A DNA stretch of 64,000 nt from Jiangella aurantiaca (GTDB lineage: Bacteria; Actinomycetota; Actinomycetes; Jiangellales; Jiangellaceae). A model generated the notes under the pieces. The model was not told where the DNA came from, made no database searches, and saw only the letters and a program-made list of their open reading frames with translations. The stretch covers positions 186,001-250,000 of the forward strand of contig NZ_SMLB01000005.1 in assembly GCF_004349105.1 (NCBI RefSeq). The letters run 5' to 3'. The translations under genes were made by a program, and so were the position numbers. Below, piece by piece: positions 1 through 64,000 of this stretch. Position 1 is the first letter of the stretch. Each line of letters opens with the position of its first letter.

Positions 1-671
1 AGGTCGCCGCCGAAGCTCACCACGGCGTGCTTGACGACGGCGTCGCGGCCCACGCTGATGTGGTGGTGCGACAGGTGCACGGAGTCGTCGGCCCAGTCCT
101 GCAGCGAGACCACGATGAGCCTGGCGCCGTCGTGGGTGACGATCTCGACGTTGTCGGCGAAGGCCGCCGAGCCCTCGTGCTCGAGGACGACCACGCTCTG
201 GCTGAACCGCTCGGCGGTGATGACCACGTGGCCGGCGGCCGCCTTCTCGGCGCTCAGGCCCTGCAGCCGGACGATGGTGGGCTTCTCGGCGACGACGTCG
301 GCCGGCACGGTGATGGCCAGCACCTTGTCCGCCTCGGCCCACGCCCGCGCGCTGGGGCGGTCGTTCGGCACGTAGCCGGACGAGCCGCGCCGCGCGTCGG
401 TCGCCTCGACCGTCTCGACGACCACCTGCGGGTCGGCGTCGACGCTGACCTCGTAGTCGTGGCCGTCGAGCGGGGCGTCGTCGTGCAGGCCGCGCAGCCG
501 CGCCATGGGCGTGAAGCGCCACTCCTCCTCGCGCCCGCGCGGCACCACGTGGGCGTCGACGTCGAACGACGCGACGGTGTCGAAGGCGCTCCCGCCGTGG
601 TCGGGCGCGCCGGCGCCGTGGGAGTGCTCGGTGAGGCCGTGCTGGGCCTGCTGAGCCGTGTCCGTGGTCAT
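1..671 (-). CDS. sufD: Fe-S cluster assembly protein SufD, partial
   Basis: This is the N-terminal 223 residues of SufD; the gene continues past the left edge. SufD is the partner of SufB in the SufBCD scaffold that builds Fe-S clusters in the cytoplasm. The ATG at 671-669 opens MTTDTAQQAQ and the frame stays open to base 1. The visible part includes GYVPNDRPSARAWAEADKV and the beta-helix-type stretch HVVITAERFSQSVVVLEHEG, followed by WADDSVHLSHHHISVG, all typical of SufB/SufD proteins. It lies 57 bp after the sufB stop on the same strand, so it is the third gene of a sufR-sufB-sufD operon. The upstream GAGAGAG is a weak ribosome site. The identity as SufD rather than a second SufB rests on its divergence from the neighbouring SufB and on gene order. 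Confidence 0.9.
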   Translation of the reverse strand, partial: MTTDTAQQAQHGLTEHSHGAGAPDHGGSAFDTVASFDVDAHVVPRGREEEWRFTPMARLRGLHDDAPLDGHDYEVSVDADPQVVVETVEATDARRGSSGYVPNDRPSARAWAEADKVLAITVPADVVAEKPTIVRLQGLSAEKAAAGHVVITAERFSQSVVVLEHEGSAAFADNVEIVTHDGARLIVVSLQDWADDSVHLSHHHISVGRDAVVKHAVVSFGGD

Positions 672-728
672 CTGCTCTCTCTCGTGGGTGGACGGCTGCT
701 GCTCGGTGTGTCGGGTGCGGCGGCCGCG

Positions 729-2141
729 TCAGCCGACCGCGCCCTCCATCTGCAGCTCGATCAGCCGGTTCAGCTCCAGCGCGTACTCCATGGGCAGCTC
801 GCGCGCGATGGGCTCGATGAAGCCGCGCACGATCATCGCCATGGCCTCCTCCTCGGTGAGGCCGCGGCTCATCAGGTAGAAGAGCTGGTCCTCGCTGACC
901 TTGGAGACGGTGGCCTCGTGGCCCATGGAGACGTCGTCGTTGCGGATGTCGACGTACGGGTAGGTGTCGGAGCGCGAGATGGTGTCGACCAGCAGCGCGT
1001 CGCAGCGGACCGTGCTGGCGCTGTGGTGGGCGCGCGGCATGACCTGCACCAGGCCGCGGTACGACGTACGGCCGCCGCCGCGGGCGACCGACTTCGACAC
1101 GATGGAGCTCGAGGTGTTCGGCGCGAGGTGCACCATCTTCGACCCGGAGTCCTGGTGCTGGCCCTCGCCGGCGAACGCCAGCGACAGCGTCTCGCCCTTG
1201 GCGTGCTCGCCCATGAGGTAGATGGCCGGGTACTTCATGGTGATCTTCGACCCGATGTTGCCGTCGATCCACTCCATGGTGGCGCCCTCGGCGGCCGTGG
1301 CGCGCTTCGTCACCAGGTTGTACACGTTGTTCGACCAGTTCTGGATGGTCGTGTACCGGACCCGGGCGCCCTTCTTCACCACGATCTCGACGACGGCGCT
1401 GTGCAGCGAGTCGGACGTGTAGATGGGGGCGGTGCAGCCCTCGACGTAGTGGACGTAGGAGTCCTCGTCGGCGATGATCAGCGTCCGCTCGAACTGGCCC
1501 ATGTTCTCGGTGTTGATGCGGAAGTAGGCCTGCAGCGGGATCTCGACGTGGACGCCCTTCGGCACGTAGATGAAGCTGCCGCCGGACCACACCGCGGTGT
1601 TCAGCGCGGAGAACTTGTTGTCGCCGGCCGGGATGACCGAGGCGAAGTACTCCTTGAACAGCTCGGGGTGCTCCTTCAGCCCGGTGTCGGTGTCGAGGAA
1701 GATGACGCCCTGCTCCTCGAGGTCCTCACGGATCTTGTGGTAGACGACCTCGGACTCGTACTGGGCCGCGACGCCGGCCACGAGGCGCTGCTTCTCCGCC
1801 TCGGGGATGCCGAGCTTGTCGTAGGTGTTCTTGATGTCGTCGGGCAGCTCGTCCCAGGACGCGGCCTGCTTCTCGGTGGAGCGGACGAAGTATTTGATGT
1901 TGTCGAAGTCGATGGTCGACAGGTCGGCGCCCCACGTGGGAACCGGCTTCTTCTCGTAGAGCCGCAGCGCCTTGAGGCGGGTCTCGAGCATCCACTCGGG
2001 CTCGCCCTTGAGCGCGGAGATCTCGCGGACCACGTCCTCGTTCAGCCCGCGCTTCGCGGCCGCGCCGGCGGTGTCGCTGTCGGCCCAGCCGTACTCGTAA
2101 CGACCCAGGCCCTCGAGCTCGGGGTGAGCGGTGGTGGTCAT
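729..2141 (-). CDS. sufB: Fe-S cluster assembly scaffold SufB
   Basis: 470-residue SufB, the core scaffold of the SufBCD complex that assembles [Fe-S] clusters with sulfur delivered by SufS/SufU. The sequence shows the family hallmarks [40 protein letters not shown] and the C-terminal [19 protein letters not shown]. Cys380 in [11 protein letters not shown] lies 90 residues from the end, the position of the essential cysteine near the SufB-SufD interface in E. coli (Cys405). There is no intein, unlike the sufB of some mycobacteria. The ATG at 2141 lies 2 bp after the sufR stop with GAGAGG just upstream, so translation is probably coupled. Length is normal for actinobacteria. Confidence 0.97.
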
Positions 2142-2143
2142 AT

Positions 2144-2878
2144 TCAGGAGATCCTCTCCGCGTTCTCGGTCGTGCCTGTGGCCGGGACGACGCCGCCCCG
2201 GGGGATGTGCGTGGTGCAGACGCCCTCGCCGTGCGCGATGGTGGCGATGCGCTGGACGTGGGTGTCGAGCAGCCGGGCGAACGCCTCAGTCTCGGCCTCG
2301 CACAACTGCGGGAACTGCTCGGCGACGTGCGCCACCGGGCAGTGGTGCTGGCACAGCTGCTCGCCCGTCACCGGCGAGGCCTGGGCCGACGCGGCGTACC
2401 CGTCGGCGCTGAGGGCGTCGGCGAGCGCGGCCGCGCGCTGCTCCGGAGGTACCGACTCGATGATAGGCCGGTACCGCTCCTCGAGGTCGGCGATGCGCCG
2501 ACGGGCGAACTCGGCGACGAGGTGCTCACCCCCGGTCTCGGCGAGGAACCGCAGCGCACCGACCGCGAGATCGTCGTAGGCCTGCTCGAACGCGTCGCGA
2601 CCGGCCGGCGTCAGCACGAACACCTTGGCCGGGCGGCCGCGGCCGCGGTGGCCGTAGACTCGCTCCTCGCGGGCCTCGATGACGCCGTCGCCCAGCAGGG
2701 TGTCGAGGTGACGCCGTACGGCCGCCGGGGTCAGCCCCAGGCGCTCGCCCAGCGCCGCCGCCGTCGACGGGCCGTTCTCGAGGATGGAGCGGGCGACGCG
2801 CTCGCGGGTGCGCGCGTGCGCCTCCTGGACGCCGGGCTCGTCGCCCGGTGCCCGAGTCGCGTCGCGCACGTATTTCAC
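2144..2878 (-). CDS. sufR: SufR-type Fe-S-sensing transcriptional regulator
   Basis: 244-residue winged-helix regulator, first gene of the suf operon. An ArsR/DeoR-like helix-turn-helix spans roughly residues 25-70 ([18 protein letters not shown] then VRRHLDTLL). The C-terminal half has cysteines at 176, 180, 193 and 221, the first three in [19 protein letters not shown], which fits the Fe-S ligand region of SufR proteins. In the family, the cluster-loaded form represses suf and cluster loss derepresses it. The start is GTG at 2878 with no good Shine-Dalgarno sequence, so the exact N-terminus is uncertain. An iron-regulator box lies 60-78 bp upstream, suggesting two layers of control (cluster status and iron). 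Confidence 0.9.
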
Positions 2879-2937
2879 AACACCATCGTGCTCTTTTTCA
2901 GGTCGGGACTCAACCTCCTCACCGTGCGATGCATCAC

Positions 2938-2956
2938 GCAGGTGAGCCTTACCTTT
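2938..2956 (-). promoter_or_regulatory. DtxR/IdeR-type iron box upstream of suf operon
   Basis: The 19-mer centred on AGGTGAGCCTTACCT matches the actinobacterial DtxR/IdeR consensus TTAGGTTAGGCTAACCTAA at all core positions (AGGT, AG, CT, ACCT). It is an imperfect palindrome about 60 bp before the sufR start codon. The family of Fe2+-bound DtxR/IdeR repressors binds such boxes; whether it represses or activates suf here cannot be read from sequence. Confidence 0.65.
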
Positions 2957-3034
2957 CTGTGTGGAGCGTCACAGCCCGCCGCATGGTCGTCGGACGGCGC
3001 CTTGCCCCTGGTACCCGCGAGGCCGGCGGATGCT

Positions 3035-3086
3035 CGCGAAACCGACGGATACAGGCCGAAGCGGGCCGGGATCCGTCGGTTTCGCG
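3035..3086. repeat. 16-bp perfect inverted repeat
   Basis: Arms CGCGAAACCGACGGAT (3035-3050) and its exact reverse complement (3071-3086) are separated by 20 bp. The element sits between the divergent suf operon and the gene at 3151 and could form a long cruciform or an RNA hairpin. It has no U-tract. The flanking stretch 2879-3150 otherwise shows only the iron box. Confidence 0.75.
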
Positions 3087-3150
3087 GGCACCCGCCGTTG
3101 ATCGATCCGCGGGCGGGGTACGCCCTGAGCGAGAGGCGGGTGATCGTTCG

Positions 3151-3831
3151 ATGGAAGCAGCCGTCGTCCTGCTGTTCGCCGTGCTGGCCGGCGCGGTGTT
3201 CGTGAGTGTGCGGTACGGACGGTTCACCGCCCAGCGGCGCCTCGCGGACCTGCGCGGATTCGTCCACTCGCACGGCTGGCGGCTCGGCTCGGGCGACGAG
3301 GAGCTGACCCGGCGCTGGCCCGGCCCGCCGTTCCACCCCGGCGGCGGCGTCGCGCGACCCGTCGTCACCGGCACCCACCGCGGCCGCGACTTCCTCGCGT
3401 TCGAGTACCTCTACGAGGTCACGCCGTCGCCCGCGGCCAAGACCGCGATCCCGCACCGGCGCACCGTCGTGACGATCCCACTGCCCGCACCCGTCCCCGA
3501 CCTGGCCGTGACCAGGAAGGACGCCGTCGCCGGTGCGGTGGCGCGCGTGCTGGACCGGCCCGGTGCCGACGTCCCCGGCGAGTCCGGGCGCCGGTACCAC
3601 GTCGCCTGCACGGACCAGCTGTTCGCGACGACGGTGCTGCAGCCGCCGGTCCTCGCAGAGCTCGAGGCCGGGCCGGCGTGGGAGTGGCGGTTCGCCGGCG
3701 ACACGATGGTCGGCTACCAGGCCGGCCGGCTCACCCCGGACCGGCTGCTGAGCGGCCTCGACGCGCTGGCGGATGTGCTCGACCGGATCCCGGCGGAGGC
3801 CTGGCGCCATGGCGGTCCTGCGGCGGCGTGA
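3151..3831 (+). CDS. Membrane-anchored protein of unknown function
   Basis: 226-residue protein that I do not recognise. It begins with a hydrophobic helix (residues about 3-22, AAVVLLFAVLAGAVFVSV) followed by a basic turn and a soluble domain of about 200 residues rich in beta-type segments, including RDFLAFEYLYEVTP and RRTVVTIPLPAPVPDLAV. This predicts an N-terminally anchored protein with a cytoplasmic domain. The ATG at 3151 was chosen because it directly precedes the membrane helix. The frame is open further upstream, but that part overlaps the inverted repeat and reads as non-protein. It stands alone, transcribed away from suf. Confidence 0.7.
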   Translation: MEAAVVLLFAVLAGAVFVSVRYGRFTAQRRLADLRGFVHSHGWRLGSGDEELTRRWPGPPFHPGGGVARPVVTGTHRGRDFLAFEYLYEVTPSPAAKTAIPHRRTVVTIPLPAPVPDLAVTRKDAVAGAVARVLDRPGADVPGESGRRYHVACTDQLFATTVLQPPVLAELEAGPAWEWRFAGDTMVGYQAGRLTPDRLLSGLDALADVLDRIPAEAWRHGGPAAA

Positions 3832-3882
3832 GCCCGGTCCGGCAGCCGGTTTGTGCGGGTCGGCCGGGGGTACGTGGCTGAC

Positions 3883-4098
3883 ATGACCCTTGGCCGCGGC
3901 ATCTTCCTGATGACGCTGGGGCTGATCCTGGCCCTCGGCGTGCGTGACCGGGTGGGTACGTTCGACCTCAGCGTCATCGGCTGGATCCTGACCGGCGTCG
4001 GCCTGCTGATCTTCGTCCTCGCATTCGTCGTCGGCCCGGCGCGAGCAGCGCGTGAGCCGGAGGTCATCGACGAACAGGACGACGTCGGCGAGCTCTGA
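3883..4098 (+). CDS. DUF6458-type small membrane protein
   Basis: 71-residue protein with two hydrophobic helices (IFLMTLGLILALGV and VIGWILTGVGLLIFVLAFVV) joined by a short polar loop RDRVGTFDLS, then a charged tail. This is the pattern of the DUF6458 family, common in actinobacteria and of unknown role. A paralogue lies at 9823-10071 with near-identical helices (both contain LGLILALGVRDR and FDLSVIGW). The ATG at 3883 matches the paralogue's start, although the frame is open a little further upstream. Confidence 0.8.
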   Translation: MTLGRGIFLMTLGLILALGVRDRVGTFDLSVIGWILTGVGLLIFVLAFVVGPARAAREPEVIDEQDDVGEL

Positions 4099-4166
4099 CC
4101 CCGGCCCGGAGACGGCCGGTCCGACCGGTCGTCGGCGGTTCCGGCGACTCGTGCAACACTCGCACG

Positions 4167-5099
4167 ATGAGCGCAGCGGCGGCCGTCGAGATCTCCTCTC
4201 TGGTCAAGCGCTACGACGCCGTCACCGCGGTCGACGGGTTGTCGCTGCGGGTCGCGGCCCGGACGATCACCGCGGTTCTGGGTCCCAACGGCGCCGGCAA
4301 GACCACCACCATCGAGATCTGCGAGGGCTTCCGCCGCCCCGACGCCGGCACCGTGCGGGTCCTGGGGCTGGATCCGTGGCGCGACGGCGCCGCGCTGCGG
4401 CCCCGAGTGGGCGTCATGCTGCAGGAAGGCGCCGGCTTCTATCCGGGTGCGCGGCCGGTCGAGCTGCTCACGCACCTGGCCCGGCTCCATGCCTATCCGC
4501 TGGACGTGCGGATGCTGGTGGCACGGCTCGGCCTGGACACGTTGGGCCGGGCGCCGCTGCGGCGGCTGTCCGGCGGCGAGCGGCAGCGGGTCGCACTGGC
4601 GGCGGCGCTGATCGGGCGGCCCGAGGTGGTGTTCCTCGACGAGGCGACCGCCGGGCTGGACCCGCAGGGCCGGCGTTCGACGTGGCAACTGCTGGACGAG
4701 CTGCGGGCCGCCGGGGTCACCGTCGTGCTGACGACCCACCTGATCGACGAGGCCGAGCGGCTCGCCGACCACGTCGTCATCGTCGACGCCGGCCGGGTGC
4801 TGGCCGAGGGGACGCCGCAGGAGCTGACCAGCGGCGTCTCCGATGACGTGATCCGCTTCGGCGGCCCGCCCCGCCTGGACGTCGGGTCGCTGCGGGCAGC
4901 GCTGCCGGACACCGCCGCGGTGCGCGAGATCGCGCCCGGCTCCTACGAGGTCACGGCCAAGGTCGACCCGCGGCTGCTGGCGACACTGACCTCCTGGTGC
5001 GCGGCGAACGACATCCTGGCGGAGGGCCTGCAGGTCGGGCACCGGTCGCTGGAGGACGTCTACCTGGAGCTGATCGGGGCGGAAGGGGCGACGCGGTGA
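4167..5099 (+). CDS. ABC transporter ATP-binding protein
   Basis: 310-residue ATPase of an ABC-2 type exporter. Walker A GPNGAGKTT is at residues 39-47, the Q-loop Gln at 86, signature LSGGE at 134-138, Walker B VVFLDEA at 154-160 and the switch His at 191. The about 90-residue C-terminal extension, ending in LEDVYLELIG, is typical of drug or daunorubicin-resistance (DrrA-like) ATPases. It overlaps the permease start by GTGA, so the two are translationally coupled. The substrate cannot be deduced; an antibiotic or lipid is the usual inference. Confidence 0.93.
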   Translation: MSAAAAVEISSLVKRYDAVTAVDGLSLRVAARTITAVLGPNGAGKTTTIEICEGFRRPDAGTVRVLGLDPWRDGAALRPRVGVMLQEGAGFYPGARPVELLTHLARLHAYPLDVRMLVARLGLDTLGRAPLRRLSGGERQRVALAAALIGRPEVVFLDEATAGLDPQGRRSTWQLLDELRAAGVTVVLTTHLIDEAERLADHVVIVDAGRVLAEGTPQELTSGVSDDVIRFGGPPRLDVGSLRAALPDTAAVREIAPGSYEVTAKVDPRLLATLTSWCAANDILAEGLQVGHRSLEDVYLELIGAEGATR

Positions 5100-5881
5100 C
5101 CACGACGCCGTCCGCCGGACGATCACCGTTCGCGCCGGCGCCCGGCGCGGCGCCCGTCGGCCTGATGCTGCTGGCCCAGACGCTGTTCGAGATCCGCCTG
5201 CTGCTGCGCAACGGCGAGCAGCTCCTGCTGACCGCCGCGATCCCGGTCGTGCTGCTGTGGCTGCTGACCGCCGCGCCGGTGTTCGACACCGGCGACTACG
5301 AGCGGGTCGACTTCCTCGTGCCCGGGATCCTGGCGCTGTGCGTGATGTCGACGGCGTTCACGTCGCTGGCGATCGCGACCGGGTACGAGCGGCGTTACGG
5401 CGCGCTCAAACGGCTGGCGGCGTCGCCGCTCCCCCGCTGGACGTTGCTGCTGGCCAAGGCACTGACCGTGCTGGTGGTCGAGGCGCTGCAGGTCGTGCTG
5501 GTCGGCGGGCTCGGTCTGGCCCTGGGCTGGCAGCCATCGGGATCGCCGCTGGCCGTGGTCGTGCTGCTGGTCGCCGGAACCCTGGCGTTCGCCGGTCTGG
5601 GCCTGCTGTTGGCCGGCACCCTCCGCGCCGAGGCGACGCTGGCTGCGGCGAACCTCGTCTACCTGTTGCTGCTGGTGCTGGGCGGCGTGGTGATCCCGCT
5701 GTCCGGCTTCCCGTCCGGCGTGCGGACGGCGCTGGAGCTGACGCCGACGGGTGCCCTGGCCGACGGGCTGCGGTCGGTCCTGGCCGACGGCGCCGGCCTG
5801 CCGTGGGGATCGGTCGCCGTGCTGGCGGTCTGGGCGGTCGCCGGCCTGGCGGCGGCGGCCCGCTGGTTCCGCTGGGAGTGA
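5096..5881 (+). CDS. ABC-2 type transporter permease
   Basis: 261-residue membrane protein with about six hydrophobic helices, including LLLTAAIPVVLLWLL near residue 45 and a C-terminal VAVLAVWAVAGLAAAARWF. The motif GYERRYGALKRLAASPLPRW between helices two and three is characteristic of ABC-2 (DrrB-like) permeases. The GTG at 5096 overlaps the ATPase stop codon. It is the membrane half of the exporter formed with the preceding ATPase. The next gene is convergent, 37 bp away. Confidence 0.92.
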   Translation: MTTTPSAGRSPFAPAPGAAPVGLMLLAQTLFEIRLLLRNGEQLLLTAAIPVVLLWLLTAAPVFDTGDYERVDFLVPGILALCVMSTAFTSLAIATGYERRYGALKRLAASPLPRWTLLLAKALTVLVVEALQVVLVGGLGLALGWQPSGSPLAVVVLLVAGTLAFAGLGLLLAGTLRAEATLAAANLVYLLLLVLGGVVIPLSGFPSGVRTALELTPTGALADGLRSVLADGAGLPWGSVAVLAVWAVAGLAAAARWFRWE

Positions 5882-5918
5882 CCGCGCTCCGAGCGTCGCC
5901 GGGCCCGTCAGGCACCGC

Positions 5919-7532
5919 TCACGGCTCGCGGAAAGCCGCCTGCTCGGGATGGTCCACGATCGGCCGTTCATGGACGAGGAACGGGTCGAGCAGGCCGGGA
6001 ACGGCCTCCGCGCCGAACTCCAGGACCTCGTGCTCGTCGGCGTCGATGACGGAGTAGCGCCGCGCCCCGGCGGCCGTCGTGGCGGTGAGCGTCATGAGGC
6101 CCGCGCGGCGCTGGAACACCGACTGGCTCACCCGCCAGCCGATGATGCCCTGCCGCTGCAGGTACACCGTCGCCCGCCGTACGCTGCCCTTGCGCGCGAC
6201 GAGGAAGTCGCCGTCGAGGTCGTGGCCGAGCGATCCGTACGCGTCGCCGGCCAGCACCACCAGCGCCACGGCGCAGCCCGCCGCGAGCACCGTCAGCACG
6301 ATCGCCCAGAAGTCGCGCACCGGCGAGGCGACCGCCAGCCAGGCCACCACCGCCGCCAGCACCGCGTCGGCCGCGAGGGCCCAGCGCAGTCGCCGGGTGC
6401 GCGCCGTCGCCGGATGTCGTCGCAGCCGGCCACCGGGCCGGATTCCGGCGACGGCCGCCGCCACGGACGCGGCGACCGTCATCGGCGCGGCCGGCAGCAG
6501 TGTCGACGCCTCGGACTTGGGGTCGGCGCGCAGGCCGGTCGTGACGACGTCGACACGGGCCGCGCCGGCGGAGCGGACGCCGAGCGGCTCGACGATCTCG
6601 ACGCCGCGGACGCGCTGCTCCTCGATACTGACCGAGCGGGTGGTGAGCAGGCCGCGGCGGACTCGCAGCGTGCCGCCGGGCTCGCGTTCGAGGCGGTAGG
6701 CCCACCACGCCTCCAGGCTGAAGGCCAGCGTTGCCACAACTCCGACCAGCACGAACACCCCCGCGAACAACAGCAGCGTCTGCGTCGCGCCGATCTCCTC
6801 GACGACGTCGCGGGTGACGTCGACCGGCAGGCTCTCGCGACCGAACCAGTTCAGCACCTGGAACAGGCCGCCGACCGCGACGCCGGCCAGCGCGAACGTC
6901 CAGAACGACAGCGGCGCGAAGCGGAGCCAGACGGGATCCCAGCGGGCCAGCACCCGCACGCCCGATTCCGTGCCGTCGGCGGCCACCGGCGCGCGGTCGA
7001 GCAGCAGCGCGCGCAGCCACTCGCCCTCGCCGCGGGCCACGGAATCGAGCACCAGCGTCTGCGGCGACTGTCCCGCCCCGCCGGCCTCGACCTGCTCACC
7101 CGTACCGATGCTGACCTTCACCAGCCCGAACACCCGCTGGACCGGGTCGGCCGAGAGGTCGACGGTGCGGATGCGCTCGCGCGCGAGCGAGCGCTTCGTG
7201 GTGAAGACCATGCCCTTGTGCAGTTCCATGCGGGTCGGCGTGACCCGGAAGCGGCTGTGCCGCCAGCGCACGTAGTCGGCGATGACCGCCGCCGCCACGA
7301 CCAGGACCACCGCCGGCACCACCCACGCCAGGGCGACGCCGTAGGAGGTGCCGGAGCCGATGCCGTACGTGGTGGGGACGGCGCCGCCGAGAGCGAGGAC
7401 GAAGACCCAGACGCCGGTGACCTTGACGGTGTCGCGGTGCAGCGCCAGCCAGCCGTCCTCGTCGGTGGCCGGGCCGGCGGTGGAGGCCGCGGCCGGGCCG
7501 GATGCCGAGTCGGCGGGATCGGGGCGGTTCAC
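5919..7532 (-). CDS. PH-domain (bPH2, YdbT-like) membrane protein
   Basis: 537-residue protein with pairs of transmembrane helices between three bacterial PH-like (bPH2, former DUF304) domains. The repeats are visible as SRFRVTPTRMELHKGMVF, then REPGGTLRVRRGLLTTRSV, then DGDFLVARKGSVRRATVYL, each followed by a segment like RIRTVDLSADPVQRVFGL. This is the architecture of YdbT of Bacillus. The GTG at 7532 overlaps the stop of the upstream PH gene by GTGA; the open frame upstream of it is only an extension through the neighbour. Family function is poorly known; in Bacillus the YdbS-YdbT pair is linked to antimicrobial peptide resistance. Confidence 0.85.
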   Translation of the reverse strand: MNRPDPADSASGPAAASTAGPATDEDGWLALHRDTVKVTGVWVFVLALGGAVPTTYGIGSGTSYGVALAWVVPAVVLVVAAAVIADYVRWRHSRFRVTPTRMELHKGMVFTTKRSLARERIRTVDLSADPVQRVFGLVKVSIGTGEQVEAGGAGQSPQTLVLDSVARGEGEWLRALLLDRAPVAADGTESGVRVLARWDPVWLRFAPLSFWTFALAGVAVGGLFQVLNWFGRESLPVDVTRDVVEEIGATQTLLLFAGVFVLVGVVATLAFSLEAWWAYRLEREPGGTLRVRRGLLTTRSVSIEEQRVRGVEIVEPLGVRSAGAARVDVVTTGLRADPKSEASTLLPAAPMTVAASVAAAVAGIRPGGRLRRHPATARTRRLRWALAADAVLAAVVAWLAVASPVRDFWAIVLTVLAAGCAVALVVLAGDAYGSLGHDLDGDFLVARKGSVRRATVYLQRQGIIGWRVSQSVFQRRAGLMTLTATTAAGARRYSVIDADEHEVLEFGAEAVPGLLDPFLVHERPIVDHPEQAAFREP

Positions 7533-8023
7533 GTCGCGTCGCCCGGGGTGTTGTGGGTGATGCGGGTGAGTTCCTCGGCGAGCTCGGCCGCCTGCTCGTG
7601 GTCGAGGCCCTCGATCTTCACCGCGCCCGCGGAGGAGGCCGTCGTCACCGTCACCGTCGACAGGCCGAAGGCGCGCTGCAGCGGGCCGCGGACGGTGTCG
7701 ACCGTCTGGATGCGCGACATCGGCGCCACCCGCCAGACCTGCCACAGCACGCCGCCACGGGTGTAGACGGCCAGGTCGGTGACCTCCCACCGGTGGATCC
7801 GGAACCACCACGGCGGCAGCAGCAAGAGTCCCAGCAGTCCGATGACCGCGAGCACGGCGGCGGGGATCAGGAACCACGCCCGAGCCGGCGCGATGAGCAG
7901 CCCGAGGATCAGCAGCGGGACCACCACAACGGCTGTCAGCACGCCGACCTGAGCACGCCACCAGGCCATGACACGCTGGTCGAGCCAGTTCCGGGGCGGT
8001 CGCAGCCGAGTGGCGCCGCTCAT
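7529..8023 (-). CDS. PH-domain (bPH2, YdbS-like) membrane protein
   Basis: 164-residue protein with two adjacent transmembrane helices (residues about 25-70, VGVLTAVVVVPLLILGLLIA and a following hydrophobic stretch) and one bPH2 domain containing RWEVTDLAVYTRGGVLWQVW and MSRIQTVDTVRGPLQRAFGL. It is the YdbS half of a YdbS-YdbT pair and is translationally coupled to the following gene (GTGA). The ATG at 8023 has GGGAGG seven bases upstream, which decides the start. Confidence 0.87.
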   Translation of the reverse strand: MSGATRLRPPRNWLDQRVMAWWRAQVGVLTAVVVVPLLILGLLIAPARAWFLIPAAVLAVIGLLGLLLLPPWWFRIHRWEVTDLAVYTRGGVLWQVWRVAPMSRIQTVDTVRGPLQRAFGLSTVTVTTASSAGAVKIEGLDHEQAAELAEELTRITHNTPGDAT

Positions 8024-8748
8024 GTCCCTTGCCTCCCGCAGGTCGTCGCAGTGAACGAGCAGGCTGCCAGAGCCCGCCGGTGTGCCCACGGCGGCTCTCA
8101 CGGCGATCATGGCGTGCCCGCAGTCGCACGGTAGCGGAGCCGCCGCGCCGGGGCGACCGAAGCGGGACGAGCCGCGCCGGTGCGGTAGCGGCGGCGCCGG
8201 CGGGCGGCGGCGGCTCGCGATCGCCATGGCAGCGGCACGTGGCGAGCAGGGCTCGCCGGCGCTCGGCGAGCACGGCGGGCGCTGCCGGCTCGGCACCCCG
8301 GCCGGCACCGGCGGCCGGGCCTCCCGCGGCCCCGCTCGGCTCAGCCGGCGGCCCGACGGGCTCAGCCGCATCGCCGGCCCGCCCGCCCACGGCGAGCGCG
8401 GCGGCGAGCACCGCGACAAGCGCGGCGACGACCACGGTGACGAGCACGGTGACGAGCACCGCGACCACGGCCGGCGCGGCGGCGGAAGGAGCGGATCGAA
8501 GAGCCATGCCCCGGACGCTAAGCCCGAATCCAGCCCGCTCGGCGGTTTCCGCGTTTGCCCGAATGAGCAGGGCGTTTGCCCGAATCCGGGCTAACCGACG
8601 AAGCACCGGATCAACAGCGAGGGCCAACTTCCGGGCTAACGCTGACGGGAGTCGGGCAGATCGCAGACCCTTGACAGAACCACCAGGCGTGAGGCAGCCC
8701 ACGTCGACCCCGAGATCGCGATCGGCCGCCGGGTCCTACCATGACGTG
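8024..8748. other. 725-bp stretch without a convincing gene
   Basis: No frame here has convincing protein character. One minus-strand frame starting at 8507 opens with a plausible membrane helix (VVAVLVTVLVTVVVAALVAV) but continues as low-complexity Ala/Pro/Arg without a stop through the PH genes, so it is either chance or a decayed small gene. The LVTV repeats come from a 12-bp tandem duplication at 8433-8456. Nearer ctaA, GCGTTTGCCCGAAT occurs twice (8551-8564 and 8572-8585), 21 bp apart, a possible paired binding site. Confidence 0.5.
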
Positions 8749-9717
8749 GTGACCGCGACCCTTCCGACGACTCCGGCCCCGGCGCCCGGCCGGGCCGCCC
8801 GGTTCGTGCGGCGGCTGCCGCTGCCGTCGGAGGCGGTGCTGCGTCGGCTGGCGGTCGCGTCGCTGGTCACGCAGGCCGGCATCATCGTGACCGGCGGAGC
8901 GGTCCGGCTCACCGACTCCGGGCTCGGCTGCCCGGACTGGCCGCACTGCACCGCGGGGTCCCTCGCCGCGACCCCCGAGATGGGGATGCACGGCGCGATC
9001 GAGTTCGGGAACCGGCTGCTCACGTTCGTGGTCGGCGCCGTCGCGTTCGCGATGCTGGTCGCGGTGCTGCGGACGTTCACATCCGATCGGCCGCGCCGCG
9101 ACCTCCTGGTGCTGTCGGCCGCGCTGCTCGGCTTCGTGCCGGCGCAGGCCGTCATCGGCGGCATCACCGTCTGGAGCGACCTGAACCCGTGGGTCGTCAT
9201 GTGCCACTTCCTGGTGTCGACTGTACTGGTCGGCGCCGCGACGGTGCTGGTCAGACGCACGCAACGGCCGCTCGGCGCGGTCCCGGCGCGCGTCGGGCTG
9301 CCATGGCTGGAACGGCTCGGCCTGCTCACGCTGGTCGTCACCGCCGTCGCCGTCTATCTGGGCGCCGTGGTCACGGGCAGCGGGCCGCACGCCGGCGACC
9401 CCGACTCCAAGCGCACCGGCCTGGACGTCGCGGTGGTGACGCAGGTGCACGCGGACTCGGTGCTGCTGCTCATCGGCATCTCGATCGGTCTCTACTTCAC
9501 CAGCCGGGCGGTCGGCTCGCCCGGCCGGGCCGCCCGCGCCGCCGCTGTCCTGATCGCCGTCGAACTCGGGCAGGGACTCATCGGGCTGATGCAGTATCGG
9601 CTCGAGCTGCCGGAACTGCTGGTCGGGCTGCACATGCTCGGCGCGGCGCTCATGGTGATGGCCGCGACCGACGCCTGGTACGCGACCCGCTGGCTGCCCT
9701 CGCGCCGGCCGGGCTGA
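8749..9717 (+). CDS. ctaA: Heme A synthase (COX15/CtaA)
   Basis: 322-residue membrane enzyme that oxidises the C8 methyl of heme O to the formyl of heme A for aa3-type cytochrome oxidase. About eight transmembrane helices are visible. Conserved heme-ligand histidines occur in MHGAIEFGNRL, VMCHFLVSTVL, QVHADSVLLLIG and LHMLGAALMV, and the exposed cysteine pair lies in GLGCPDWPHC. The GTG at 8749 (or 8746) is chosen because the family starts just before the arginine-rich segment and first helix; the ATG at 8741 is out of frame. The partner heme O synthase ctaB lies 1.5 kb away on the other strand. Confidence 0.93.
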   Translation: MTATLPTTPAPAPGRAARFVRRLPLPSEAVLRRLAVASLVTQAGIIVTGGAVRLTDSGLGCPDWPHCTAGSLAATPEMGMHGAIEFGNRLLTFVVGAVAFAMLVAVLRTFTSDRPRRDLLVLSAALLGFVPAQAVIGGITVWSDLNPWVVMCHFLVSTVLVGAATVLVRRTQRPLGAVPARVGLPWLERLGLLTLVVTAVAVYLGAVVTGSGPHAGDPDSKRTGLDVAVVTQVHADSVLLLIGISIGLYFTSRAVGSPGRAARAAAVLIAVELGQGLIGLMQYRLELPELLVGLHMLGAALMVMAATDAWYATRWLPSRRPG

Positions 9718-9780
9718 CCAAGGGCACCGGCTGCCTGACAACTGGCAGTTCTGGGCCGTTTGCCGATCGACCGGCCGGGT

Positions 9781-9814
9781 ACCTCCCAAGGCGAATCCCG
9801 CCTATTCGGGAGGT
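9781..9814 (+). promoter_or_regulatory. Ribosome-site-masking hairpin before the DUF6458 gene
   Basis: ACCTCCC (9781-9787) pairs perfectly with GGGAGGT (9808-9814), and inside it CGAAT pairs with ATTCG. GGGAGG is the ribosome binding site of the gene at 9823, so the hairpin would hide it in the mRNA. Confidence 0.5.
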
Positions 9815-9822
9815 GTGTCCAT

Positions 9823-10071
9823 ATGAGCATCGGTCTGGGTGTGTTCCTGATGGCGCTGGGCCTGATCCTGGCGCTCGGCGTCCGGGACCGGCTTTCCGAC
9901 TTCGACCTCAGCGTCATCGGCTGGGTGCTCACCGGTGTCGGTGCCCTGGCCATCGTGGTGTCGATGATGGTCGCATCCATGCGTACGCGTCGTGCGCACA
10001 CCACGGAGTACGTCGATCGCCCGCGCACCACGGAGTACGTCGAACGGCGCGACGACATCGACCCGCTCTGA
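9823..10071 (+). CDS. DUF6458-type small membrane protein, second copy
   Basis: 82-residue paralogue of the protein at 3883. It has the same two helices (VFLMALGLILALGV and VIGWVLTGVGALAIVVSMMV) and loop RDRLSDFDLS, but the tail differs and contains a small repeat, HTTEYVDRPRTTEYVERRDD. The ATG at 9823 has GGGAGG nine bases upstream, partly masked by a hairpin. Function unknown. Two copies 6 kb apart suggest duplication and tail divergence. Confidence 0.83.
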   Translation: MSIGLGVFLMALGLILALGVRDRLSDFDLSVIGWVLTGVGALAIVVSMMVASMRTRRAHTTEYVDRPRTTEYVERRDDIDPL

Positions 10072-10133
10072 TCCCGCAGGATCAGCGCACGACCAATGGA
10101 GCACGACGTCGCCGGCGGCAGCCGGCGAACCGT

Positions 10134-10163
10134 GGCGCCCGCCCCGAGCTCGGGACGGGCGCC
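10134..10163. terminator. Bidirectional hairpin between convergent genes
   Basis: GGCGCCCG and CGGGCGCC flank the palindrome CCCGAGCTCGGG, giving a stem of about 15 bp with a single C-A mismatch. It sits between the convergent DUF6458 gene and the MerR gene. No U-tract, as is common for actinobacterial terminators. Confidence 0.6.
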
Positions 10164-10182
10164 GCTCCTTCGCGCCGCCCGC

Positions 10183-11142
10183 TCAGGCCTCGGCGGCCGC
10201 CAGCAACGCCTGCGCGAACCACTCCATCGTGGCGACGCTGCCGGATCGCACCTGCTCGCGCGGCCAGTCGTTGATGATGCCGACCAGCTCCCAGTACCGC
10301 TCGACCCGGGCGTCGGAGAACAGGACGACCTGCTGGCCGAGCTCCCGGCGGAAGTCCACACCGTCGGAGACGCCGCGGGCGTGGGCGAAGCGGGGCGCCA
10401 GCTGGTCGACCACCAGACGGCCCTCCGGCGATGCGGGCGCCACCCCGGCCGATCGCAGCGGCGTCACCAGGTCGGTCACGCTCTCGTAGAGCGCCACCTC
10501 CGCGGGCGCCGGGCCGGAAGACTCCCCCGACGCCCCCGCCGCGCCGGCCTCGGCCATCTGCCGCGCCCGCGCCCGGTAGGACGGGTCCTGCACCAGGTCG
10601 GCCAGCTCGACCCAGGCCTCCACCTGAGCCGGCGTGGGATCGTCCGGAAGGTCGACGCTGACGGAGCGCATGCGCTCCGCGAACACAGGGTCGGCGTCCA
10701 GCCCCTGGAACGTCGACTCCCAGTAGTCGTCGATGATCTGCTGCCGTTCGGCGGCCGACAGGTGGGCCAGGCGGTTCATGAGATCCAGCTCCTCGTGGTC
10801 GTCGATCCCCAGCGCGGCCACCGCCCGCAGCACCGAACGCCGGGTCCGGAGCAGCCGGATCTGCGCGTCGAGGGCGGCGGCGTGCGCCGTCGCCATGTCG
10901 GCCAGTGACAGCGACCGGTCGAGGACCTGCCGGACGGTCGCGAGATCGATGCCGAGCTCGCGCAGCGTTCGGACGAGGTCCAGCCGGGCCACGGCGACGG
11001 CGTCGTAGCGGCGGTAGCCCGCCGGGGATCGGTCGGTCGGCGGCACCAGCCCGATGTCGGCGTAGTACCTGATCGTCTTCACCGGGAGTCCGGTGCGCCG
11101 GGCCAGGTCGCCGATGCTCAGGAAAATGCCGTCGTCGTTCAC
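10183..11142 (-). CDS. MerR-family transcriptional regulator
   Basis: 319-residue regulator. The N-terminal MerR winged helix is clear at residues 8-75 (SIGDLARRTGLPVKTIRYYADIGLV, PAGYRRYDAVAVARLDLVRTLRELG). The long coiled-coil helix follows, then a C-terminal effector domain of about 200 residues without recognisable ligand residues. It has no Cys pattern for metal binding, so an organic ligand is more likely (inference). The GTG at 11142 fits the family start. A MerR-type operator lies 16 bp upstream, so it probably controls itself. Confidence 0.9.
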   Translation of the reverse strand: MNDDGIFLSIGDLARRTGLPVKTIRYYADIGLVPPTDRSPAGYRRYDAVAVARLDLVRTLRELGIDLATVRQVLDRSLSLADMATAHAAALDAQIRLLRTRRSVLRAVAALGIDDHEELDLMNRLAHLSAAERQQIIDDYWESTFQGLDADPVFAERMRSVSVDLPDDPTPAQVEAWVELADLVQDPSYRARARQMAEAGAAGASGESSGPAPAEVALYESVTDLVTPLRSAGVAPASPEGRLVVDQLAPRFAHARGVSDGVDFRRELGQQVVLFSDARVERYWELVGIINDWPREQVRSGSVATMEWFAQALLAAAEA

Positions 11143-11157
11143 GCGAACCACCGTGGT

Positions 11158-11178
11158 GTCTCCAGTCGCTGGAGAGTC
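11158..11178 (-). promoter_or_regulatory. MerR-type operator
   Basis: On the minus strand GACTCTCCAG-CGA-CTGGAGAC forms a dyad (CTCCAG 11160-11165, CTGGAG 11169-11174) directly attached to a -35-like TTGACT. This is the classic arrangement of MerR operators, with the dyad lying in an over-long promoter spacer. It precedes the MerR gene at 11142. Confidence 0.7.
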
Positions 11179-11201
11179 AACACCACCGACGAGAACCCAG
11201 G

Positions 11202-12155
11202 TCAGCCCAGGATCAGCACGTCGGCCATCACCGCGGCGAACACCACCGTCAGGTAGGTGATCGAGCCGTGGAACAGCCGCATGGCGGTCAGCCCGGCACC
11301 GTCGGGCGTCCGCCGCGCCCGGCCGTACAGGCGGTGCGCCTCGACGAGGAACCACACGCCGGTCAGCACGGACGCCAGCCCGTAGATCCACCCCAGCCCC
11401 GCCACCGGCCACAGCACGAACGTCGTGGCGACCATGGCCCACGAGTACAGCAGGATCTGCAGCGCCACCGTCCGCGCCGACGCCACCACCGGCAGCATCG
11501 GCACCCCGGCCCGCGCGTAGTCGTCGCGGTAGCGCATGGCCAGCGGCCAGTAGTGCGGCGGCGTCCAGAAGAACACCACGAGAAACAACAGCACAGCAGC
11601 CCAACTGAGCGACCCGGTGACGGCGGCCCAGCCGATCAGCGTCGGCACGCAGCCTGCCACCCCGCCCCACACGATGTTCTGCGACGTCCGCCGCTTGAGC
11701 AGCATGGTGTAGACGAGGACGTAGAACAGGTTGGCGGCGATGGTCAGCGCCGCTGCCATCGCGTTGACCCACACGAGCATGATCGCGACAGAAGCGGCCA
11801 GCAACACCGACGCGAACGCGAACGCCGGGTACGGGCCGACGACGGCGCGAGCGAGCGGCCGCCGCCGGGTGCGGTGCATGACGGCGTCGATGTCGCGCTC
11901 GAGCACCTGGTTGAACGCGTGCGCGCTACCGCCGGCCAGCGTGCCGGCGACCAACGTGGCGACCACCAGGCCCAGCGACGGCAGCCCGCGCTCGGCCAGC
12001 ACCATGGCCGGCAGCGTCGTGACGAGCAGCAGCTCGACGACGCGCAGCTTCATGAGCGCGACGTAGGAGCCCATCACGGCCCGCATCCGCGCCAGCCGCG
12101 TGGGCGGCTCCGGCGCACGCCGGGTCGCGGCGAGACTCGGCTCGACGGACGTCAA
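11202..12155 (-). CDS. ctaB: Protoheme IX farnesyltransferase (heme O synthase)
   Basis: 317-residue polytopic UbiA-family enzyme that adds farnesyl to heme B to make heme O, the substrate of CtaA. The prenyl-diphosphate/Mg site NQVLERDIDAVMHRTRRRPL is at residues about 80-100 and the second acidic loop YRDDYARAGVPMLPV at about 205. Nine hydrophobic helices are visible. Divergent from tkt, as in many actinobacteria, with 207 bp between. Confidence 0.96.
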   Translation of the reverse strand: MTSVEPSLAATRRAPEPPTRLARMRAVMGSYVALMKLRVVELLLVTTLPAMVLAERGLPSLGLVVATLVAGTLAGGSAHAFNQVLERDIDAVMHRTRRRPLARAVVGPYPAFAFASVLLAASVAIMLVWVNAMAAALTIAANLFYVLVYTMLLKRRTSQNIVWGGVAGCVPTLIGWAAVTGSLSWAAVLLFLVVFFWTPPHYWPLAMRYRDDYARAGVPMLPVVASARTVALQILLYSWAMVATTFVLWPVAGLGWIYGLASVLTGVWFLVEAHRLYGRARRTPDGAGLTAMRLFHGSITYLTVVFAAVMADVLILG

Positions 12156-12362
12156 CGTTCACCTTCGTGTGGTCGAAGAGACAGGCGGGCGTGGGAACAT
12201 CCGCCAGCTTGGCCTGTTGAGTCTAACGGTGCGCCCAAACCGCCGAGCGGCCGGGCACACGTGCGAGTGACGTCGATACGCTCGACCGTGAACGGCCGTC
12301 GCGTCGACGGCGCCGTGAGCAGAGACGTAGGGACCCTTCCGCCTGAGAGGAACGTCACGCCG

Positions 12363-14468
12363 GTGAACACGACACCCGAGAACAGCGCAGCCTTCGAATG
12401 GACGGAGCTCGACGACCGGGCGGTCGACACCGTGCGGCTGCTGGCCATGGACGCCGTCGAGAAGGCGGGCAACGGGCATCCCGGCACGGCGATGAGCCTC
12501 GCGCCGGTCGCCTACACGCTGTACCAGCGGGTGCTCCGCCACGACCCGTCCGACCAGCACTGGCTCGGCCGCGACCGGTTCGTCCTGTCGGCCGGGCACA
12601 GCAGCCTGACGCAGTACATCCAGCTGTACCTGTCCGGCTACGACGTGACGCTCGACGACCTCAAGGCGTTCCGCACGTGGGGCTCGTCGACGCCGGGTCA
12701 CCCGGAGTACCGGCACACCAACGGCGTCGAGGTCACCACCGGCCCGCTCGGATCCGGGTTCGGGACGGCGGTCGGCATGGCGTTCGCGGCCCGCCGCGTG
12801 CGCGGCCTGCTCGACCCCGACGCGCTGCCGGGCGAGAGCGTCTTCGACCACCACGTCTTCGTCATCGCCTCTGACGGCGACCTCGAGGAGGGCGTGTCGA
12901 GCGAGGCCAGCTCGCTGGCGGGCACGCAGGAGCTGGGCAACCTCATCGTCCTGTGGGACGACAACCACATCTCCATCGAGGACGACACCAACATCGCCTT
13001 CACCGAGGACACCGTCGCCCGCTACGAGGCGTACGGCTGGCACACCCAGGTGGTCGACTTCACCGCCGACGGTGAGTACAAGGAGAACCCGCAGGCCATC
13101 ATCGAGGCGCTGCAGAACGCGAAGGCTGTCACCGACCGGCCGTCGTTCATCGCCGTCCGCACCATCATCGGCTGGCCGGCGCCGAACAAGCAGAACACCG
13201 GCGCCATCCACGGCTCCGCCCTGGGCGCCGACGAGGTCGCCGCCACCAAGCGGGTGCTGGGCGCCGACCCGGAGAAGTCGTTCGACGTCGCCGACGACGT
13301 CCTGGCGCACGCGCGCGAGGTCGGCGAGCGCGGCAAGCGGCTGCGCACCGAGTGGGACGGGCGCTACGCCGCCTGGCGCGAGGCGAACCCCGACCGCGCG
13401 GCCCTGCTCGACCGCCTGCAGGACCGCGAGCTGCCCGAGGGCTGGACCGACAGCCTGCCGGTCTTCGAGCCGTCGGAGAAGGGCGTCGCCACCCGCGCCG
13501 CGTCGGGCAAGGTGATCAACGCCGTCGCGCCGGTGCTGCCGGAGCTGTGGGGCGGCTCGGCCGACCTCGCCGGCTCCAACAACACCACCATCGAGGGCGA
13601 GCCGAGCTTCCTGCCGGAGAAGCGCTCCTCGAAGATGTTTCCCGGCGACCCGTACGGCCGCACGCTGCACTTCGGCGTCCGCGAGTTCGCCTCTGGGCTG
13701 ATCGTCAACGGCATCGCGCTCAACGGCTTGACCCGCCCATACGCCGCGACGTTCCTGGTGTTCAGCGACTACCAGCGGGCCGCGGTCCGGCTGGCGGCGC
13801 TGCAGCAGCTGCCGGTGACGTTCGTGTGGACGCACGACTCCATCGGCCTCGGCGAGGACGGCCCGACGCACCAGCCGGTCGAGCACCTGTCGGCGCTGCG
13901 GGCCATCCCGGGCCTGGACGTCGTCCGCCCCGCCGACGCGAATGAGACGGCCGTCGCCTGGCGCACCATCCTGGAGCGGCAGCACCCGGCCGGCCTGGCG
14001 CTGACCCGGCAGAACGTCCCGACGTTCGACCGCAGCGTCTTCGGCTCGGCCGAGGGCACCGCGCGAGGCGGCTACGTGTTCGCCGAGGCCGCCACAGACG
14101 ACGGGAGTGGGACGCCTCGAGTGATTTTGATCGGCACCGGCTCGGAGCTGCAGATCGCCGTCGAGGCACGCGAGCGGCTGCAGGCCGACGGCGTGCCCAC
14201 CCGAGTGGTCTCGATGCCGTCGCAGGAGTGGTTCGAGGAGCAGGACGCCGAGTACCGCGAGTCCGTCCTGCCGGCCGCCGTCAAGGCCCGCGTCTCCGTC
14301 GAGGCCGGCGTGGCGATGAGCTGGTACCGCTACCTCGGCGACGCCGGCCGGGCCGTCAGCCTCGAGCACTTCGGCGCGTCGGCCGACTACAAGACCCTGT
14401 ACCGCGAGTTCGGCATCACGGCCGACGCCGTGGTGGCCGCGGCCCTCGAGTCCATCTCCAACGCCTAA
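12363..14468 (+). CDS. tkt: Transketolase
   Basis: 701-residue thiamine-diphosphate enzyme moving two-carbon units between sugar phosphates in the non-oxidative pentose phosphate pathway. The N-terminal motif KAGNGHPGTAMSLAPVAY, the ThDP/Mg motif SDGDLEEGVSSEASSLAG with DDNHISIEDDT, and the pyrimidine domain with THDSIGLGEDGPTHQPVEHL are all intact. The GTG at 12363 follows GAGAGG and gives the normal length; the long open frame upstream crosses ctaB and is not coding. First gene of the tkt-tal-pgi-zwf-opcA-pgl operon, 12 bp before tal. Confidence 0.97.
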   Translation: MNTTPENSAAFEWTELDDRAVDTVRLLAMDAVEKAGNGHPGTAMSLAPVAYTLYQRVLRHDPSDQHWLGRDRFVLSAGHSSLTQYIQLYLSGYDVTLDDLKAFRTWGSSTPGHPEYRHTNGVEVTTGPLGSGFGTAVGMAFAARRVRGLLDPDALPGESVFDHHVFVIASDGDLEEGVSSEASSLAGTQELGNLIVLWDDNHISIEDDTNIAFTEDTVARYEAYGWHTQVVDFTADGEYKENPQAIIEALQNAKAVTDRPSFIAVRTIIGWPAPNKQNTGAIHGSALGADEVAATKRVLGADPEKSFDVADDVLAHAREVGERGKRLRTEWDGRYAAWREANPDRAALLDRLQDRELPEGWTDSLPVFEPSEKGVATRAASGKVINAVAPVLPELWGGSADLAGSNNTTIEGEPSFLPEKRSSKMFPGDPYGRTLHFGVREFASGLIVNGIALNGLTRPYAATFLVFSDYQRAAVRLAALQQLPVTFVWTHDSIGLGEDGPTHQPVEHLSALRAIPGLDVVRPADANETAVAWRTILERQHPAGLALTRQNVPTFDRSVFGSAEGTARGGYVFAEAATDDGSGTPRVILIGTGSELQIAVEARERLQADGVPTRVVSMPSQEWFEEQDAEYRESVLPAAVKARVSVEAGVAMSWYRYLGDAGRAVSLEHFGASADYKTLYREFGITADAVVAAALESISNA

Positions 14469-14480
14469 GAGGAACCGATC

Positions 14481-15593
14481 ATGACCACATCCGATCCGCT
14501 CGGCCGGCTCTCCGCGGAGGGCGTCGCCATCTGGCTCGACGACCTCTCGCGCGACCGCCTCACCACCGGCAACCTGCAGGCGCTCGTCGACGAGAAGCAC
14601 GTCGTCGGCGTCACCACCAACCCGTCGATCTTCCAGGCCGCCATCACCAAGAGCAGCCTGTACGACGACGACCTCCGCCGCCACGCCGGGCAGGGCTCCG
14701 ACGCCGACGCCGCCGTGCGCGACCTCACGACCGACGACGTCCGCGCCGCCGCCGACCTGTTCGCCCCGATCGCCGAGCGCAGCGCCAACGGCGACGGCCG
14801 GGTCTCCATCGAGGTCGACCCGCGGCTGGCGCACGACACCGACGCCACCATCGCCCAGGCGCGCGAGCTGTGGGCCGAGGTCGACCGCCCGAACATCTTC
14901 GTGAAGATCCCCGCGACGAAGGCCGGGCTGCCGGCCATCACGGCGTCGATCGCCGCGGGAATCAGCGTGAACGTCACGCTGATCTTCTCCATCGACCGCT
15001 ACCGTGAAGTCATGGACGCCTACCAGGCGGGACTCGAGCAGCGGGTCGCCGCCGGTGAGTCGCTCGACGGCATCGCCTCGGTCGCGTCCTTCTTCGTGAG
15101 CCGGGTCGACACCGAGATCGACAAGCGGCTGGAGTCCATCGGCACCGACGAGGCGCTCGCGCTGCGCGGGCAGTCCGCCGTCGCCAACGCCCGGCTTGCC
15201 TACGCCGCCTACGAGGACGTCATCGCCACCGACCGCTGGCAGCGGCTGGAGGCGGCCGGCGCCCAGCGGCAGCGACCGCTGTGGGCGTCGACGTCCACGA
15301 AGAACCCCGACTACGACGACACCATGTACGTCACCCAGCTGGTCGCCCCCGACACCGTCAACACCATGCCCGAGGCGACCATCGAGGCGGTCGCCGACCA
15401 CGGCGACATCACCGGCGACACCATCCGGCCCAACCGCGACAACGCGTGGAACACGCTGGCCGCGGTCCGCGCCGCCGGCGTCGACCTCGACGACGTCAGC
15501 GAGGTCCTCGAGCGCGAGGGCGTGGAGAAGTTCGAAACCAGCTGGAACGACCTGCTCGAGTCCGTCAACGCCAAGCTGGAGGCCGCCAAGTGA
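14481..15593 (+). CDS. tal: Transaldolase
   Basis: 370-residue transaldolase, transferring a dihydroxyacetone unit in the non-oxidative pentose phosphate pathway. The signature [12 protein letters not shown] is at residues 41-52, the Schiff-base lysine is predicted at Lys142 in [16 protein letters not shown], and the second signature [19 protein letters not shown] is at about residue 197. Length fits the long actinobacterial subclass. Overlaps the next gene by GTGA. Confidence 0.97.
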
Positions 15594-17182
15594 CCGCTCT
15601 GACCGTCACCACGTACGGCGTCGACGCGGACGCCGTCGTCGACGGCCTGGTCGGCGAGAAGGTCGCGTCCCGCATCGCGGCGAAGGACGCCACGGTGTGG
15701 GGCCCGGAGGCCGAGCCCGAGGCGTCGATCCGGCTCGGCTGGACCGACCTGCACGAGACGTCGCGGCCTCTGCTGGCCGAGATCGAGGCGCTGTCGGCGG
15801 AACTGCGGGCCGAAGGGCTGGACCGCATCGTGCTGGCCGGCATGGGCGGCTCGTCGCTGGCGCCGGAGGTCATCACCCGGACGGCGGGCGTCGAGCTGAC
15901 CGTGCTCGACACCACCGACCCGGGTGCGGTCCGGCGGGCGCTGGCCGACCGCCTGGACCGCACCGTCCTGGTGGTGTCCAGCAAGTCCGGCTCGACGGTC
16001 GAGACCGACAGCCAGCGCCGGGTGTTCGAGGCGGCCTTCACGGAGGCCGGCATCGAAGCCGCCAGCCGCATCGTCGTCGTGACGGACCCCGGCTCCGGCC
16101 TGGCCGATCTCGCCGGCGAGCGCGGCTACCGCAGGCTGTTCATCGCCGACCCCAACGTCGGCGGCCGCTACTCCGCCCTGACGGCGTTCGGCCTGGTCCC
16201 GAGCGGGCTGGCCGGCGCCGACATCGCCGCCCTGCTGGACGAGGCGGCCGCCGCCGCCGAGCGGCTGGCCGGTGACATCCCCGACAACCCCGCGCTGCGG
16301 CTGGGTGCCGCTCTGGCCGGCGGTCACGGCGACGGGCGAGACAAGGTCGCCATCGCCGACGCCGGCTCCGGCATCGTCGGCTTCGCCGACTGGGCCGAGC
16401 AGCTGATCGCCGAGTCCACCGGCAAGCAGGGCACCGGCATCCTGCCGGTCGCCAGCGGCAGCGTCGACGACCCCGAAGTCACGCACGCGGCCGCCGACGT
16501 GCTGCCGGCGCTCGTCGGCTCCCCCGCGCAGGCGCCCGCGAAGGGCGTCGTCGTCGCCGGTGAGCTGGGCGCGCAGTTCCTGCTCTGGGAGTACGCGACG
16601 GCCGTCGCCGGGAAGCTGCTGGGCATCAACCCGTTCGACCAGCCCGACGTCGAGAGCGCGAAGGCCGCCGCGCGTGGCCTGCTCGACGCCACGCCGGAGC
16701 CCGAGGCGCCCGCGTTCACCGACGGCGGTGTCGAGGTCCGCGGCTCCGCCGGGCTGCTGGACGGCGTCGACTCCCTCGCCGGCGCGGTCGACGCGCTGCT
16801 CGGCCGGCTGGCGCCGAACGGTTACCTCGCCGTCATGGCCTACCTCGACCGCGAGGGCGACGACGCCGTGCTCGCCGACGTCCGCGTCCCGCTGGAGCGG
16901 CGGACCGAGCGGCCGGTGACGTTCGGGTGGGGGCCGCGCTTCCTGCACTCCACCGGGCAGTACCACAAGGGCGGCCCGGCCCAGGGCGTCTACCTGCAGG
17001 TCACCGGCACTCCCGCCGACGACCTGGAGATTCCGGACCGGCCGTTCACGTTCGGGCAGCTGATCGCCGCGCAGGCCGCCGGCGATGCCCAGGTGCTGGC
17101 CGACCACGACCGTCCGGTGCTCCGGCTGCACCTGACCGACCGCAAGGCAGGCATCGAGACCCTGAGGGGCATCCTGAGGTGA
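15590..17182 (+). CDS. pgi: Glucose-6-phosphate isomerase
   Basis: 530-residue sugar isomerase interconverting glucose-6-phosphate and fructose-6-phosphate. The SIS fold is visible in [20 protein letters not shown] and [20 protein letters not shown]; the C-terminal part contains [17 protein letters not shown], with the catalytic His/Lys region. This is the divergent pgi type found within actinobacterial pentose phosphate operons. The GTG at 15590 overlaps the tal stop. The overlap with zwf indicates coupled translation. Confidence 0.93.
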
Positions 17183-18708
17183 AAGTGACGAACCCGCTGC
17201 GCGACAAGCGCGACAAGCGGCTGCCGCGCATCGCCGGCCCGTCCGGTTTGGTGATCTTCGGGGTCACCGGCGATCTCGCGCGGAAGAAGCTGATGCCGGC
17301 GGTGTACGACCTCGCCAACCGCGGCCTGCTGCCGCCCGGCTTCTCGTTGGTCGGCTTCGCCCGGCGCGACTGGGCCACGCAGGACTTCGGCAAGATCGTG
17401 CACGACGCCGTCAAGCAGCACGCGCGCACTCCGTTCCGGGAGGCGACCTGGCGGCAGCTCGCGCAGGGGTTCAGGTTCGTGCCGGGCGACTTCTCCGACG
17501 ACGACGCCTTCGACCGGCTGGCCGAGACCGTCCACGAGCTCGACCAGCAGCAGGGCACCGGCGGCAACTTCGCGTACTACCTGTCCATCCCGCCGTCGTT
17601 CTTCGACATCGTCTGCAAGCAGCTGGACCGCTCCGGGCTGGCCCATCCGGACGGGCCTGAGCAGTGGCGGCGGGTGATCATCGAGAAGCCGTTCGGTCAC
17701 GACCTCGCGAGCGCGCGGCAGCTCAACGCGACGGTCGAGAGCATCTTCCCGCCCGACGCGATCTTCCGCATCGACCACTACCTGGGCAAGGAGACGGTCC
17801 AGAACATCCTGGCGCTGCGCTTCGCCAACCAGCTGTTCGAGCCGATCTGGAACGCCCACTACGTCGACCACGTGCAGATCACGATGGCCGAGGACATCGG
17901 CATCGAGGGCCGGGCCGGCTACTACGACGGCATCGGCGCGGCCCGCGACGTCATCCAGAACCACCTGCTGCAGCTGCTGGCGCTGGTGGCCATGGAGGAG
18001 CCGGTGTCGTTCAACGCGTCGGACCTGCGCGCGGAGAAGGAGAAGATCCTGTCCGCGGTGCGGCTGCCGGCGGAGCTGGACCTCTACACCGCCCGCGGGC
18101 AGTACGCGGACGGCTGGGCCGGCGGGCAGAAGGTGAAGGGCTTCCTCGAGGAGGACGGCATCCCGGCGGGCTCCACGACGGAGACCTACGCCGCCGTCCG
18201 CCTCGACATCGACACCCGTCGCTGGGCCGGCGTGCCGTTCTACCTGCGCACCGGCAAGCGGCTGGGCCGCCGCGTCACCGAGGTGGCGATCGTCTTCAAG
18301 CGTGCGCCGCACCTGCCGTTCGAGTCCACCGCCACCGAGGAGCTGGGCCAGAACGCGCTGGTCATCCGCGTCCAGCCGGACGAGGGCACCACCATCCGGT
18401 TCGGGTCCAAGGTGCCGGGCACGGCCATGGAGGTCCGCGACGTGACGATGGACTTCGGCTACGGCGGCTCGTTCACCGAGGAGAGCCCCGAGGCCTACGA
18501 GCGGCTGATCCTCGACGTCCTGCTGGGCGACCCGCCGCTGTTCCCCCGTCACGAAGAGGTGGAGCTCTCCTGGCAGATCCTCGACCCGATCGAGGAGTTC
18601 TGGGCCAAGAGCTCCGGGCGGCCCGAGCAGTACTCGCCCGGCGGCTGGGGTCCCGCGTCGGCCGACGAGATGCTGGCCCACGACGGCCGCAGCTGGAGGC
18701 GTCCATGA
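17179..18708 (+). CDS. zwf: Glucose-6-phosphate 1-dehydrogenase
   Basis: 509-residue first enzyme of the oxidative pentose phosphate pathway, making 6-phosphogluconolactone and NADPH. Nucleotide fold GVTGDLARKK is at residues 28-37, EKPFG at 169-173 and the active-site motif RIDHYLGKE at 197-205, all intact. The GTG at 17179 overlaps the pgi stop; a GTG two codons later is an alternative. Overlaps opcA by ATGA. Confidence 0.97.
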   Translation: MKVTNPLRDKRDKRLPRIAGPSGLVIFGVTGDLARKKLMPAVYDLANRGLLPPGFSLVGFARRDWATQDFGKIVHDAVKQHARTPFREATWRQLAQGFRFVPGDFSDDDAFDRLAETVHELDQQQGTGGNFAYYLSIPPSFFDIVCKQLDRSGLAHPDGPEQWRRVIIEKPFGHDLASARQLNATVESIFPPDAIFRIDHYLGKETVQNILALRFANQLFEPIWNAHYVDHVQITMAEDIGIEGRAGYYDGIGAARDVIQNHLLQLLALVAMEEPVSFNASDLRAEKEKILSAVRLPAELDLYTARGQYADGWAGGQKVKGFLEEDGIPAGSTTETYAAVRLDIDTRRWAGVPFYLRTGKRLGRRVTEVAIVFKRAPHLPFESTATEELGQNALVIRVQPDEGTTIRFGSKVPGTAMEVRDVTMDFGYGGSFTEESPEAYERLILDVLLGDPPLFPRHEEVELSWQILDPIEEFWAKSSGRPEQYSPGGWGPASADEMLAHDGRSWRRP

Positions 18709-19661
18709 TCATCGACATTCCGTCGACCACGGCCGGCGACGTCGGCAAGCGCCTGGTCGACCTGCGCGAGAAGCACGGCGCGGTCGCGCTGGGCCGCGTC
18801 CTGACGCTGGTCGTCGTCGCCGAGGAGGCCAACGCCGAGGACGCGATCGAGTCGGCCAACCAGGCCAGCCACGAGCACCCGTGCCGCATCATCGCGGTCA
18901 TCCGCGGCACATCACGGGGGTCGGCGCGGCTCGACGCGCAGATCCGGGTGGGCGGCGACGCCGGCGCCAGCGAGGTGGTCGTGCTGCGGCTGTTCGGCCC
19001 GCTGACCGGGCACGCGGAGTCGGTCGTCGTCCCGCTGCTGCTGCCGGACAACCCCGTCGTCGTCTGGTGGCCGGCCGAGTCGCCCCCGGTGCCCGCCGAC
19101 GACCCCGTCGGCCGGCTCGCGCAGCGGCGCATCACCGACGCCGCGGCGTGCAAGCGGCCGATCGCCGCACTGCACGAACGGGCCGAGAGCTACCGGCCGG
19201 GCGACACCGACCTCGCCTGGACCCGGCTCACGCTGTGGCGGGCGCTGCTCGCCGCCGCCCTCGACCAGCCGCCGCACGACGAGATCACGGCGGCCCGGGT
19301 CGTGGGCGGGCCCGACAACCCGAGCGCGGACCTGCTGGCCGGATGGCTGGCGCACACGCTGAAGGTGCCGGTCACGCGGACCAAGGCGACCGGCGTACAG
19401 GGCCTGCTCAGCGTGCGGCTGGACCGTCCGTCCGGGGCCATCGGCATCGAGCGGCCCGACGACGAGGTGGCGACACTGACCGTCCCGGGCCGGGCCGACC
19501 GCCGGGTCGCACTCCCCCGCCGCTCGGCCGGCGACTCGCTGGCCGAGGAGCTGCGCCGACTCGACCCCGATGAGGTCTACGGCGAGGTCATCCAGGAGGG
19601 CCTGGAGGAGCTGCACGAGTTCGGCAGGATCACCCGGTCCAAGGTGAAGGTCAAGCGATGA
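18705..19661 (+). CDS. opcA: Glucose-6-phosphate dehydrogenase assembly protein OpcA
   Basis: 318-residue OpcA, which in actinobacteria and cyanobacteria binds Zwf and is needed for its full activity. The N-terminal MIIDIPSTTAGDVGKRLVDL, the block PCRIIAVIRG and VVVWWPAESPPVPADDPVG are characteristic. It has ATGA overlaps with both zwf and pgl, consistent with stoichiometric production with Zwf. Confidence 0.95.
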   Translation: MIIDIPSTTAGDVGKRLVDLREKHGAVALGRVLTLVVVAEEANAEDAIESANQASHEHPCRIIAVIRGTSRGSARLDAQIRVGGDAGASEVVVLRLFGPLTGHAESVVVPLLLPDNPVVVWWPAESPPVPADDPVGRLAQRRITDAAACKRPIAALHERAESYRPGDTDLAWTRLTLWRALLAAALDQPPHDEITAARVVGGPDNPSADLLAGWLAHTLKVPVTRTKATGVQGLLSVRLDRPSGAIGIERPDDEVATLTVPGRADRRVALPRRSAGDSLAEELRRLDPDEVYGEVIQEGLEELHEFGRITRSKVKVKR

Positions 19662-20431
19662 CCACACCGACGATCGTGATCCACCGCGACGCCGGCGTGC
19701 TCGTGCAGGCGGCGGCGGCCCGGCTCATCACCCGCCTGGTCGACGCCCAGGCCGCGCACGGCGACGCGTCGGTCGTGCTCACCGGCGGGACGGCGGGCAT
19801 CGCGACGCTGCGCGCGGTGGCGGCATCGCCGGCGTGCTCGGCCGTCGACTGGTCCGCGCTGTCCATCTGGTGGGGCGACGAGCGGTTCCTGCCTGACGGT
19901 GACGCCGAGCGCAACGAGACGCAGGCACGCCAGGCGCTGCTGGATCAGGTGCCGGTCGATCCGGCGCGGGTGTTCGCGATGCCGGCCCGGTCCGGCGACC
20001 TGACACCGGAGGACGCCGCGGCGCGGTACGCGGACGTGCTGGCGCAGGAGACGGAGAAGCGGCTGCACTCCGGCGCGCCCGCGTTCGACGTGCTGCTGCT
20101 CGGCGTCGGCCCGGACGGTCACGTCGCGTCGCTGTTCCCCGAGCACCCGGCGCTGTACGACGACCGCTCCGTCGTCGGCGTCCGCGGGGCGCCCAAGCCG
20201 CCGCCGGAGCGGATCAGTCTCAGCCTGCCGGTGATCCGGTCCGCCGACGAGGTCTGGCTGGTCGTCGCCGGCCAGGACAAGGCGTCGGCGGTCCGGCTGG
20301 CGCTCGGCGGCTCCGGCCCGGTCCAGATCCCGGCCGCCGGTGCTCAGGGCCAGCGGGCGACCCGGTGGCTGCTCGACCGCACGGCTGCCTCCGAGCTCCC
20401 GCCCGGACTCGGGCGTCCGGCGTCGCCCTGA
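19658..20431 (+). CDS. pgl: 6-phosphogluconolactonase
   Basis: 257-residue lactonase of the glucosamine-6-phosphate isomerase fold that hydrolyses 6-phosphogluconolactone. LTGGTAGIATLRA near residue 40, WWGDERFLPDGDAERNETQA near 67 and the catalytic region LLLGVGPDGHVASLFP near 147 are intact. Last gene of the six-gene operon; the ATG overlaps the opcA stop. No obvious terminator follows. Confidence 0.95.
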   Translation: MTTPTIVIHRDAGVLVQAAAARLITRLVDAQAAHGDASVVLTGGTAGIATLRAVAASPACSAVDWSALSIWWGDERFLPDGDAERNETQARQALLDQVPVDPARVFAMPARSGDLTPEDAAARYADVLAQETEKRLHSGAPAFDVLLLGVGPDGHVASLFPEHPALYDDRSVVGVRGAPKPPPERISLSLPVIRSADEVWLVVAGQDKASAVRLALGGSGPVQIPAAGAQGQRATRWLLDRTAASELPPGLGRPASP

Positions 20432-20466
20432 GTAGTCGCTCGTTACATCGGGGCAGATATGACGAA

Positions 20467-20485
20467 ATAGGTCAGCCTTACCTAT
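20467..20485 (+). promoter_or_regulatory. DtxR/IdeR-type iron box over the promoter of a small gene
   Basis: ATAGGTCAGCCTTACCTAT matches the DtxR/IdeR consensus TTAGGTTAGGCTAACCTAA at 15 of 19 positions, with perfect outer arms ATAGGT/ACCTAT. It overlaps a -10-like TATGCT (20483-20488) that lies six bases before the ATG at 20495, so a bound repressor would block transcription. Confidence 0.75.
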
Positions 20486-20494
20486 GCTTCGCCC

Positions 20495-20671
20495 ATGGCG
20501 ACGGTGAAGGCCAAGAAGAAGTGCTGCAAGGACCGGCCGCGGTGCAAGGAGTGCCCGGTCGTGCTCAAGCGGCTGGCCGACGCCGGCCTGCTCGAGCGCG
20601 AGAGCAAGCGCCGGTACACCTTCGACACCAAGCCGCCCAAGTCCGCCGTGTCGGCCGCCCGCGCCGCCTGA
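20495..20671 (+). CDS. Small Cys-rich protein, probably iron-regulated
   Basis: 58-residue basic protein MATVKAKKKCCKDRPRCKEC and a 38-residue remainder. Four cysteines (10, 11, 17, 20) form a CC-x5-C-x2-C cluster suited to bind a metal or Fe-S centre (inference). The centre (PVVLKRLADAGLLERESKRR) looks helical and the tail is Ala-rich. Small proteins of this shape are conserved in actinobacteria as far as I recall, without known function. The predicted promoter sits six bases upstream of the ATG, so the mRNA would be leaderless, and a DtxR/IdeR box overlaps it. It ends 2 bp before the stop of a convergent oxidase gene. Confidence 0.75.
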   Translation: MATVKAKKKCCKDRPRCKECPVVLKRLADAGLLERESKRRYTFDTKPPKSAVSAARAA

Positions 20672-20673
20672 GC

Positions 20674-22083
20674 TCAGCCGGGTGCGCCCACCGGGGCGAC
20701 CGACTGGTGGAATCGGAACCAGTCGTCCGGGTCGTAGCGGCGTTTGACCGCGCGCAGCCTCGTCAGGTTGCTGCCGTGGTACGCCATCTCGCCGTCCTCC
20801 AAGCTGGGGTCGGGGAAGTTCGGGTAGACGCCGCCGGATCCCCAGGGATGCACCACGTCCCAGACGTCGGCGAGCCAGTACTGCGCCGCTGACCGTAGGC
20901 GCGGCGTCGGGTTGCCGATGACGGTGGTGACGTCGAGCATGAACGTCTCTTCGCGGTGCACGAACGCGGTGGCGCCCACGGGCACACGGTTGTAGGCGCC
21001 ACCCCAGGCGAAGAACGTGCACTCCCGGGCGTACCCAGGCACCCGGTCGGCGATCAGGCGCTCCACGAGCGCCGAGACCGTCGCCGACGGCAACGCACGC
21101 CGGAAGAACTCCGACTTGCCGACCTTGAGGTCGACAGGCACGGCTCCCGGTGGCAGGTCCGAGCCGAGGAGGTTGAGCCGGCGCACAGCCGGGACGTAGG
21201 GGCTCTGGTCGTGGAACTCCCACGTCGGCTCGGTCTCGACCTCGTCGATGATGGTCGTGAGCAGCCCGGTCGTCGTCGCGACGTCGGCGTCGAGCACCAT
21301 GCCGAACAGGCTCACGTCGGGCAGCTCGCGCGGGTCGCCGGGCACGACGAGGCGCAGTTCCGCGACGAGCTCGTCCGGCGCCTGCGGCGCCGATGCCTGC
21401 CACGCGCCGATGACCGCGGCCGCGTGCTCGTACGGCCACCTCACATGGAACGCGGACGTGATGGCCGGCGTCCGTACGGCCTCCAAGACCAGCGTGCTGA
21501 CCACGCCGAACTGCCCGCCGCCGGAGCCGCGCAGTGCCCAGAGCAGGTCGGGGTCGTGATCCTCGTCGCACCAGACCACTCGCCCGTCGGCGAGCACCAC
21601 TTCGGCAGCGACAAGGCGATCACTGGCCAACCCGTGTGCCCGGCCGAGGAACCCCAGGCCGCCGCCGAGAACGTGCCCGGCGACGCCCACCGTCGGGCAG
21701 GTGCCCATCGGAAGAGTGAGTCCGTCGGGCTCCAGTGCGTCGTAGAGCCTCCCCAGCCGAGTGCCGGCGCCGACGGTGACGGATCCGTCCGTGACCTCGA
21801 TCCGGTCCATCGGCGTGACGTCGATCAACAGCCCGGAGGTCGATGAACGGCCCGCATAGCAATGCGCACCACTGCGCGGAACCGTGGGGACGCCGTGCTC
21901 GCGTCCGAACGCGATCCCCGCCGCGACATCCGTGGCGTCGGCGGCCATGACGATGCCTGCCGGCCGCAGATCGGACGGCTGCCGCCGCGCCGCGTGGCGA
22001 GCGGACTCGTATGCCGGAGTGCCGGGCAGCAGCAACGTCCCCTCGAGGGATGCCTCGAGCCGTTCCCAGGTCGGTTCGCGCAT
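20674..22083 (-). CDS. FAD-linked oxidase, berberine-bridge type
   Basis: 469-residue flavoprotein oxidase. The PCMH-type FAD domain has VPRSGAHCYAGRSSTSG, with His74 the predicted 8-alpha-histidyl link, and GTCPTVGVAGHVLGGGLGFLG, with Cys129 at the place of the second covalent link in bicovalent flavoenzymes such as glucooligosaccharide oxidase. The C-terminal BBE motif is YHGSNLTRLRAVKRRYDP. The substrate is probably a sugar or secondary metabolite; it cannot be decided. No signal peptide is evident. The ATG at 22083 fits the family start. Monocistronic, convergent with the small Cys-rich gene. Confidence 0.9.
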   Translation of the reverse strand: MREPTWERLEASLEGTLLLPGTPAYESARHAARRQPSDLRPAGIVMAADATDVAAGIAFGREHGVPTVPRSGAHCYAGRSSTSGLLIDVTPMDRIEVTDGSVTVGAGTRLGRLYDALEPDGLTLPMGTCPTVGVAGHVLGGGLGFLGRAHGLASDRLVAAEVVLADGRVVWCDEDHDPDLLWALRGSGGGQFGVVSTLVLEAVRTPAITSAFHVRWPYEHAAAVIGAWQASAPQAPDELVAELRLVVPGDPRELPDVSLFGMVLDADVATTTGLLTTIIDEVETEPTWEFHDQSPYVPAVRRLNLLGSDLPPGAVPVDLKVGKSEFFRRALPSATVSALVERLIADRVPGYARECTFFAWGGAYNRVPVGATAFVHREETFMLDVTTVIGNPTPRLRSAAQYWLADVWDVVHPWGSGGVYPNFPDPSLEDGEMAYHGSNLTRLRAVKRRYDPDDWFRFHQSVAPVGAPG

Positions 22084-22234
22084 GGTCCCCTCCGGTGTCA
22101 GGGCTTCGAGACGGGGTAGCCTAGCCCGCTGGCCTAGGACTTCTCCCGCTCCCGCTCCCCCCGGGAATGCATGCCTCGCAGAGCGGGAACACCCTGTCCT
22201 TCCGTGGCGCTGCCAAGCAAAGGCGCGGTCCCGC

Positions 22235-23143
22235 TCAACGTGATCGACTCGGGGCGGTAGAGCGGAGGTAGGCGGCCACGTCGGGGTGCTGGAAGAAGTC
22301 GGCCCAGCCGGCGGCGTCCAGGTGGAAGCGATCGTCTTGTGCCGAGACGTCGGCGCCGTGCTCGACCAGCAGCTTCACCGCCTCCAGTCGGCCCGCGCCG
22401 GCCGCGTAGTGCAGCGCCCCGTCGACCGGCGCACCGGCCGTCACGAGCGCCCGGACCACCTCCCAGTGGTGCAGGCCGGCGGCCTCGGCGACCAGCGTCG
22501 GGCGCACGCCGGCCGCACCCCCGCCCGCCGTCACGCCTGCCGCGTCGCCGCGCAGCGCCGCCGCCACGATCGGGTCACGCCGGTCCGCGTACGCCCGGTA
22601 CAGGTCGCGCAGCAGGCAGATCTCCGCGCCGTGGGCCAGCACCTCCCGGTTGACGTGCAATACGAGCTTGGCCATCGAGTCCTGGGCGTACGGCCCGCCG
22701 CGGGGCCCGAGCGGCCGCAGCATCGCCTCGTCGTCCAGCGCGGCCACCCCTGAACGCCACAGCCCGTACGCCTCGTCGAGCAGCGCCAACGCCCCGTCCG
22801 CGGTCGAAGGCAGCGGCGACGGCCAGTGGCGGGCGTCGTACATGTCCGCGTCGGACGACTCCCCCGCCGGCGAGCCGCCGAAGAACGCCCGCGCCCGCTT
22901 GCCCAGCACGTCCCGGCCGACGTGCATGGCGCGCCAGGCGATCGTCGTGACCGGCGGGATCGGCGGCTCCGGCTGGACGAACTCCAGCTCGAGCGCGTCA
23001 CCGGGACCGGCCGGGCGCAGGCTCCACGCCCCGTCGACCGGCTCCCACAGGTACTCGTCGTCGGTCAGGCCGGCCAGCCGCGGCCGGAAATGGACCGTCC
23101 AGTAGAACTCGAGCTGGTCGAGCAGCTCGGCACTCCACGTCAT
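22235..23143 (-). CDS. DinB-like protein fused to ankyrin repeats
   Basis: 302-residue protein. Residues 1-170 look like the DinB/mycothiol-transferase four-helix fold: a start typical of that group (WSAELLDQLEFYWTVHFRPRL), then TTIAWRAMHVGRDVLGKRAR and a C-terminal KLVLHVNREVLAHGAEICLLRDLY with metal-candidate histidines. Residues about 180-290 resemble ankyrin repeats (TLVAEAAGLHHWEVVRALVT, then ALHYAAGAGRLEAVKLLVEH). The function is unknown; a thiol-dependent enzyme or sensor is an inference. Divergent from the WYL regulator with only 49 bp between, containing a palindromic operator. Confidence 0.75.
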   Translation of the reverse strand: MTWSAELLDQLEFYWTVHFRPRLAGLTDDEYLWEPVDGAWSLRPAGPGDALELEFVQPEPPIPPVTTIAWRAMHVGRDVLGKRARAFFGGSPAGESSDADMYDARHWPSPLPSTADGALALLDEAYGLWRSGVAALDDEAMLRPLGPRGGPYAQDSMAKLVLHVNREVLAHGAEICLLRDLYRAYADRRDPIVAAALRGDAAGVTAGGGAAGVRPTLVAEAAGLHHWEVVRALVTAGAPVDGALHYAAGAGRLEAVKLLVEHGADVSAQDDRFHLDAAGWADFFQHPDVAAYLRSTAPSRSR

Positions 23144-23162
23144 ACCGACGACCGTAGACCCC

Positions 23163-23187
23163 TAATAGGACACCGTCTGTCATATTA
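23163..23187. promoter_or_regulatory. Palindromic operator in the DinB-ankyrin/WYL divergon
   Basis: TAATAGGACA-CCGTC-TGTCATATTA is an inverted repeat with 9 of 10 matching positions. It fills the short gap between two divergent genes and touches the AAGGAG of the WYL gene. It is the natural candidate binding site for the WYL regulator. Confidence 0.75.
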
Positions 23188-23192
23188 AGGAG

Positions 23193-24140
23193 ATGCGTGC
23201 TGAACGCCTCGTCCAGATCGTCCTGCTGCTGCAGACGCACGGCCGGCTGACGGCGGGCGGGCTGGCCCGGCGGCTGGAGGTGTCGGCCCGGACGGTGCAG
23301 CGCGACCTCGATGCACTGAGCGCGGCCGGCTTCCCGGTGTACGCCGACCGCGGCCGGGCCGGCGGGTGGTCGCTGGCGGCCGACTACCGGACCCGGCTGA
23401 CCGGCCTCTCCCCCGCCGAGACCGCCGCGCTGTTCGTGGCGTCGACGGCGCACGTGCTGGCCGACCTCGGGCTGGACGCGGCGGCCGGGACGGCGGAGGC
23501 CAAGCTGCTGGCGACGGTGCCGGCGCACGCCCGGCGGCAGGCCGACCTCGCCCGGGAACGGGTGCTGGTCGACCACGCCGACTGGATGGAGACGCGCGAG
23601 CCGTCGCCATGGCTGCCGGTGCTGCAGCGAGCCGTCTGGGACGACACCCGCCTGCGCCTCACCTACGGCAGCGCGCCGGACGCCGTCGTCGTCGAGCCGC
23701 TGGGGCTGGTGGCGAAGAAGCGGTCCTGGTACCTGGTCGCGCGGAAGCCGGCCGGCGAGTTCCGCACCTACCGGGTCGAGCGCATCGTCGACGCCATCAC
23801 GACGGACGAGCGCTTCGACCGCCCGGACGACTTCGACCTCACCGAGCACTGGCAGCGCAGCAGCGACCGGTTCTTCGCCGAGCTGCGTCGCTACCCTGTC
23901 CGGCTGCGCGTCCGCGGGTACGCCGCCACCCGGCTGCGGTGGGCCCGCAACGCCGTCATCGACGCGCAGACGCCGCCCGACGAGCACGGCTGGTCAGACG
24001 TCGCGATGACATTCGAGTCGGCCCACGAGACGCGGATCTACCTGCTCGGACTGGCCGGCGACGTGGTCGTACTGGCGCCCGCGGAACTGCGCGACGACAT
24101 GCGCCGCGCCGCCCAGGAGTTTCTGGAGCAGAACGCCTAG
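23193..24140 (+). CDS. WYL-domain helix-turn-helix regulator
   Basis: 315-residue YafY/PafB-type regulator. The N-terminal helix-turn-helix is at residues 3-55 (RLVQIVLLLQTHGRLTAGGL, SARTVQRDLDALSAAGFPVY), the WYL domain near residue 180 (KKRSWYLVARKPAGEFRTYRV), and the WCX C-terminal domain follows. Ligands of this family are mostly unknown; some sense single-stranded DNA or nucleotides. The ATG at 23193 directly abuts AAGGAG, too close for a normal ribosome site, so the mRNA may be leaderless or the true start slightly different. Its 3' end overlaps rbpA by 4 bp convergently. Confidence 0.9.
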   Translation: MRAERLVQIVLLLQTHGRLTAGGLARRLEVSARTVQRDLDALSAAGFPVYADRGRAGGWSLAADYRTRLTGLSPAETAALFVASTAHVLADLGLDAAAGTAEAKLLATVPAHARRQADLARERVLVDHADWMETREPSPWLPVLQRAVWDDTRLRLTYGSAPDAVVVEPLGLVAKKRSWYLVARKPAGEFRTYRVERIVDAITTDERFDRPDDFDLTEHWQRSSDRFFAELRRYPVRLRVRGYAATRLRWARNAVIDAQTPPDEHGWSDVAMTFESAHETRIYLLGLAGDVVVLAPAELRDDMRRAAQEFLEQNA

Positions 24141-24478
24141 AGGCTGCGGCGCTTGCGCAGCGCCTGCAGCGCCTCCTCGAGGATGGCCGCGCCGTCCTCG
24201 TCGCTGCGCCGCTCCTTCACGTACGCGAGGTGCGTCTTGTACGGCTCGGTGCGCGGCGCGGCCGGCGGGTGCTCGCGGTCCTGGCTCGCCGGCAGGCCGC
24301 ACCGGATACAGTCCCAGGACTCCGGGATGGCGGCGTCGGCGGCGAAGCTGGGCGAGCTCTCGTGCCCGTGCTCGCAGTAGTACGTCACCCGGCGTCGTGG
24401 TGCGGAATCGCCGCGTTCCGCCTCCCCCATAGGACCGGCGCCCACCCGGCTGCCACGGATCGCGTTGCCTCCGACCAC
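24137..24478 (-). CDS. rbpA: RNA polymerase-binding protein RbpA
   Basis: 113-residue actinobacteria-specific transcription factor that binds sigma and the RNA polymerase core and stabilises open complexes. The start GGNAIRGSRVGAGPMGEAER, the zinc-ribbon-like WDCIRCGLPASQ and the sigma-interaction region EPYKTHLAYVKERRSDEDG are all clear. Start codon GTG at 24478, 21 bp after the secG stop. Confidence 0.97.
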   Translation of the reverse strand: MVGGNAIRGSRVGAGPMGEAERGDSAPRRRVTYYCEHGHESSPSFAADAAIPESWDCIRCGLPASQDREHPPAAPRTEPYKTHLAYVKERRSDEDGAAILEEALQALRKRRSL

Positions 24479-24499
24479 GGTGCGTCCTCCCTGACGGTT

Positions 24500-24730
24500 C
24501 TAGCTGGCGCGCAGCAGGCCGAGCGCGACGATGGCAGCAGCCCAGACGAGGCCCAGCGCGACCGTCAGACGGTCGAGGTTGCGCTCGGCCACCGAGGAGC
24601 CGCCCAGCGAGGACGACACACCCCCACCGAACATGTCGGACAGGCCGCCACCCTTGCCCTTGTGCATGAGCACCAGCAGGATCAGCAACGCGCTGGTGAT
24701 GACCAGCAGGATCGAGAATGCCAGTTCCAC
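24500..24730 (-). CDS. secG: Preprotein translocase subunit SecG
   Basis: 76-residue SecG, an accessory membrane subunit of the SecYEG translocon. Two hydrophobic helices flank the conserved loop HKGKGGGLSDMFGGGVSSSLGG. The GTG at 24730 begins VELAFSILLVITSALLILL directly at the first helix and gives the typical length; the open frame continues upstream but has no family similarity. In its usual place between tpiA and rbpA. Confidence 0.95.
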   Translation of the reverse strand: MELAFSILLVITSALLILLVLMHKGKGGGLSDMFGGGVSSSLGGSSVAERNLDRLTVALGLVWAAAIVALGLLRAS

Positions 24731-24846
24731 GGTGGTGTGCCTTCGTCCTTCCGGATCGGCGGGTCGGCAGAGGGCCGGCCGCACGGTCCAAGAGTACGCG
24801 TTCGAGCCCGTCCAGCCGAATGCTACCCGCTCGCGGTGAATGATCA

Positions 24847-24892
24847 TGTCCCCGCCCCCGGCCGTTGACACCGGCCGGGCGACGGGGACACG
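24847..24892 (-). terminator. GC-rich hairpin downstream of tpiA
   Basis: GTCCCCGCCCCCGGCCG and CGGCCGGGCGACGGGGAC form an imperfect 16-17 bp stem around TTGACAC. It lies just after the tpiA stop and before secG, probably ending the gap-pgk-tpiA transcript. Confidence 0.6.
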
Positions 24893-24905
24893 AACGTGCT
24901 GGTGT

Positions 24906-25691
24906 TCAGGGGTTGCGGTGGTAGCGGGCGATCAGCGCGAACTCGTCGGCGACGATGCTCGCGCCGCCCACGAGGGCGCCGTCGACGTCGGGCTGCTCCA
25001 TGATCGGCTTGACGTTCGCCGCCTTCACCGAGCCGCCGTAGAGGATGCGCACACCCGCGGCGACCTCGGCGCTGTACAGCTTCGCCAGCCGCTCGCGGAT
25101 GGCCGCGGCCATCTCCTGCGCGTCGTCGGGCGTGGCGACCTCGCCGGTGCCGATGGCCCAGACCGGCTCGTACGCGACGACGATGCTGGCCGCCTGCGCC
25201 GCGCCGAGGCCGTCGAGGGCCCCGTCGAGCTGCGCCAGCGTGTGCTCGACGTGCCGGTTCTCCTGCCGGACCTCGAGCGGCTCGCCGACGCACAGGATCG
25301 GCGTGAGCTCGTGCTTGTAGGCCGCCTTGATCTTCGCGGCGACCAGCTCGTCGGTCTCGGCGTGGTACTCGCGCCGCTCGGAGTGGCCGACGACGACGTA
25401 CGTGCAGCCCAGCTTCGCCAGCATGGCCCCGGAGATGTCGCCGGTGTAGGCGCCGGAGTCGTGCTGGGAGAGGTCCTGCGCGCCGTACGCGATGTTGTAA
25501 CGGTCAGCGTCGATCAGCGTCTGCACCGAACGGATGTCGGTGAACGGCGGCAGCACCGCCACCTCGACCTTCTCGAGGTCGTCGTCGTTGAGCGAGAAGG
25601 CGAGCTTCTGCACCAGCGCGATGGCCTCGAGGTGGGTGAGGTTCATCTTCCAGTTGCCGGCCATGAGCGGCCGGCGGGTGATCGTCGCCAC
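24906..25691 (-). CDS. tpiA: Triose-phosphate isomerase
   Basis: 261-residue glycolytic TIM barrel. The catalytic residues are visible: Lys in MAGNWKMNL, His in [11 protein letters not shown] and Glu in [12 protein letters not shown], with the phosphate-binding YGGSVKAAN. Starts 1 bp after the pgk stop; third gene of the gap-pgk-tpiA operon. Confidence 0.98.
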
Positions 25692-25692
25692 G

Positions 25693-26895
25693 TCAGTCCT
25701 CCAAGACGGTGAGGCCGGGCAGCTCCTTGCCCTCGAGCAGCTCCAGCGAGGCCCCGCCGCCGGTCGAGATGTGCGTGAACGCGCCCTCGTCGAGGCCGAG
25801 CTGGCGGACGGCGGCCGCGGAGTCGCCGCCGCCGACGACGCTGGTGCCGTCGACCTCGGAGACGGCGATCGCGACCTGCCGGGTGCCCTCGGCGAACGGC
25901 GCCAGCTCGAACACGCCCATGGGGCCGTTCCAGACCACCGTCTTGGCGTCGGCGAGCTTGCCGCGGAACAGCTCGATGGTGGCCGGGCCGATGTCGAGGC
26001 CCTTCTGGTCGGCCGGGATCGCCGACGCGGTGACGACGGACGTCGCCGCGTCCTCGCTGATGTCGGCCGCGACGACGACGTCGACCGGCAGCACCAGCTC
26101 GACGCCGCGCTCCTCGGCCCGGCTCAGGTAGCCGCGGACGGTGTCGAGCTGGTCCTCCTCGAGCAGCGAGCCGCCGACCTCGTAGCCCTGGGCCTTGAGG
26201 AACGTGAACGCCATGCCGCCACCGATGAGCAGGCGGTCGACCTTCTCGAGCAGGTTGTCGATGACGCCCAGCTTGTCGGACACCTTCGAGCCGCCGAGCA
26301 CGACGACGTACGGGCGCTCGGGGTCGTCGAGGACCTTCGAGAACGCCTGCACCTCGGCCTGGACCAGCTGGCCCGCGGCGTGCGGCAGCAGCGTCGCGAC
26401 ATCGTAGACGCTGGCCTGCTTGCGGTGCACGACCCCGAAGCCGTCGGAGACGAACACGTCGGCCAGCTCGGCCAGGTCGGCCGCGAAGGCCGCGCGCTCG
26501 GCGTCGTCCTTGCTGGTCTCGCGCGCGTCGAAGCGCAGGTTCTCGAGCAGCGCGACCTCACCGTCGGCCAGCGCGGCCACGGTCTTCCGGGCGCTCTCGC
26601 CCACCGTGTCGGTGGCGAACGCGACGTCGGCGCCGAGCAGCTCGCCGAGCCGCTTCGCGACCGGGGCCAGCGAGTACTTCGGCTCCGGCGTGCCTTTCGG
26701 CCGGCCCAGGTGCGCCGTGACGACGACCCGCGCCCCCGCGGCGGTCAGCTGCTGGATGGTCGGCACCGAGGCGCGCACCCGCCCGTCGTCCGTGATCACG
26801 GAGTCGCCGGCCTCGCCTTCCAACGGCACGTTGAGGTCGGAGCGCAGGAGGACCCGCTGACCGCGCAGGTCCCCCAGCTCGTCGATTCCCCTCAT
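25693..26895 (-). CDS. pgk: Phosphoglycerate kinase
   Basis: 400-residue enzyme transferring phosphate from 1,3-bisphosphoglycerate to ADP. N-terminal signature [14 protein letters not shown], nucleotide-domain motif [13 protein letters not shown] and C-terminal [10 protein letters not shown] / [13 protein letters not shown] are intact. The ATG at 26895 is preferred; a GTG one codon upstream is possible. Follows gap by 5 bp. Confidence 0.98.
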
Positions 26896-26900
26896 CACGC

Positions 26901-27926
<1,026 letters not shown>

Positions 27927-28013
27927 TCAGGGCGTACAGAACGGTCGTCCACCCCGTCGTGGTGACCCAGACGAAACACTAGGGCATCCCTGCCGGAAAC
28001 GTTGAGTGGCCCG

Positions 28014-28733
28014 TCACCACCATGCTAGTGCTGTCGTCGTACCCGGCGTGACCTCGGTCAGCCCGCCGTCGCGGACCACCACACCGGACCGGTCGAGGGC
28101 CGCCGTCCACTGCTCCTGCGTCACCGGGACGAGACGCACCGGACACCCGGCCGCCGCCCACTCCCGGCGGCGCGCCGACGGCATCGCGTGCCAGGCGAGC
28201 TGGGCGGCGTGCCCGGCCTGGGCGGCCGCCTTGCCCGCCGTCATGGTCACCGCGGGGTTGACGGCGACGGCGAGCGCGGCGGGCGGTGGCGGGTCGCCGT
28301 CGACGGCGTCCGGCGCGTCCGCTGCCGGCTCGTCCGCCGCCTCGGTGCCGCCGACCTGCAACTTGCGCACCTCGCCGGGCAGGTCGCCGACGGGGCCGGG
28401 CAGCAGCGCCCGCACGCTGGCGCCGTCGTGCTCGACCCCGATGCCGGGCAGATCCTGCACCCGCCGCCAGTTGATGCCGCGGGACCGGCGCACCACCTTG
28501 CGGATCCAGCCGTCCTCGTACCGCCGGATCGCTGTCGCCCACGCCGGGTCGGCGTCGTCGGCGTAGGCCGCGTCGACCAGCCGGCCGACCGCCGTCGCGG
28601 CCGCCTCCAGCAGCGCCCGCCGGGTGGGCGGGTCGCCCTCCGGCGAGCCGGGCCGGGGCAGGTGGACGACGACCTGCATCGCCCACGCCTCCGGCCCGTC
28701 CGGCGGACGGCCCGCCGGTCCGGCGTCGCTCAC
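28014..28733 (-). CDS. PTH2-type peptidyl-tRNA hydrolase family protein
   Basis: 239-residue protein. Its C-terminal part has the Pth2 fold signature: [26 protein letters not shown], with the conserved Lys/Gln/His cluster at the start of the first helix, and a basic region later. The N-terminal about 120 residues ([40 protein letters not shown]) are an extension seen in actinobacterial members. It would release peptides from peptidyl-tRNA, although this subgroup is little studied. GTG start at 28733 overlaps the whiA stop (GTGA). Confidence 0.8.
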
Positions 28734-29710
28734 GGGCCGAGCATGTCCGGGGTGAGGCTCGCCTCGGTGTCGGGAATGCCTTCGTCGGCGGCCTTGCGGT
28801 CGGCCATGGCGAGCAGCCGCCGGATGCGGCCGGCCACGGCGTCCTTCGTCATCGGCGGGTCGGACAGCTGGCCCAGCTCCTCGAGGCTGGCCTGCTTGTT
28901 CTCCAGCCGGAGCAGGCCGGCCTGGCGGAGGTGGTCGGGTACGTCCTCGCCGAGGATCTCCAGCGCCCGCTCGACCCGCGCCCCCGCGGCGACGGCCGCC
29001 CGCGCGGACCGGCGCAGGTTGGCGTCGTCGAAGTTGGCCAGCCGGTTCGCCGTGGCCCGGACCTCGCGGCGCATGCGCCGTTCCTCCCAGGCCAGCACGC
29101 TGTCGTGCGCGCCCAGCCGGGTCAGCAGCGCGCCGATGGCGTCGCCGTCGCGCACCACCACGCGGTCGGTCCCCCGGACGTCGCGCGCCTTCGCCGAGAT
29201 CGCCAGCCGCCGGGCCGCCCCGACCAGCGCGAGCGCGGCCTCGGGCCCCGGGCAGGTCACCTCGAGCGCCGACGACCGGCCCGGCTCGGTGAGCGAGCCG
29301 TGCGCGAGGAACGCGCCCCGCCATGCCGCCTCGGCGTCGTGGTCGGCCCCGTTCACCACCTGCGGCGGCAGCCCGCGGACCGGCCGCCCGCTGCCGTCGA
29401 TCAGCCCCGTCTGCCGCGCCAGCCGCTCGCCGTCGCGCACCACGCGCACGACGTAACGGCTCCCCTTGCGCAGCCCACCGGCGGCGACCATCGCGAGGTC
29501 GCTGTCGTGGCCGAACACCTCCGCTATGTCACGTCGCAACCTGCGGGCCGCGACCCCCGTATCCAACTCGGCCTCGATGACGATCTTCCCACTGACGATG
29601 TGCAGGCCGCCGGCAAAGCGCAGCAGCGACGACACCTCAGCCTTACGGCAGCACGTCCTGGTCACCTCGAGGCGAGCCAGCTCGTCCTTCACGGATGCTG
29701 TCATCGCCAT
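28730..29710 (-). CDS. whiA: DNA-binding protein WhiA
   Basis: 326-residue WhiA, a developmental and division regulator in actinobacteria with a degenerate LAGLIDADG homing-endonuclease fold and a C-terminal helix-turn-helix. N-terminal [20 protein letters not shown], central [20 protein letters not shown] and the C-terminal [30 protein letters not shown] are clear. The ATG at 29710 ([11 protein letters not shown]) is the family start. Downstream of yvcK with the hairpin repeat between them. Confidence 0.96.
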
Positions 29711-29808
29711 GCCGTGATCCTGCCACACCGGACGGCCCGTCCGGTGACGGTCACGGCATGCCGGACGACGGCGGTCCGGCCCGGCGCTGGTCGCAGCCCC
29801 ACCACCGA

Positions 29809-29880
29809 GTTGATCTTGGAGTAATCGTGGAATTGATCGGACATTTCGGCCCCTAACTCGACGATTACTCCAAGATCAAC
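29809..29880. repeat. Hairpin repeat, GTTGATCTTGGA family, copy A
   Basis: A perfect 20-bp inverted repeat: left arm 29809-29828 begins GTTGATCTTGGAGTAAT, right arm 29861-29880 is its exact complement, loop 32 bp. The outer 14 bases are shared with copies B and C; the inner arm and loop differ. Located downstream of yvcK. Confidence 0.85.
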
Positions 29881-29920
29881 GCGAGACCGGGGCAACGATG
29901 CCGCTGATGCGGAGCCGGCC

Positions 29921-30937
29921 TCAACGCCAGGGGCCGATGCCGCCGCTGCCGAGCGTCTGGGCATAGGTGTGACCCAGGCGGACGGGGTCATGCTGGGCGG
30001 TGCCGTCGCCCTTCGCGACGTCGGCGACGACGAGCTCGGCGCCCATCTCGCCGGCGATGCGGCGCAGCAGCTTCTCGTCCGGGCAGGACCGCCGCTCGGC
30101 GATGACGAGGTCCAGCCGCAGGTCCGGCGCGTACGCCGCGAGCACCTCCAGGTGCATCTCCGGGGTGAAGCCGGTGGTCTCGCCACCCTCCTCCGAGAGG
30201 TTGAGCGTCACCGCCCGCCGCGCGGACGTCGTGACCAGCGCGTCGCGGATCTCGGGGACCAGCAGGTGCGGGACGACGCTGCTGAACCAGGAGCCGGGGC
30301 CGAGCACCACCCAGTCGGCGTCGGCGATGGCCTCCAGGGCCTCCGGGCAGGCCGGCGGGTTCTCCGGCACCAGGCAGACGGCGGCGATGTCGCCGTCCGT
30401 GGTGGCCACCTCGTGTTGCCCGCTGACGGTGGAGATCTCGCGCGGCGCGCCGGGTTCCGCGACCGGCCGCCCGACCAGCGCCTCGATGGTCAGCGGGACC
30501 AGCGCCATCGGCAGCACCCGGCCCTGGGCGCCGAGCAGCCGGCCGACCCAGTCCAGGCCCTCGACGTGGCCGCCGAGCAGCTCCCACAACGCGACGATGA
30601 GCAGGTTGCCGGCCGCGTGGTTGTGCAGTTCGCCGCCGCTGAGGAACCGGTGCTGCAGCACCCGCGCCCAAGTGCGGCCCCAGTCGTCGTCGCCGCAGAG
30701 GGCCGCGAGCGCCATGCGGAGGTCGCCGGGCGGCAGCACGCCCAGCTCCTCGCGCAGCCGGCCGCTGGAGCCGCCGTCGTCGGCGACGGTGACGACGGCG
30801 GTCAGCCGCCCCGCCATGCGCCGCAGCGCCGACAGCGACGCCGCGAGTCCGTGCCCGCCGCCGAGGGCCACGACCTTCGGGCCGGCGAGCCGGCCGCGGG
30901 CGACGCCGCCCGCTGTGCCCGTGAATGGTTCTGTCAT
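29921..30937 (-). CDS. yvcK: YvcK/CofD-like gluconeogenesis factor
   Basis: 338-residue protein of the YvcK (GlmR) family, needed for growth on gluconeogenic carbon sources and for peptidoglycan precursor supply in other bacteria; it binds UDP-sugars. The start VVALGGGHGLAASLSALRRM and TVADDGGSSGRLREELGVLPPGD are diagnostic, as is WVVLGPGSWFSSVVPHLLVP. The ATG overlaps the rapZ stop (ATGA), the standard rapZ-yvcK-whiA order. Confidence 0.96.
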   Translation of the reverse strand: MTEPFTGTAGGVARGRLAGPKVVALGGGHGLAASLSALRRMAGRLTAVVTVADDGGSSGRLREELGVLPPGDLRMALAALCGDDDWGRTWARVLQHRFLSGGELHNHAAGNLLIVALWELLGGHVEGLDWVGRLLGAQGRVLPMALVPLTIEALVGRPVAEPGAPREISTVSGQHEVATTDGDIAAVCLVPENPPACPEALEAIADADWVVLGPGSWFSSVVPHLLVPEIRDALVTTSARRAVTLNLSEEGGETTGFTPEMHLEVLAAYAPDLRLDLVIAERRSCPDEKLLRRIAGEMGAELVVADVAKGDGTAQHDPVRLGHTYAQTLGSGGIGPWR

Positions 30938-31821
30938 TCCCGTCCGAGATCGCGATGGACCACGAGGGTCTCGATGCCCTGTTTGCGCAGCCGCTGCGCG
31001 AGCGCCTCGCTCATCGAGACGCTGCGGTGCTTGCCGCCGGTGCAGCCGATGCCGATGGTGACGAACCGCTTGCCCTCGTGCAGGTAGCCGGGCGCCACCA
31101 TGGCGACCAGCTCGCTGTAGTGCTCGAGGAAGTCCTCGGCCCCGGTCTGCGCCAGCACGTAGTCGCTGACCTCGATGTCCTGACCGTTCTGCGGGCGCAG
31201 GTGCGGCACCCAGTGCGGGTTGGGCAGGAAGCGCATGTCGGCGACCATGTCGGCGTCCACCGGCAGACCGTACTTGAAACCGAACGAGATGACGATGGCC
31301 CGCAGCCCGGTCTCCTCGGGCGTGGAGAACGCCGACCGCACCCGCCCGGCCAGCTCGTGCGGGTTGAGCAGCGAGGTGTCGATGACGACGTCGGCGGCGA
31401 CCCGCAGCGACGCCAGCTCCTCGCGCTCGCGCTCGATGGCCTCGAGGATGCGGCCGCCGCCCTGCAGCGGGTGCGGCCGGCGCGCGGACTCGAAGCGGCG
31501 GACGAGCGCTTCGTTGCCGGCCTCGAGGAACAGCACCGTCGGGCGGTAGCCCTGCTCGGTGAGGCGGTCGAGCGCTCCGCGCAGCTCGCCGAAGAACACG
31601 CCGCCGCGGACGTCGGCGACGACGGCGACGCGGCGCAGGTCGGTGCGCTGGGTGACGGTGGTGACGAGGTCCATCAGCAGCGACGGCGGCAGGTTGTCGA
31701 CGACGAACCAGCCGATGTCGTCGAGGGCTGCCGTCGCCGCCGTCTTGCCGGCGCCGGACATTCCGGTGACCAGGAGCAGCTCGAGCTTCTCCGAGGCCTC
31801 CGGTCGGCCCTGGTGGTTCAT
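30934..31821 (-). CDS. rapZ: RNase adapter RapZ / P-loop nucleotide-binding protein
   Basis: 295-residue protein of the RapZ (YvcJ) family. Walker A VTGMSGAGKTAATAALDD is at residues about 18-35, the second conserved block ADVRGGVFFGELRGALDRL follows, and the C-terminal VTIGIGCTGGKHRSVSMSEALAQRL is the family signature. In E. coli it controls glmS sRNA decay; in Gram-positives its role is less clear. Part of the uvrC-rapZ-yvcK-whiA cluster. Confidence 0.96.
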   Translation of the reverse strand: MNHQGRPEASEKLELLLVTGMSGAGKTAATAALDDIGWFVVDNLPPSLLMDLVTTVTQRTDLRRVAVVADVRGGVFFGELRGALDRLTEQGYRPTVLFLEAGNEALVRRFESARRPHPLQGGGRILEAIEREREELASLRVAADVVIDTSLLNPHELAGRVRSAFSTPEETGLRAIVISFGFKYGLPVDADMVADMRFLPNPHWVPHLRPQNGQDIEVSDYVLAQTGAEDFLEHYSELVAMVAPGYLHEGKRFVTIGIGCTGGKHRSVSMSEALAQRLRKQGIETLVVHRDLGRE

Positions 31822-31900
31822 GGTGCGATCCCCTTGTGCGGTGCGGCGGTGGATGTTCAGTTGTCGGGCGCCTCCGGCGAGCGACCGTGGCCGGTGCTGG

Positions 31901-33904
31901 TCACGAGTCGAGTATCTCGCCGGTTGCGGTGTTCACGGCCGGCACGGCCGGGCGCTCCGCCAGCGCGTCGACCACCGCCTGCGCCGTCGCAGGACCGAAG
32001 CCGGGGACCTCCGCGATCTGCTCCATGGTTGCAGCTCGGAGCCGTTTCAGCGACCCGAACCTGGTCATCAGCGCCTTACGCCTTGCGGGCCCCAGACCGG
32101 GCACGCCGTCGAGCAGGCTGTCGACCATGGAGGTGGAGCGGCGCTGCCGGTGGAACGTGATGGCGAACCGGTGCGCTTCGTCCCTTACCCGCTGCAGCAG
32201 ATACAAGCCCTCGCTGGTGCGCGGCATGATGATCGGGTGGTCGGAGTCGGGCGGCCACACCTCCTCCAGGCGCTTGGCCAGCCCGACGACGGGGATGTCG
32301 CTGACGCCCGCCTCGTCCATGGCCTGCCGGGCCGCGTTGACCTGCGGCTGGCCGCCGTCGACGACGACCAGCCCGGGCGCGTAGGCGAACTTGCGCGGCC
32401 GGCCGGTCTCGGGGTCGATGCCCGGCCGCAGCTCCGGCCCGGCGGGGGCGGCCGCGCTGCCGCCGTCGGGAGCGGGCTCGTCCTGGTCGGCCTGGGGCGA
32501 CTCGCGCAGCCGGCGGAACCGGCGGGTCAGCACCTCGCGGATGGCGGCGACGTCGTCGGTGCCGCCCTGCTCGCCGCGGACGGTGAACTTGCGGTACTCG
32601 CTCTTGCGCGGCAGGCCGTCCTCGAACACCACCATGGAGCCGACGACTTCGGTGCCGGCCAGGTTGGAGATGTCGTAGCACTCGATGCGCAGCGGCGGCT
32701 CGTCCAGCTCGAGGGTGTCCTGGATCTCCTCCAGCGCCCGGCTGCGGGTGGTGAGGTCGCTGGCCCGCTTCGTCTTGTGGAGGTTGAGCGCCTGCTTGGC
32801 GTTGGCGGCGACCGTCTGCAGCAGCGCCCGCTTGTCGCCTCGCTGCGGCACCCGGATCTCGACGCGGCCGCCGCGCAGCTCGGTGAGCAGCTCCGTGAGG
32901 GCGGCGGCCTCCTCGGGGTCGTCGGGCAGCGCTGGAACGAGGATCTCGCGCGGCACCGACTCGCCGCCCAGCTCGCCGTAGAGCTGCAGCAGGAACCGCT
33001 CGACCAGCTCGCCGGCCGGCGCGTCGTCGGCCTTGTCGGCGACCCAGCCGCGCTGCCCGCGGATGCGGCCGCCGCGCACGTAGAAGACCTGGACGGCGAC
33101 CTCGAGGGGGTCGTCGGCGAGCGCGACGACGTCGGCGTCGGTGCCGTCGCCGAGCACGACGGCGTTGGCCTCCATGGCGCGGTCGAGCGCGGCGATGTCG
33201 TCGCGCAGCCGGGCGGCCCGCTCGAAGTCGAGCTCCGCCGCGGCGGCCTTCATCTCCTTCTCCAGCCGCCGGATGTAGCCCGTCGTCTTGCCCTCGAGGA
33301 ACGAGACGAGGTCGTCGGCGATCTCGCGGTGCTCGTCGGCGTCGACCCGGCCGACGCACGGCGCGGAGCACTTGCCGATGTAGCCGAGCAGGCACGGCCG
33401 GCCGATCTGCCGGGACCGGTTGAACACGCCCTTGGAGCAGCTGCGCACCGGGAAAACGCGCAGCAGCTGGTCGAGCGACTCGCGGATGGCCCACGCGTGG
33501 GCGTAGGGGCCGAAGTAGCGGACGCCGCGCTTCTTCGCGCCGCGCATGACCATGGCCCGCGGGTACTCCTCGTTCAGCGTGACCGCGAGGTACGGGTACG
33601 ACTTGTCGTCGCGGTAACGGACGTTGAACCGCGGGTCGAACTCCTTGATCCAGGAGTACTCCAGCTGCAGCGCCTCGACCTCGTTGCGCACCACCGTCCA
33701 CTCGACCTTGGCCGCGGTGGTGACCATGGCGAACGTGCGCGGGTGCAGCGCGGAGAGGTCCTGGAAGTACGACGACAACCGCGCGCGCAGGCTCTTGGCC
33801 TTGCCGACGTAGATGACCCGGCCGTGGGCGTCGCTGAAGCGGTAGACCCCGGGCTCCACCGGGATCGACCCCGGGGCCGGTCGGTATGTCGTCGGATCGG
33901 CCAC
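31901..33904 (-). CDS. uvrC: Excinuclease ABC subunit C
   Basis: 667-residue UvrC, the nuclease making both incisions in nucleotide excision repair. GIY-YIG domain at residues about 15-95 ([39 protein letters not shown]), Cys-containing [24 protein letters not shown], a UvrB-interacting UVR motif near 215, RNase H-like domain ([35 protein letters not shown]) and C-terminal helix-hairpin-helix pairs. A short acidic/Pro insertion ([17 protein letters not shown]) interrupts the RNase H part. The GTG start at 33904 is supported by a promoter whose -10 lies seven bases upstream, predicting leaderless mRNA. Confidence 0.95.
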
Positions 33905-33911
33905 GACTGAC

Positions 33912-33934
33912 AGCCTATGACCTCGCACCGACGA
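33912..33934 (-). promoter_or_regulatory. PafBC/RecA-NDp-type promoter of uvrC
   Basis: Minus strand TCGTCGGTG (33934-33926), eight bases, then TAGGCT (33917-33912). This matches TTGTCRGTG-N8-TAnnnT, the LexA-independent DNA-damage promoter described in mycobacteria, at 8 of 9 plus 3 of 3 fixed positions. The -10 ends seven bases before the GTG. Confidence 0.65.
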
Positions 33935-34114
33935 AGTCGGCATGGCGGCCTTCGCCGTGGGCGTGACCTTCGGTCGACCGGCAATGTGCGGCGATGTGCC
34001 GACAATTCTCACACCTCCCTCGGCCGATCAGCGGAACAAATCGGAATCGCAATGATCCGTTCGCCGGCCGGAACTATGTTCGGGGCACCTTCGAGACAGG
34101 GCGGGAGGCATGGA

Positions 34115-34963
34115 ATGCCCACATCTGTGCGAACAGAGAATTTCGTCGACCAACTCGGCGACTCGTTCAGCCGACTAGGATCCGACATCGGCGACTTCGT
34201 GCCGCGCCTGGTGGTCGCGCTACTACTACTGCTGGTCGGGCACTGGGTCGCGAAGCTGATCCGGCGACTGCTGACGGCCGGGTTGAACAAGATCGGCGCG
34301 GGCCGGCTGACCGAGGCCGCCGGCCTCGAGAACACGCTGCGCCAGGCGGGTACCAGCGGAGTGGCGCTGATCGGCCAGGTCGCCTATTTCCTCATCTTCA
34401 TCATCTTCGTGCAGATCGCCGCGGAAGTGCTGGAGATCGACGAACTCACGTCGATGCTGAATCTGCTCATCGCGTATCTGCCGCTGGTGGCCGTCGCACT
34501 TCTGGTGCTGTTCGTGGCCGCTGCGATCGCGAATTGGGCGGCGAATGTCGTCCGGCCGTTCGCGGAGAGCCGGAACATGAGCTGGGTCAGCAGCGCCGTG
34601 CGTATCGGCGTGCTGATCATCGGAATCCTGGCCGCGTTCGACACACTGAACTTCGCACCGTCGGTGACGTCGAAGATCGAGAACACGCTGCTGCAGTACC
34701 TGCCGCTGGCGATCCTGGCCGCGGCGACGATCGCGTTCGGCGTGGGCGGCATCAACACCGCCCGCGAGTGGTGGAAGAAGCTGTCGCCGTCGACCTTCGG
34801 CTCCCCCATGGGCCGCACCGCAACGGCGTCCGCGCACGGCTCCCCGGCAGCCGGCGCGCCGGCATCCGGCGCGCCGGGTTCGGCCGCTCCCGCCGACCCG
34901 CCCGGCCCGTCGCTGTTCGGCGACGAGGAGCCACCGCCCACGGAGCCGCGCCCCGGCGCCTGA
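34115..34963 (+). CDS. Small-conductance channel-like membrane protein (conserved TM helix)
   Basis: 282-residue membrane protein with about five hydrophobic helices: PRLVVALLLLLVGHWVAKLI, VAYFLIFIIFVQIAAEVLEI, LIAYLPLVAVALLVLFVAAA and two later ones. The repeated 'conserved TM helix' motif (helix followed by LIRRLLTAGLNKIG) resembles proteins related to mechanosensitive MscS channels, but no MscS beta domain is present. The C-terminal 70 residues are an Ala/Pro-rich tail. The ATG at 34115 has GGGAGG seven bases upstream. A strong terminator hairpin follows. Confidence 0.8.
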   Translation: MPTSVRTENFVDQLGDSFSRLGSDIGDFVPRLVVALLLLLVGHWVAKLIRRLLTAGLNKIGAGRLTEAAGLENTLRQAGTSGVALIGQVAYFLIFIIFVQIAAEVLEIDELTSMLNLLIAYLPLVAVALLVLFVAAAIANWAANVVRPFAESRNMSWVSSAVRIGVLIIGILAAFDTLNFAPSVTSKIENTLLQYLPLAILAAATIAFGVGGINTAREWWKKLSPSTFGSPMGRTATASAHGSPAAGAPASGAPGSAAPADPPGPSLFGDEEPPPTEPRPGA

Positions 34964-34983
34964 CGCCGTGCGACTCCCCTGAC

Positions 34984-35031
34984 GCCGCACCCGGCCGCCG
35001 GTTCACCCCGTTCGCACCGGCCGGGTGCGGC
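34984..35031 (+). terminator. Hairpin terminator after the membrane protein
   Basis: GCCGCACCCGGCCG (34984-34997) and its exact complement (35018-35031) form a perfect 14-bp stem with a 20-base loop, 21 bp after the stop codon. No U-tract. Confidence 0.65.
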
Positions 35032-35062
35032 CCCGTCAGCCCCCTGCAGATCAGCATCGAGC

Positions 35063-35133
35063 GTTGATCTTGGAGTTGTTCGGCTCAAGCGTCCGATTTG
35101 CCCGATAGATGGCCGAACAATTCCAAGATCAAC
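35063..35133. repeat. Hairpin repeat, GTTGATCTTGGA family, copy B
   Basis: 22-bp arms starting GTTGATCTTGGAGTTGTTCG (35063-35084) and their complement (35112-35133) with one G-T position, loop 27 bases. Copy C at 36209 is the same 71-base element in the same orientation with two differences. Lies downstream of the DUF559 gene. Confidence 0.9.
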
Positions 35134-35180
35134 CGGTGCGTGGTGCAGGCGCCTGATCACCGAGCCACGTCGAGCCGAGG

Positions 35181-36098
35181 TCAGCCAAGTCGGCGGCGTT
35201 GGCGGTCGAGCGCGCGTCGAATGCGAGCGCACAGCTGTGCCGGGTGAGCGATGTCGGCGGCGGTGACGCGGACAACCTCCCAGCCGTGATCGCGGAGCAC
35301 CTCATCTCGGCCGACGTCCGCACGCCAGCGTTCGGCGTTCGTCCGATGGACGTCGCCCTCGTACTGGATGGCGAGCCTGACGTCCGCATAAGCGAGGTCC
35401 GGGCGGCCGATCCAGCCGCCGCGCTCGTCCGATAGGTCTGGGTTGACCGCGGGCTCGGGCAGATTCCCAGCCACGAGCACCAAGCGCAACCGGGTCTCCT
35501 GCGGCGAGTCCACCCGGTCCCGGACCAGCCTCGCCAGCGACCGTGCCCGGACGATCCCGCGCCGCCGGCGCGCGACGTCCGCGGACTCCACGAGGCGGTC
35601 GCAGGTGGTCAGCCCGCGCCGCACCATCGCGTCGCCCACAACGACGAGTTCGACGTCGCCGAGCGTCAGCGACAGGTCCAGCCACGTGCGCTCCGGCGTC
35701 GTGACCCGCAGACCCCGATGCACGGTCACATCGTCCAGACCGAGACCTTCGTGAGGTTCGAGCCCGGGCCGCCGCCGCGGCACCGTTCCCGGCGGGACGA
35801 TGACCTGCACGTCGGCCGGCGGCGCGACCGGTAGCCCGAACCAGGCCGCCGCCGTCGCACCGTACAACGCGGCGTCAGCGGGCAACGCCAGCAGCCACGC
35901 CCGTACCCGCCGGTCGCCGTCCACATCGAGTTCGCGCTCGGCATAGACACCCCGATGCAGGCGGACGTACCCGGGCCCGCACAGACGGTCCTTGGTGACA
36001 CCGGCGGCTCGTGCGGCGCCGTACGTGAACCCGGCGCCGGCCAGCCGCTCGGGAACCGGCTGCGTCCGGCGGCCGGGGCCGTATCGCCTGTACCGCAC
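35181..36098 (-). CDS. AbiEi-like and DUF559 nuclease-fold protein
   Basis: 305 residues from the GTG at 36098 (325 if a TTG at 36158 is used; neither has a good ribosome site). The N-terminal part resembles the AbiEi antitoxin-type winged helix (FTYGAARAAGVTKDRLCGPG, VRLHRGVYAERELD). The C-terminal part is a DUF559/Vsr-like restriction-endonuclease fold: GRPDLAYADVRLAIQYEGD with candidate catalytic Asp and Glu, then a helix and VLRDHGWEVVRVTAADI. Such proteins are numerous in actinobacteria; biological role unproven. No toxin partner is beside it. It is bounded on both sides by direct copies of a hairpin repeat. Confidence 0.8.
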   Translation of the reverse strand: MRYRRYGPGRRTQPVPERLAGAGFTYGAARAAGVTKDRLCGPGYVRLHRGVYAERELDVDGDRRVRAWLLALPADAALYGATAAAWFGLPVAPPADVQVIVPPGTVPRRRPGLEPHEGLGLDDVTVHRGLRVTTPERTWLDLSLTLGDVELVVVGDAMVRRGLTTCDRLVESADVARRRRGIVRARSLARLVRDRVDSPQETRLRLVLVAGNLPEPAVNPDLSDERGGWIGRPDLAYADVRLAIQYEGDVHRTNAERWRADVGRDEVLRDHGWEVVRVTAADIAHPAQLCARIRRALDRQRRRLG

Positions 36099-36208
36099 GC
36101 GCCCACGATCGTCCTGTCCTGCCGTCGCCGCAGCGGACGAACGCCGAAATGTGGACAACTCCCGCGGTGGCCATCACGTGTGGATAGACCCACCGCCGTT
36201 CTGACCCT

Positions 36209-36279
36209 GTTGATCTTGGAGTTGTTCGGCTCAGGCGTCCGATTTGCCCGATAGATGGCCGAACAACTCCAAGATCAAC
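36209..36279. repeat. Hairpin repeat, GTTGATCTTGGA family, copy C
   Basis: Perfect 22-bp inverted repeat (36209-36230 and 36258-36279), 27-base loop TCAGGCGTCCGATTTGCCCG and seven more bases. Near-identical to copy B in the same orientation; similarity extends beyond the right arm into CCGGTG. Located upstream of the DUF559 gene. Confidence 0.9.
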
Positions 36280-36319
36280 CGGTGGGTGGGCGAGCTGGGG
36301 CCGGCTGCCGGCGGGGCGG

Positions 36320-36889
36320 TCAGCCGGCGAGGATCTGGTCGCCCTCGACGACGATCGCGACCGGCGGCAGCGGCTGCTCGGCCGGGCCGTTCACGACCGA
36401 GCCGTCGGTGACGCTGAACCGGCTGCCGTGGCAGTCGCAGGTGATCAGGCCCTCGGCGACCGTCGTGACCGCGCACCCCTGGTGCGTGCACGTGCTGCTG
36501 TAGGCGACGAACGTGCCTGCGGCCGGCTGCGCCACCACGACGCCGGGGCCGTGCAGGACGATCCCGCCGCCCACCGGCACCTCGGCGGTGGTGGTGAGCG
36601 CCTCACCGCCCGGCTCCCCCGCCGGCGTCGACGGTTCACCGCTCGGCGAGGCCGGCTCGCTCGGGGTCGTGGCGTCGGCGCCGGCGTCGGTGCTCTCGGT
36701 GTCGGGTTCGGCGCTCGCCGACGGCGCGCCGCCCGTGCTCGGCTCGTCGTCGCCGCACGCCGCCAGCAGGCCCGCGACGCCGACGGCGCCCATGCCCATC
36801 AGCGCGGTTCGCCGGCCGATGCACCGGCCGCAGGCCACGTGCCCATCATCGCTCTCCTGCGTCAGGGTTGCCGCGTGGTGATGATCCAT
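36320..36889 (-). CDS. Tat-exported Rieske [2Fe-2S] lipoprotein
   Basis: 189-residue protein. The N-terminal region carries a twin arginine (GRRTALMG) and lipobox LLAAC with Cys45 as the lipid site, so export as a folded lipoprotein is predicted. An acidic Ser/Thr/Pro linker spans about 46-98. The Rieske domain has CTHQGC (Cys134, His136, Cys139) and CDCHG (Cys151, Cys153, His154): cluster ligands Cys134/His136/Cys151/His154 and a likely disulfide 139-153. The partner is unknown; QcrA-like electron transfer at the membrane surface is plausible. An odd CGRC pair precedes the twin arginine. The ATG at 36889 follows GAGAGG. Confidence 0.9.
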   Translation of the reverse strand: MDHHHAATLTQESDDGHVACGRCIGRRTALMGMGAVGVAGLLAACGDDEPSTGGAPSASAEPDTESTDAGADATTPSEPASPSGEPSTPAGEPGGEALTTTAEVPVGGGIVLHGPGVVVAQPAAGTFVAYSSTCTHQGCAVTTVAEGLITCDCHGSRFSVTDGSVVNGPAEQPLPPVAIVVEGDQILAG

Positions 36890-36937
36890 CGATCGCCTCT
36901 CCGTGTCAGCTGCGTCTGAGCGGCCGACGGCGCCAAG

Positions 36938-36982
36938 CATCCGCCGGCTCGCCGCAGTGTCAACGACCGGCGCCGGCGGATG
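36938..36982 (-). terminator. Possible terminator hairpin after uvrA
   Basis: CATCCGCCGGC (36938-36948) and GCCGGCGGATG (36972-36982) are exact complements with a 23-base loop, about 80 bp after the uvrA stop. Without a U-tract the call is tentative. Confidence 0.4.
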
Positions 36983-37064
36983 GCTCCGTCGCCGGCCGCA
37001 GCCACCGCTCACGTCTGGTTCTACGGACCGGCCGGCCGGATGGATTGCACCACACCCCGATGGT

Positions 37065-39929
<2,865 letters not shown>

Positions 39930-39988
39930 GGGACCCCGTGGACTCCGGTATCAGTGGTGGCGCAGTGGACAGGTGTACGGCTCATAGC

Positions 39989-40011
39989 ATCGTAGGGGGC
40001 GGGTCCGACAA
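39989..40011 (-). promoter_or_regulatory. PafBC/RecA-NDp-type promoter of uvrA
   Basis: Minus strand TTGTCGGAC (40011-40003), exactly eight bases, then TACGAT (39994-39989). Matches TTGTCRGTG-N8-TAnnnT at 7 of 9 plus 3 of 3 positions, the same form as before uvrB and uvrC. It would give a leader of about 50 bases. Confidence 0.55.
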
Positions 40012-40085
40012 GGTCGCTCGGACGAACGGCCCGGGACGAACCAACTCAGTCGCCCCAGCGGCCGATGAGGACTAGGTTCGAACCC

Positions 40086-40841
40086 GTGCCCACCGTGAAC
40101 GCCGAACCGATGTCCCACGATTCCGGCGGTGACTCTCCCGCCGCCGGGCCGGTGACCGCCGCGACCGAGCGCATCGTCGCGACGGCCGCCACGCTGGACG
40201 ACGCTGACCTGACCGCGCCCAGTCTATGTCCCGGCTGGACCCGCGCCCACGTCCTCACGCATGTGGCCCGCAACGCCGACGCGCTCTCCAACCTGCTGGC
40301 CTGGGCGCGCACCGGCCGCGAGAACCCGATGTACCCCAGCAACGAGGCCCGCGCCGCCGACATCGAGGCCGGCGCCGGGCGCTCGGCCGCCGAGATCGTC
40401 GACGACCTGCGCGCCTCGGCCGACCGCTTCGTCCGCGCCGTCATGGAGATGCCCGACGACGGCTGGGAGCGGCAGGTGCGCCGCGGCCCGGCCGGCACCG
40501 GCGATCCGCTGCCCGGCCGGCGGGTGCTCTGGCTGCGGCTGCGCGAGCTCGAGGTGCACCACGTCGACCTCGCCACCGGCTACGGCCCGGCCGACTGGCC
40601 CGCCGCGTTCGTCGGCCGCGCGCTGGACGAGACGGTGCGCGCGTTCGGCCGCCGCGAGGACGTCCCCGCGGTCACGCTCGAGATCGACGGCGACGGCGTC
40701 GAGCACCTGGGCGCCGAGGCCCCGGTCACCGTCGGCGGCGCGCCGGCGGATGTTCTTGCCTGGCTGATCGGCCGGTCCGACGGTGCCGGCCTGCGGGTCC
40801 AGCCCCCCGGCCGGCTGCCCGCGCTGCCGCCCTGGCTGTGA
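40086..40841 (+). CDS. Maleylpyruvate isomerase family, mycothiol-dependent type
   Basis: 251-residue member of the DinB-like mycothiol-dependent enzyme family. The N-terminal metal-binding fold has LTAPSLCPGWTRAHVLTHVA and NADALSNLLAWARTGRE, then LRLRELEVHHVDLATGYGPA, with His residues placed as in mycothiol-dependent maleylpyruvate isomerase. The C-terminal small domain includes VTVGGAPADVLAWLIGR. The true substrate is unknown. GTG at 40086 is preceded by TAGGTT seven bases upstream, suggesting leaderless mRNA; an in-frame ATG follows at 40110. Coupled to the next gene by GTGA. Confidence 0.87.
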   Translation: MPTVNAEPMSHDSGGDSPAAGPVTAATERIVATAATLDDADLTAPSLCPGWTRAHVLTHVARNADALSNLLAWARTGRENPMYPSNEARAADIEAGAGRSAAEIVDDLRASADRFVRAVMEMPDDGWERQVRRGPAGTGDPLPGRRVLWLRLRELEVHHVDLATGYGPADWPAAFVGRALDETVRAFGRREDVPAVTLEIDGDGVEHLGAEAPVTVGGAPADVLAWLIGRSDGAGLRVQPPGRLPALPPWL

Positions 40842-41497
40842 CCGCGTACACCGGCCACGTGACGCCCGGCGGCGTGCCGGGCGTGCACGAGCTGGCTCGG
40901 CTGGTCGTCACCAAGGCGTCGGTCGGCGGGAGCCGGGACAACAACGTCTACGTCCTGCGCGACCGCTTCACCGGCGACGAGCTGCTGATCGACGCCGCCG
41001 CGGAGCCTTCGCGGGTGCTGGCGTTGTGTGGCGAGGGTCCGCTGCGCTACGTCGTCACGACCCACCGGCACCCCGACCACTGGGGAGCGCTGGCCGAGGT
41101 GGTGGCGGCGACCGGCGCGGTGACGGTCGCGCACGCGGCGGACGCCCCGGCGATCCCGGTGCCGACGGCGCAGGTGGCGCAGGACGGCGACCGGCTGCAC
41201 TTCGGCGACGTCACGGTGGAGCTGATCCACCTGGCCGGCCACACGCCCGGCGGCCTCGCGGTCTTGTACGACGACCCCACCGGTCCGCCGCACCTGTGGA
41301 CCGGCGACTCGCTCTTCCCCGGCGGCGTCGGCAAGACCCGGTCGGCGGCCGACTTCACGTCCCTGCTGGACGACGTCGAGCGCAGGCTCTTCGACCGGCT
41401 GCCGGACGAGACGTGGGTCTACCCCGGCCACGGCGACGACACCACGATCGGCGCCGAGCGCCCGCACCTGGCGGAGTGGCGCGCCCGCGGCTGGTAG
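40838..41497 (+). CDS. MBL-fold metallo-hydrolase
   Basis: 219-residue metallo-beta-lactamase fold enzyme. Metal ligands are seen in TTHRHPDHWG (His76, His78, Asp80, His81), then IHLAGHTPGG, TGDSLFPGGVGKT and VYPGHGDDT. The SLFPGG segment is glyoxalase-II-like, so a thioester (for example of mycothiol) is a reasonable substrate guess given the coupled mycothiol-type gene upstream (inference). Confidence 0.9.
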   Translation: MTAYTGHVTPGGVPGVHELARLVVTKASVGGSRDNNVYVLRDRFTGDELLIDAAAEPSRVLALCGEGPLRYVVTTHRHPDHWGALAEVVAATGAVTVAHAADAPAIPVPTAQVAQDGDRLHFGDVTVELIHLAGHTPGGLAVLYDDPTGPPHLWTGDSLFPGGVGKTRSAADFTSLLDDVERRLFDRLPDETWVYPGHGDDTTIGAERPHLAEWRARGW

Positions 41498-41551
41498 CCC
41501 GGCGATCCGCTGCGATGGATGACGACGATCGCGGCGTCGGCCCGCGCAGCG

Positions 41552-41590
41552 GCGACCGGGTGTCAGGCACGTGGCCTGGCACCCGGTCGC
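41552..41590. terminator. Bidirectional terminator between convergent genes
   Basis: GCGACCGGGTGTCAGGC (41552-41568) pairs with GCCTGGCACCCGGTCGC (41574-41590): a 17-bp stem with one T-G position and a 5-base loop, between the convergent MBL and terC genes. Confidence 0.75.
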
Positions 41591-41606
41591 CTGGTCGAAC
41601 GGACGC

Positions 41607-42719
41607 TCAGCGGTGGTCGTCGACGTGGTGCGGCTCCACGGCGGCGGCGTCGGCGGACTCGCCGGCCGAGGCGGCGGACGAGCCGTCCTCGACCTCGCCC
41701 CGGGCGGCGCGGGCCGCGCCGGCTGCCCCGGCCAGCTTGCGGTCGTCGCTGCGCGACTTGAGCAGGCTGAGCACCGTCGTCGCGAGCAAGGTGCCGATGA
41801 TGACCGTCAGCGACAGCCAGATGGGCACCTCGGGCACGCTGTGGAACGGCTCGCCGCCGTTGACGAACGGCAGGTTGTTCTCGTGCAGAGCGTGCATGAC
41901 CAGCTTCACGCCGATGAACGCCAGGATGACGGCCAGGCCGGCGGACAGGTAGACCAGCTTCTCCAGCAGCCCGCCGATCAGGAAGTACAGCTGCCGCAGG
42001 CCCATCAGCGCGAAGATGTTCGCGGTGAAGACGATGAACGCCTCCTGCGTCAGGCCGAAGATGGCCGGGATGGAGTCGACGGCGAACAGCAGGTCGGCGG
42101 AGGCGATGGACAGGAAGACGATGACCATCGGGGTGTACAGGCGCTTGCCGTTCTCGCGGATGCGCAGCTTGACGCCGTGGTACTGCTGGGTCATCGGCAG
42201 CACCCGCTGGGCGCGGCGGACGAACGCGTTCTCGTACTCGTCGTCGTGCTCGTCGTGGTGGACCTGCTGGTTGGCCAGCCGGACGGCGGTATACACGAGG
42301 AACGCGCCGAAGAGGTAGAAGACCCAGGCGAACTCGTTGATGAGCGCCGCGCCGAGCAGGATGAACACGCCGCGCATCACGATGGCCGTGAGGATGCCGA
42401 ACATCAGCACCGACTGCTGGAACTGCCTGGGCACCCGGAACTGGGCCATGATGATCACGAAGATGAACAGGTTGTCGACGCTCAGGCTGTACTCGGTGAG
42501 CCAGCCGGCGAAGAACTCGCCGGACGCCTGGCCGTGGCCGACGAACCCCAGGACGATGCCGAACACCACCGCCAGCCCGACGTAGAACGCCACCCACAGG
42601 CTCGCCTCGCGGATGGACGGGGCGTGTGGGCGGCGGGTGACGATGAGCAGGTCGGCGGCGAGCAGCAGGACGAGAACGACGAACGTTCCGACTTCGAACC
42701 ACACGGGCAGGTTCAACAC
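41607..42719 (-). CDS. TerC-family membrane protein, probable manganese exporter
   Basis: 370-residue polytopic protein with about nine hydrophobic helices. Conserved acidic motifs of TerC are in LTEYSLSVDNLFIFVIIM and IASADLLFAVDSIPAIFGLT; the central cytoplasmic loop is acidic and His-rich (NQQVHHDEHDDEYENAF). The C-terminus is an Ala/Glu-rich tail ending EPHHVDDHR. In other bacteria members of this family (MeeF/MeeY) export Mn2+; the Mn2+ riboswitch in the leader supports that role here. Confidence 0.92.
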   Translation of the reverse strand: MLNLPVWFEVGTFVVLVLLLAADLLIVTRRPHAPSIREASLWVAFYVGLAVVFGIVLGFVGHGQASGEFFAGWLTEYSLSVDNLFIFVIIMAQFRVPRQFQQSVLMFGILTAIVMRGVFILLGAALINEFAWVFYLFGAFLVYTAVRLANQQVHHDEHDDEYENAFVRRAQRVLPMTQQYHGVKLRIRENGKRLYTPMVIVFLSIASADLLFAVDSIPAIFGLTQEAFIVFTANIFALMGLRQLYFLIGGLLEKLVYLSAGLAVILAFIGVKLVMHALHENNLPFVNGGEPFHSVPEVPIWLSLTVIIGTLLATTVLSLLKSRSDDRKLAGAAGAARAARGEVEDGSSAASAGESADAAAVEPHHVDDHR

Positions 42720-42730
42720 GAAGACAGGGT

Positions 42731-42778
42731 CCTCTCCGGTGAGCAGACCGCACAGCGGGCGCTGTGCGCAACCGGAGG
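42731..42778 (-). promoter_or_regulatory. Expression platform: anti-Shine-Dalgarno switch of terC
   Basis: The 3' strand of aptamer stem P1, CTCCGGT (42777-42771), is exactly complementary to ACCGGAG (42740-42734), which overlaps the Shine-Dalgarno GGAGAGG of terC. Between them is a stable hairpin CGCACAGCG/CGCTGTGCG (42749-42768). With Mn2+ the strand would stay in P1 and free the ribosome site. Confidence 0.55.
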
Positions 42779-42882
42779 TCTCGTCCGCCCAGGATCACCG
42801 GGCCGGAGGCACCGGGAGCTCCCCGGTGTAGGGAGCATCCGTGATGACGATGCCACCGCGTCGGGATTACTCCCCTCCACGC
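42770..42882 (-). ncRNA. Manganese riboswitch (yybP-ykoY aptamer)
   Basis: On the minus strand the leader of terC contains GTGGAGGGGAGTAATCCC at its 5' end and GGGCGGACGAGACCTCCGG at its 3' end. The GGGGAGTA and GGACGAGACC boxes are the two metal-site loops of the yybP-ykoY aptamer, and GGAGG/CCTCC closes P1. It directly precedes a TerC-family gene, the usual partner. Confidence 0.85.
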
Positions 42883-42889
42883 TGAGCTC

Positions 42890-42895
42890 AGTATA
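42890..42895 (-). promoter_or_regulatory. -10 element of the terC riboswitch transcript
   Basis: TATACT on the minus strand, eight bases before the first base of the aptamer. A weak TTGCAC lies 20 bases further upstream. Confidence 0.5.
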
Positions 42896-42949
42896 TTTCA
42901 CAGCCCCCGCCGGAAGTGCAATTCGTCGCCCCGGCCGGCGTTCCCGGAC

Positions 42950-43303
42950 TCACTCCGGCCGGAGCCGTTTGGGCAGCTTCGCGACGACCATCGCGTACGA
43001 GTCGTCGATGGCGTGCCGGATCTCCTCGTCGGGAATCGCCCCGCCGACGCGCAGCGTGTTCCAGCCGGACCGGCCGATGTAGGCCATGATCGAGGCGTCG
43101 TCCGGATACCGCGCCAGCCACTCGTCGGCCTCGTCGCGGTCGCGGCCGCATTTGACGCCGACGCTGGGGCCGCCGGGCGGCGTCCCGGTCCCGAGGAAGG
43201 CGAAGATCTTGTCGCCGACCTTGGCGACGACGTCGCCCTCCCACGGCTCGTCGCGCCAGGCGCCCGGCTTGGCCAGGCAGTACGTCAGCAGCTCGTCCCA
43301 CAT
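42950..43303 (-). CDS. MmcQ/YjbR family protein
   Basis: 117-residue protein of the CyaY-like YjbR/MmcQ fold: VAKVGDKIFAFLG, VGVKCGRDRDEADEWLARYP, GRSGWNTLRVGGAIPDEEIR. The family binds DNA-like ligands according to its structure, but no certain role is known. Starts 7 bp after the stop of the upstream regulator gene, so it probably shares its transcript. Confidence 0.88.
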   Translation of the reverse strand: MWDELLTYCLAKPGAWRDEPWEGDVVAKVGDKIFAFLGTGTPPGGPSVGVKCGRDRDEADEWLARYPDDASIMAYIGRSGWNTLRVGGAIPDEEIRHAIDDSYAMVVAKLPKRLRPE

Positions 43304-43310
43304 AGGTCCA

Positions 43311-44276
43311 TCACAGCACGCCGTTGCGGGCGGCCTGAAGCCCCGCCTGGAACCGGGTCCGGGCGCCGAGCCGGCCGCTGATCTCCTTGATCCGCCGCTG
43401 GACGGTGCGCTGGCTGGCGCCGACGTGCCGCGCGATCGACTGCTCCGTCAGGCCCGCGGCCAGCAGGTTCAGGATGACGCGGTCGTCGTCGACCTGGCCG
43501 TCCTGATCGCTGGGGGCCAGCCGCAGCGGCATGGCCCGCAGCCAGGTCTCCTCGAACACCTCGGCGAGGACGTCGAGCAGCCCGCCGGGGTGGACGACGA
43601 GCAGCTGGTCGGTGATGAGCGCGCCGGCCGTGGCCGGGAGCATGGCCAGGCGGTCGTCGATCAACAGCATGCGGGCCGGCAGCGTCGGCGCGACCCGGGC
43701 CTCCTCACCCGCCGCGATGCCGCCGATCAGGTCGTGGAGCCGGCCGGGCAGGTCGACGGCGCTCTGCTCGTACAGGACGCGGTGCCGGACGCCGGCACGC
43801 AGCAGCTCGACCTCGATCGGGTTCGGCTCGCTGTTCACGACGCCGTACGGCGGCCGCTCCATGGCCCGGACCTGCGTGCGGGCGCTGCTGTAGACGTCGA
43901 CGAGGCGGCGGGCCGTCGCCTCGGAGCCGGTGACGATCTCGACGAGGTCGCCCGGCTCGACGGCGTCGTGGCGGCGGCGGTGCCGGACGGCGAGCTCGTC
44001 GACGAGGACGCGGCTGCGCTGCAGGTCGCGCTCGCGGGCGGCCAGCGTTCCGGCGAACGCCAATGCGGGGTCGACCAGGCGGTAGGCGGGCGGCTCGCCC
44101 GGCAGCCGGTCGGCCAGGCCGCGCCGCTCCAGCGCGTCGAGCAGCTTCTCGACCGCGTCGGGCGGCAGGCCCGCCGTCCCGGCGCCCAGCTCCGCCGCCG
44201 TCGCGGGCCGGGCGTGATCCAGCAGGGCGAGGTAGACGATCTGCTCCTCGTCGCTGAGGCCGAGCTGTTCCAGCAT
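43311..44276 (-). CDS. TrmB/LuxR-type transcriptional regulator
   Basis: 321-residue regulator with a TrmB-like N-terminal winged helix (LSDEEQIVYLALLDHARPAT, AVEKLLDALERRGLADRL), a central sensor-like domain (phospholipase-D-like fold; LPARMLLIDDRLAMLPATAG) and a C-terminal LuxR-type helix-turn-helix (DRVILNLLAAGLTEQSIARH, SQRTVQRRIKEISGRLGAR). A paralogue lies at 48377. The ATG at 44276 has GGAG eight bases upstream; a GTG at 44318 is possible. It lies directly downstream of the large protease gene. Confidence 0.85.
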   Translation of the reverse strand: MLEQLGLSDEEQIVYLALLDHARPATAAELGAGTAGLPPDAVEKLLDALERRGLADRLPGEPPAYRLVDPALAFAGTLAARERDLQRSRVLVDELAVRHRRRHDAVEPGDLVEIVTGSEATARRLVDVYSSARTQVRAMERPPYGVVNSEPNPIEVELLRAGVRHRVLYEQSAVDLPGRLHDLIGGIAAGEEARVAPTLPARMLLIDDRLAMLPATAGALITDQLLVVHPGGLLDVLAEVFEETWLRAMPLRLAPSDQDGQVDDDRVILNLLAAGLTEQSIARHVGASQRTVQRRIKEISGRLGARTRFQAGLQAARNGVL

Positions 44277-44378
44277 GCGCGGCTCCGGGGGTCGAGACCG
44301 CTGGCCAAAACGCGCCACTGACGGATTTCCGCCAAAGCATAACCCCTGTCACGCGCCGCCGTCGTGGAACGCGGCTGG

Positions 44379-47300
44379 TCAGGAGAGCGCGTACGCCCGC
44401 TGGATCGTCTGGGTGGTGCGGTTACCGCGGCCGTCCCAGACCTCCACCCGGAGACTGACGAAGCCGCTCGTGTCGGCGAGCTTCGGGTGGTGCGTCCGGA
44501 CGTGGAACTCGCCGCCCCTGGGCCTCGGGATGACCCGCGCCGGCTCCCAGCTCGCGCCGTCGTCGAAGGAGACCTCCACCGTCATGCCGGCGACGTCCGC
44601 CGGCCCGGCGTACCCGACGGCGCGGCCCGTGCGCACGATGAACCCGAAGCCGCGGCCGGACGGTGCCCGGTTGAGCAGGTCCAGCGGCACGTCGTAGCCG
44701 AGCATGATCACCGGGAACGCGGCGCACACGTCGGCGCTGGGCAGAATCTCCCCACAGCCCTCGACCTCCAGCTCGGCCGGCGCCTCGGACACGAACGTCC
44801 ACGCGGTGTGCATGGTCGCGGCCAGCTGGTGCTCCGGACCCACGTCGGCCTGGCCGACCTGCTCGATGCGGTACGTCGCCTCCTCCTCGACGAGGAACTC
44901 CGCCGGGTCGTCGATCCGCTCGCCGTCCCGGAACAGGGTCGAGGTGGTCCAGGTGCGGCCGCTGCCGTAGTGCGATGGATCGGAGTCGCCCCGGGGCCAC
45001 GGGGCGAACGCCCAGATGTTCTCGGTGCGGCACATGACGCACGGAAGCACGGTGTGCGCCTTCGGGTGTGCGGGCGCCTCGTGCCAGCTCACCGGGTAGA
45101 TCCGTCCCGGCTGGTAGGCCTGCACGATGCCGCGGAGGTTCACCGAGTTCCAGCCCCAGACCGAGTGCACCTGCTGCCGCTGGCGCATCTCCGGGCCGGC
45201 CGTGACGTAGTCGGTGCGCCGGGCCGGCTGGATGAGCTGGTCGAAGAACCGGAACGTGCCGCCCTCCCATGCGGCGAAGACCTCCATCACCTCGCTGCCG
45301 CGCAGCCCTTCCATCTCGGCGTGGTAGGAGTTCTCGACGGCGGCCAGCTCGGATCGGCGGGTGGTGTGGGTGAGCTCGTCCGGGATCCGGCCGGCGTCCT
45401 CGGCCCACAGCTGGTAGGTGAAGCCGGACTCGGCCACGCCGGTGAGCGTCAGCTCGACCGGCCCGCCGGCCAGCCGCTCACGCAGGCGCTCGCCCTCGTC
45501 GAACGACGTGGCCAGCACCGGCAGCGTGTTGGCGCTGTCGACGGAGACCGATACCGGCCCGGGGCGGTCCCGCGTCACCAGCAGCGCCGCCGCCCCGTGC
45601 GCCTCGGCCAGCCGGGCCTGGTCCTCGGCCCAGGAGGGGTCGCCCGACACGAGGACCACGGCGCCGTCGACGTCCGCTCGCGCGTAGTCCTCGGCGGTGC
45701 CGGCGCCGGCGTCGACCAGCGGCGCCACCCGTTCCCCGGCGAACCGGCCGGTGTAGCGCGGGGTGACCACGGGCACCGTCGCGGACCCGGCCGCGGCCTG
45801 GATCAGCGGCTCGCGCAGCGTCGTCGCGATGGTCATGGTGAGCTCGCCGGCCGCCGGCTCCGGAGCCGGGATGGCGCCGTGCCGGGTCGTGCGGTCCGAC
45901 CGGTCGGCCAGCCCGGTGTACACCGTCGTCGCGCCGTTCGCCATGGTCCGGTAGAGCGTGGTGGTGATCTGCGTGGGCTCGGTGGGGCGCGGGTCGTCGG
46001 TCACGTCGAACTCGATGTCGACGGCGTTCCGGGCGTCCGCCTCGACCCGGGTGTCGGCGCCGACTCGCACGCCGGTCTCCACGAAGATGTCGCTGCTGAG
46101 GTCGGTGAAGCCGCCGCCGGGGTCGGCCGTCGCGATCGTGCCATAGACGGTGTACGTGCCGGCCGGGACGCCGAACGCCAGCTCGTCGCCGTCGTACACG
46201 TCCTGGGTCGAGTAGTGCAGCGCTGGGTTCGCCTCGTTGACGACGACCACGCTGGCGCGGTCCGGTGTGGCGCCGTCCCGCCCGACGACGCCGACGGTGA
46301 GCTGGTGCGTCGCCGGCTCGACGTGGAAGGCCACCGCGGTGATCGCGGCGGCCCCGCCCGGCGCCGTCGCCCGCAGGTGCCCGGTGAACCGGCCGGCGGC
46401 GCTGCGGGCCGGGTCCAACGTGACCTCGACGGTCGCGCTCCCGCCGGCGGGCACGGTCAGCGTCGGCGCGGACAGGGTGAGCGCGCCGGCCGCGGGCGCG
46501 GTGCCGTTCCGGTCGGTGACGTCCAGCGCGAGCTCCAGCCGCAGGTCGGTGTCACCGCTGTTGGCGTAGGTGACGGGGACCGTGCGGGGCGCGGCATCGG
46601 CCTGCGGATACGGGTGCACGCCGAGCTCCACCTTGCCGGTCGCGGTGAGCGGTGACGACGTGACAGCGGCTGCGTCGACTCGGCCGGTGCCCTGCGCGTA
46701 GAGGTCGTGACCGAGGTCCACGGCGGTGCTCATGAGCGCGTCCTTGAGCTGCGCACCGGTCCAGTCCGGATGCCGCTGCGCGACCATCGCGGCGACGCCG
46801 GCGATGTGCGGGCTGGCCATGGACGTGCCGCCGTTGGCGAGGTAGTACTCGCCCACCGGCACGCCCTCCTCGGTGCCGCTGGACCGCGCGGCCACGATCG
46901 CCGCGCCCGGTGCGGTGATCTCCGGCTTGACCGCCCGGTCACCGACGCGCGGGCCGCGGCTGGAGAAGCCGGCCATCCGGTCCTCGGCGTCGACGGCGCC
47001 GACCGCCAGTGCCGCGTCCGCGGCGGCCGGCGAGGTCACCGTCGGGGAACTGGGGCCGTAGTTGCCGGCGGCCACGACGAACAGCGCGCCGGACTCCTCG
47101 CTCAGCCGGTTCAACGCCTGGCTCTGCGGGTCCTGGCCGTTGCTCGGGTAGGAGCCGAGGCTGAGGTTGACGATGTCGGCGCCCTGCTCGACCGCCCACT
47201 CCATGCCGTCGATGACCTCGGAGTTGTAGCTGTAGCCCTGGTCGTCCAGCACCTTGCCGACGAGCAGGTCGGCACCGGGCGCGACGCCGCTGTACCGGCC

Positions 47301-48176
47301 GTCCGACGCGGCGCCCGTGCCGGCGACGGTCGAGGCGACGTGCGTGCCGTGGCCGTGGCCGTCGTGCACCGTCTCGCCCTCGATGAAGCTGCGCGAGCCG
47401 ACGACCTGGCCCGCCAGGTCCGGGTGGCCGGTGTCGTATCCGGTGTCCAGCACGGCGACGGTGACGCCGTCGCCGTGGTAGCCGCTATCCCACGCCTCCG
47501 GGACCCCGATCTGCGGCCGGCTGTCGTCCAGGCTCGCCGAGACCCGGGCGTCCAGCCACACCTTCTCCACGGTGGCGGAGCTGCGCGCCCGCGGGCTGGT
47601 GAGGTGGCGCCAGAAGTCACCGGTCGTGTCCTTCGCGACGTCGACCGCGACACCGTCGATGCTGCTCAACGTCGTCACGTCGGACGTGGCAGGCAGCGCG
47701 GCCGACCGCTGCGCCGGCCGGCCGGCGCCGTCGGCGTAGGTGACGATGAGCGGGATGGTGTCGATACGGTCGTCGGTGTAGCCGTTCTCCGCCAGGTACC
47801 GCACGTCGAACAGCCGCTCGTCCAGGAGGCCGGCGGAGATCAGCGGCTTCGCCTGGTCCGGCACGACGTGCACGCCGTCCGGGCCGACGGTCATCTCCAT
47901 GCTGCGGGTGCCGCTGTCCGGGGCGAGCTCGACGCTGACGTCGGGCCGCGGGCCGCCGGTGTCGGTGTAGACCACGGTGTCGCCGGTGATCAGGGTGATC
48001 TCCACCGGTGTGCCGGCTGGTGCGGCCGCCGGTCGGGGCGCGCCGCCGAGGGTGTCGAGCGAGGGCGCCGCGGTATCCGGCGAGCCGGGGACGGCGGGTG
48101 CGGCGGGGGCGCCGGCCGCCGTCGACGCGCCGGCCGTCAGGACGAGGACGGCCGCGCTGGCCAGGACGTTTCTCAC
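44379..48176 (-). CDS. Secreted S8 subtilisin-like protease, multidomain
   Basis: 1265-residue exported serine protease. Signal peptide at 1-23 (VLASAAVLVLTAGASTAAGA). The catalytic triad is complete: Asp244 in VAVLDTGYDTGHPDL, His276 in DGHGHGTHVAST, Ser452 in NGGTSMASPHIAG, with oxyanion-hole Asn372. A propeptide-like region precedes it (60-215). After the protease domain come a beta-sandwich resembling COG1470/Fn3 (about 545-650), then further beta-rich parts and a protease-associated-like domain (about 830-960, DVDGAVVLVSGDPSWAEDQA). The C-terminus has cysteines (LPCVMCRTE, CGEILPSADVC). GTG at 48176 follows AGGAG. Substrate unknown; flanked by two paralogous regulators. Confidence 0.92.
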   Translation of the reverse strand: MRNVLASAAVLVLTAGASTAAGAPAAPAVPGSPDTAAPSLDTLGGAPRPAAAPAGTPVEITLITGDTVVYTDTGGPRPDVSVELAPDSGTRSMEMTVGPDGVHVVPDQAKPLISAGLLDERLFDVRYLAENGYTDDRIDTIPLIVTYADGAGRPAQRSAALPATSDVTTLSSIDGVAVDVAKDTTGDFWRHLTSPRARSSATVEKVWLDARVSASLDDSRPQIGVPEAWDSGYHGDGVTVAVLDTGYDTGHPDLAGQVVGSRSFIEGETVHDGHGHGTHVASTVAGTGAASDGRYSGVAPGADLLVGKVLDDQGYSYNSEVIDGMEWAVEQGADIVNLSLGSYPSNGQDPQSQALNRLSEESGALFVVAAGNYGPSSPTVTSPAAADAALAVGAVDAEDRMAGFSSRGPRVGDRAVKPEITAPGAAIVAARSSGTEEGVPVGEYYLANGGTSMASPHIAGVAAMVAQRHPDWTGAQLKDALMSTAVDLGHDLYAQGTGRVDAAAVTSSPLTATGKVELGVHPYPQADAAPRTVPVTYANSGDTDLRLELALDVTDRNGTAPAAGALTLSAPTLTVPAGGSATVEVTLDPARSAAGRFTGHLRATAPGGAAAITAVAFHVEPATHQLTVGVVGRDGATPDRASVVVVNEANPALHYSTQDVYDGDELAFGVPAGTYTVYGTIATADPGGGFTDLSSDIFVETGVRVGADTRVEADARNAVDIEFDVTDDPRPTEPTQITTTLYRTMANGATTVYTGLADRSDRTTRHGAIPAPEPAAGELTMTIATTLREPLIQAAAGSATVPVVTPRYTGRFAGERVAPLVDAGAGTAEDYARADVDGAVVLVSGDPSWAEDQARLAEAHGAAALLVTRDRPGPVSVSVDSANTLPVLATSFDEGERLRERLAGGPVELTLTGVAESGFTYQLWAEDAGRIPDELTHTTRRSELAAVENSYHAEMEGLRGSEVMEVFAAWEGGTFRFFDQLIQPARRTDYVTAGPEMRQRQQVHSVWGWNSVNLRGIVQAYQPGRIYPVSWHEAPAHPKAHTVLPCVMCRTENIWAFAPWPRGDSDPSHYGSGRTWTTSTLFRDGERIDDPAEFLVEEEATYRIEQVGQADVGPEHQLAATMHTAWTFVSEAPAELEVEGCGEILPSADVCAAFPVIMLGYDVPLDLLNRAPSGRGFGFIVRTGRAVGYAGPADVAGMTVEVSFDDGASWEPARVIPRPRGGEFHVRTHHPKLADTSGFVSLRVEVWDGRGNRTTQTIQRAYALS

Positions 48177-48376
48177 GACGTTCTCCTGTTCGTTGCACCT
48201 GAGCGATCGGCGGCGGCTCACGGCCGCACCCGGAAGCGGGCGGTCGCGGACAGCTCTGGCACCCCTCGGCTCGTGATGGTGGGCAAGACAGTACGAATGA
48301 CGCGATCACCAGCTCAACGGTCACAAGCGGCGACTGTGCGCCAATGTCACAGAGACGACACGCGGGTCCTGTGGCG

Positions 48377-49333
48377 TCAGACCCAGCCGCGGCGAGCGGC
48401 CTCCCAGGCCAGCTGCATGCGGGTGCGCACGTGCGCACGGCTCATCAGCGCCTGCACCTTCCGCTGGACGGTACGCATGCTGGTGCCGCGATGCACGGCG
48501 ATGGCCTCGTCGGTGAGCCCGGCCAGCAGCAGCGAGAGCAACTGGCGGTCGTCGGCGTCGAGGAACGGCTCGCGCGGCGAGGGCGAGTTCTCGTTGTCGA
48601 CGTGCAGCGGCACGGCGGTGGCCCAGACGAAGTCGAACAGCTCGAGGAGGGCGTCCAGGACGGCGCCCGCCCGGACCAGCACCCCGACCGGGGTGGTGTC
48701 GTCCTGAGCCATCGGCAGCATGGCCACCGAACGGTCGACGACGAGCATCTTCACCGGCAACCGCGTGTGGACCCGGACCTGGTCACCGGGCCGCAGGCCG
48801 TCGCGTACCGCCTGCAGGGCGCCGGGCCCCTCTAGCGCCTCGGTCTCGAAGACCGTGCGACCGCGCACCGGCGCGGCGGGCTGTACCCGTTCCTCTGTGC
48901 GCACGGCGATGATCGGCGGCTTGATGAGGTTGAGCACCTCGGAGCGGGCGGCGGCGAACAACGTCATCGCGGTCTGGCGTAGCGCCTCGTGGCCACGGAC
49001 GATCTCGAAGACCCCGGACGCCTCCATGGCCAGCGCGTTGGCCCGGTGCTGGACAGCGAGCCGGTCGAGCGCCTTCTGCGCCGACCGCAGCTCGCTCAGC
49101 CGGTCAGCGATCATCGCCTCGACGACCCCGGGCGACGCCGCGACGTACCGGGCCGGGGTGTCGGTGGTGCGGCGGGCCAGGCCTCGTTCCAGGAGCCCGG
49201 CCAGTGCGGTGTCCACGGCCGACGACGGCAGACCGGTCGCTGCGGCGAGCTCGGCGGCCGTCGCGGAGACCACGGACACCAGCTGCCGGTACACGCGGTC
49301 CTCGTCCCCGGAGGCGCCCAGAACCGTGAGCAT
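48377..49333 (-). CDS. TrmB/LuxR-type transcriptional regulator, paralogue
   Basis: 318-residue paralogue of the protein at 43311: N-terminal winged helix (SATAAELAAATGLPSSAVDT, GLLERGLARRTTDTP), central PLD-like sensor part (LPVKMLVVDRSVAMLPMAQD) and C-terminal LuxR-type helix-turn-helix (DRQLLSLLLAGLTDEAIAVH, SMRTVQRKVQALMSRAHVRT). It lies upstream of the protease gene on the same strand with 200 bp between. The start at 49333 (ATG) has AGGTG six bases upstream; a GTG at 49339 is an alternative. Confidence 0.85.
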   Translation of the reverse strand: MLTVLGASGDEDRVYRQLVSVVSATAAELAAATGLPSSAVDTALAGLLERGLARRTTDTPARYVAASPGVVEAMIADRLSELRSAQKALDRLAVQHRANALAMEASGVFEIVRGHEALRQTAMTLFAAARSEVLNLIKPPIIAVRTEERVQPAAPVRGRTVFETEALEGPGALQAVRDGLRPGDQVRVHTRLPVKMLVVDRSVAMLPMAQDDTTPVGVLVRAGAVLDALLELFDFVWATAVPLHVDNENSPSPREPFLDADDRQLLSLLLAGLTDEAIAVHRGTSMRTVQRKVQALMSRAHVRTRMQLAWEAARRGWV

Positions 49334-49467
49334 CAGCACCTGACGCGGGTCATGGGTGCCGGCCTCCGGGGGGGTTCGTCCGGTTTGACCGAGAACCCTA
49401 GCGCCCGCCCGGCCCGAGCGCCGGCCGCGGACCACCCTGACCCGGCGGCCGCGCCGCGATCATCGGG

Positions 49468-51579
<2,112 letters not shown>

Positions 51580-51586
51580 GACATCA

Positions 51587-51609
51587 AAGGTATGCGCTCC
51601 CACCGACAA
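51587..51609 (-). promoter_or_regulatory. PafBC/RecA-NDp-type promoter of uvrB
   Basis: Minus strand TTGTCGGTG (51609-51601), exactly eight bases, TACCTT (51592-51587). This is a full match to TTGTCRGTG-N8-TAnnnT. Seven bases separate the -10 from the ATG, so transcription should start at or next to the A of the start codon. Confidence 0.8.
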
Positions 51610-51645
51610 GGTCCGACGGTACGGCTACGGCGAATCCCGCGTTTT

Positions 51646-51701
51646 CCATGATCATCCAGGATTCGACCCCCGATGGTGTGGTGGATCCTTGATGATCACG
51701 G
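51646..51701. repeat. Imperfect hairpin between coaE and uvrB
   Basis: CCATGATCATCCAGGATTC (51646-51664) pairs with 51683-51701 at 16 of 19 positions, loop 18 bases. It overlaps the coaE stop codon and may terminate coaE before the uvrB promoter. It is not the GTTGATCTTGGA family but similar in layout. Confidence 0.65.
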
Positions 51702-52880
51702 GAGCGGACGCCAGCCGGCCTCCGCTGCCCACGCGTCGGCGCGGGCCAGCGCCCCGTTGATCCACGGGGTCTTGCGCGTGGCGTACTCGTCCACCGACGA
51801 GTGCGGCTGAGCGGCCAGCCCCCGCTTGAGCGCCGCATACTCGTCCACCGCGTCCGGGTGTGCCCGCAGCCAGTCGCGCAGCAGCAGCGCATCGCGCCAC
51901 GTCGGCGACGTGACGGAGCGGATGTGGCAGTTGACGGCGCGGCCGGGGTCGGCGTTCGCAGACAGCACCTTGTCGCGCTCGACGCCGTCGCGGTCGACGT
52001 CCCACCAGCGGTCGGGCAGGCGGACCAGCCCGGCCTCGACCAGGTCGCCGGCCACCGACGCCGCCGTGTCTAGATCCGCGACGACCAGCTGCACGTCGAT
52101 CACGTCCTTCGCGGGCAGGCCGGGCACCGACGTCGAACCGTGGTGGTCGGAGCGGATCAGCCGGTCCCCCGCGACCCGCCGGATCCGCGCCAGCAGCCGC
52201 TCGCCCTGCTCGGCCCAGTTGGGGTCGGGATCGGCGATGACGGCGTGCGGCGGACGCGGCGCGCGGGTCCGGGTCCGCAGGTTCGCCTCGAACGGCACCA
52301 GCCGCTGCGTCCACAGGGCGTCGACGGCGGCCTCGGTATCCGCAAGCGGCCCGGAGTTGTCCAGCCAGACGTCCGCCGCGGCGCGCCGCTGCTCGTCGGT
52401 CGCCTGCGCCCGGATCCGGGCCAGCGCGTCCGCCTCGATCATGCCGCGGTCCTCGACCAGCCGGCGCAACCGCTCGTCCTCCGGCGCGTGCACGACGATG
52501 ACCAGCGGGAACCCGGCGGTCAGTCCGTTCTCGACCAGCAGCGGGATGTCCTCGACGACGACCGCGTCCGGCCCGGCCGCGCCGACCAGCTCCTGCCGGC
52601 GCCGTCCGACCAGCGGGTGCACGATCGCGTTCAGCGCCCGCCGACGATCCTCGTCGGCGAAGACGATCTTCCCGAGCGCGGGCCGGTCGAGGGCGCCGTC
52701 GGGTGTCAGGACGCCGGGCCCGAACTCCTCGACGACGGCGGCCAGCCCCGGCGTCCCCGGCGCGACCACCTCGCGGGCGATCAGGTCAGCGTCGACGACC
52801 GTCGCACCCCGCTCGGCCAGGCGGTGCGCCACCACCGACTTGCCGGCCCCGATCCCGCCCGTAAGCCCGACTCTCAGCAC
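51696..52880 (-). CDS. coaE: Dephospho-CoA kinase fused to a GrpB (UPF0157) domain
   Basis: 394-residue bifunctional-looking protein. Residues 1-200 are CoaE, the last enzyme of coenzyme A synthesis: Walker A LTGGIGAGKSVVAHRLAERG at 6-25, DADLIAREVV, and the lid and CoA parts (VVEDIPLLVENG). Residues about 215-390 are a GrpB/UPF0157 nucleotidyltransferase-fold domain (DPNWAEQGERLLARIRRV, DHHGSTSVPGLPAKDVIDV, LLLRDWLRAHPDAVDEYAAL). The same fusion is known in mycobacteria, where the second domain is reported to help folding or activity. Confidence 0.95.
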   Translation of the reverse strand: MLRVGLTGGIGAGKSVVAHRLAERGATVVDADLIAREVVAPGTPGLAAVVEEFGPGVLTPDGALDRPALGKIVFADEDRRRALNAIVHPLVGRRRQELVGAAGPDAVVVEDIPLLVENGLTAGFPLVIVVHAPEDERLRRLVEDRGMIEADALARIRAQATDEQRRAAADVWLDNSGPLADTEAAVDALWTQRLVPFEANLRTRTRAPRPPHAVIADPDPNWAEQGERLLARIRRVAGDRLIRSDHHGSTSVPGLPAKDVIDVQLVVADLDTAASVAGDLVEAGLVRLPDRWWDVDRDGVERDKVLSANADPGRAVNCHIRSVTSPTWRDALLLRDWLRAHPDAVDEYAALKRGLAAQPHSSVDEYATRKTPWINGALARADAWAAEAGWRPLP

Positions 52881-52931
52881 CCCACGACCCTAACGGGCGC
52901 CGCGAGTCCACGGGCCGCCCGCGCTCAACTC

Positions 52932-53714
52932 CTAGGTCGTCGACGCGCCGGGCGTCGCGGACGCGCCCGGCGTCGCCGTCTCCGTCGTTGCCGGCGTGCC
53001 CGTGCCCGACGGCGCGGGCGTCGCCGTGCCCGTCCCCTCACCGCCACCCAGCAGGTGCGCGGCCAGGTTCACCAGCACGACCGGCTCCGCGGCGGCCGGC
53101 ACGAGGCCGTGCCGCAGCGTGACGACGTAGGTGCGCATGTCGTCGGCGACCACGAACGACACGTCCTCGGTGTCGGACAGCAGGAAGCCGTCGTGGCCGG
53201 CGACCGCCTGGGCGGTGACGACGGTGCCCGCGGCCTGTGCGCTGTCGACGGTGGAGTCGATGCGGCCGGCGGCGGTCTCGGCGTCGGTGTAGCCGCTGAC
53301 GGCGATCTCCAGCGGCACCGGTGGCGGGGTGGGCGGCGGCGTCTGCCCCTCCGGGACCTCGGGCACGCCGTAGCTGCAGGTCAGCCGACCGGTGCGGCCC
53401 GAGTCGGCGAGGAACTCGTCGTTGTAGACGCGGACCGTCTCGCCCTGCATCGGCACCTGGAGGATCTGCGCGATCTCGCCGGCGCTGGCGAGGTCGCCGC
53501 AGAGCTCCGGGACGCCGGTCGTGGAGGTCGGCGACGCGGTCGGGTCGCCCGCCGCCTCGGTGCCGCCGCCCTCGGTCGGCTCCTCCGACGTGGGCACGAC
53601 CGGCACCTCCGGCTCGTCGCCGTTCGAGCAGCCGGCCAGCAGCAGCAGGAGCATCGGCAGGATCAGCGTCGCGGCTCCGGCTCGCCCGGTCCGCCGGCGG
53701 TCTCTGCTCGTCAT
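52932..53714 (-). CDS. Secreted lipoprotein of unknown function
   Basis: 260-residue lipoprotein with a signal peptide ending in the lipobox LLAGC (Cys29). A Thr/Glu/Pro linker follows, then a domain of about 150 residues starting PELCGDLASAGEIAQILQVP with a second Cys in GRTGRLTCSYGVPE, possibly a disulfide, and a Thr/Pro/Gly-rich C-terminal tail. The domain resembles DUF3558-type actinobacterial lipoproteins in layout, but I cannot confirm it. The ATG at 53714 has GGGAGGAG eight bases upstream. Between rpsA and coaE on the same strand. Confidence 0.8.
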   Translation of the reverse strand: MTSRDRRRTGRAGAATLILPMLLLLLAGCSNGDEPEVPVVPTSEEPTEGGGTEAAGDPTASPTSTTGVPELCGDLASAGEIAQILQVPMQGETVRVYNDEFLADSGRTGRLTCSYGVPEVPEGQTPPPTPPPVPLEIAVSGYTDAETAAGRIDSTVDSAQAAGTVVTAQAVAGHDGFLLSDTEDVSFVVADDMRTYVVTLRHGLVPAAAEPVVLVNLAAHLLGGGEGTGTATPAPSGTGTPATTETATPGASATPGASTT

Positions 53715-53798
53715 CAACGTCTCCTCCCGCTCGGGCACACCGTAACCTCCCGCGCCGCCGCGATCACGAAGGCGCCGCGGCACGACCGGCAGATGCGA

Positions 53799-53831
53799 CG
53801 AGCCCCGCACCCGAGGTGGGTGCGGGGCTCG
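53799..53831 (-). terminator. Terminator hairpin after rpsA
   Basis: CGAGCCCCGCACCC (53799-53812) and GGGTGCGGGGCTCG (53818-53831) form a perfect 14-bp stem with a 5-base loop, 14 bp after the rpsA stop. No U-tract. Confidence 0.8.
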
Positions 53832-53844
53832 CGATGCGATGGGC

Positions 53845-55326
53845 TCAGTTGCCGGTGAGCTTCTCGCGAAGCGCCTGGAGCGCCTCGTCGGACGCCAGCG
53901 TGCCGGCGCCTTCGTCGTCCTCGCCCGAGGAGTACGTGGACGGGCTGTCGACCTTCGCCTCGGCGTCGGCCTCCTGCGCGCTCTCGATCTGGGACTTGTG
54001 TGCTTCCCAGCGAGCGTGGGCCTCGGCGTACTGCCGCTCCCACTCCTCGCGCTGCTTCTCGTAACCGGGGAGCCAGTCGTTGGTCTCCGGGTCGAAGCCC
54101 TCGGGGTACTTGTAGTTGCCCTGGTCGTCGTAGTCGGCCGCCATGCCGTACAGCGTCGGGTCGAAGTGCTCGCTGACGTGTGCGGCGGTGTCGCCCTCGT
54201 TGGCCTGCTTCAGCGACAGCGAGATGCGGCGACGCTCGAGGTCGATGTCGATGACCTTGACCATGACGTCCTTGCCGACGGTGACGACCTGCTCGGGCAC
54301 CTCGACGTGGCGCTCGGCCAGCTCGGAGATGTGCACGAGGCCCTCGATGCCGTCCTCGACGCGGACGAACGCGCCGAACGGGACGAGCTTGGTGACCTTG
54401 CCGGGCACGATCTGGCCGATCTGGTGGATCCGGGCGAACTGCTGCCACGGGTCCTCGAGGGTGGCCTTGAGCGACAGCGACACGCGCTCGCGGTCCATGT
54501 CGACGTCGAGCACCTCGACGGTGACCTCCTGGCCGACCTCGACCACCTCGGACGGGTGATCGATGTGCTTCCAGGAGAGCTCCGAGACGTGCACCAGACC
54601 GTCGACGCCGCCGAGGTCGACGAACGCGCCGAAGTTGACGATCGAGGAGACCACGCCGGAGCGGATCTGCCCCTTCTGCAGGGTCTGCAGGAAGGTCGAC
54701 CGGACCTCGGACTGCGTCTGCTCGAGCCACGCCCGGCGGGACAGGACCACGTTGTTGCGGTTCTTGTCCAGCTCGATGATCTTGGCCTCGATCTCCTTGC
54801 CGACGTACGGCTGGAGGTCGCGGACCCGGCGCATCTCGACCAGCGACGCGGGCAGGAAGCCGCGGAGACCGATGTCGAGGATGAGGCCGCCCTTGACGAC
54901 CTCGATGACGGTGCCGGAAACGACGCCGTCGGCCTCCTTGATCTCCTCGATCTTGCCCCAGGCGCGCTCGTACTGGGCGCGCTTCTTGGACAGGATCAGG
55001 CGGCCTTCCTTGTCCTCCTTCTGCAGGACGAGGGCCTCGACGTCGTCGCCGACCGACACGACCTCGGATGGATCGACGTCGTGCTTGATGGACAGCTCAC
55101 GCGAGGGAATGACGCCCTCGGTCTTGTAGCCGATGTCGAGCAGGACTTCGTCCCGGTCGACCTTGACGACGGTACCGGAAACGATATCGCCGTCGTTGAA
55201 GTACTTGATGGTCTCGTCGATCGCGGCGAGGAAGGCTTCCTCGGACCCGATGTCGTTGACCGCGACCTGCGTGGTCGTCCTAGGGGCCGTCGAGGTAGGC
55301 GTCTCGGCCTCGATGCTGCTCGTCAT
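53845..55326 (-). CDS. rpsA: 30S ribosomal protein S1
   Basis: 493-residue S1 with four S1 RNA-binding domains: GDIVSGTVVKVDRDEVLLDI, GVVSGTVIEVVKGGLILDIG, GVVSSIVNFGAFVDLGGVDG and GKVTKLVPFGAFVRVEDGIE. A long acidic C-terminal extension follows (about 390-493), usual in actinobacteria. The ATG at 55326 gives the normal start MTSSIEAETPTS; the frame upstream is only open through the leader. A sigma-70-type promoter lies 166 bp upstream. Confidence 0.97.
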   Translation of the reverse strand: MTSSIEAETPTSTAPRTTTQVAVNDIGSEEAFLAAIDETIKYFNDGDIVSGTVVKVDRDEVLLDIGYKTEGVIPSRELSIKHDVDPSEVVSVGDDVEALVLQKEDKEGRLILSKKRAQYERAWGKIEEIKEADGVVSGTVIEVVKGGLILDIGLRGFLPASLVEMRRVRDLQPYVGKEIEAKIIELDKNRNNVVLSRRAWLEQTQSEVRSTFLQTLQKGQIRSGVVSSIVNFGAFVDLGGVDGLVHVSELSWKHIDHPSEVVEVGQEVTVEVLDVDMDRERVSLSLKATLEDPWQQFARIHQIGQIVPGKVTKLVPFGAFVRVEDGIEGLVHISELAERHVEVPEQVVTVGKDVMVKVIDIDLERRRISLSLKQANEGDTAAHVSEHFDPTLYGMAADYDDQGNYKYPEGFDPETNDWLPGYEKQREEWERQYAEAHARWEAHKSQIESAQEADAEAKVDSPSTYSSGEDDEGAGTLASDEALQALREKLTGN

Positions 55327-55695
55327 GTGGAAGGGGACTCCGGACAAGGTTCGGTTGAAGCGTGCGCGCCAGGACCCTTGGATCGCTGTGCCATCACCGA
55401 CCAGGTCCTAAGTTCCCCTGTGCCGCCAACCGACAATAACGAGCGCGAGCCTGCTCCGTCCGAGGTTCGCGCAGGCCCACAGCGCACACACAGATTACCT
55501 GCCCGCGACGACCAGGGTCAATTGGCGGAAGGTCGCGAGTTGATCACGGCGGCGGATTCAGCTATGGGGTCACCGGGCGTCAGGCCCCCGTTCGTCGGTG
55601 GGCACCAGGATACTCCTCCTGCCCGGCCCGGCGGGTCGTCGTATCCGCGCAGGCAGCGACGGGTGGCGCGCATGGACGCGGGTGCGGCGACCGGC
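55327..55695 (-). other. rpsA leader and promoter region, no gene
   Basis: 369 bp between rpsA and the DUF3068 gene without protein-coding character. It holds the rpsA promoter at 55492-55521 and then a transcribed leader of about 160 bases; I see no conserved riboswitch. The part 55522-55695 is featureless to me. Confidence 0.6.
55492..55521 (-). promoter_or_regulatory. Sigma-70-type promoter of rpsA
   Basis: Minus strand TTGACC (55521-55516), an 18-base spacer, TAATCT (55497-55492). Close to the consensus for the housekeeping sigma factor, on the correct strand for rpsA. Confidence 0.65.
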
Positions 55696-57411
55696 TCAGT
55701 AGCGGTGGAGGCTGCCCGCCGACTGGCCGTCGTCGTCGAACTCGTCGAACAGGCCGTCGTCGTCGCGGGCGCGGCGTCGGCCCTGGGCGGGTGCGGCGGC
55801 CGTCAGGGGCTCTGACCCGGCGGACCGCGGCTCGGCGGAGGCCGGTTCTGGATCGGGCGACGCTGGGGCGGGTGTTTCCGCAGCGGGCCGGTCGGATCCG
55901 GCGAGGTCGGGGTGCTCCTGGGCGAACCGATCCAGCTCGGCGCGCGCCTGCTCGAGCCGGGCGAGGTCGGCGCGGGTCTGCTCCAGCTGCGGGGACTCGG
56001 CGGAGCCGCCCGACGGCTGGACCGCCGGCAACCGGTCGTCCTGCGACCGGCCGGTGTGGCCGGCCGGGGGCTGGTCCGGCGCGAGCGGGCTGGTCAGCGC
56101 CTGCCCCGCCGGCGACTGGCCGAGCAACGACGGGGTCGACGGCGCCTGCACGTGCGGCCGGCCCACCGGCGGCCGCACGGCCGACGGCTGGGGACGGCGG
56201 CGTGGCAGCGGCCCGGGCGTCCGCTCGTCCAGTGGCTGCTCTTCCGGGTTCTGGCCGGCTCGGGCGAGGTAGTCGGCCGGCTCGGGCTCGGCGTACTCGG
56301 CGGCCGGGGCGAACTGGTCGGCCTGCGCCGCCGATCCGGTGCCGGACGCGGTTTCGCTGTGCAGTCGCGGCTCCGCGGCAACAGACCCGCCGGGCCCACC
56401 AGACCCCGGCCCGCCGGGCCCGCCGGCATCGTCCGCGACGGGCGCCCGCCGCTTGCCCGCATAGGCGCCGCGGCGGGCGAGCAGCAGCCCGAGTATCACG
56501 AACGCCAGACCGCCGGCCGCCGCGGCCACCGGGACGGTGTCGCGGACGAGCTCGAGACGGTCGGCGCTGGAGGAGAACTCGTCGACGTTGGCGGACACCT
56601 GGTCGTCGGTGTAGGCGAGCGTGCCCTGGACGATCGTCGGGCCGCGGGTGCCCTCGAAGTCGAGGTAGGAGTCCTGCTCCTCCTGGCCCTTGATGATCGC
56701 GCCGGTGTGCGGCTCGACCCAGATGGTGCGGGTGTTGCTGTAGATGCGGTCGGCGACGATCGAGCCGGCCTGGCCGAACAGGGCGCCGGGGATCTCCAGC
56801 GCCGACACCGGCGTCGGCTCGATGATCTGCTGGAAGACGTAGACCGGAAGGCCCTCGATCGTGGCCTCGCTCTGGAACTCCATCGGCCGGGTGTCCTGGA
56901 TGGTGGAGTCCCAGAACGGGTACGACCGCTGCTCGGTGCCGAACGGCAGCTTGAAGTAGTAGCCCGCGTGGTCGACCTCGACGCGGTCGGCGCGCTCGCC
57001 GGTGGGCGTGTAGTACTGGTGGTGGCCGTCGACGGCCTCGGCGGAGTGCCGCTCGAACGCGACCCGCTCCTCGAAGTAGGAGAGGACGTTCTCCTCGGGG
57101 GTCGCGCCGGAGCCGAGCTCGTCGAACGTGGTGACGCTGGTGTCCCAGACGGCGGTGTCGCCGGTGCTGTCGCCCTGGTCGGGGATGATCCGGCGGACGG
57201 AGCGGACGTCGGTGACGCGCTCGACCTCAGCGTCCTGACGCACGACGGCACCGAGGTCGAGGACGGTGACGTCGGCGCCGGTGGACACCCGTTCGGCGAC
57301 GTCGTTGGAGACGACCGCCAGCCGCGGATACGCGTACCAGCGGGACATCGGCGCGAGCACCACCATCAACACGCCCAGTCCCACCAGGACCAGGCCGATA
57401 CTGCGCCGCAT
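55696..57411 (-). CDS. DUF3068 (PorA-family) membrane protein
   Basis: 571-residue protein with an N-terminal helix ([20 protein letters not shown], residues 5-24), an extracytoplasmic DUF3068 domain (about 25-305; QDTRPMEFQSEATIEGLPVY, RTIWVEPHTGAIIKGQEEQD), a second helix (PVAAAAGGLAFVILGLLLAR), then a 240-residue Pro/Ala-rich cytoplasmic tail ending in acidic GLFDEFDDDGQS. The family is restricted to actinobacteria and linked to the envelope; function unproven. The ATG at 57411 has AGGAAGG eight bases upstream; the GTG two codons earlier is too close. Confidence 0.87.
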   Translation of the reverse strand: MRRSIGLVLVGLGVLMVVLAPMSRWYAYPRLAVVSNDVAERVSTGADVTVLDLGAVVRQDAEVERVTDVRSVRRIIPDQGDSTGDTAVWDTSVTTFDELGSGATPEENVLSYFEERVAFERHSAEAVDGHHQYYTPTGERADRVEVDHAGYYFKLPFGTEQRSYPFWDSTIQDTRPMEFQSEATIEGLPVYVFQQIIEPTPVSALEIPGALFGQAGSIVADRIYSNTRTIWVEPHTGAIIKGQEEQDSYLDFEGTRGPTIVQGTLAYTDDQVSANVDEFSSSADRLELVRDTVPVAAAAGGLAFVILGLLLARRGAYAGKRRAPVADDAGGPGGPGSGGPGGSVAAEPRLHSETASGTGSAAQADQFAPAAEYAEPEPADYLARAGQNPEEQPLDERTPGPLPRRRPQPSAVRPPVGRPHVQAPSTPSLLGQSPAGQALTSPLAPDQPPAGHTGRSQDDRLPAVQPSGGSAESPQLEQTRADLARLEQARAELDRFAQEHPDLAGSDRPAAETPAPASPDPEPASAEPRSAGSEPLTAAAPAQGRRRARDDDGLFDEFDDDGQSAGSLHRY

Positions 57412-57607
57412 GGACACGCCTTCCTCGGATCGGGGTCTCCGCGGCCCGCGTCGACCACCGCCGGGCGCGGCCCCGGGGCGGCACGGGGGCTCCTCGTGAA
57501 CCTACCTTCCGATCCGGGCCCGTGCATGCCACTCGGCAACATCGCCCCCCGTTCATGCCCGCTCCTCGATGATCAGCGATGCCTGGCGTCGCGACGCCGC
57601 CGCGGTG

Positions 57608-58183
57608 TCAGGAGACGGACGAGGCCTGGGCGGGGTGCCGGCCCTCGGCGAACTCCTCGACCATCTTCGCGCAGAAGGCCGGGAGGTCGTCGGGCTTGCG
57701 GCTCGTGACCAGGCCCTGGTCGGTGCAGACCTTCTCGTCGACCCAGTTGCCCCCGGCGTTGCGGATGTCGGTCTGCAGGCTGGGCCACGACGTCAGCGTG
57801 CGGCCGCGCACGACGTCGGCCTCGACCAGCGTCCACGGTGCGTGGCAGATCGCCGCGACCGGCTTGCCGGCTGCGAAGAACGCCTTCACGAACGTCACCG
57901 CGTCGGGCGACATCCGCAGCTGGTCGGGGTTGGCGACGCCGCCGGGCAGCATGAGCGCGTCGTAGTCGTCCGCGCCGGCCTCGGAGAGCGGCTGGTCGAC
58001 GGGGAACGTGTCGCCCTTGTCGAGGTGCTTGAACGCCTGCACCTCGCCACGCTCGGGGGCGATCAGCGCCGGACGGCCGCCGGCGTTCTCGATCGCCTTC
58101 CAGGGCTCGGTCAGCTCGACCTGCTCGACCCCTTCGTTCGCGACGAGGACCGCGACCCTCGTGCCGTCGATTCGCTCGGCCAT
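57608..58183 (-). CDS. DJ-1/PfpI family protein (general stress type)
   Basis: 191-residue class I glutamine amidotransferase-like protein of the PfpI/YhbO type. RVAVLVANEGVEQVELTEPW is at residues 9-28, the conserved Glu at 20, and the nucleophile elbow AAICHAPWTLVEA with Cys113-His114. Family members are proposed proteases, deglycases or stress chaperones. Its start overlaps the 3' end of the arabinofuranosyltransferase gene by 73 bp, and the fold needs this start. Confidence 0.9.
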   Translation of the reverse strand: MAERIDGTRVAVLVANEGVEQVELTEPWKAIENAGGRPALIAPERGEVQAFKHLDKGDTFPVDQPLSEAGADDYDALMLPGGVANPDQLRMSPDAVTFVKAFFAAGKPVAAICHAPWTLVEADVVRGRTLTSWPSLQTDIRNAGGNWVDEKVCTDQGLVTSRKPDDLPAFCAKMVEEFAEGRHPAQASSVS

Positions 58184-61100
58184 GACGGCTCCCTCCCGTT
58201 CTCGGGTTCGGCTGTCCCTACCGTCGGCCGGTACCCGGCGGGCGGGGAGCCATTCGCCGCGGGGTCGAACATCGCGTCGATCCGCACGTACTCGTCGTCC
58301 TCGGGGACGGTGCCGGCGCGCTGCCAGGCGACCGAGCCGATGACGGCGAGCGCGATCCCGATCAGCACCAGGACCTGCGCGAGGCCCGAGTGCGCCCCCG
58401 GCGACGGTCCCGGCCAGGGCCGCAGCGCGACGACGAAGCCGGCCAGCAGGATCGCGCCGGCGGCCAGCGCGGGCGCCAGCCGGGTCAGCCAGGGCCGGCT
58501 GGGCCCGGAGAGGAGGACGACGGCGCCGACGGCGGCCGCGGCCAGCCCGGCGGCCCCGCCGAGCAGGACCATCACGACGGCGCCGAGCAGGATGACCGGT
58601 GCGGCCCGCTGCCGGCGATGCCGGGCCAGCGGCCGGGCGGCGACGGGCGGCCGCAACGGCGCAGCCGCCCCGAGCGGCACGGTCCGACGCCGCCGCCCGC
58701 CGCCCGCGCCGGCGGGGACGGCCTCGCCCGGGGCGCGCTGCGCGGGCACCGGCGCCGGCGCCGCGGGCACCCTCGTCCCCCGCCAGGCGAGCACGCCGAC
58801 CATCAGCACGGCGCCCAGCCCGGCCAGCAGCGCCCACCGGTACGGCTGATCCGGCCCGTAGCTCAACCGCACGACGCCGGCCGCGCCGACCGGCAGCACG
58901 AACCCCTGCGCCCAGCCGTCCAGCCGCACCGGCTCCAGCGACTCGCCGTTCAGCGTCGCCTCCCAGCCGGTGTTGAGGTTCTCCGCGACGGCGAGGACGG
59001 CCGGCTGGTCGCGGGCCGGCACGACGACCTCGCGCTCGGCCGCGCCCCAGGTCTGCACCGTGACGTCCAGCGACGGCGGCGGCGCCGGCGGCTCGTCCAC
59101 CGGCCGCAGCGTCACCGACTCCGGCCGGACGGCGCCGGTCGCCCGGACGACGACCATGTGCGTCCCCTCGTCCAGCGGCACGGGACCGGCGCCGTCGCCG
59201 CAGGGCAGCACGTCCAGCCGCCGCCCGTGCAGCAGGTCCCCGACCGTCGTCTCGAGCCGCGTGGTCACCTCGGCACCGTCGATCACCAGCGGCGGGCCGT
59301 CGCCGCAGGCGATGGCCACCTCGCGGTCCTCGTCGACCGGCAGCCGGAGGTCGTCGGCACCGAGCACCCGGACCTCGGAGACCCCCGCCGGCAGCACCGA
59401 ACGCAGCCCGAACGCGGGGTCGCGGTCCTCCACCTCGGCGACCTCGACGATCTGGATGGTCAGCTCGTCGGTGCGCACCGGCTCCGGGAACGTGACGGTG
59501 CCGTCGTCGCCGACGCTCGCCTGGAATCGTGCCTCACCGGCGCGCACCTCGACCAGGCTCGGCGGCGACGCCGCCAGCCACGGCTCGACCTCCAGCCGCA
59601 GGCCCTCGACGGTGCGCCGCGGCCCCCAGGTCAGGGTCAGCGACGGCGTCTCGTCGCCGGGCGCGGCCACCCAGCCGGTGCCGGGGTCGTGGTCGACGGC
59701 GGCCTGCGGCCGTCCCCGCGGGTCGGCGACGGCGCGGGAGCTGGCCGTCGCGACGATCGCGTCGGAGTCGGGCGCGAGCAGTTCCTCCAGCGCGCGGCCG
59801 GCCCGCGGCCGCGCCGCCAGCTCGGCCTCGTAGTCCGCTGCGGCGGCGAGGTCGGCGCTGCGGCGCAGGTCGCGGTGCTCCTCACCGGGCCGCGCCAGCT
59901 GCCGGGCGCACCGCTCCACTTCGGTGTCGCCGGACGTCGTCCCGACGCACTCGCCGCGGCGGCCGTCGGCGACGGCGAAGACCAGGGTGGCCGGTGCCGG
60001 CTCGCCGGACGCGGAGCCGCCGAGGTCGGCCTCGGTCACGGCCGGCACCTGGAGCGTCCGGGTCACCTTCAGATCGGGGACGGCCAGCTCACGGATGCCG
60101 ACGCCGCTGACGGTGCCCTCGCCGACGGCGACGACGGTCACCCGCAGCGTGCTGGTTTCGCCGGACGGGACGGCGAGCACCTGGGCGTCGCTGCCGGGCT
60201 GCAGGTCGCTCTCCAGGACGCCGGTGTCGGTCTGGACGGCGACCCGCTGCATCGGCGCGCTGACCGGCCCGCCGGTGAGCGGGGTCAGCTCCACCGACGA
60301 GACGCGGCGTGGCTCGTCGAACCGCAGCTCCAGCCACTGCCCGACGGCGCTGCCGTACTCCCCCGACACCCAGCTGGTCCCGAGTTCGCCGTCGACGGCG
60401 GCCCACGGCGAGTTCTCCGCGCCGCGCGCCATCGTCGCCCGCGGATCCGAGCCGGACGACGACGCCATCACCGACTCCACTCCGCCGACGACGGCGACGG
60501 TCTCGCGAGAGGGGTCGTCGGCTGCGACATATCCGTCCTCGGCTGAGGTGCGTACCTCGGCCGGTAGGAAGTCGCGCACCACCCGGCCGAGCCCACCGTC
60601 CTCGCCGGCCCGCAGCACCTCGGTGGTGTTGTCGCGGCTGGCGCCGAACCAGACCGCCCGCCGGCGCAGCCCGTCGGTCACGACAGGGACCGGGTGCGGG
60701 TCCGCGATCCCCGCGCCGTCGCCGGCCACGAACGCGGCCCGTCCGTCCAGCAGCCCGGCGTCGCCCGCCGTCAGCAGCGACTCCGGGCCGCCGGACATCC
60801 GCAGCGTGCCGTCCAGCGGATAGGCGTGGACGCGGTGCTCCTCGACCTCGGGGTCGGCGATCGCGAAAACCTCGACGGCCGGGTACTGGACGTCCAGCCG
60901 CGAGTCCGACGCGGCCGCGGGGTCGTCCGCGGCGCCGACCTGCGGGCCGAACGTCGCGACCCGCTCCGCGCCGGGCAGCGCCGCGATGGCCTGGTGGACG
61001 AGCGCGGCGCGCGGCGCGTCGGTGCGCGACCGGTCGAGGTCGTTGCGGACGACCAGGTGGGTGACGCCCGCGCGGCGCAACGCGTCGACGACGCCGGCGC

Positions 61101-62676
61101 CGCCCTCGCCGGCCGCCAGCCGCGTCTCGACGGCGTCCAGCAGCCGGATGTTGCCCGCCGACGAGAGCGGAACGGAGTCGCGGACCGCCCACGGGGCGTC
61201 GCCCAGCGCCTGCAGCGGCTCGTCGCGCGGCGCGCCCCACGTGTACTCGGCGAACGACGTGCCGGGCACCAGCAGCGCCCGGCCGGTGGCGGCGTTCTCG
61301 TCCAGCCAGTCCGACGCCTCGTGCCAGTAGCCGGGGATCTCGTCGTATGAGCCCGCCTGCGGCAGCCGTCCGGCCAGCGCCGGCGTCGCCACCCCGGCGA
61401 TCACCACCACCGCGAGCCCGACGACGAGCATCCGGAACCGGCGCACCGAGATGGCCGGCACCCGCAGCGACGCCAGCGCGTGCGCCAGCCCGAGCGCCAG
61501 CGGCAGCCGCAGCACGACGTCGAACTTGTGCACGTTGCGGAACGGCGCCAGCGGCCCGTCGAGCAGGTCGCGCACCGTCGCCGCCAGCGGGCCGGCCGCG
61601 GCGCCGACGTATCCCGCCGACACCAGCGCCAGTCCCAGCAGCGCGCCGGTGAGGAAGACCCGGCGCCCGGGCATGTCCCGCCGCGCCAGCCCGCCCAGCC
61701 CGATCGCCGCGATCAGCACCGTGTGCAGGATCAGCACCGGCTCGCTGGCCAGCAACCAGCCGGCCGGCCACTGCGGGCCGCCGGCCACCGACAGGTAGGA
61801 CAACCAGTGGTCGTTGCCGCGCAGCACCTCGATCAGCGACGTGTGCTGGGTGGTGTTGCCGGCCGTCTCGATCCAGTCCAGGAACGGCGGGCTGTGCGCG
61901 CCGAGCAGCAGCAGCGGCACCCACCACCACACCGTCACCGCGGCGCAGCAGCCTGCCCACCACGCCGCGAACCGCCACCGTCCGGGCCAGTGCGGCGCCA
62001 GCAGCAGCCAGAGCCCGGCTGGTACGACGGCGGCAGCGGTGGCGGCCGCGTTGACCCCGCCCATGCACAGGACGGCCAGCGCGGACAGCGCCGCGTTGCG
62101 CACGACCGGTCCGCCGCGCCAGGCCCGGACCAGCGGGATCAGCGCCCACGGAGCGAGCGCCGTCGGCCACGCCTCGATCGACACCGCCCCGAGCGAGACC
62201 AGGATCCGCGGCGCCAGTGCGTAGACCAGGCCGCCGAGCAGCCGGGTCCACGTCCGGCCGATACCCATCTCGCCGGCCAGCCGCACGACGCCGAGGAACG
62301 CCGCGACCAGGATCAGCGACCACCACAGCCGCTGCACCATCCACGCGGGCAGGCCGGCGACGTCGCCGGCCAGGTGCAGCGGCCCCATCGGCCACAGGTA
62401 GCCGTAGGCCTGGTTCTGCAGCTGCCCGAACGCGGCGGCCGGCTCCCACAGGTGCAGCGCCCGCTGCAGGAACCCGGCCGGGTCGGCGGTGAGGTCGAGC
62501 TTGGTGTCCGGGACGATCTTCCCGGGCGCCTGCCGGAAGGCCAGGGCGACCAGCCCGAGGCAGCAGGCAGCGAGCTGCACGTGCCACGCCGGCAGGCGAC
62601 GGCGCGAAGCGCCGCGGACGAAGGGCAGCCGCCACGCCGGCAGGCGGCGGCGCGGCGCGCTGCGGTGGTCGGTCAT
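58111..62676 (-). CDS. AftD-like alpha-(1->3)-arabinofuranosyltransferase (DUF3367)
   Basis: 1521-residue membrane glycosyltransferase. About ten transmembrane helices fill the N-terminal 430 residues; the family signature APGKIVPDTKLDLTADPAGF, WEPAAAFGQLQNQAYGYLWP lies around residues 50-90 with the catalytic Asp region. A large extracytoplasmic part follows, with F5/8-type-C-like segments (SSRAVADPRGRPQAAVDHDP, WVAAPGDETPSLTLTWG), then two to four C-terminal helices. Such enzymes branch arabinan in mycobacteria; here an arabinose-containing wall polymer is inferred. The ATG at 62676 overlaps the methyltransferase stop. The last 24 residues overlap the PfpI gene and are low complexity. Confidence 0.88.
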   Translation of the reverse strand: MTDHRSAPRRRLPAWRLPFVRGASRRRLPAWHVQLAACCLGLVALAFRQAPGKIVPDTKLDLTADPAGFLQRALHLWEPAAAFGQLQNQAYGYLWPMGPLHLAGDVAGLPAWMVQRLWWSLILVAAFLGVVRLAGEMGIGRTWTRLLGGLVYALAPRILVSLGAVSIEAWPTALAPWALIPLVRAWRGGPVVRNAALSALAVLCMGGVNAAATAAAVVPAGLWLLLAPHWPGRWRFAAWWAGCCAAVTVWWWVPLLLLGAHSPPFLDWIETAGNTTQHTSLIEVLRGNDHWLSYLSVAGGPQWPAGWLLASEPVLILHTVLIAAIGLGGLARRDMPGRRVFLTGALLGLALVSAGYVGAAAGPLAATVRDLLDGPLAPFRNVHKFDVVLRLPLALGLAHALASLRVPAISVRRFRMLVVGLAVVVIAGVATPALAGRLPQAGSYDEIPGYWHEASDWLDENAATGRALLVPGTSFAEYTWGAPRDEPLQALGDAPWAVRDSVPLSSAGNIRLLDAVETRLAAGEGGAGVVDALRRAGVTHLVVRNDLDRSRTDAPRAALVHQAIAALPGAERVATFGPQVGAADDPAAASDSRLDVQYPAVEVFAIADPEVEEHRVHAYPLDGTLRMSGGPESLLTAGDAGLLDGRAAFVAGDGAGIADPHPVPVVTDGLRRRAVWFGASRDNTTEVLRAGEDGGLGRVVRDFLPAEVRTSAEDGYVAADDPSRETVAVVGGVESVMASSSGSDPRATMARGAENSPWAAVDGELGTSWVSGEYGSAVGQWLELRFDEPRRVSSVELTPLTGGPVSAPMQRVAVQTDTGVLESDLQPGSDAQVLAVPSGETSTLRVTVVAVGEGTVSGVGIRELAVPDLKVTRTLQVPAVTEADLGGSASGEPAPATLVFAVADGRRGECVGTTSGDTEVERCARQLARPGEEHRDLRRSADLAAAADYEAELAARPRAGRALEELLAPDSDAIVATASSRAVADPRGRPQAAVDHDPGTGWVAAPGDETPSLTLTWGPRRTVEGLRLEVEPWLAASPPSLVEVRAGEARFQASVGDDGTVTFPEPVRTDELTIQIVEVAEVEDRDPAFGLRSVLPAGVSEVRVLGADDLRLPVDEDREVAIACGDGPPLVIDGAEVTTRLETTVGDLLHGRRLDVLPCGDGAGPVPLDEGTHMVVVRATGAVRPESVTLRPVDEPPAPPPSLDVTVQTWGAAEREVVVPARDQPAVLAVAENLNTGWEATLNGESLEPVRLDGWAQGFVLPVGAAGVVRLSYGPDQPYRWALLAGLGAVLMVGVLAWRGTRVPAAPAPVPAQRAPGEAVPAGAGGGRRRRTVPLGAAAPLRPPVAARPLARHRRQRAAPVILLGAVVMVLLGGAAGLAAAAVGAVVLLSGPSRPWLTRLAPALAAGAILLAGFVVALRPWPGPSPGAHSGLAQVLVLIGIALAVIGSVAWQRAGTVPEDDEYVRIDAMFDPAANGSPPAGYRPTVGTAEPENGREPSWPSESTARGSRSSSRTKGSSRSS

Positions 62677-63413
62677 CGGCGGCGCAGCACCACCGCGAGG
62701 TTCCACGTCGCGAGCTCGCGCAGGCCAGGCACCCGCACCACGCCGCGCGCCCACCACGGGTGGTAGCGCGGGAACGCGTCGAGCAGTTGCCCGTGCGGCG
62801 TGTTCCGGGCCCACAGCAGCGCGTCGGCGACGGAGACCGGGAACAGGCTGGTGCCGTACCGGTTCTTCGGGTCGTGCCCGTGTCGCCGCGCGTACCGGCG
62901 AGCGGCGGTCTCGCCGCCGAGGTAATGCCAGGGAGCGGTCTCGTGCCCGCCCCACGGCGACAGCCAGACGGTGAAGGACAGGAAGACGACGCCGCCGGGC
63001 CGGGTCACCCGGAGCATCTCCTCGGCCATGCTCCACGGGTCCGGCACGTGCTCGAGGACGTTCGAGGAGTAGCAGACGTCGGCGGCGTCGTCCCGGATCG
63101 GCAGCGCCATGCCGCTGCCCATGACGCTGCCCGGCTCGGGCCTGCCGCGGGCGGACAGCTCGCCGAGGTCGCTGTCGACGGAGAGGTAGCGGGCGCCGGC
63201 CCGGTCGAACGCGTCGCGGAAATATCCCGGCCCGCCGCCGACGTCGAGCACCAGCGCTCCCCGCAAATCGGCATAATCGGACAATTGCCTAACCGAATCA
63301 GCGGCCAGCACTCCATAGAAATGGTCGGGGTCACGCTGTTCGGCGAGGAATGCCCGGAATAACCGGACCGAACGGCTCAGGGTGGCCCGGTCGTGGGAAT
63401 CGCTCAGGAGCAC
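62673..63413 (-). CDS. SAM-dependent class I methyltransferase
   Basis: 246-residue methyltransferase. Motif I LVLDVGGGPGYFRDAFD is at residues 55-71, the acidic SVDSDLGEL follows, and YSSNVLEHVPDPWSMAEEML is the typical post-motif of Methyltransf_11 proteins. The start is a GTG at 63413 without a clear ribosome site. Its stop overlaps the AftD-like gene start (ATGA), and a glycosyltransferase lies 43 bp upstream, so it likely modifies an envelope glycolipid or polysaccharide (inference). Confidence 0.88.
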   Translation of the reverse strand: MLLSDSHDRATLSRSVRLFRAFLAEQRDPDHFYGVLAADSVRQLSDYADLRGALVLDVGGGPGYFRDAFDRAGARYLSVDSDLGELSARGRPEPGSVMGSGMALPIRDDAADVCYSSNVLEHVPDPWSMAEEMLRVTRPGGVVFLSFTVWLSPWGGHETAPWHYLGGETAARRYARRHGHDPKNRYGTSLFPVSVADALLWARNTPHGQLLDAFPRYHPWWARGVVRVPGLRELATWNLAVVLRRR

Positions 63414-63456
63414 GTCGGCAAATTACCGCATTGATCGGGATGGTTGTGCCGATTCG

Positions 63457-64000
63457 TCACGACTGGCGGAAGAACGGGGTGCCGTGGGCCGGAACGGGCG
63501 GCCGGTGCGGGTCCAGCGGGACGCCGACGCTGACGGCGGCGACCCGGCGGGCGGACCGCTCGGCGGTCGCCTCCCCGACGGTGCGGCGCAGCAGCGCGTC
63601 CCACGAGCGGACCGTCTGGTCCCAGGTGAACGTGGCGGCGCGGGCGGCGGCCGCCCGGCCCAGCGCGGTGCGCCGGACGCCGTCGGCGAGCAGCTCGTCG
63701 GTGGCGGCGGTGAGCCCGTCCAGGTCGTCGGCGAGCAGGCCGGTGACGCCGTCGACGATCGACTCGGCCAGGCCGCCGGCGCTGCGGTAGCCGATGGTGG
63801 GCACCTGGTGCTGGGCCGCCTCGACGACGGTGAGGCCCCAACCCTCCTTGACCGACGGCGCCAGCATCAGCCAGCTGCGGGCCAGCTCCTCGTGCTTGGC
63901 CCGTTCGTCGACGAAGCCCAGGAAATCGGTGATGTCGTCGACGCCCAGCCGCTTCGCCTCGGCGGTCAGCCGGTCGGACCACCAGCCGTCGCCGATGACG
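63457..64000 (-). CDS. GT4-type glycosyltransferase, partial (C-terminal part)
   Basis: The C-terminal 181 residues of a GT-B fold glycosyltransferase; the N-terminus lies beyond the right edge. The visible part has VIGDGWWSDRLTAEAKRLGV, ITDFLGFVDERAKHEELARS and the donor-binding APSVKEGWGLTVVEAAQHQ with the conserved Glu pair (E-x7-E) of GT4 enzymes. Probably co-transcribed with the methyltransferase and AftD-like gene. Confidence 0.9.
   Translation of the reverse strand, partial: VIGDGWWSDRLTAEAKRLGVDDITDFLGFVDERAKHEELARSWLMLAPSVKEGWGLTVVEAAQHQVPTIGYRSAGGLAESIVDGVTGLLADDLDGLTAATDELLADGVRRTALGRAAAARAATFTWDQTVRSWDALLRRTVGEATAERSARRVAAVSVGVPLDPHRPPVPAHGTPFFRQS

Follow-up and report, generated by a model that had tools for sequence, protein, structure and literature searches.

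Dispersed hairpin repeats of bacterial genomes include REP/REPIN elements, which are tied to the REP-associated tyrosine transposases (RAYT, TnpA-REP), enzymes of the Y1 HUH type (PF01797). This partnership was recognised from a comparative pattern of enzyme genes flanked by the repeats, coevolution and dispersed copies (PMC2817692), and the palindromes carry a GTAG or CGTC tag at one end (PMC3733652). Other relevant protein families have been described in different settings. The AbiEi antitoxins of AbiE type IV toxin-antitoxin systems, the partners of an AbiEii nucleotidyltransferase toxin, autoregulate by binding inverted repeats (PMC7319586); the EDxHD homing endonuclease I-Bth0305I appears to dimerise on a target of nearly 60 bp (PMC3943268); and MTES_1575 appears as a Vsr-type domain of a large multi-domain protein (PMC3710099). 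Searches of the PMC library, which covers few subscription journals and no bioRxiv preprints as such, and which were judged mostly on titles and the beginnings of abstracts, showed no link between DUF559, MTES_1575, Vsr or AbiEi proteins and hairpin or palindromic repeats; the work on tagged palindromic repeats (PMC3733652) contains no mention of Actinobacteria, Jiangella, Nocardioides or Kribbella. Here we describe a locus of Jiangella aurantiaca in which a gene for a predicted nuclease lies between two copies of a hairpin that is also dispersed around the genome.

The window, which is the whole 64,000-nt stretch that was analysed (NZ_SMLB01000005.1, positions 186,001 to 250,000; assembly GCF_004349105.1), lies in a 6.62-Mb genome. 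The gene sits between a mechanosensitive-channel gene with uvrC on the left and a Rieske gene with uvrA on the right (Table 1). Hairpins B and C, which frame it, are each 71 nt long and lie in the same orientation, and their similarity runs on to 81 nt at 96% identity; the arms of B contain one mismatch. An earlier note had described two near-identical 71-base hairpins, in the same orientation and with two differences, on either side of a single AbiEi/DUF559 gene, with similarity extending past the right arm, and this observation is confirmed. Folded as RNA, B gives -40.3 kcal/mol (z = -7.1), and none of 200 shuffled sequences was as stable. The arm occurs four times in the window at up to 3 mismatches, against 0 in 100 shuffles, and copy A represents a related sub-type. 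No Rfam family matched at E<=0.1 in positions 29500-36500.

Table 1. Coordinates of the hairpins and the nuclease gene within the window.
Feature	Position	Strand	Description
Copy A	29809-29880		Solo hairpin of the same super-family (GTTGATCTTGGAGTAATCG... sub-type), no nuclease gene beside it
Hairpin B	35063-35133		Downstream of the gene; 22-nt arms around a 27-nt middle; CTTGG sub-type
Extension at B	35134-35143		Similarity past the right arm of B (matches 36280-36289 beside C)
Nuclease gene	35181-36158	-	325 aa; predicted AbiEi-antitoxin-like module (residues about 30-213) fused to Vsr/EDxHD-type nuclease domain (residues about 216-322)
Hairpin C	36209-36279		51 nt upstream of the first listed start codon; perfect 22-nt arms; two differences from B
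Extension at C	36280-36289		Similarity past the right arm of C

The gene product is predicted to join an AbiEi-like DNA-binding module to a Vsr/EDxHD-type nuclease. In Pfam it matches only MTES_1575 (E 1.5e-6) and AbiEi_1 (E 8.8e-4), both below the gathering score, and PADLOC gives an AbiEi match (E 1.3e-14). An AlphaFold2 model built from 75 aligned relatives is confident (pLDDT 91.2, pTM 0.85). In this model, residues 30-213 match the AbiEi antitoxin of Streptococcus agalactiae (6Y8Q; Z 11.9, rmsd 5.3, 177 aligned residues; Foldseek E 8.4e-6 for 6Y8Q_A), residues 218-322 match I-Bth0305I (3R3P; Z 12.3, rmsd 2.8, 97 aligned residues), and residues 216-323 match Vsr (1CW0; Z 10.3). The sequence profile also finds 3HRL and 3R3P (E 3.3e-4 and 3.6e-3, respectively). 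E221, R225, Y266, G268, H271 and D281 are invariant in the 75 proteins and D254 is conserved in 90% or more, as expected of a working EDxHD site; however, the assignment of E221, D254, H271 and D281 to the motif is ours and was made without an active-site superposition, which leaves undecided whether these are the catalytic residues. Of the 75 aligned relatives, 73 match MTES_1575 and 60 match DUF559.

A strict pattern for the hairpin super-family (TTGATC[AT]TGGA ... TCCA[AT]GATCAA) occurs at 134 places in the own genome, against 0 for the reversed control. Across 60 genomes, this pattern is present in all 12 Jiangella genomes (2 to 134 copies; here designated G000 to G011, with G000 holding the window) and in 1 of the 48 others (2 copies), with 0 control matches. 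The own genome has five homologues of the gene, including that of the window. Of the eight flanks of the four closest, seven carry a hairpin, whereas by our estimate from the average density about 0.04 would be expected in about 2 kb of flank. The fifth, diverged homologue (L035) has the same sequence on both sides in inverted orientation, with an imperfect hairpin that was read by eye, since the hairpin finder does not detect bulged hairpins of this kind. No match to PF01797 was found in any of the 12 Jiangella genomes, while the control was positive in 5 of 14 known genomes.

The association between nuclease and hairpin sub-type was examined at 20 non-duplicate Jiangella loci of two clades of the protein; one further locus in G001 and two fragments in G002 were not included. 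All nine genes of clade i (65-79% identical to the window protein) have CTTGG hairpins of 71-72 nt, and all 11 genes of clade ii (about 41-46% identical; the G004 gene is listed in two pieces of 39-49%) have CATGG hairpins of about 60 nt. All 20 loci have at least one cognate hairpin, and 14 have a strict hairpin on both sides. Among the other six loci, L102 and L103 have little sequence downstream before a contig end, L107 and L111 have little upstream, L108 has a downstream hairpin by a looser finder, and L034 has none downstream. The arms of a gene's own pair are 0.97 identical, against 0.82 for pairs drawn from different genes of the same clade. The middles of own pairs are less uniform (0.57 to 0.97, mean 0.81, against 0.61 for cross pairs but 0.75 for pairs of solo copies), so that homogenisation is uneven. 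In G000 the two hairpins of the window resemble each other (0.972) more than they resemble their counterparts in G007 (0.958 upstream, 0.901 downstream), which hints at homogenisation.

The association extends beyond the genus. Of 367 relatives found in GTDB genomes, the best 80 were kept, and 72 of these had 400 nt on both sides. Among the 72 actinobacterial loci, 55 have upstream-downstream similarity above the 95% point of 140 within-locus control pairs, and 54 exceed all control values; outside Jiangella, 47 of 64 loci exceed the 95% point. The 17 loci that fail this two-sided test include Curtobacterium and Catenuloplanes loci that do have one strong upstream hairpin. Of 47 loci that could be scored for orientation, 28 have direct and 19 have inverted pairs. 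The hairpin sequences differ between lineages, and three lineage patterns were each counted on the same 12 genomes: the Curtobacterium pattern gave 15, 15 and 19 copies, the Kribbella pattern 12, 8 and 3, and the Oerskovia/Cellulosimicrobium pattern 14, 17 and 8, each in the three genomes of its own lineage and none in the other nine. The reversed control was 0 except for one place in one Kribbella genome. These are dispersed families of their own.

A third nuclease clade is associated with a third hairpin family in Jiangella. At the site of another homologue (L032), just past the 3' end of a conserved gene, G000, G002, G009 and G011 carry a clade-i gene with CTTGG hairpins, whereas G001, G005, G008 and G010 carry a diverged clade-iii nuclease (profile E 1.9e-14 to 2.8e-27) followed by TCACCTGATC hairpins; in the three read closely, the stop codon runs into the hairpin sequence. 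G003 has a truncated piece, and no match was found in the stretches retrieved from G004, G006 and G007. TCACCTGATC hairpins number 9, 29, 12 and 9 in the four genomes with the gene, 23 in G003, 52 in G009, 1 in G000 and 0 in the other five. We had predicted beforehand that pairs of this hairpin 0.8-1.8 kb apart should enclose a nuclease gene. No such pair was seen among the places inspected (only one of the 52 in G009 was among them); the strict hairpins lie downstream only, and the gene was found instead directly upstream of the hairpins in 3 of 40 regions and, among seven further regions, in G010, with the truncated piece in G003. All are the same orthologous site, where this hairpin was first seen, so that the test is only partly independent. 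Whether abundance of the repeat follows presence of the cognate gene is left undecided by these counts, for which only this site was examined, also in G009, and by G008, which has 102 hairpins of the CTTGG/CATGG super-family but no homologue of the window protein at E<=1e-15 (37 of 49 first-look candidates were scored), although it does have a clade-iii gene.

Gene and hairpins are present or absent together between species. At the window's site, the gene with both hairpins occurs in G000 and G007 only, that is, in 2 of the 11 genomes whose junction could be read; G006 could not be joined across the site. Eight genomes (G001, G002, G003, G004, G005, G008, G009 and G010) have the channel-Rieske junction with neither the gene nor a hairpin of this super-family, although G001 and G010 hold another palindromic sequence there, and G011 has no gene but one CATGG hairpin. 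The 20 Jiangella gene loci fall into 11 groups by flank matching, although contig ends may hide matches. At the place of copy A, four of eight genomes have hairpins of this super-family, of different sub-types, and four have none. Although empty sites exist, the intergenic DNA has diverged too far for exact ends or a target-site duplication to be read, so that the comparison with a classical transposon or MITE is not settled by these data. Movement is not rapid between sister species: every hairpin site that could be matched in the retrieved stretches of Oerskovia and Curtobacterium was occupied in both species, with one degenerate Oerskovia counterpart and one Oerskovia hairpin without a counterpart in the sequence retrieved.

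The two arms of a hairpin change together. In 48 distinct Curtobacterium copies, stem columns 10-19 are 92% Watson-Crick, against a mean of 77% and a maximum of 82% when partner arms are shuffled, while the loop varies freely. In 11 orthologous hairpins of sister species, five stem pairs changed on both sides and stayed paired, two changed on one side and stayed paired, and eight changed on one side with a mismatch in one of the two species; by our estimate, about 0.15 compensated pairs would be expected if the sides changed independently. CTTGG hairpins pair better in G000, which has clade-i genes, than in G008, where none was found (0.87 against 0.75; 38 and 25 copies; p 4e-4), but CATGG hairpins do not differ (0.85 against 0.90; 8 and 11 copies); this comparison used 46 of 134 and 36 of 102 copies, respectively. 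A C-rich left flank and G-rich right flank is very strong in Jiangella CTTGG/CATGG copies (38 of 38 positive, mean 0.20 against a control mean of 0.003, p 1e-16), weaker in TCACCTGATC copies (32 of 42), unclear in a small Kribbella set (5 of 7) and absent in solo copies of Curtobacterium (7 of 20) and Oerskovia (10 of 20), and is not treated as a general rule. Insertion into the loop of a pre-existing terminator was considered and rejected, since matched flanks fold no better than mismatched flanks of other copies (p 0.37), and position-by-position pairing of flanks exceeds the 95% point of shuffles only slightly, at distances 2, 10 and 23 of 24.

We infer that the gene encodes a nuclease dedicated to its own hairpin family. 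The link itself, which we regard as close to certain, rests on direct comparison: the nuclease gene is flanked by, or directly abuts, hairpins of a lineage-specific family, the same hairpins are dispersed as solo copies, gene and hairpins are present or absent at orthologous places between species, the arms of a hairpin change together, and the protein is predicted to combine the two modules, with conserved acidic and histidine residues. That the nuclease spreads or maintains the hairpins goes beyond these comparisons and is, in our view, somewhat more likely than not; no cleavage, binding or movement was observed. In this view, the AbiEi-like module, probably as a dimer on the near-palindrome, would recognise the conserved arms, and the nuclease would nick or cut at or next to the hairpin, most likely when it is single-stranded or extruded; host repair or recombination would then copy a hairpin, or rarely the hairpin-gene-hairpin unit, into a new intergenic place, or homogenise copies. 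The nearly 60-bp target on which I-Bth0305I appears to dimerise is close to the 60-72 nt of these hairpins. Solo hairpins would be the non-autonomous copies, left to decay where the cognate gene is lost. Host steps must be assumed, because nucleases of this fold do not join DNA strands as HUH transposases do, as far as is known.

The earlier note had read the segment as a cassette between direct repeats and had proposed that the protein, by its Vsr-type fold, could act on or be mobilised through such hairpins, as REP-associated transposases do; this interpretation is supported. It had named as grounds for rejection that the repeats show no enrichment near DUF559 genes and that the gene is fixed at this place in all relatives, and neither condition holds: the genome-wide repeat is tied to this gene family, and the gene is not fixed. 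The Vsr-type fold is supported by structure prediction, and the likeness to REP/RAYT holds for flanking hairpins, cognate families and dispersed solo copies. Two parts need qualification. The cassette between direct repeats describes only this instance, since inverted pairs are common, and the single repeat that the note proposed to look for at sites without the gene was not found as a cognate copy at any of the nine empty sites. That the protein acts on the hairpin is still an inference.

The strongest alternative, though unlikely, is that the AbiEi-like module binds the inverted repeats to control its own gene, with the dispersed copies serving as regulatory or terminator sites (a regulon) and the nuclease domain having another role, for example in defence. 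AbiEi autoregulation is consistent with this, as is the position of 38 copies in the own genome (B and C among them), of which 23 lie between tandem genes, 8 between convergent and 4 between divergent genes, 2 inside an ORF call and 1 is unclear; by crude ORF calls, 28 of the 31 tandem or convergent copies lie within -5 to 109 bp of a gene 3' end. This reading does not explain a second hairpin downstream of the gene, lineage-specific families with their own dispersed copies, or the joint presence and absence of gene and hairpins, and few of the copies inspected are followed by a run of T (the longest has four). It is similarly unlikely that the gene is a homing-type selfish gene that cuts solo hairpins, or sites like them, and invades by homologous repair to end between two hairpin copies, the solo hairpins spreading by other means. 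The match to I-Bth0305I, its target length and the 11 groups of gene loci favour this view, whereas the absence of a cognate (CTTGG) hairpin from nine of nine empty sites, the lack of any match in 50,697 phage records and the presence of only two matches, of 30-33% identity, in 72,556 plasmid records speak against it. On the same counts, carriage by phages or plasmids was considered and rejected.

Two further readings appear very unlikely. The hairpins might be moved by a RAYT or insertion-sequence transposase elsewhere in the genome, with the nuclease gene a passenger caught between two copies; the architecture resembles REP/RAYT loci (PMC2817692), and transposases other than Y1 were not searched for, but PF01797 was not found in the genus, and a passenger would not be expected to be of the same protein family in unrelated lineages with unrelated hairpins. 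Alternatively, the nuclease might attack DNA, with the hairpins acting as decoy or marker sites that restrain it or protect the host, so that genomes keep many copies. Absence from the phage records and near-absence from the plasmid records, maintenance of stem pairing and the relation of AbiEi to abortive-infection systems are consistent with such a role; however, G004 and G010 hold a gene of the family with only 4 and 2 strict copies of the hairpin pattern, so many copies are not required.

The broader possibility, which we consider a little more likely than not, is that these proteins represent an unreported class of hairpin-dedicated nuclease, widespread in Actinobacteria, in which an AbiEi-type antitoxin module was joined to an EDxHD/Vsr nuclease and turned into the enzyme that spreads and homogenises its own family of dispersed hairpins, an independent solution to what RAYT transposases do for REP elements, with hydrolytic instead of HUH chemistry. 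We regard this as new in kind, because the enzyme, and presumably its chemistry, belong to no described repeat-moving family that we could find. Proteins of this make-up match only families called DUF559, MTES_1575 or AbiEi, without a stated role in repeats. If the reading holds, they become the predicted partner of hairpin repeat families in many actinobacterial genomes, and dispersed bacterial hairpins need not depend on HUH transposases. It would also make the origin and upkeep of short dispersed repeats testable in a new setting, and offer nucleases with long palindromic recognition sequences whose cognate pairs are already laid out side by side in genomes.

In comparison with AbiE type IV toxin-antitoxin systems, the protein shares the predicted AbiEi antitoxin fold, but a nuclease domain is fused on, hairpins lie on both sides, and no toxin gene is adjacent in the window, where the neighbouring channel and Rieske genes gave no PADLOC match (other loci were not examined for this). 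With the Vsr very-short-patch repair endonuclease and the DUF559/MTES_1575 families it shares the predicted fold of the nuclease domain, but it is fused to an AbiEi-like module and tied to hairpin repeats, and no repair setting was seen or tested. With the EDxHD homing endonuclease I-Bth0305I it shares the catalytic-domain fold, on a predicted model; it differs in being a free-standing chromosomal gene between hairpins, with an AbiEi-like DNA-binding module and many dispersed cognate repeats, and in its absence from the phage records searched. Introns were not sought beyond Rfam and homing was not assayed, so these observations do not decide whether the gene resides in an intron, intein or phage genome and homes into alleles lacking it. 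With REP/REPIN elements and their RAYTs, the locus shares an enzyme gene flanked by cognate hairpins, families that differ between lineages, and dispersed solo copies (PMC2817692), and in our view it works like a RAYT/REP system but is not one. The enzyme is not Y1/HUH but is predicted to be an AbiEi-like module plus a Vsr/EDxHD nuclease; the Jiangella hairpins of clades i and ii are longer (about 60-72 nt); B and C start GTTG and end CAAC, with other neighbours, and carry no GTAG or CGTC at either end; and flanking pairs are direct or inverted, whereas RAYT genes are always flanked by inverted REPs (PMC2817692).

A palindrome of about 60 nt immediately after the mechanosensitive-channel gene is almost unchanged in 10 of 12 Jiangella genomes, while the DNA around it has diverged, and is probably a conserved terminator or regulatory site. 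Where the nuclease cassette is missing from this region, two of the Jiangella genomes (G010 and G001; loci L084 and L088, respectively) share another palindromic sequence (gcggcatgcttcaccgccgcgtagcggagccggcg...) in the same intergenic place, which is perhaps yet another repeat family. Orthologous intergenic regions, both at the place of the solo hairpin termed copy A and at the site of the nuclease homologue L032 (locus L203), hold hairpins of different sub-types or families in different Jiangella species; thus, some places seem to be hot spots.

Features with coordinates
Feature	Sequence	Position
Palindrome after the mechanosensitive-channel gene	window	34980-35039
Copy A, solo hairpin	window	29809-29880
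Diverged AbiEi-nuclease homologue bracketed by an inverted repeat	L035	about 1230-2440

Each of 38 Jiangella CTTGG/CATGG solo copies (loci L003-L030 and L036-L050) sits at a switch from C-rich to G-rich sequence, unlike control sites past gene ends; Curtobacterium and Oerskovia hairpins do not show this. Among the solo hairpins of the J. aurantiaca genome, some copies (L007, L008, L009, L011, and L015-L018) share a left flank (ccaaccaccgacag...cccc) or a right flank of about 100 nt, mixed and matched, as if the hairpin had carried one neighbor along. A stretch of about 1.45 kb (L325) next to an Oerskovia hairpin (that of G064:C7) is present in one Oerskovia genome (G064) but not in another (G063), and gave no match to the nuclease profile.

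The diverged AbiEi-nuclease homologue in L035 (32% identical) is bracketed by an inverted repeat of about 65 nt with an imperfect internal hairpin of another sequence. In five nuclease loci (L106, L108, L110, L252, and L259), the downstream hairpin overlaps or directly follows the stop codon of the nuclease gene. TCACCTGATC hairpins of 34 and 44 nt (L233-L272) often come in pairs or triplets about 30 nt apart, like BIME arrays of REP elements.
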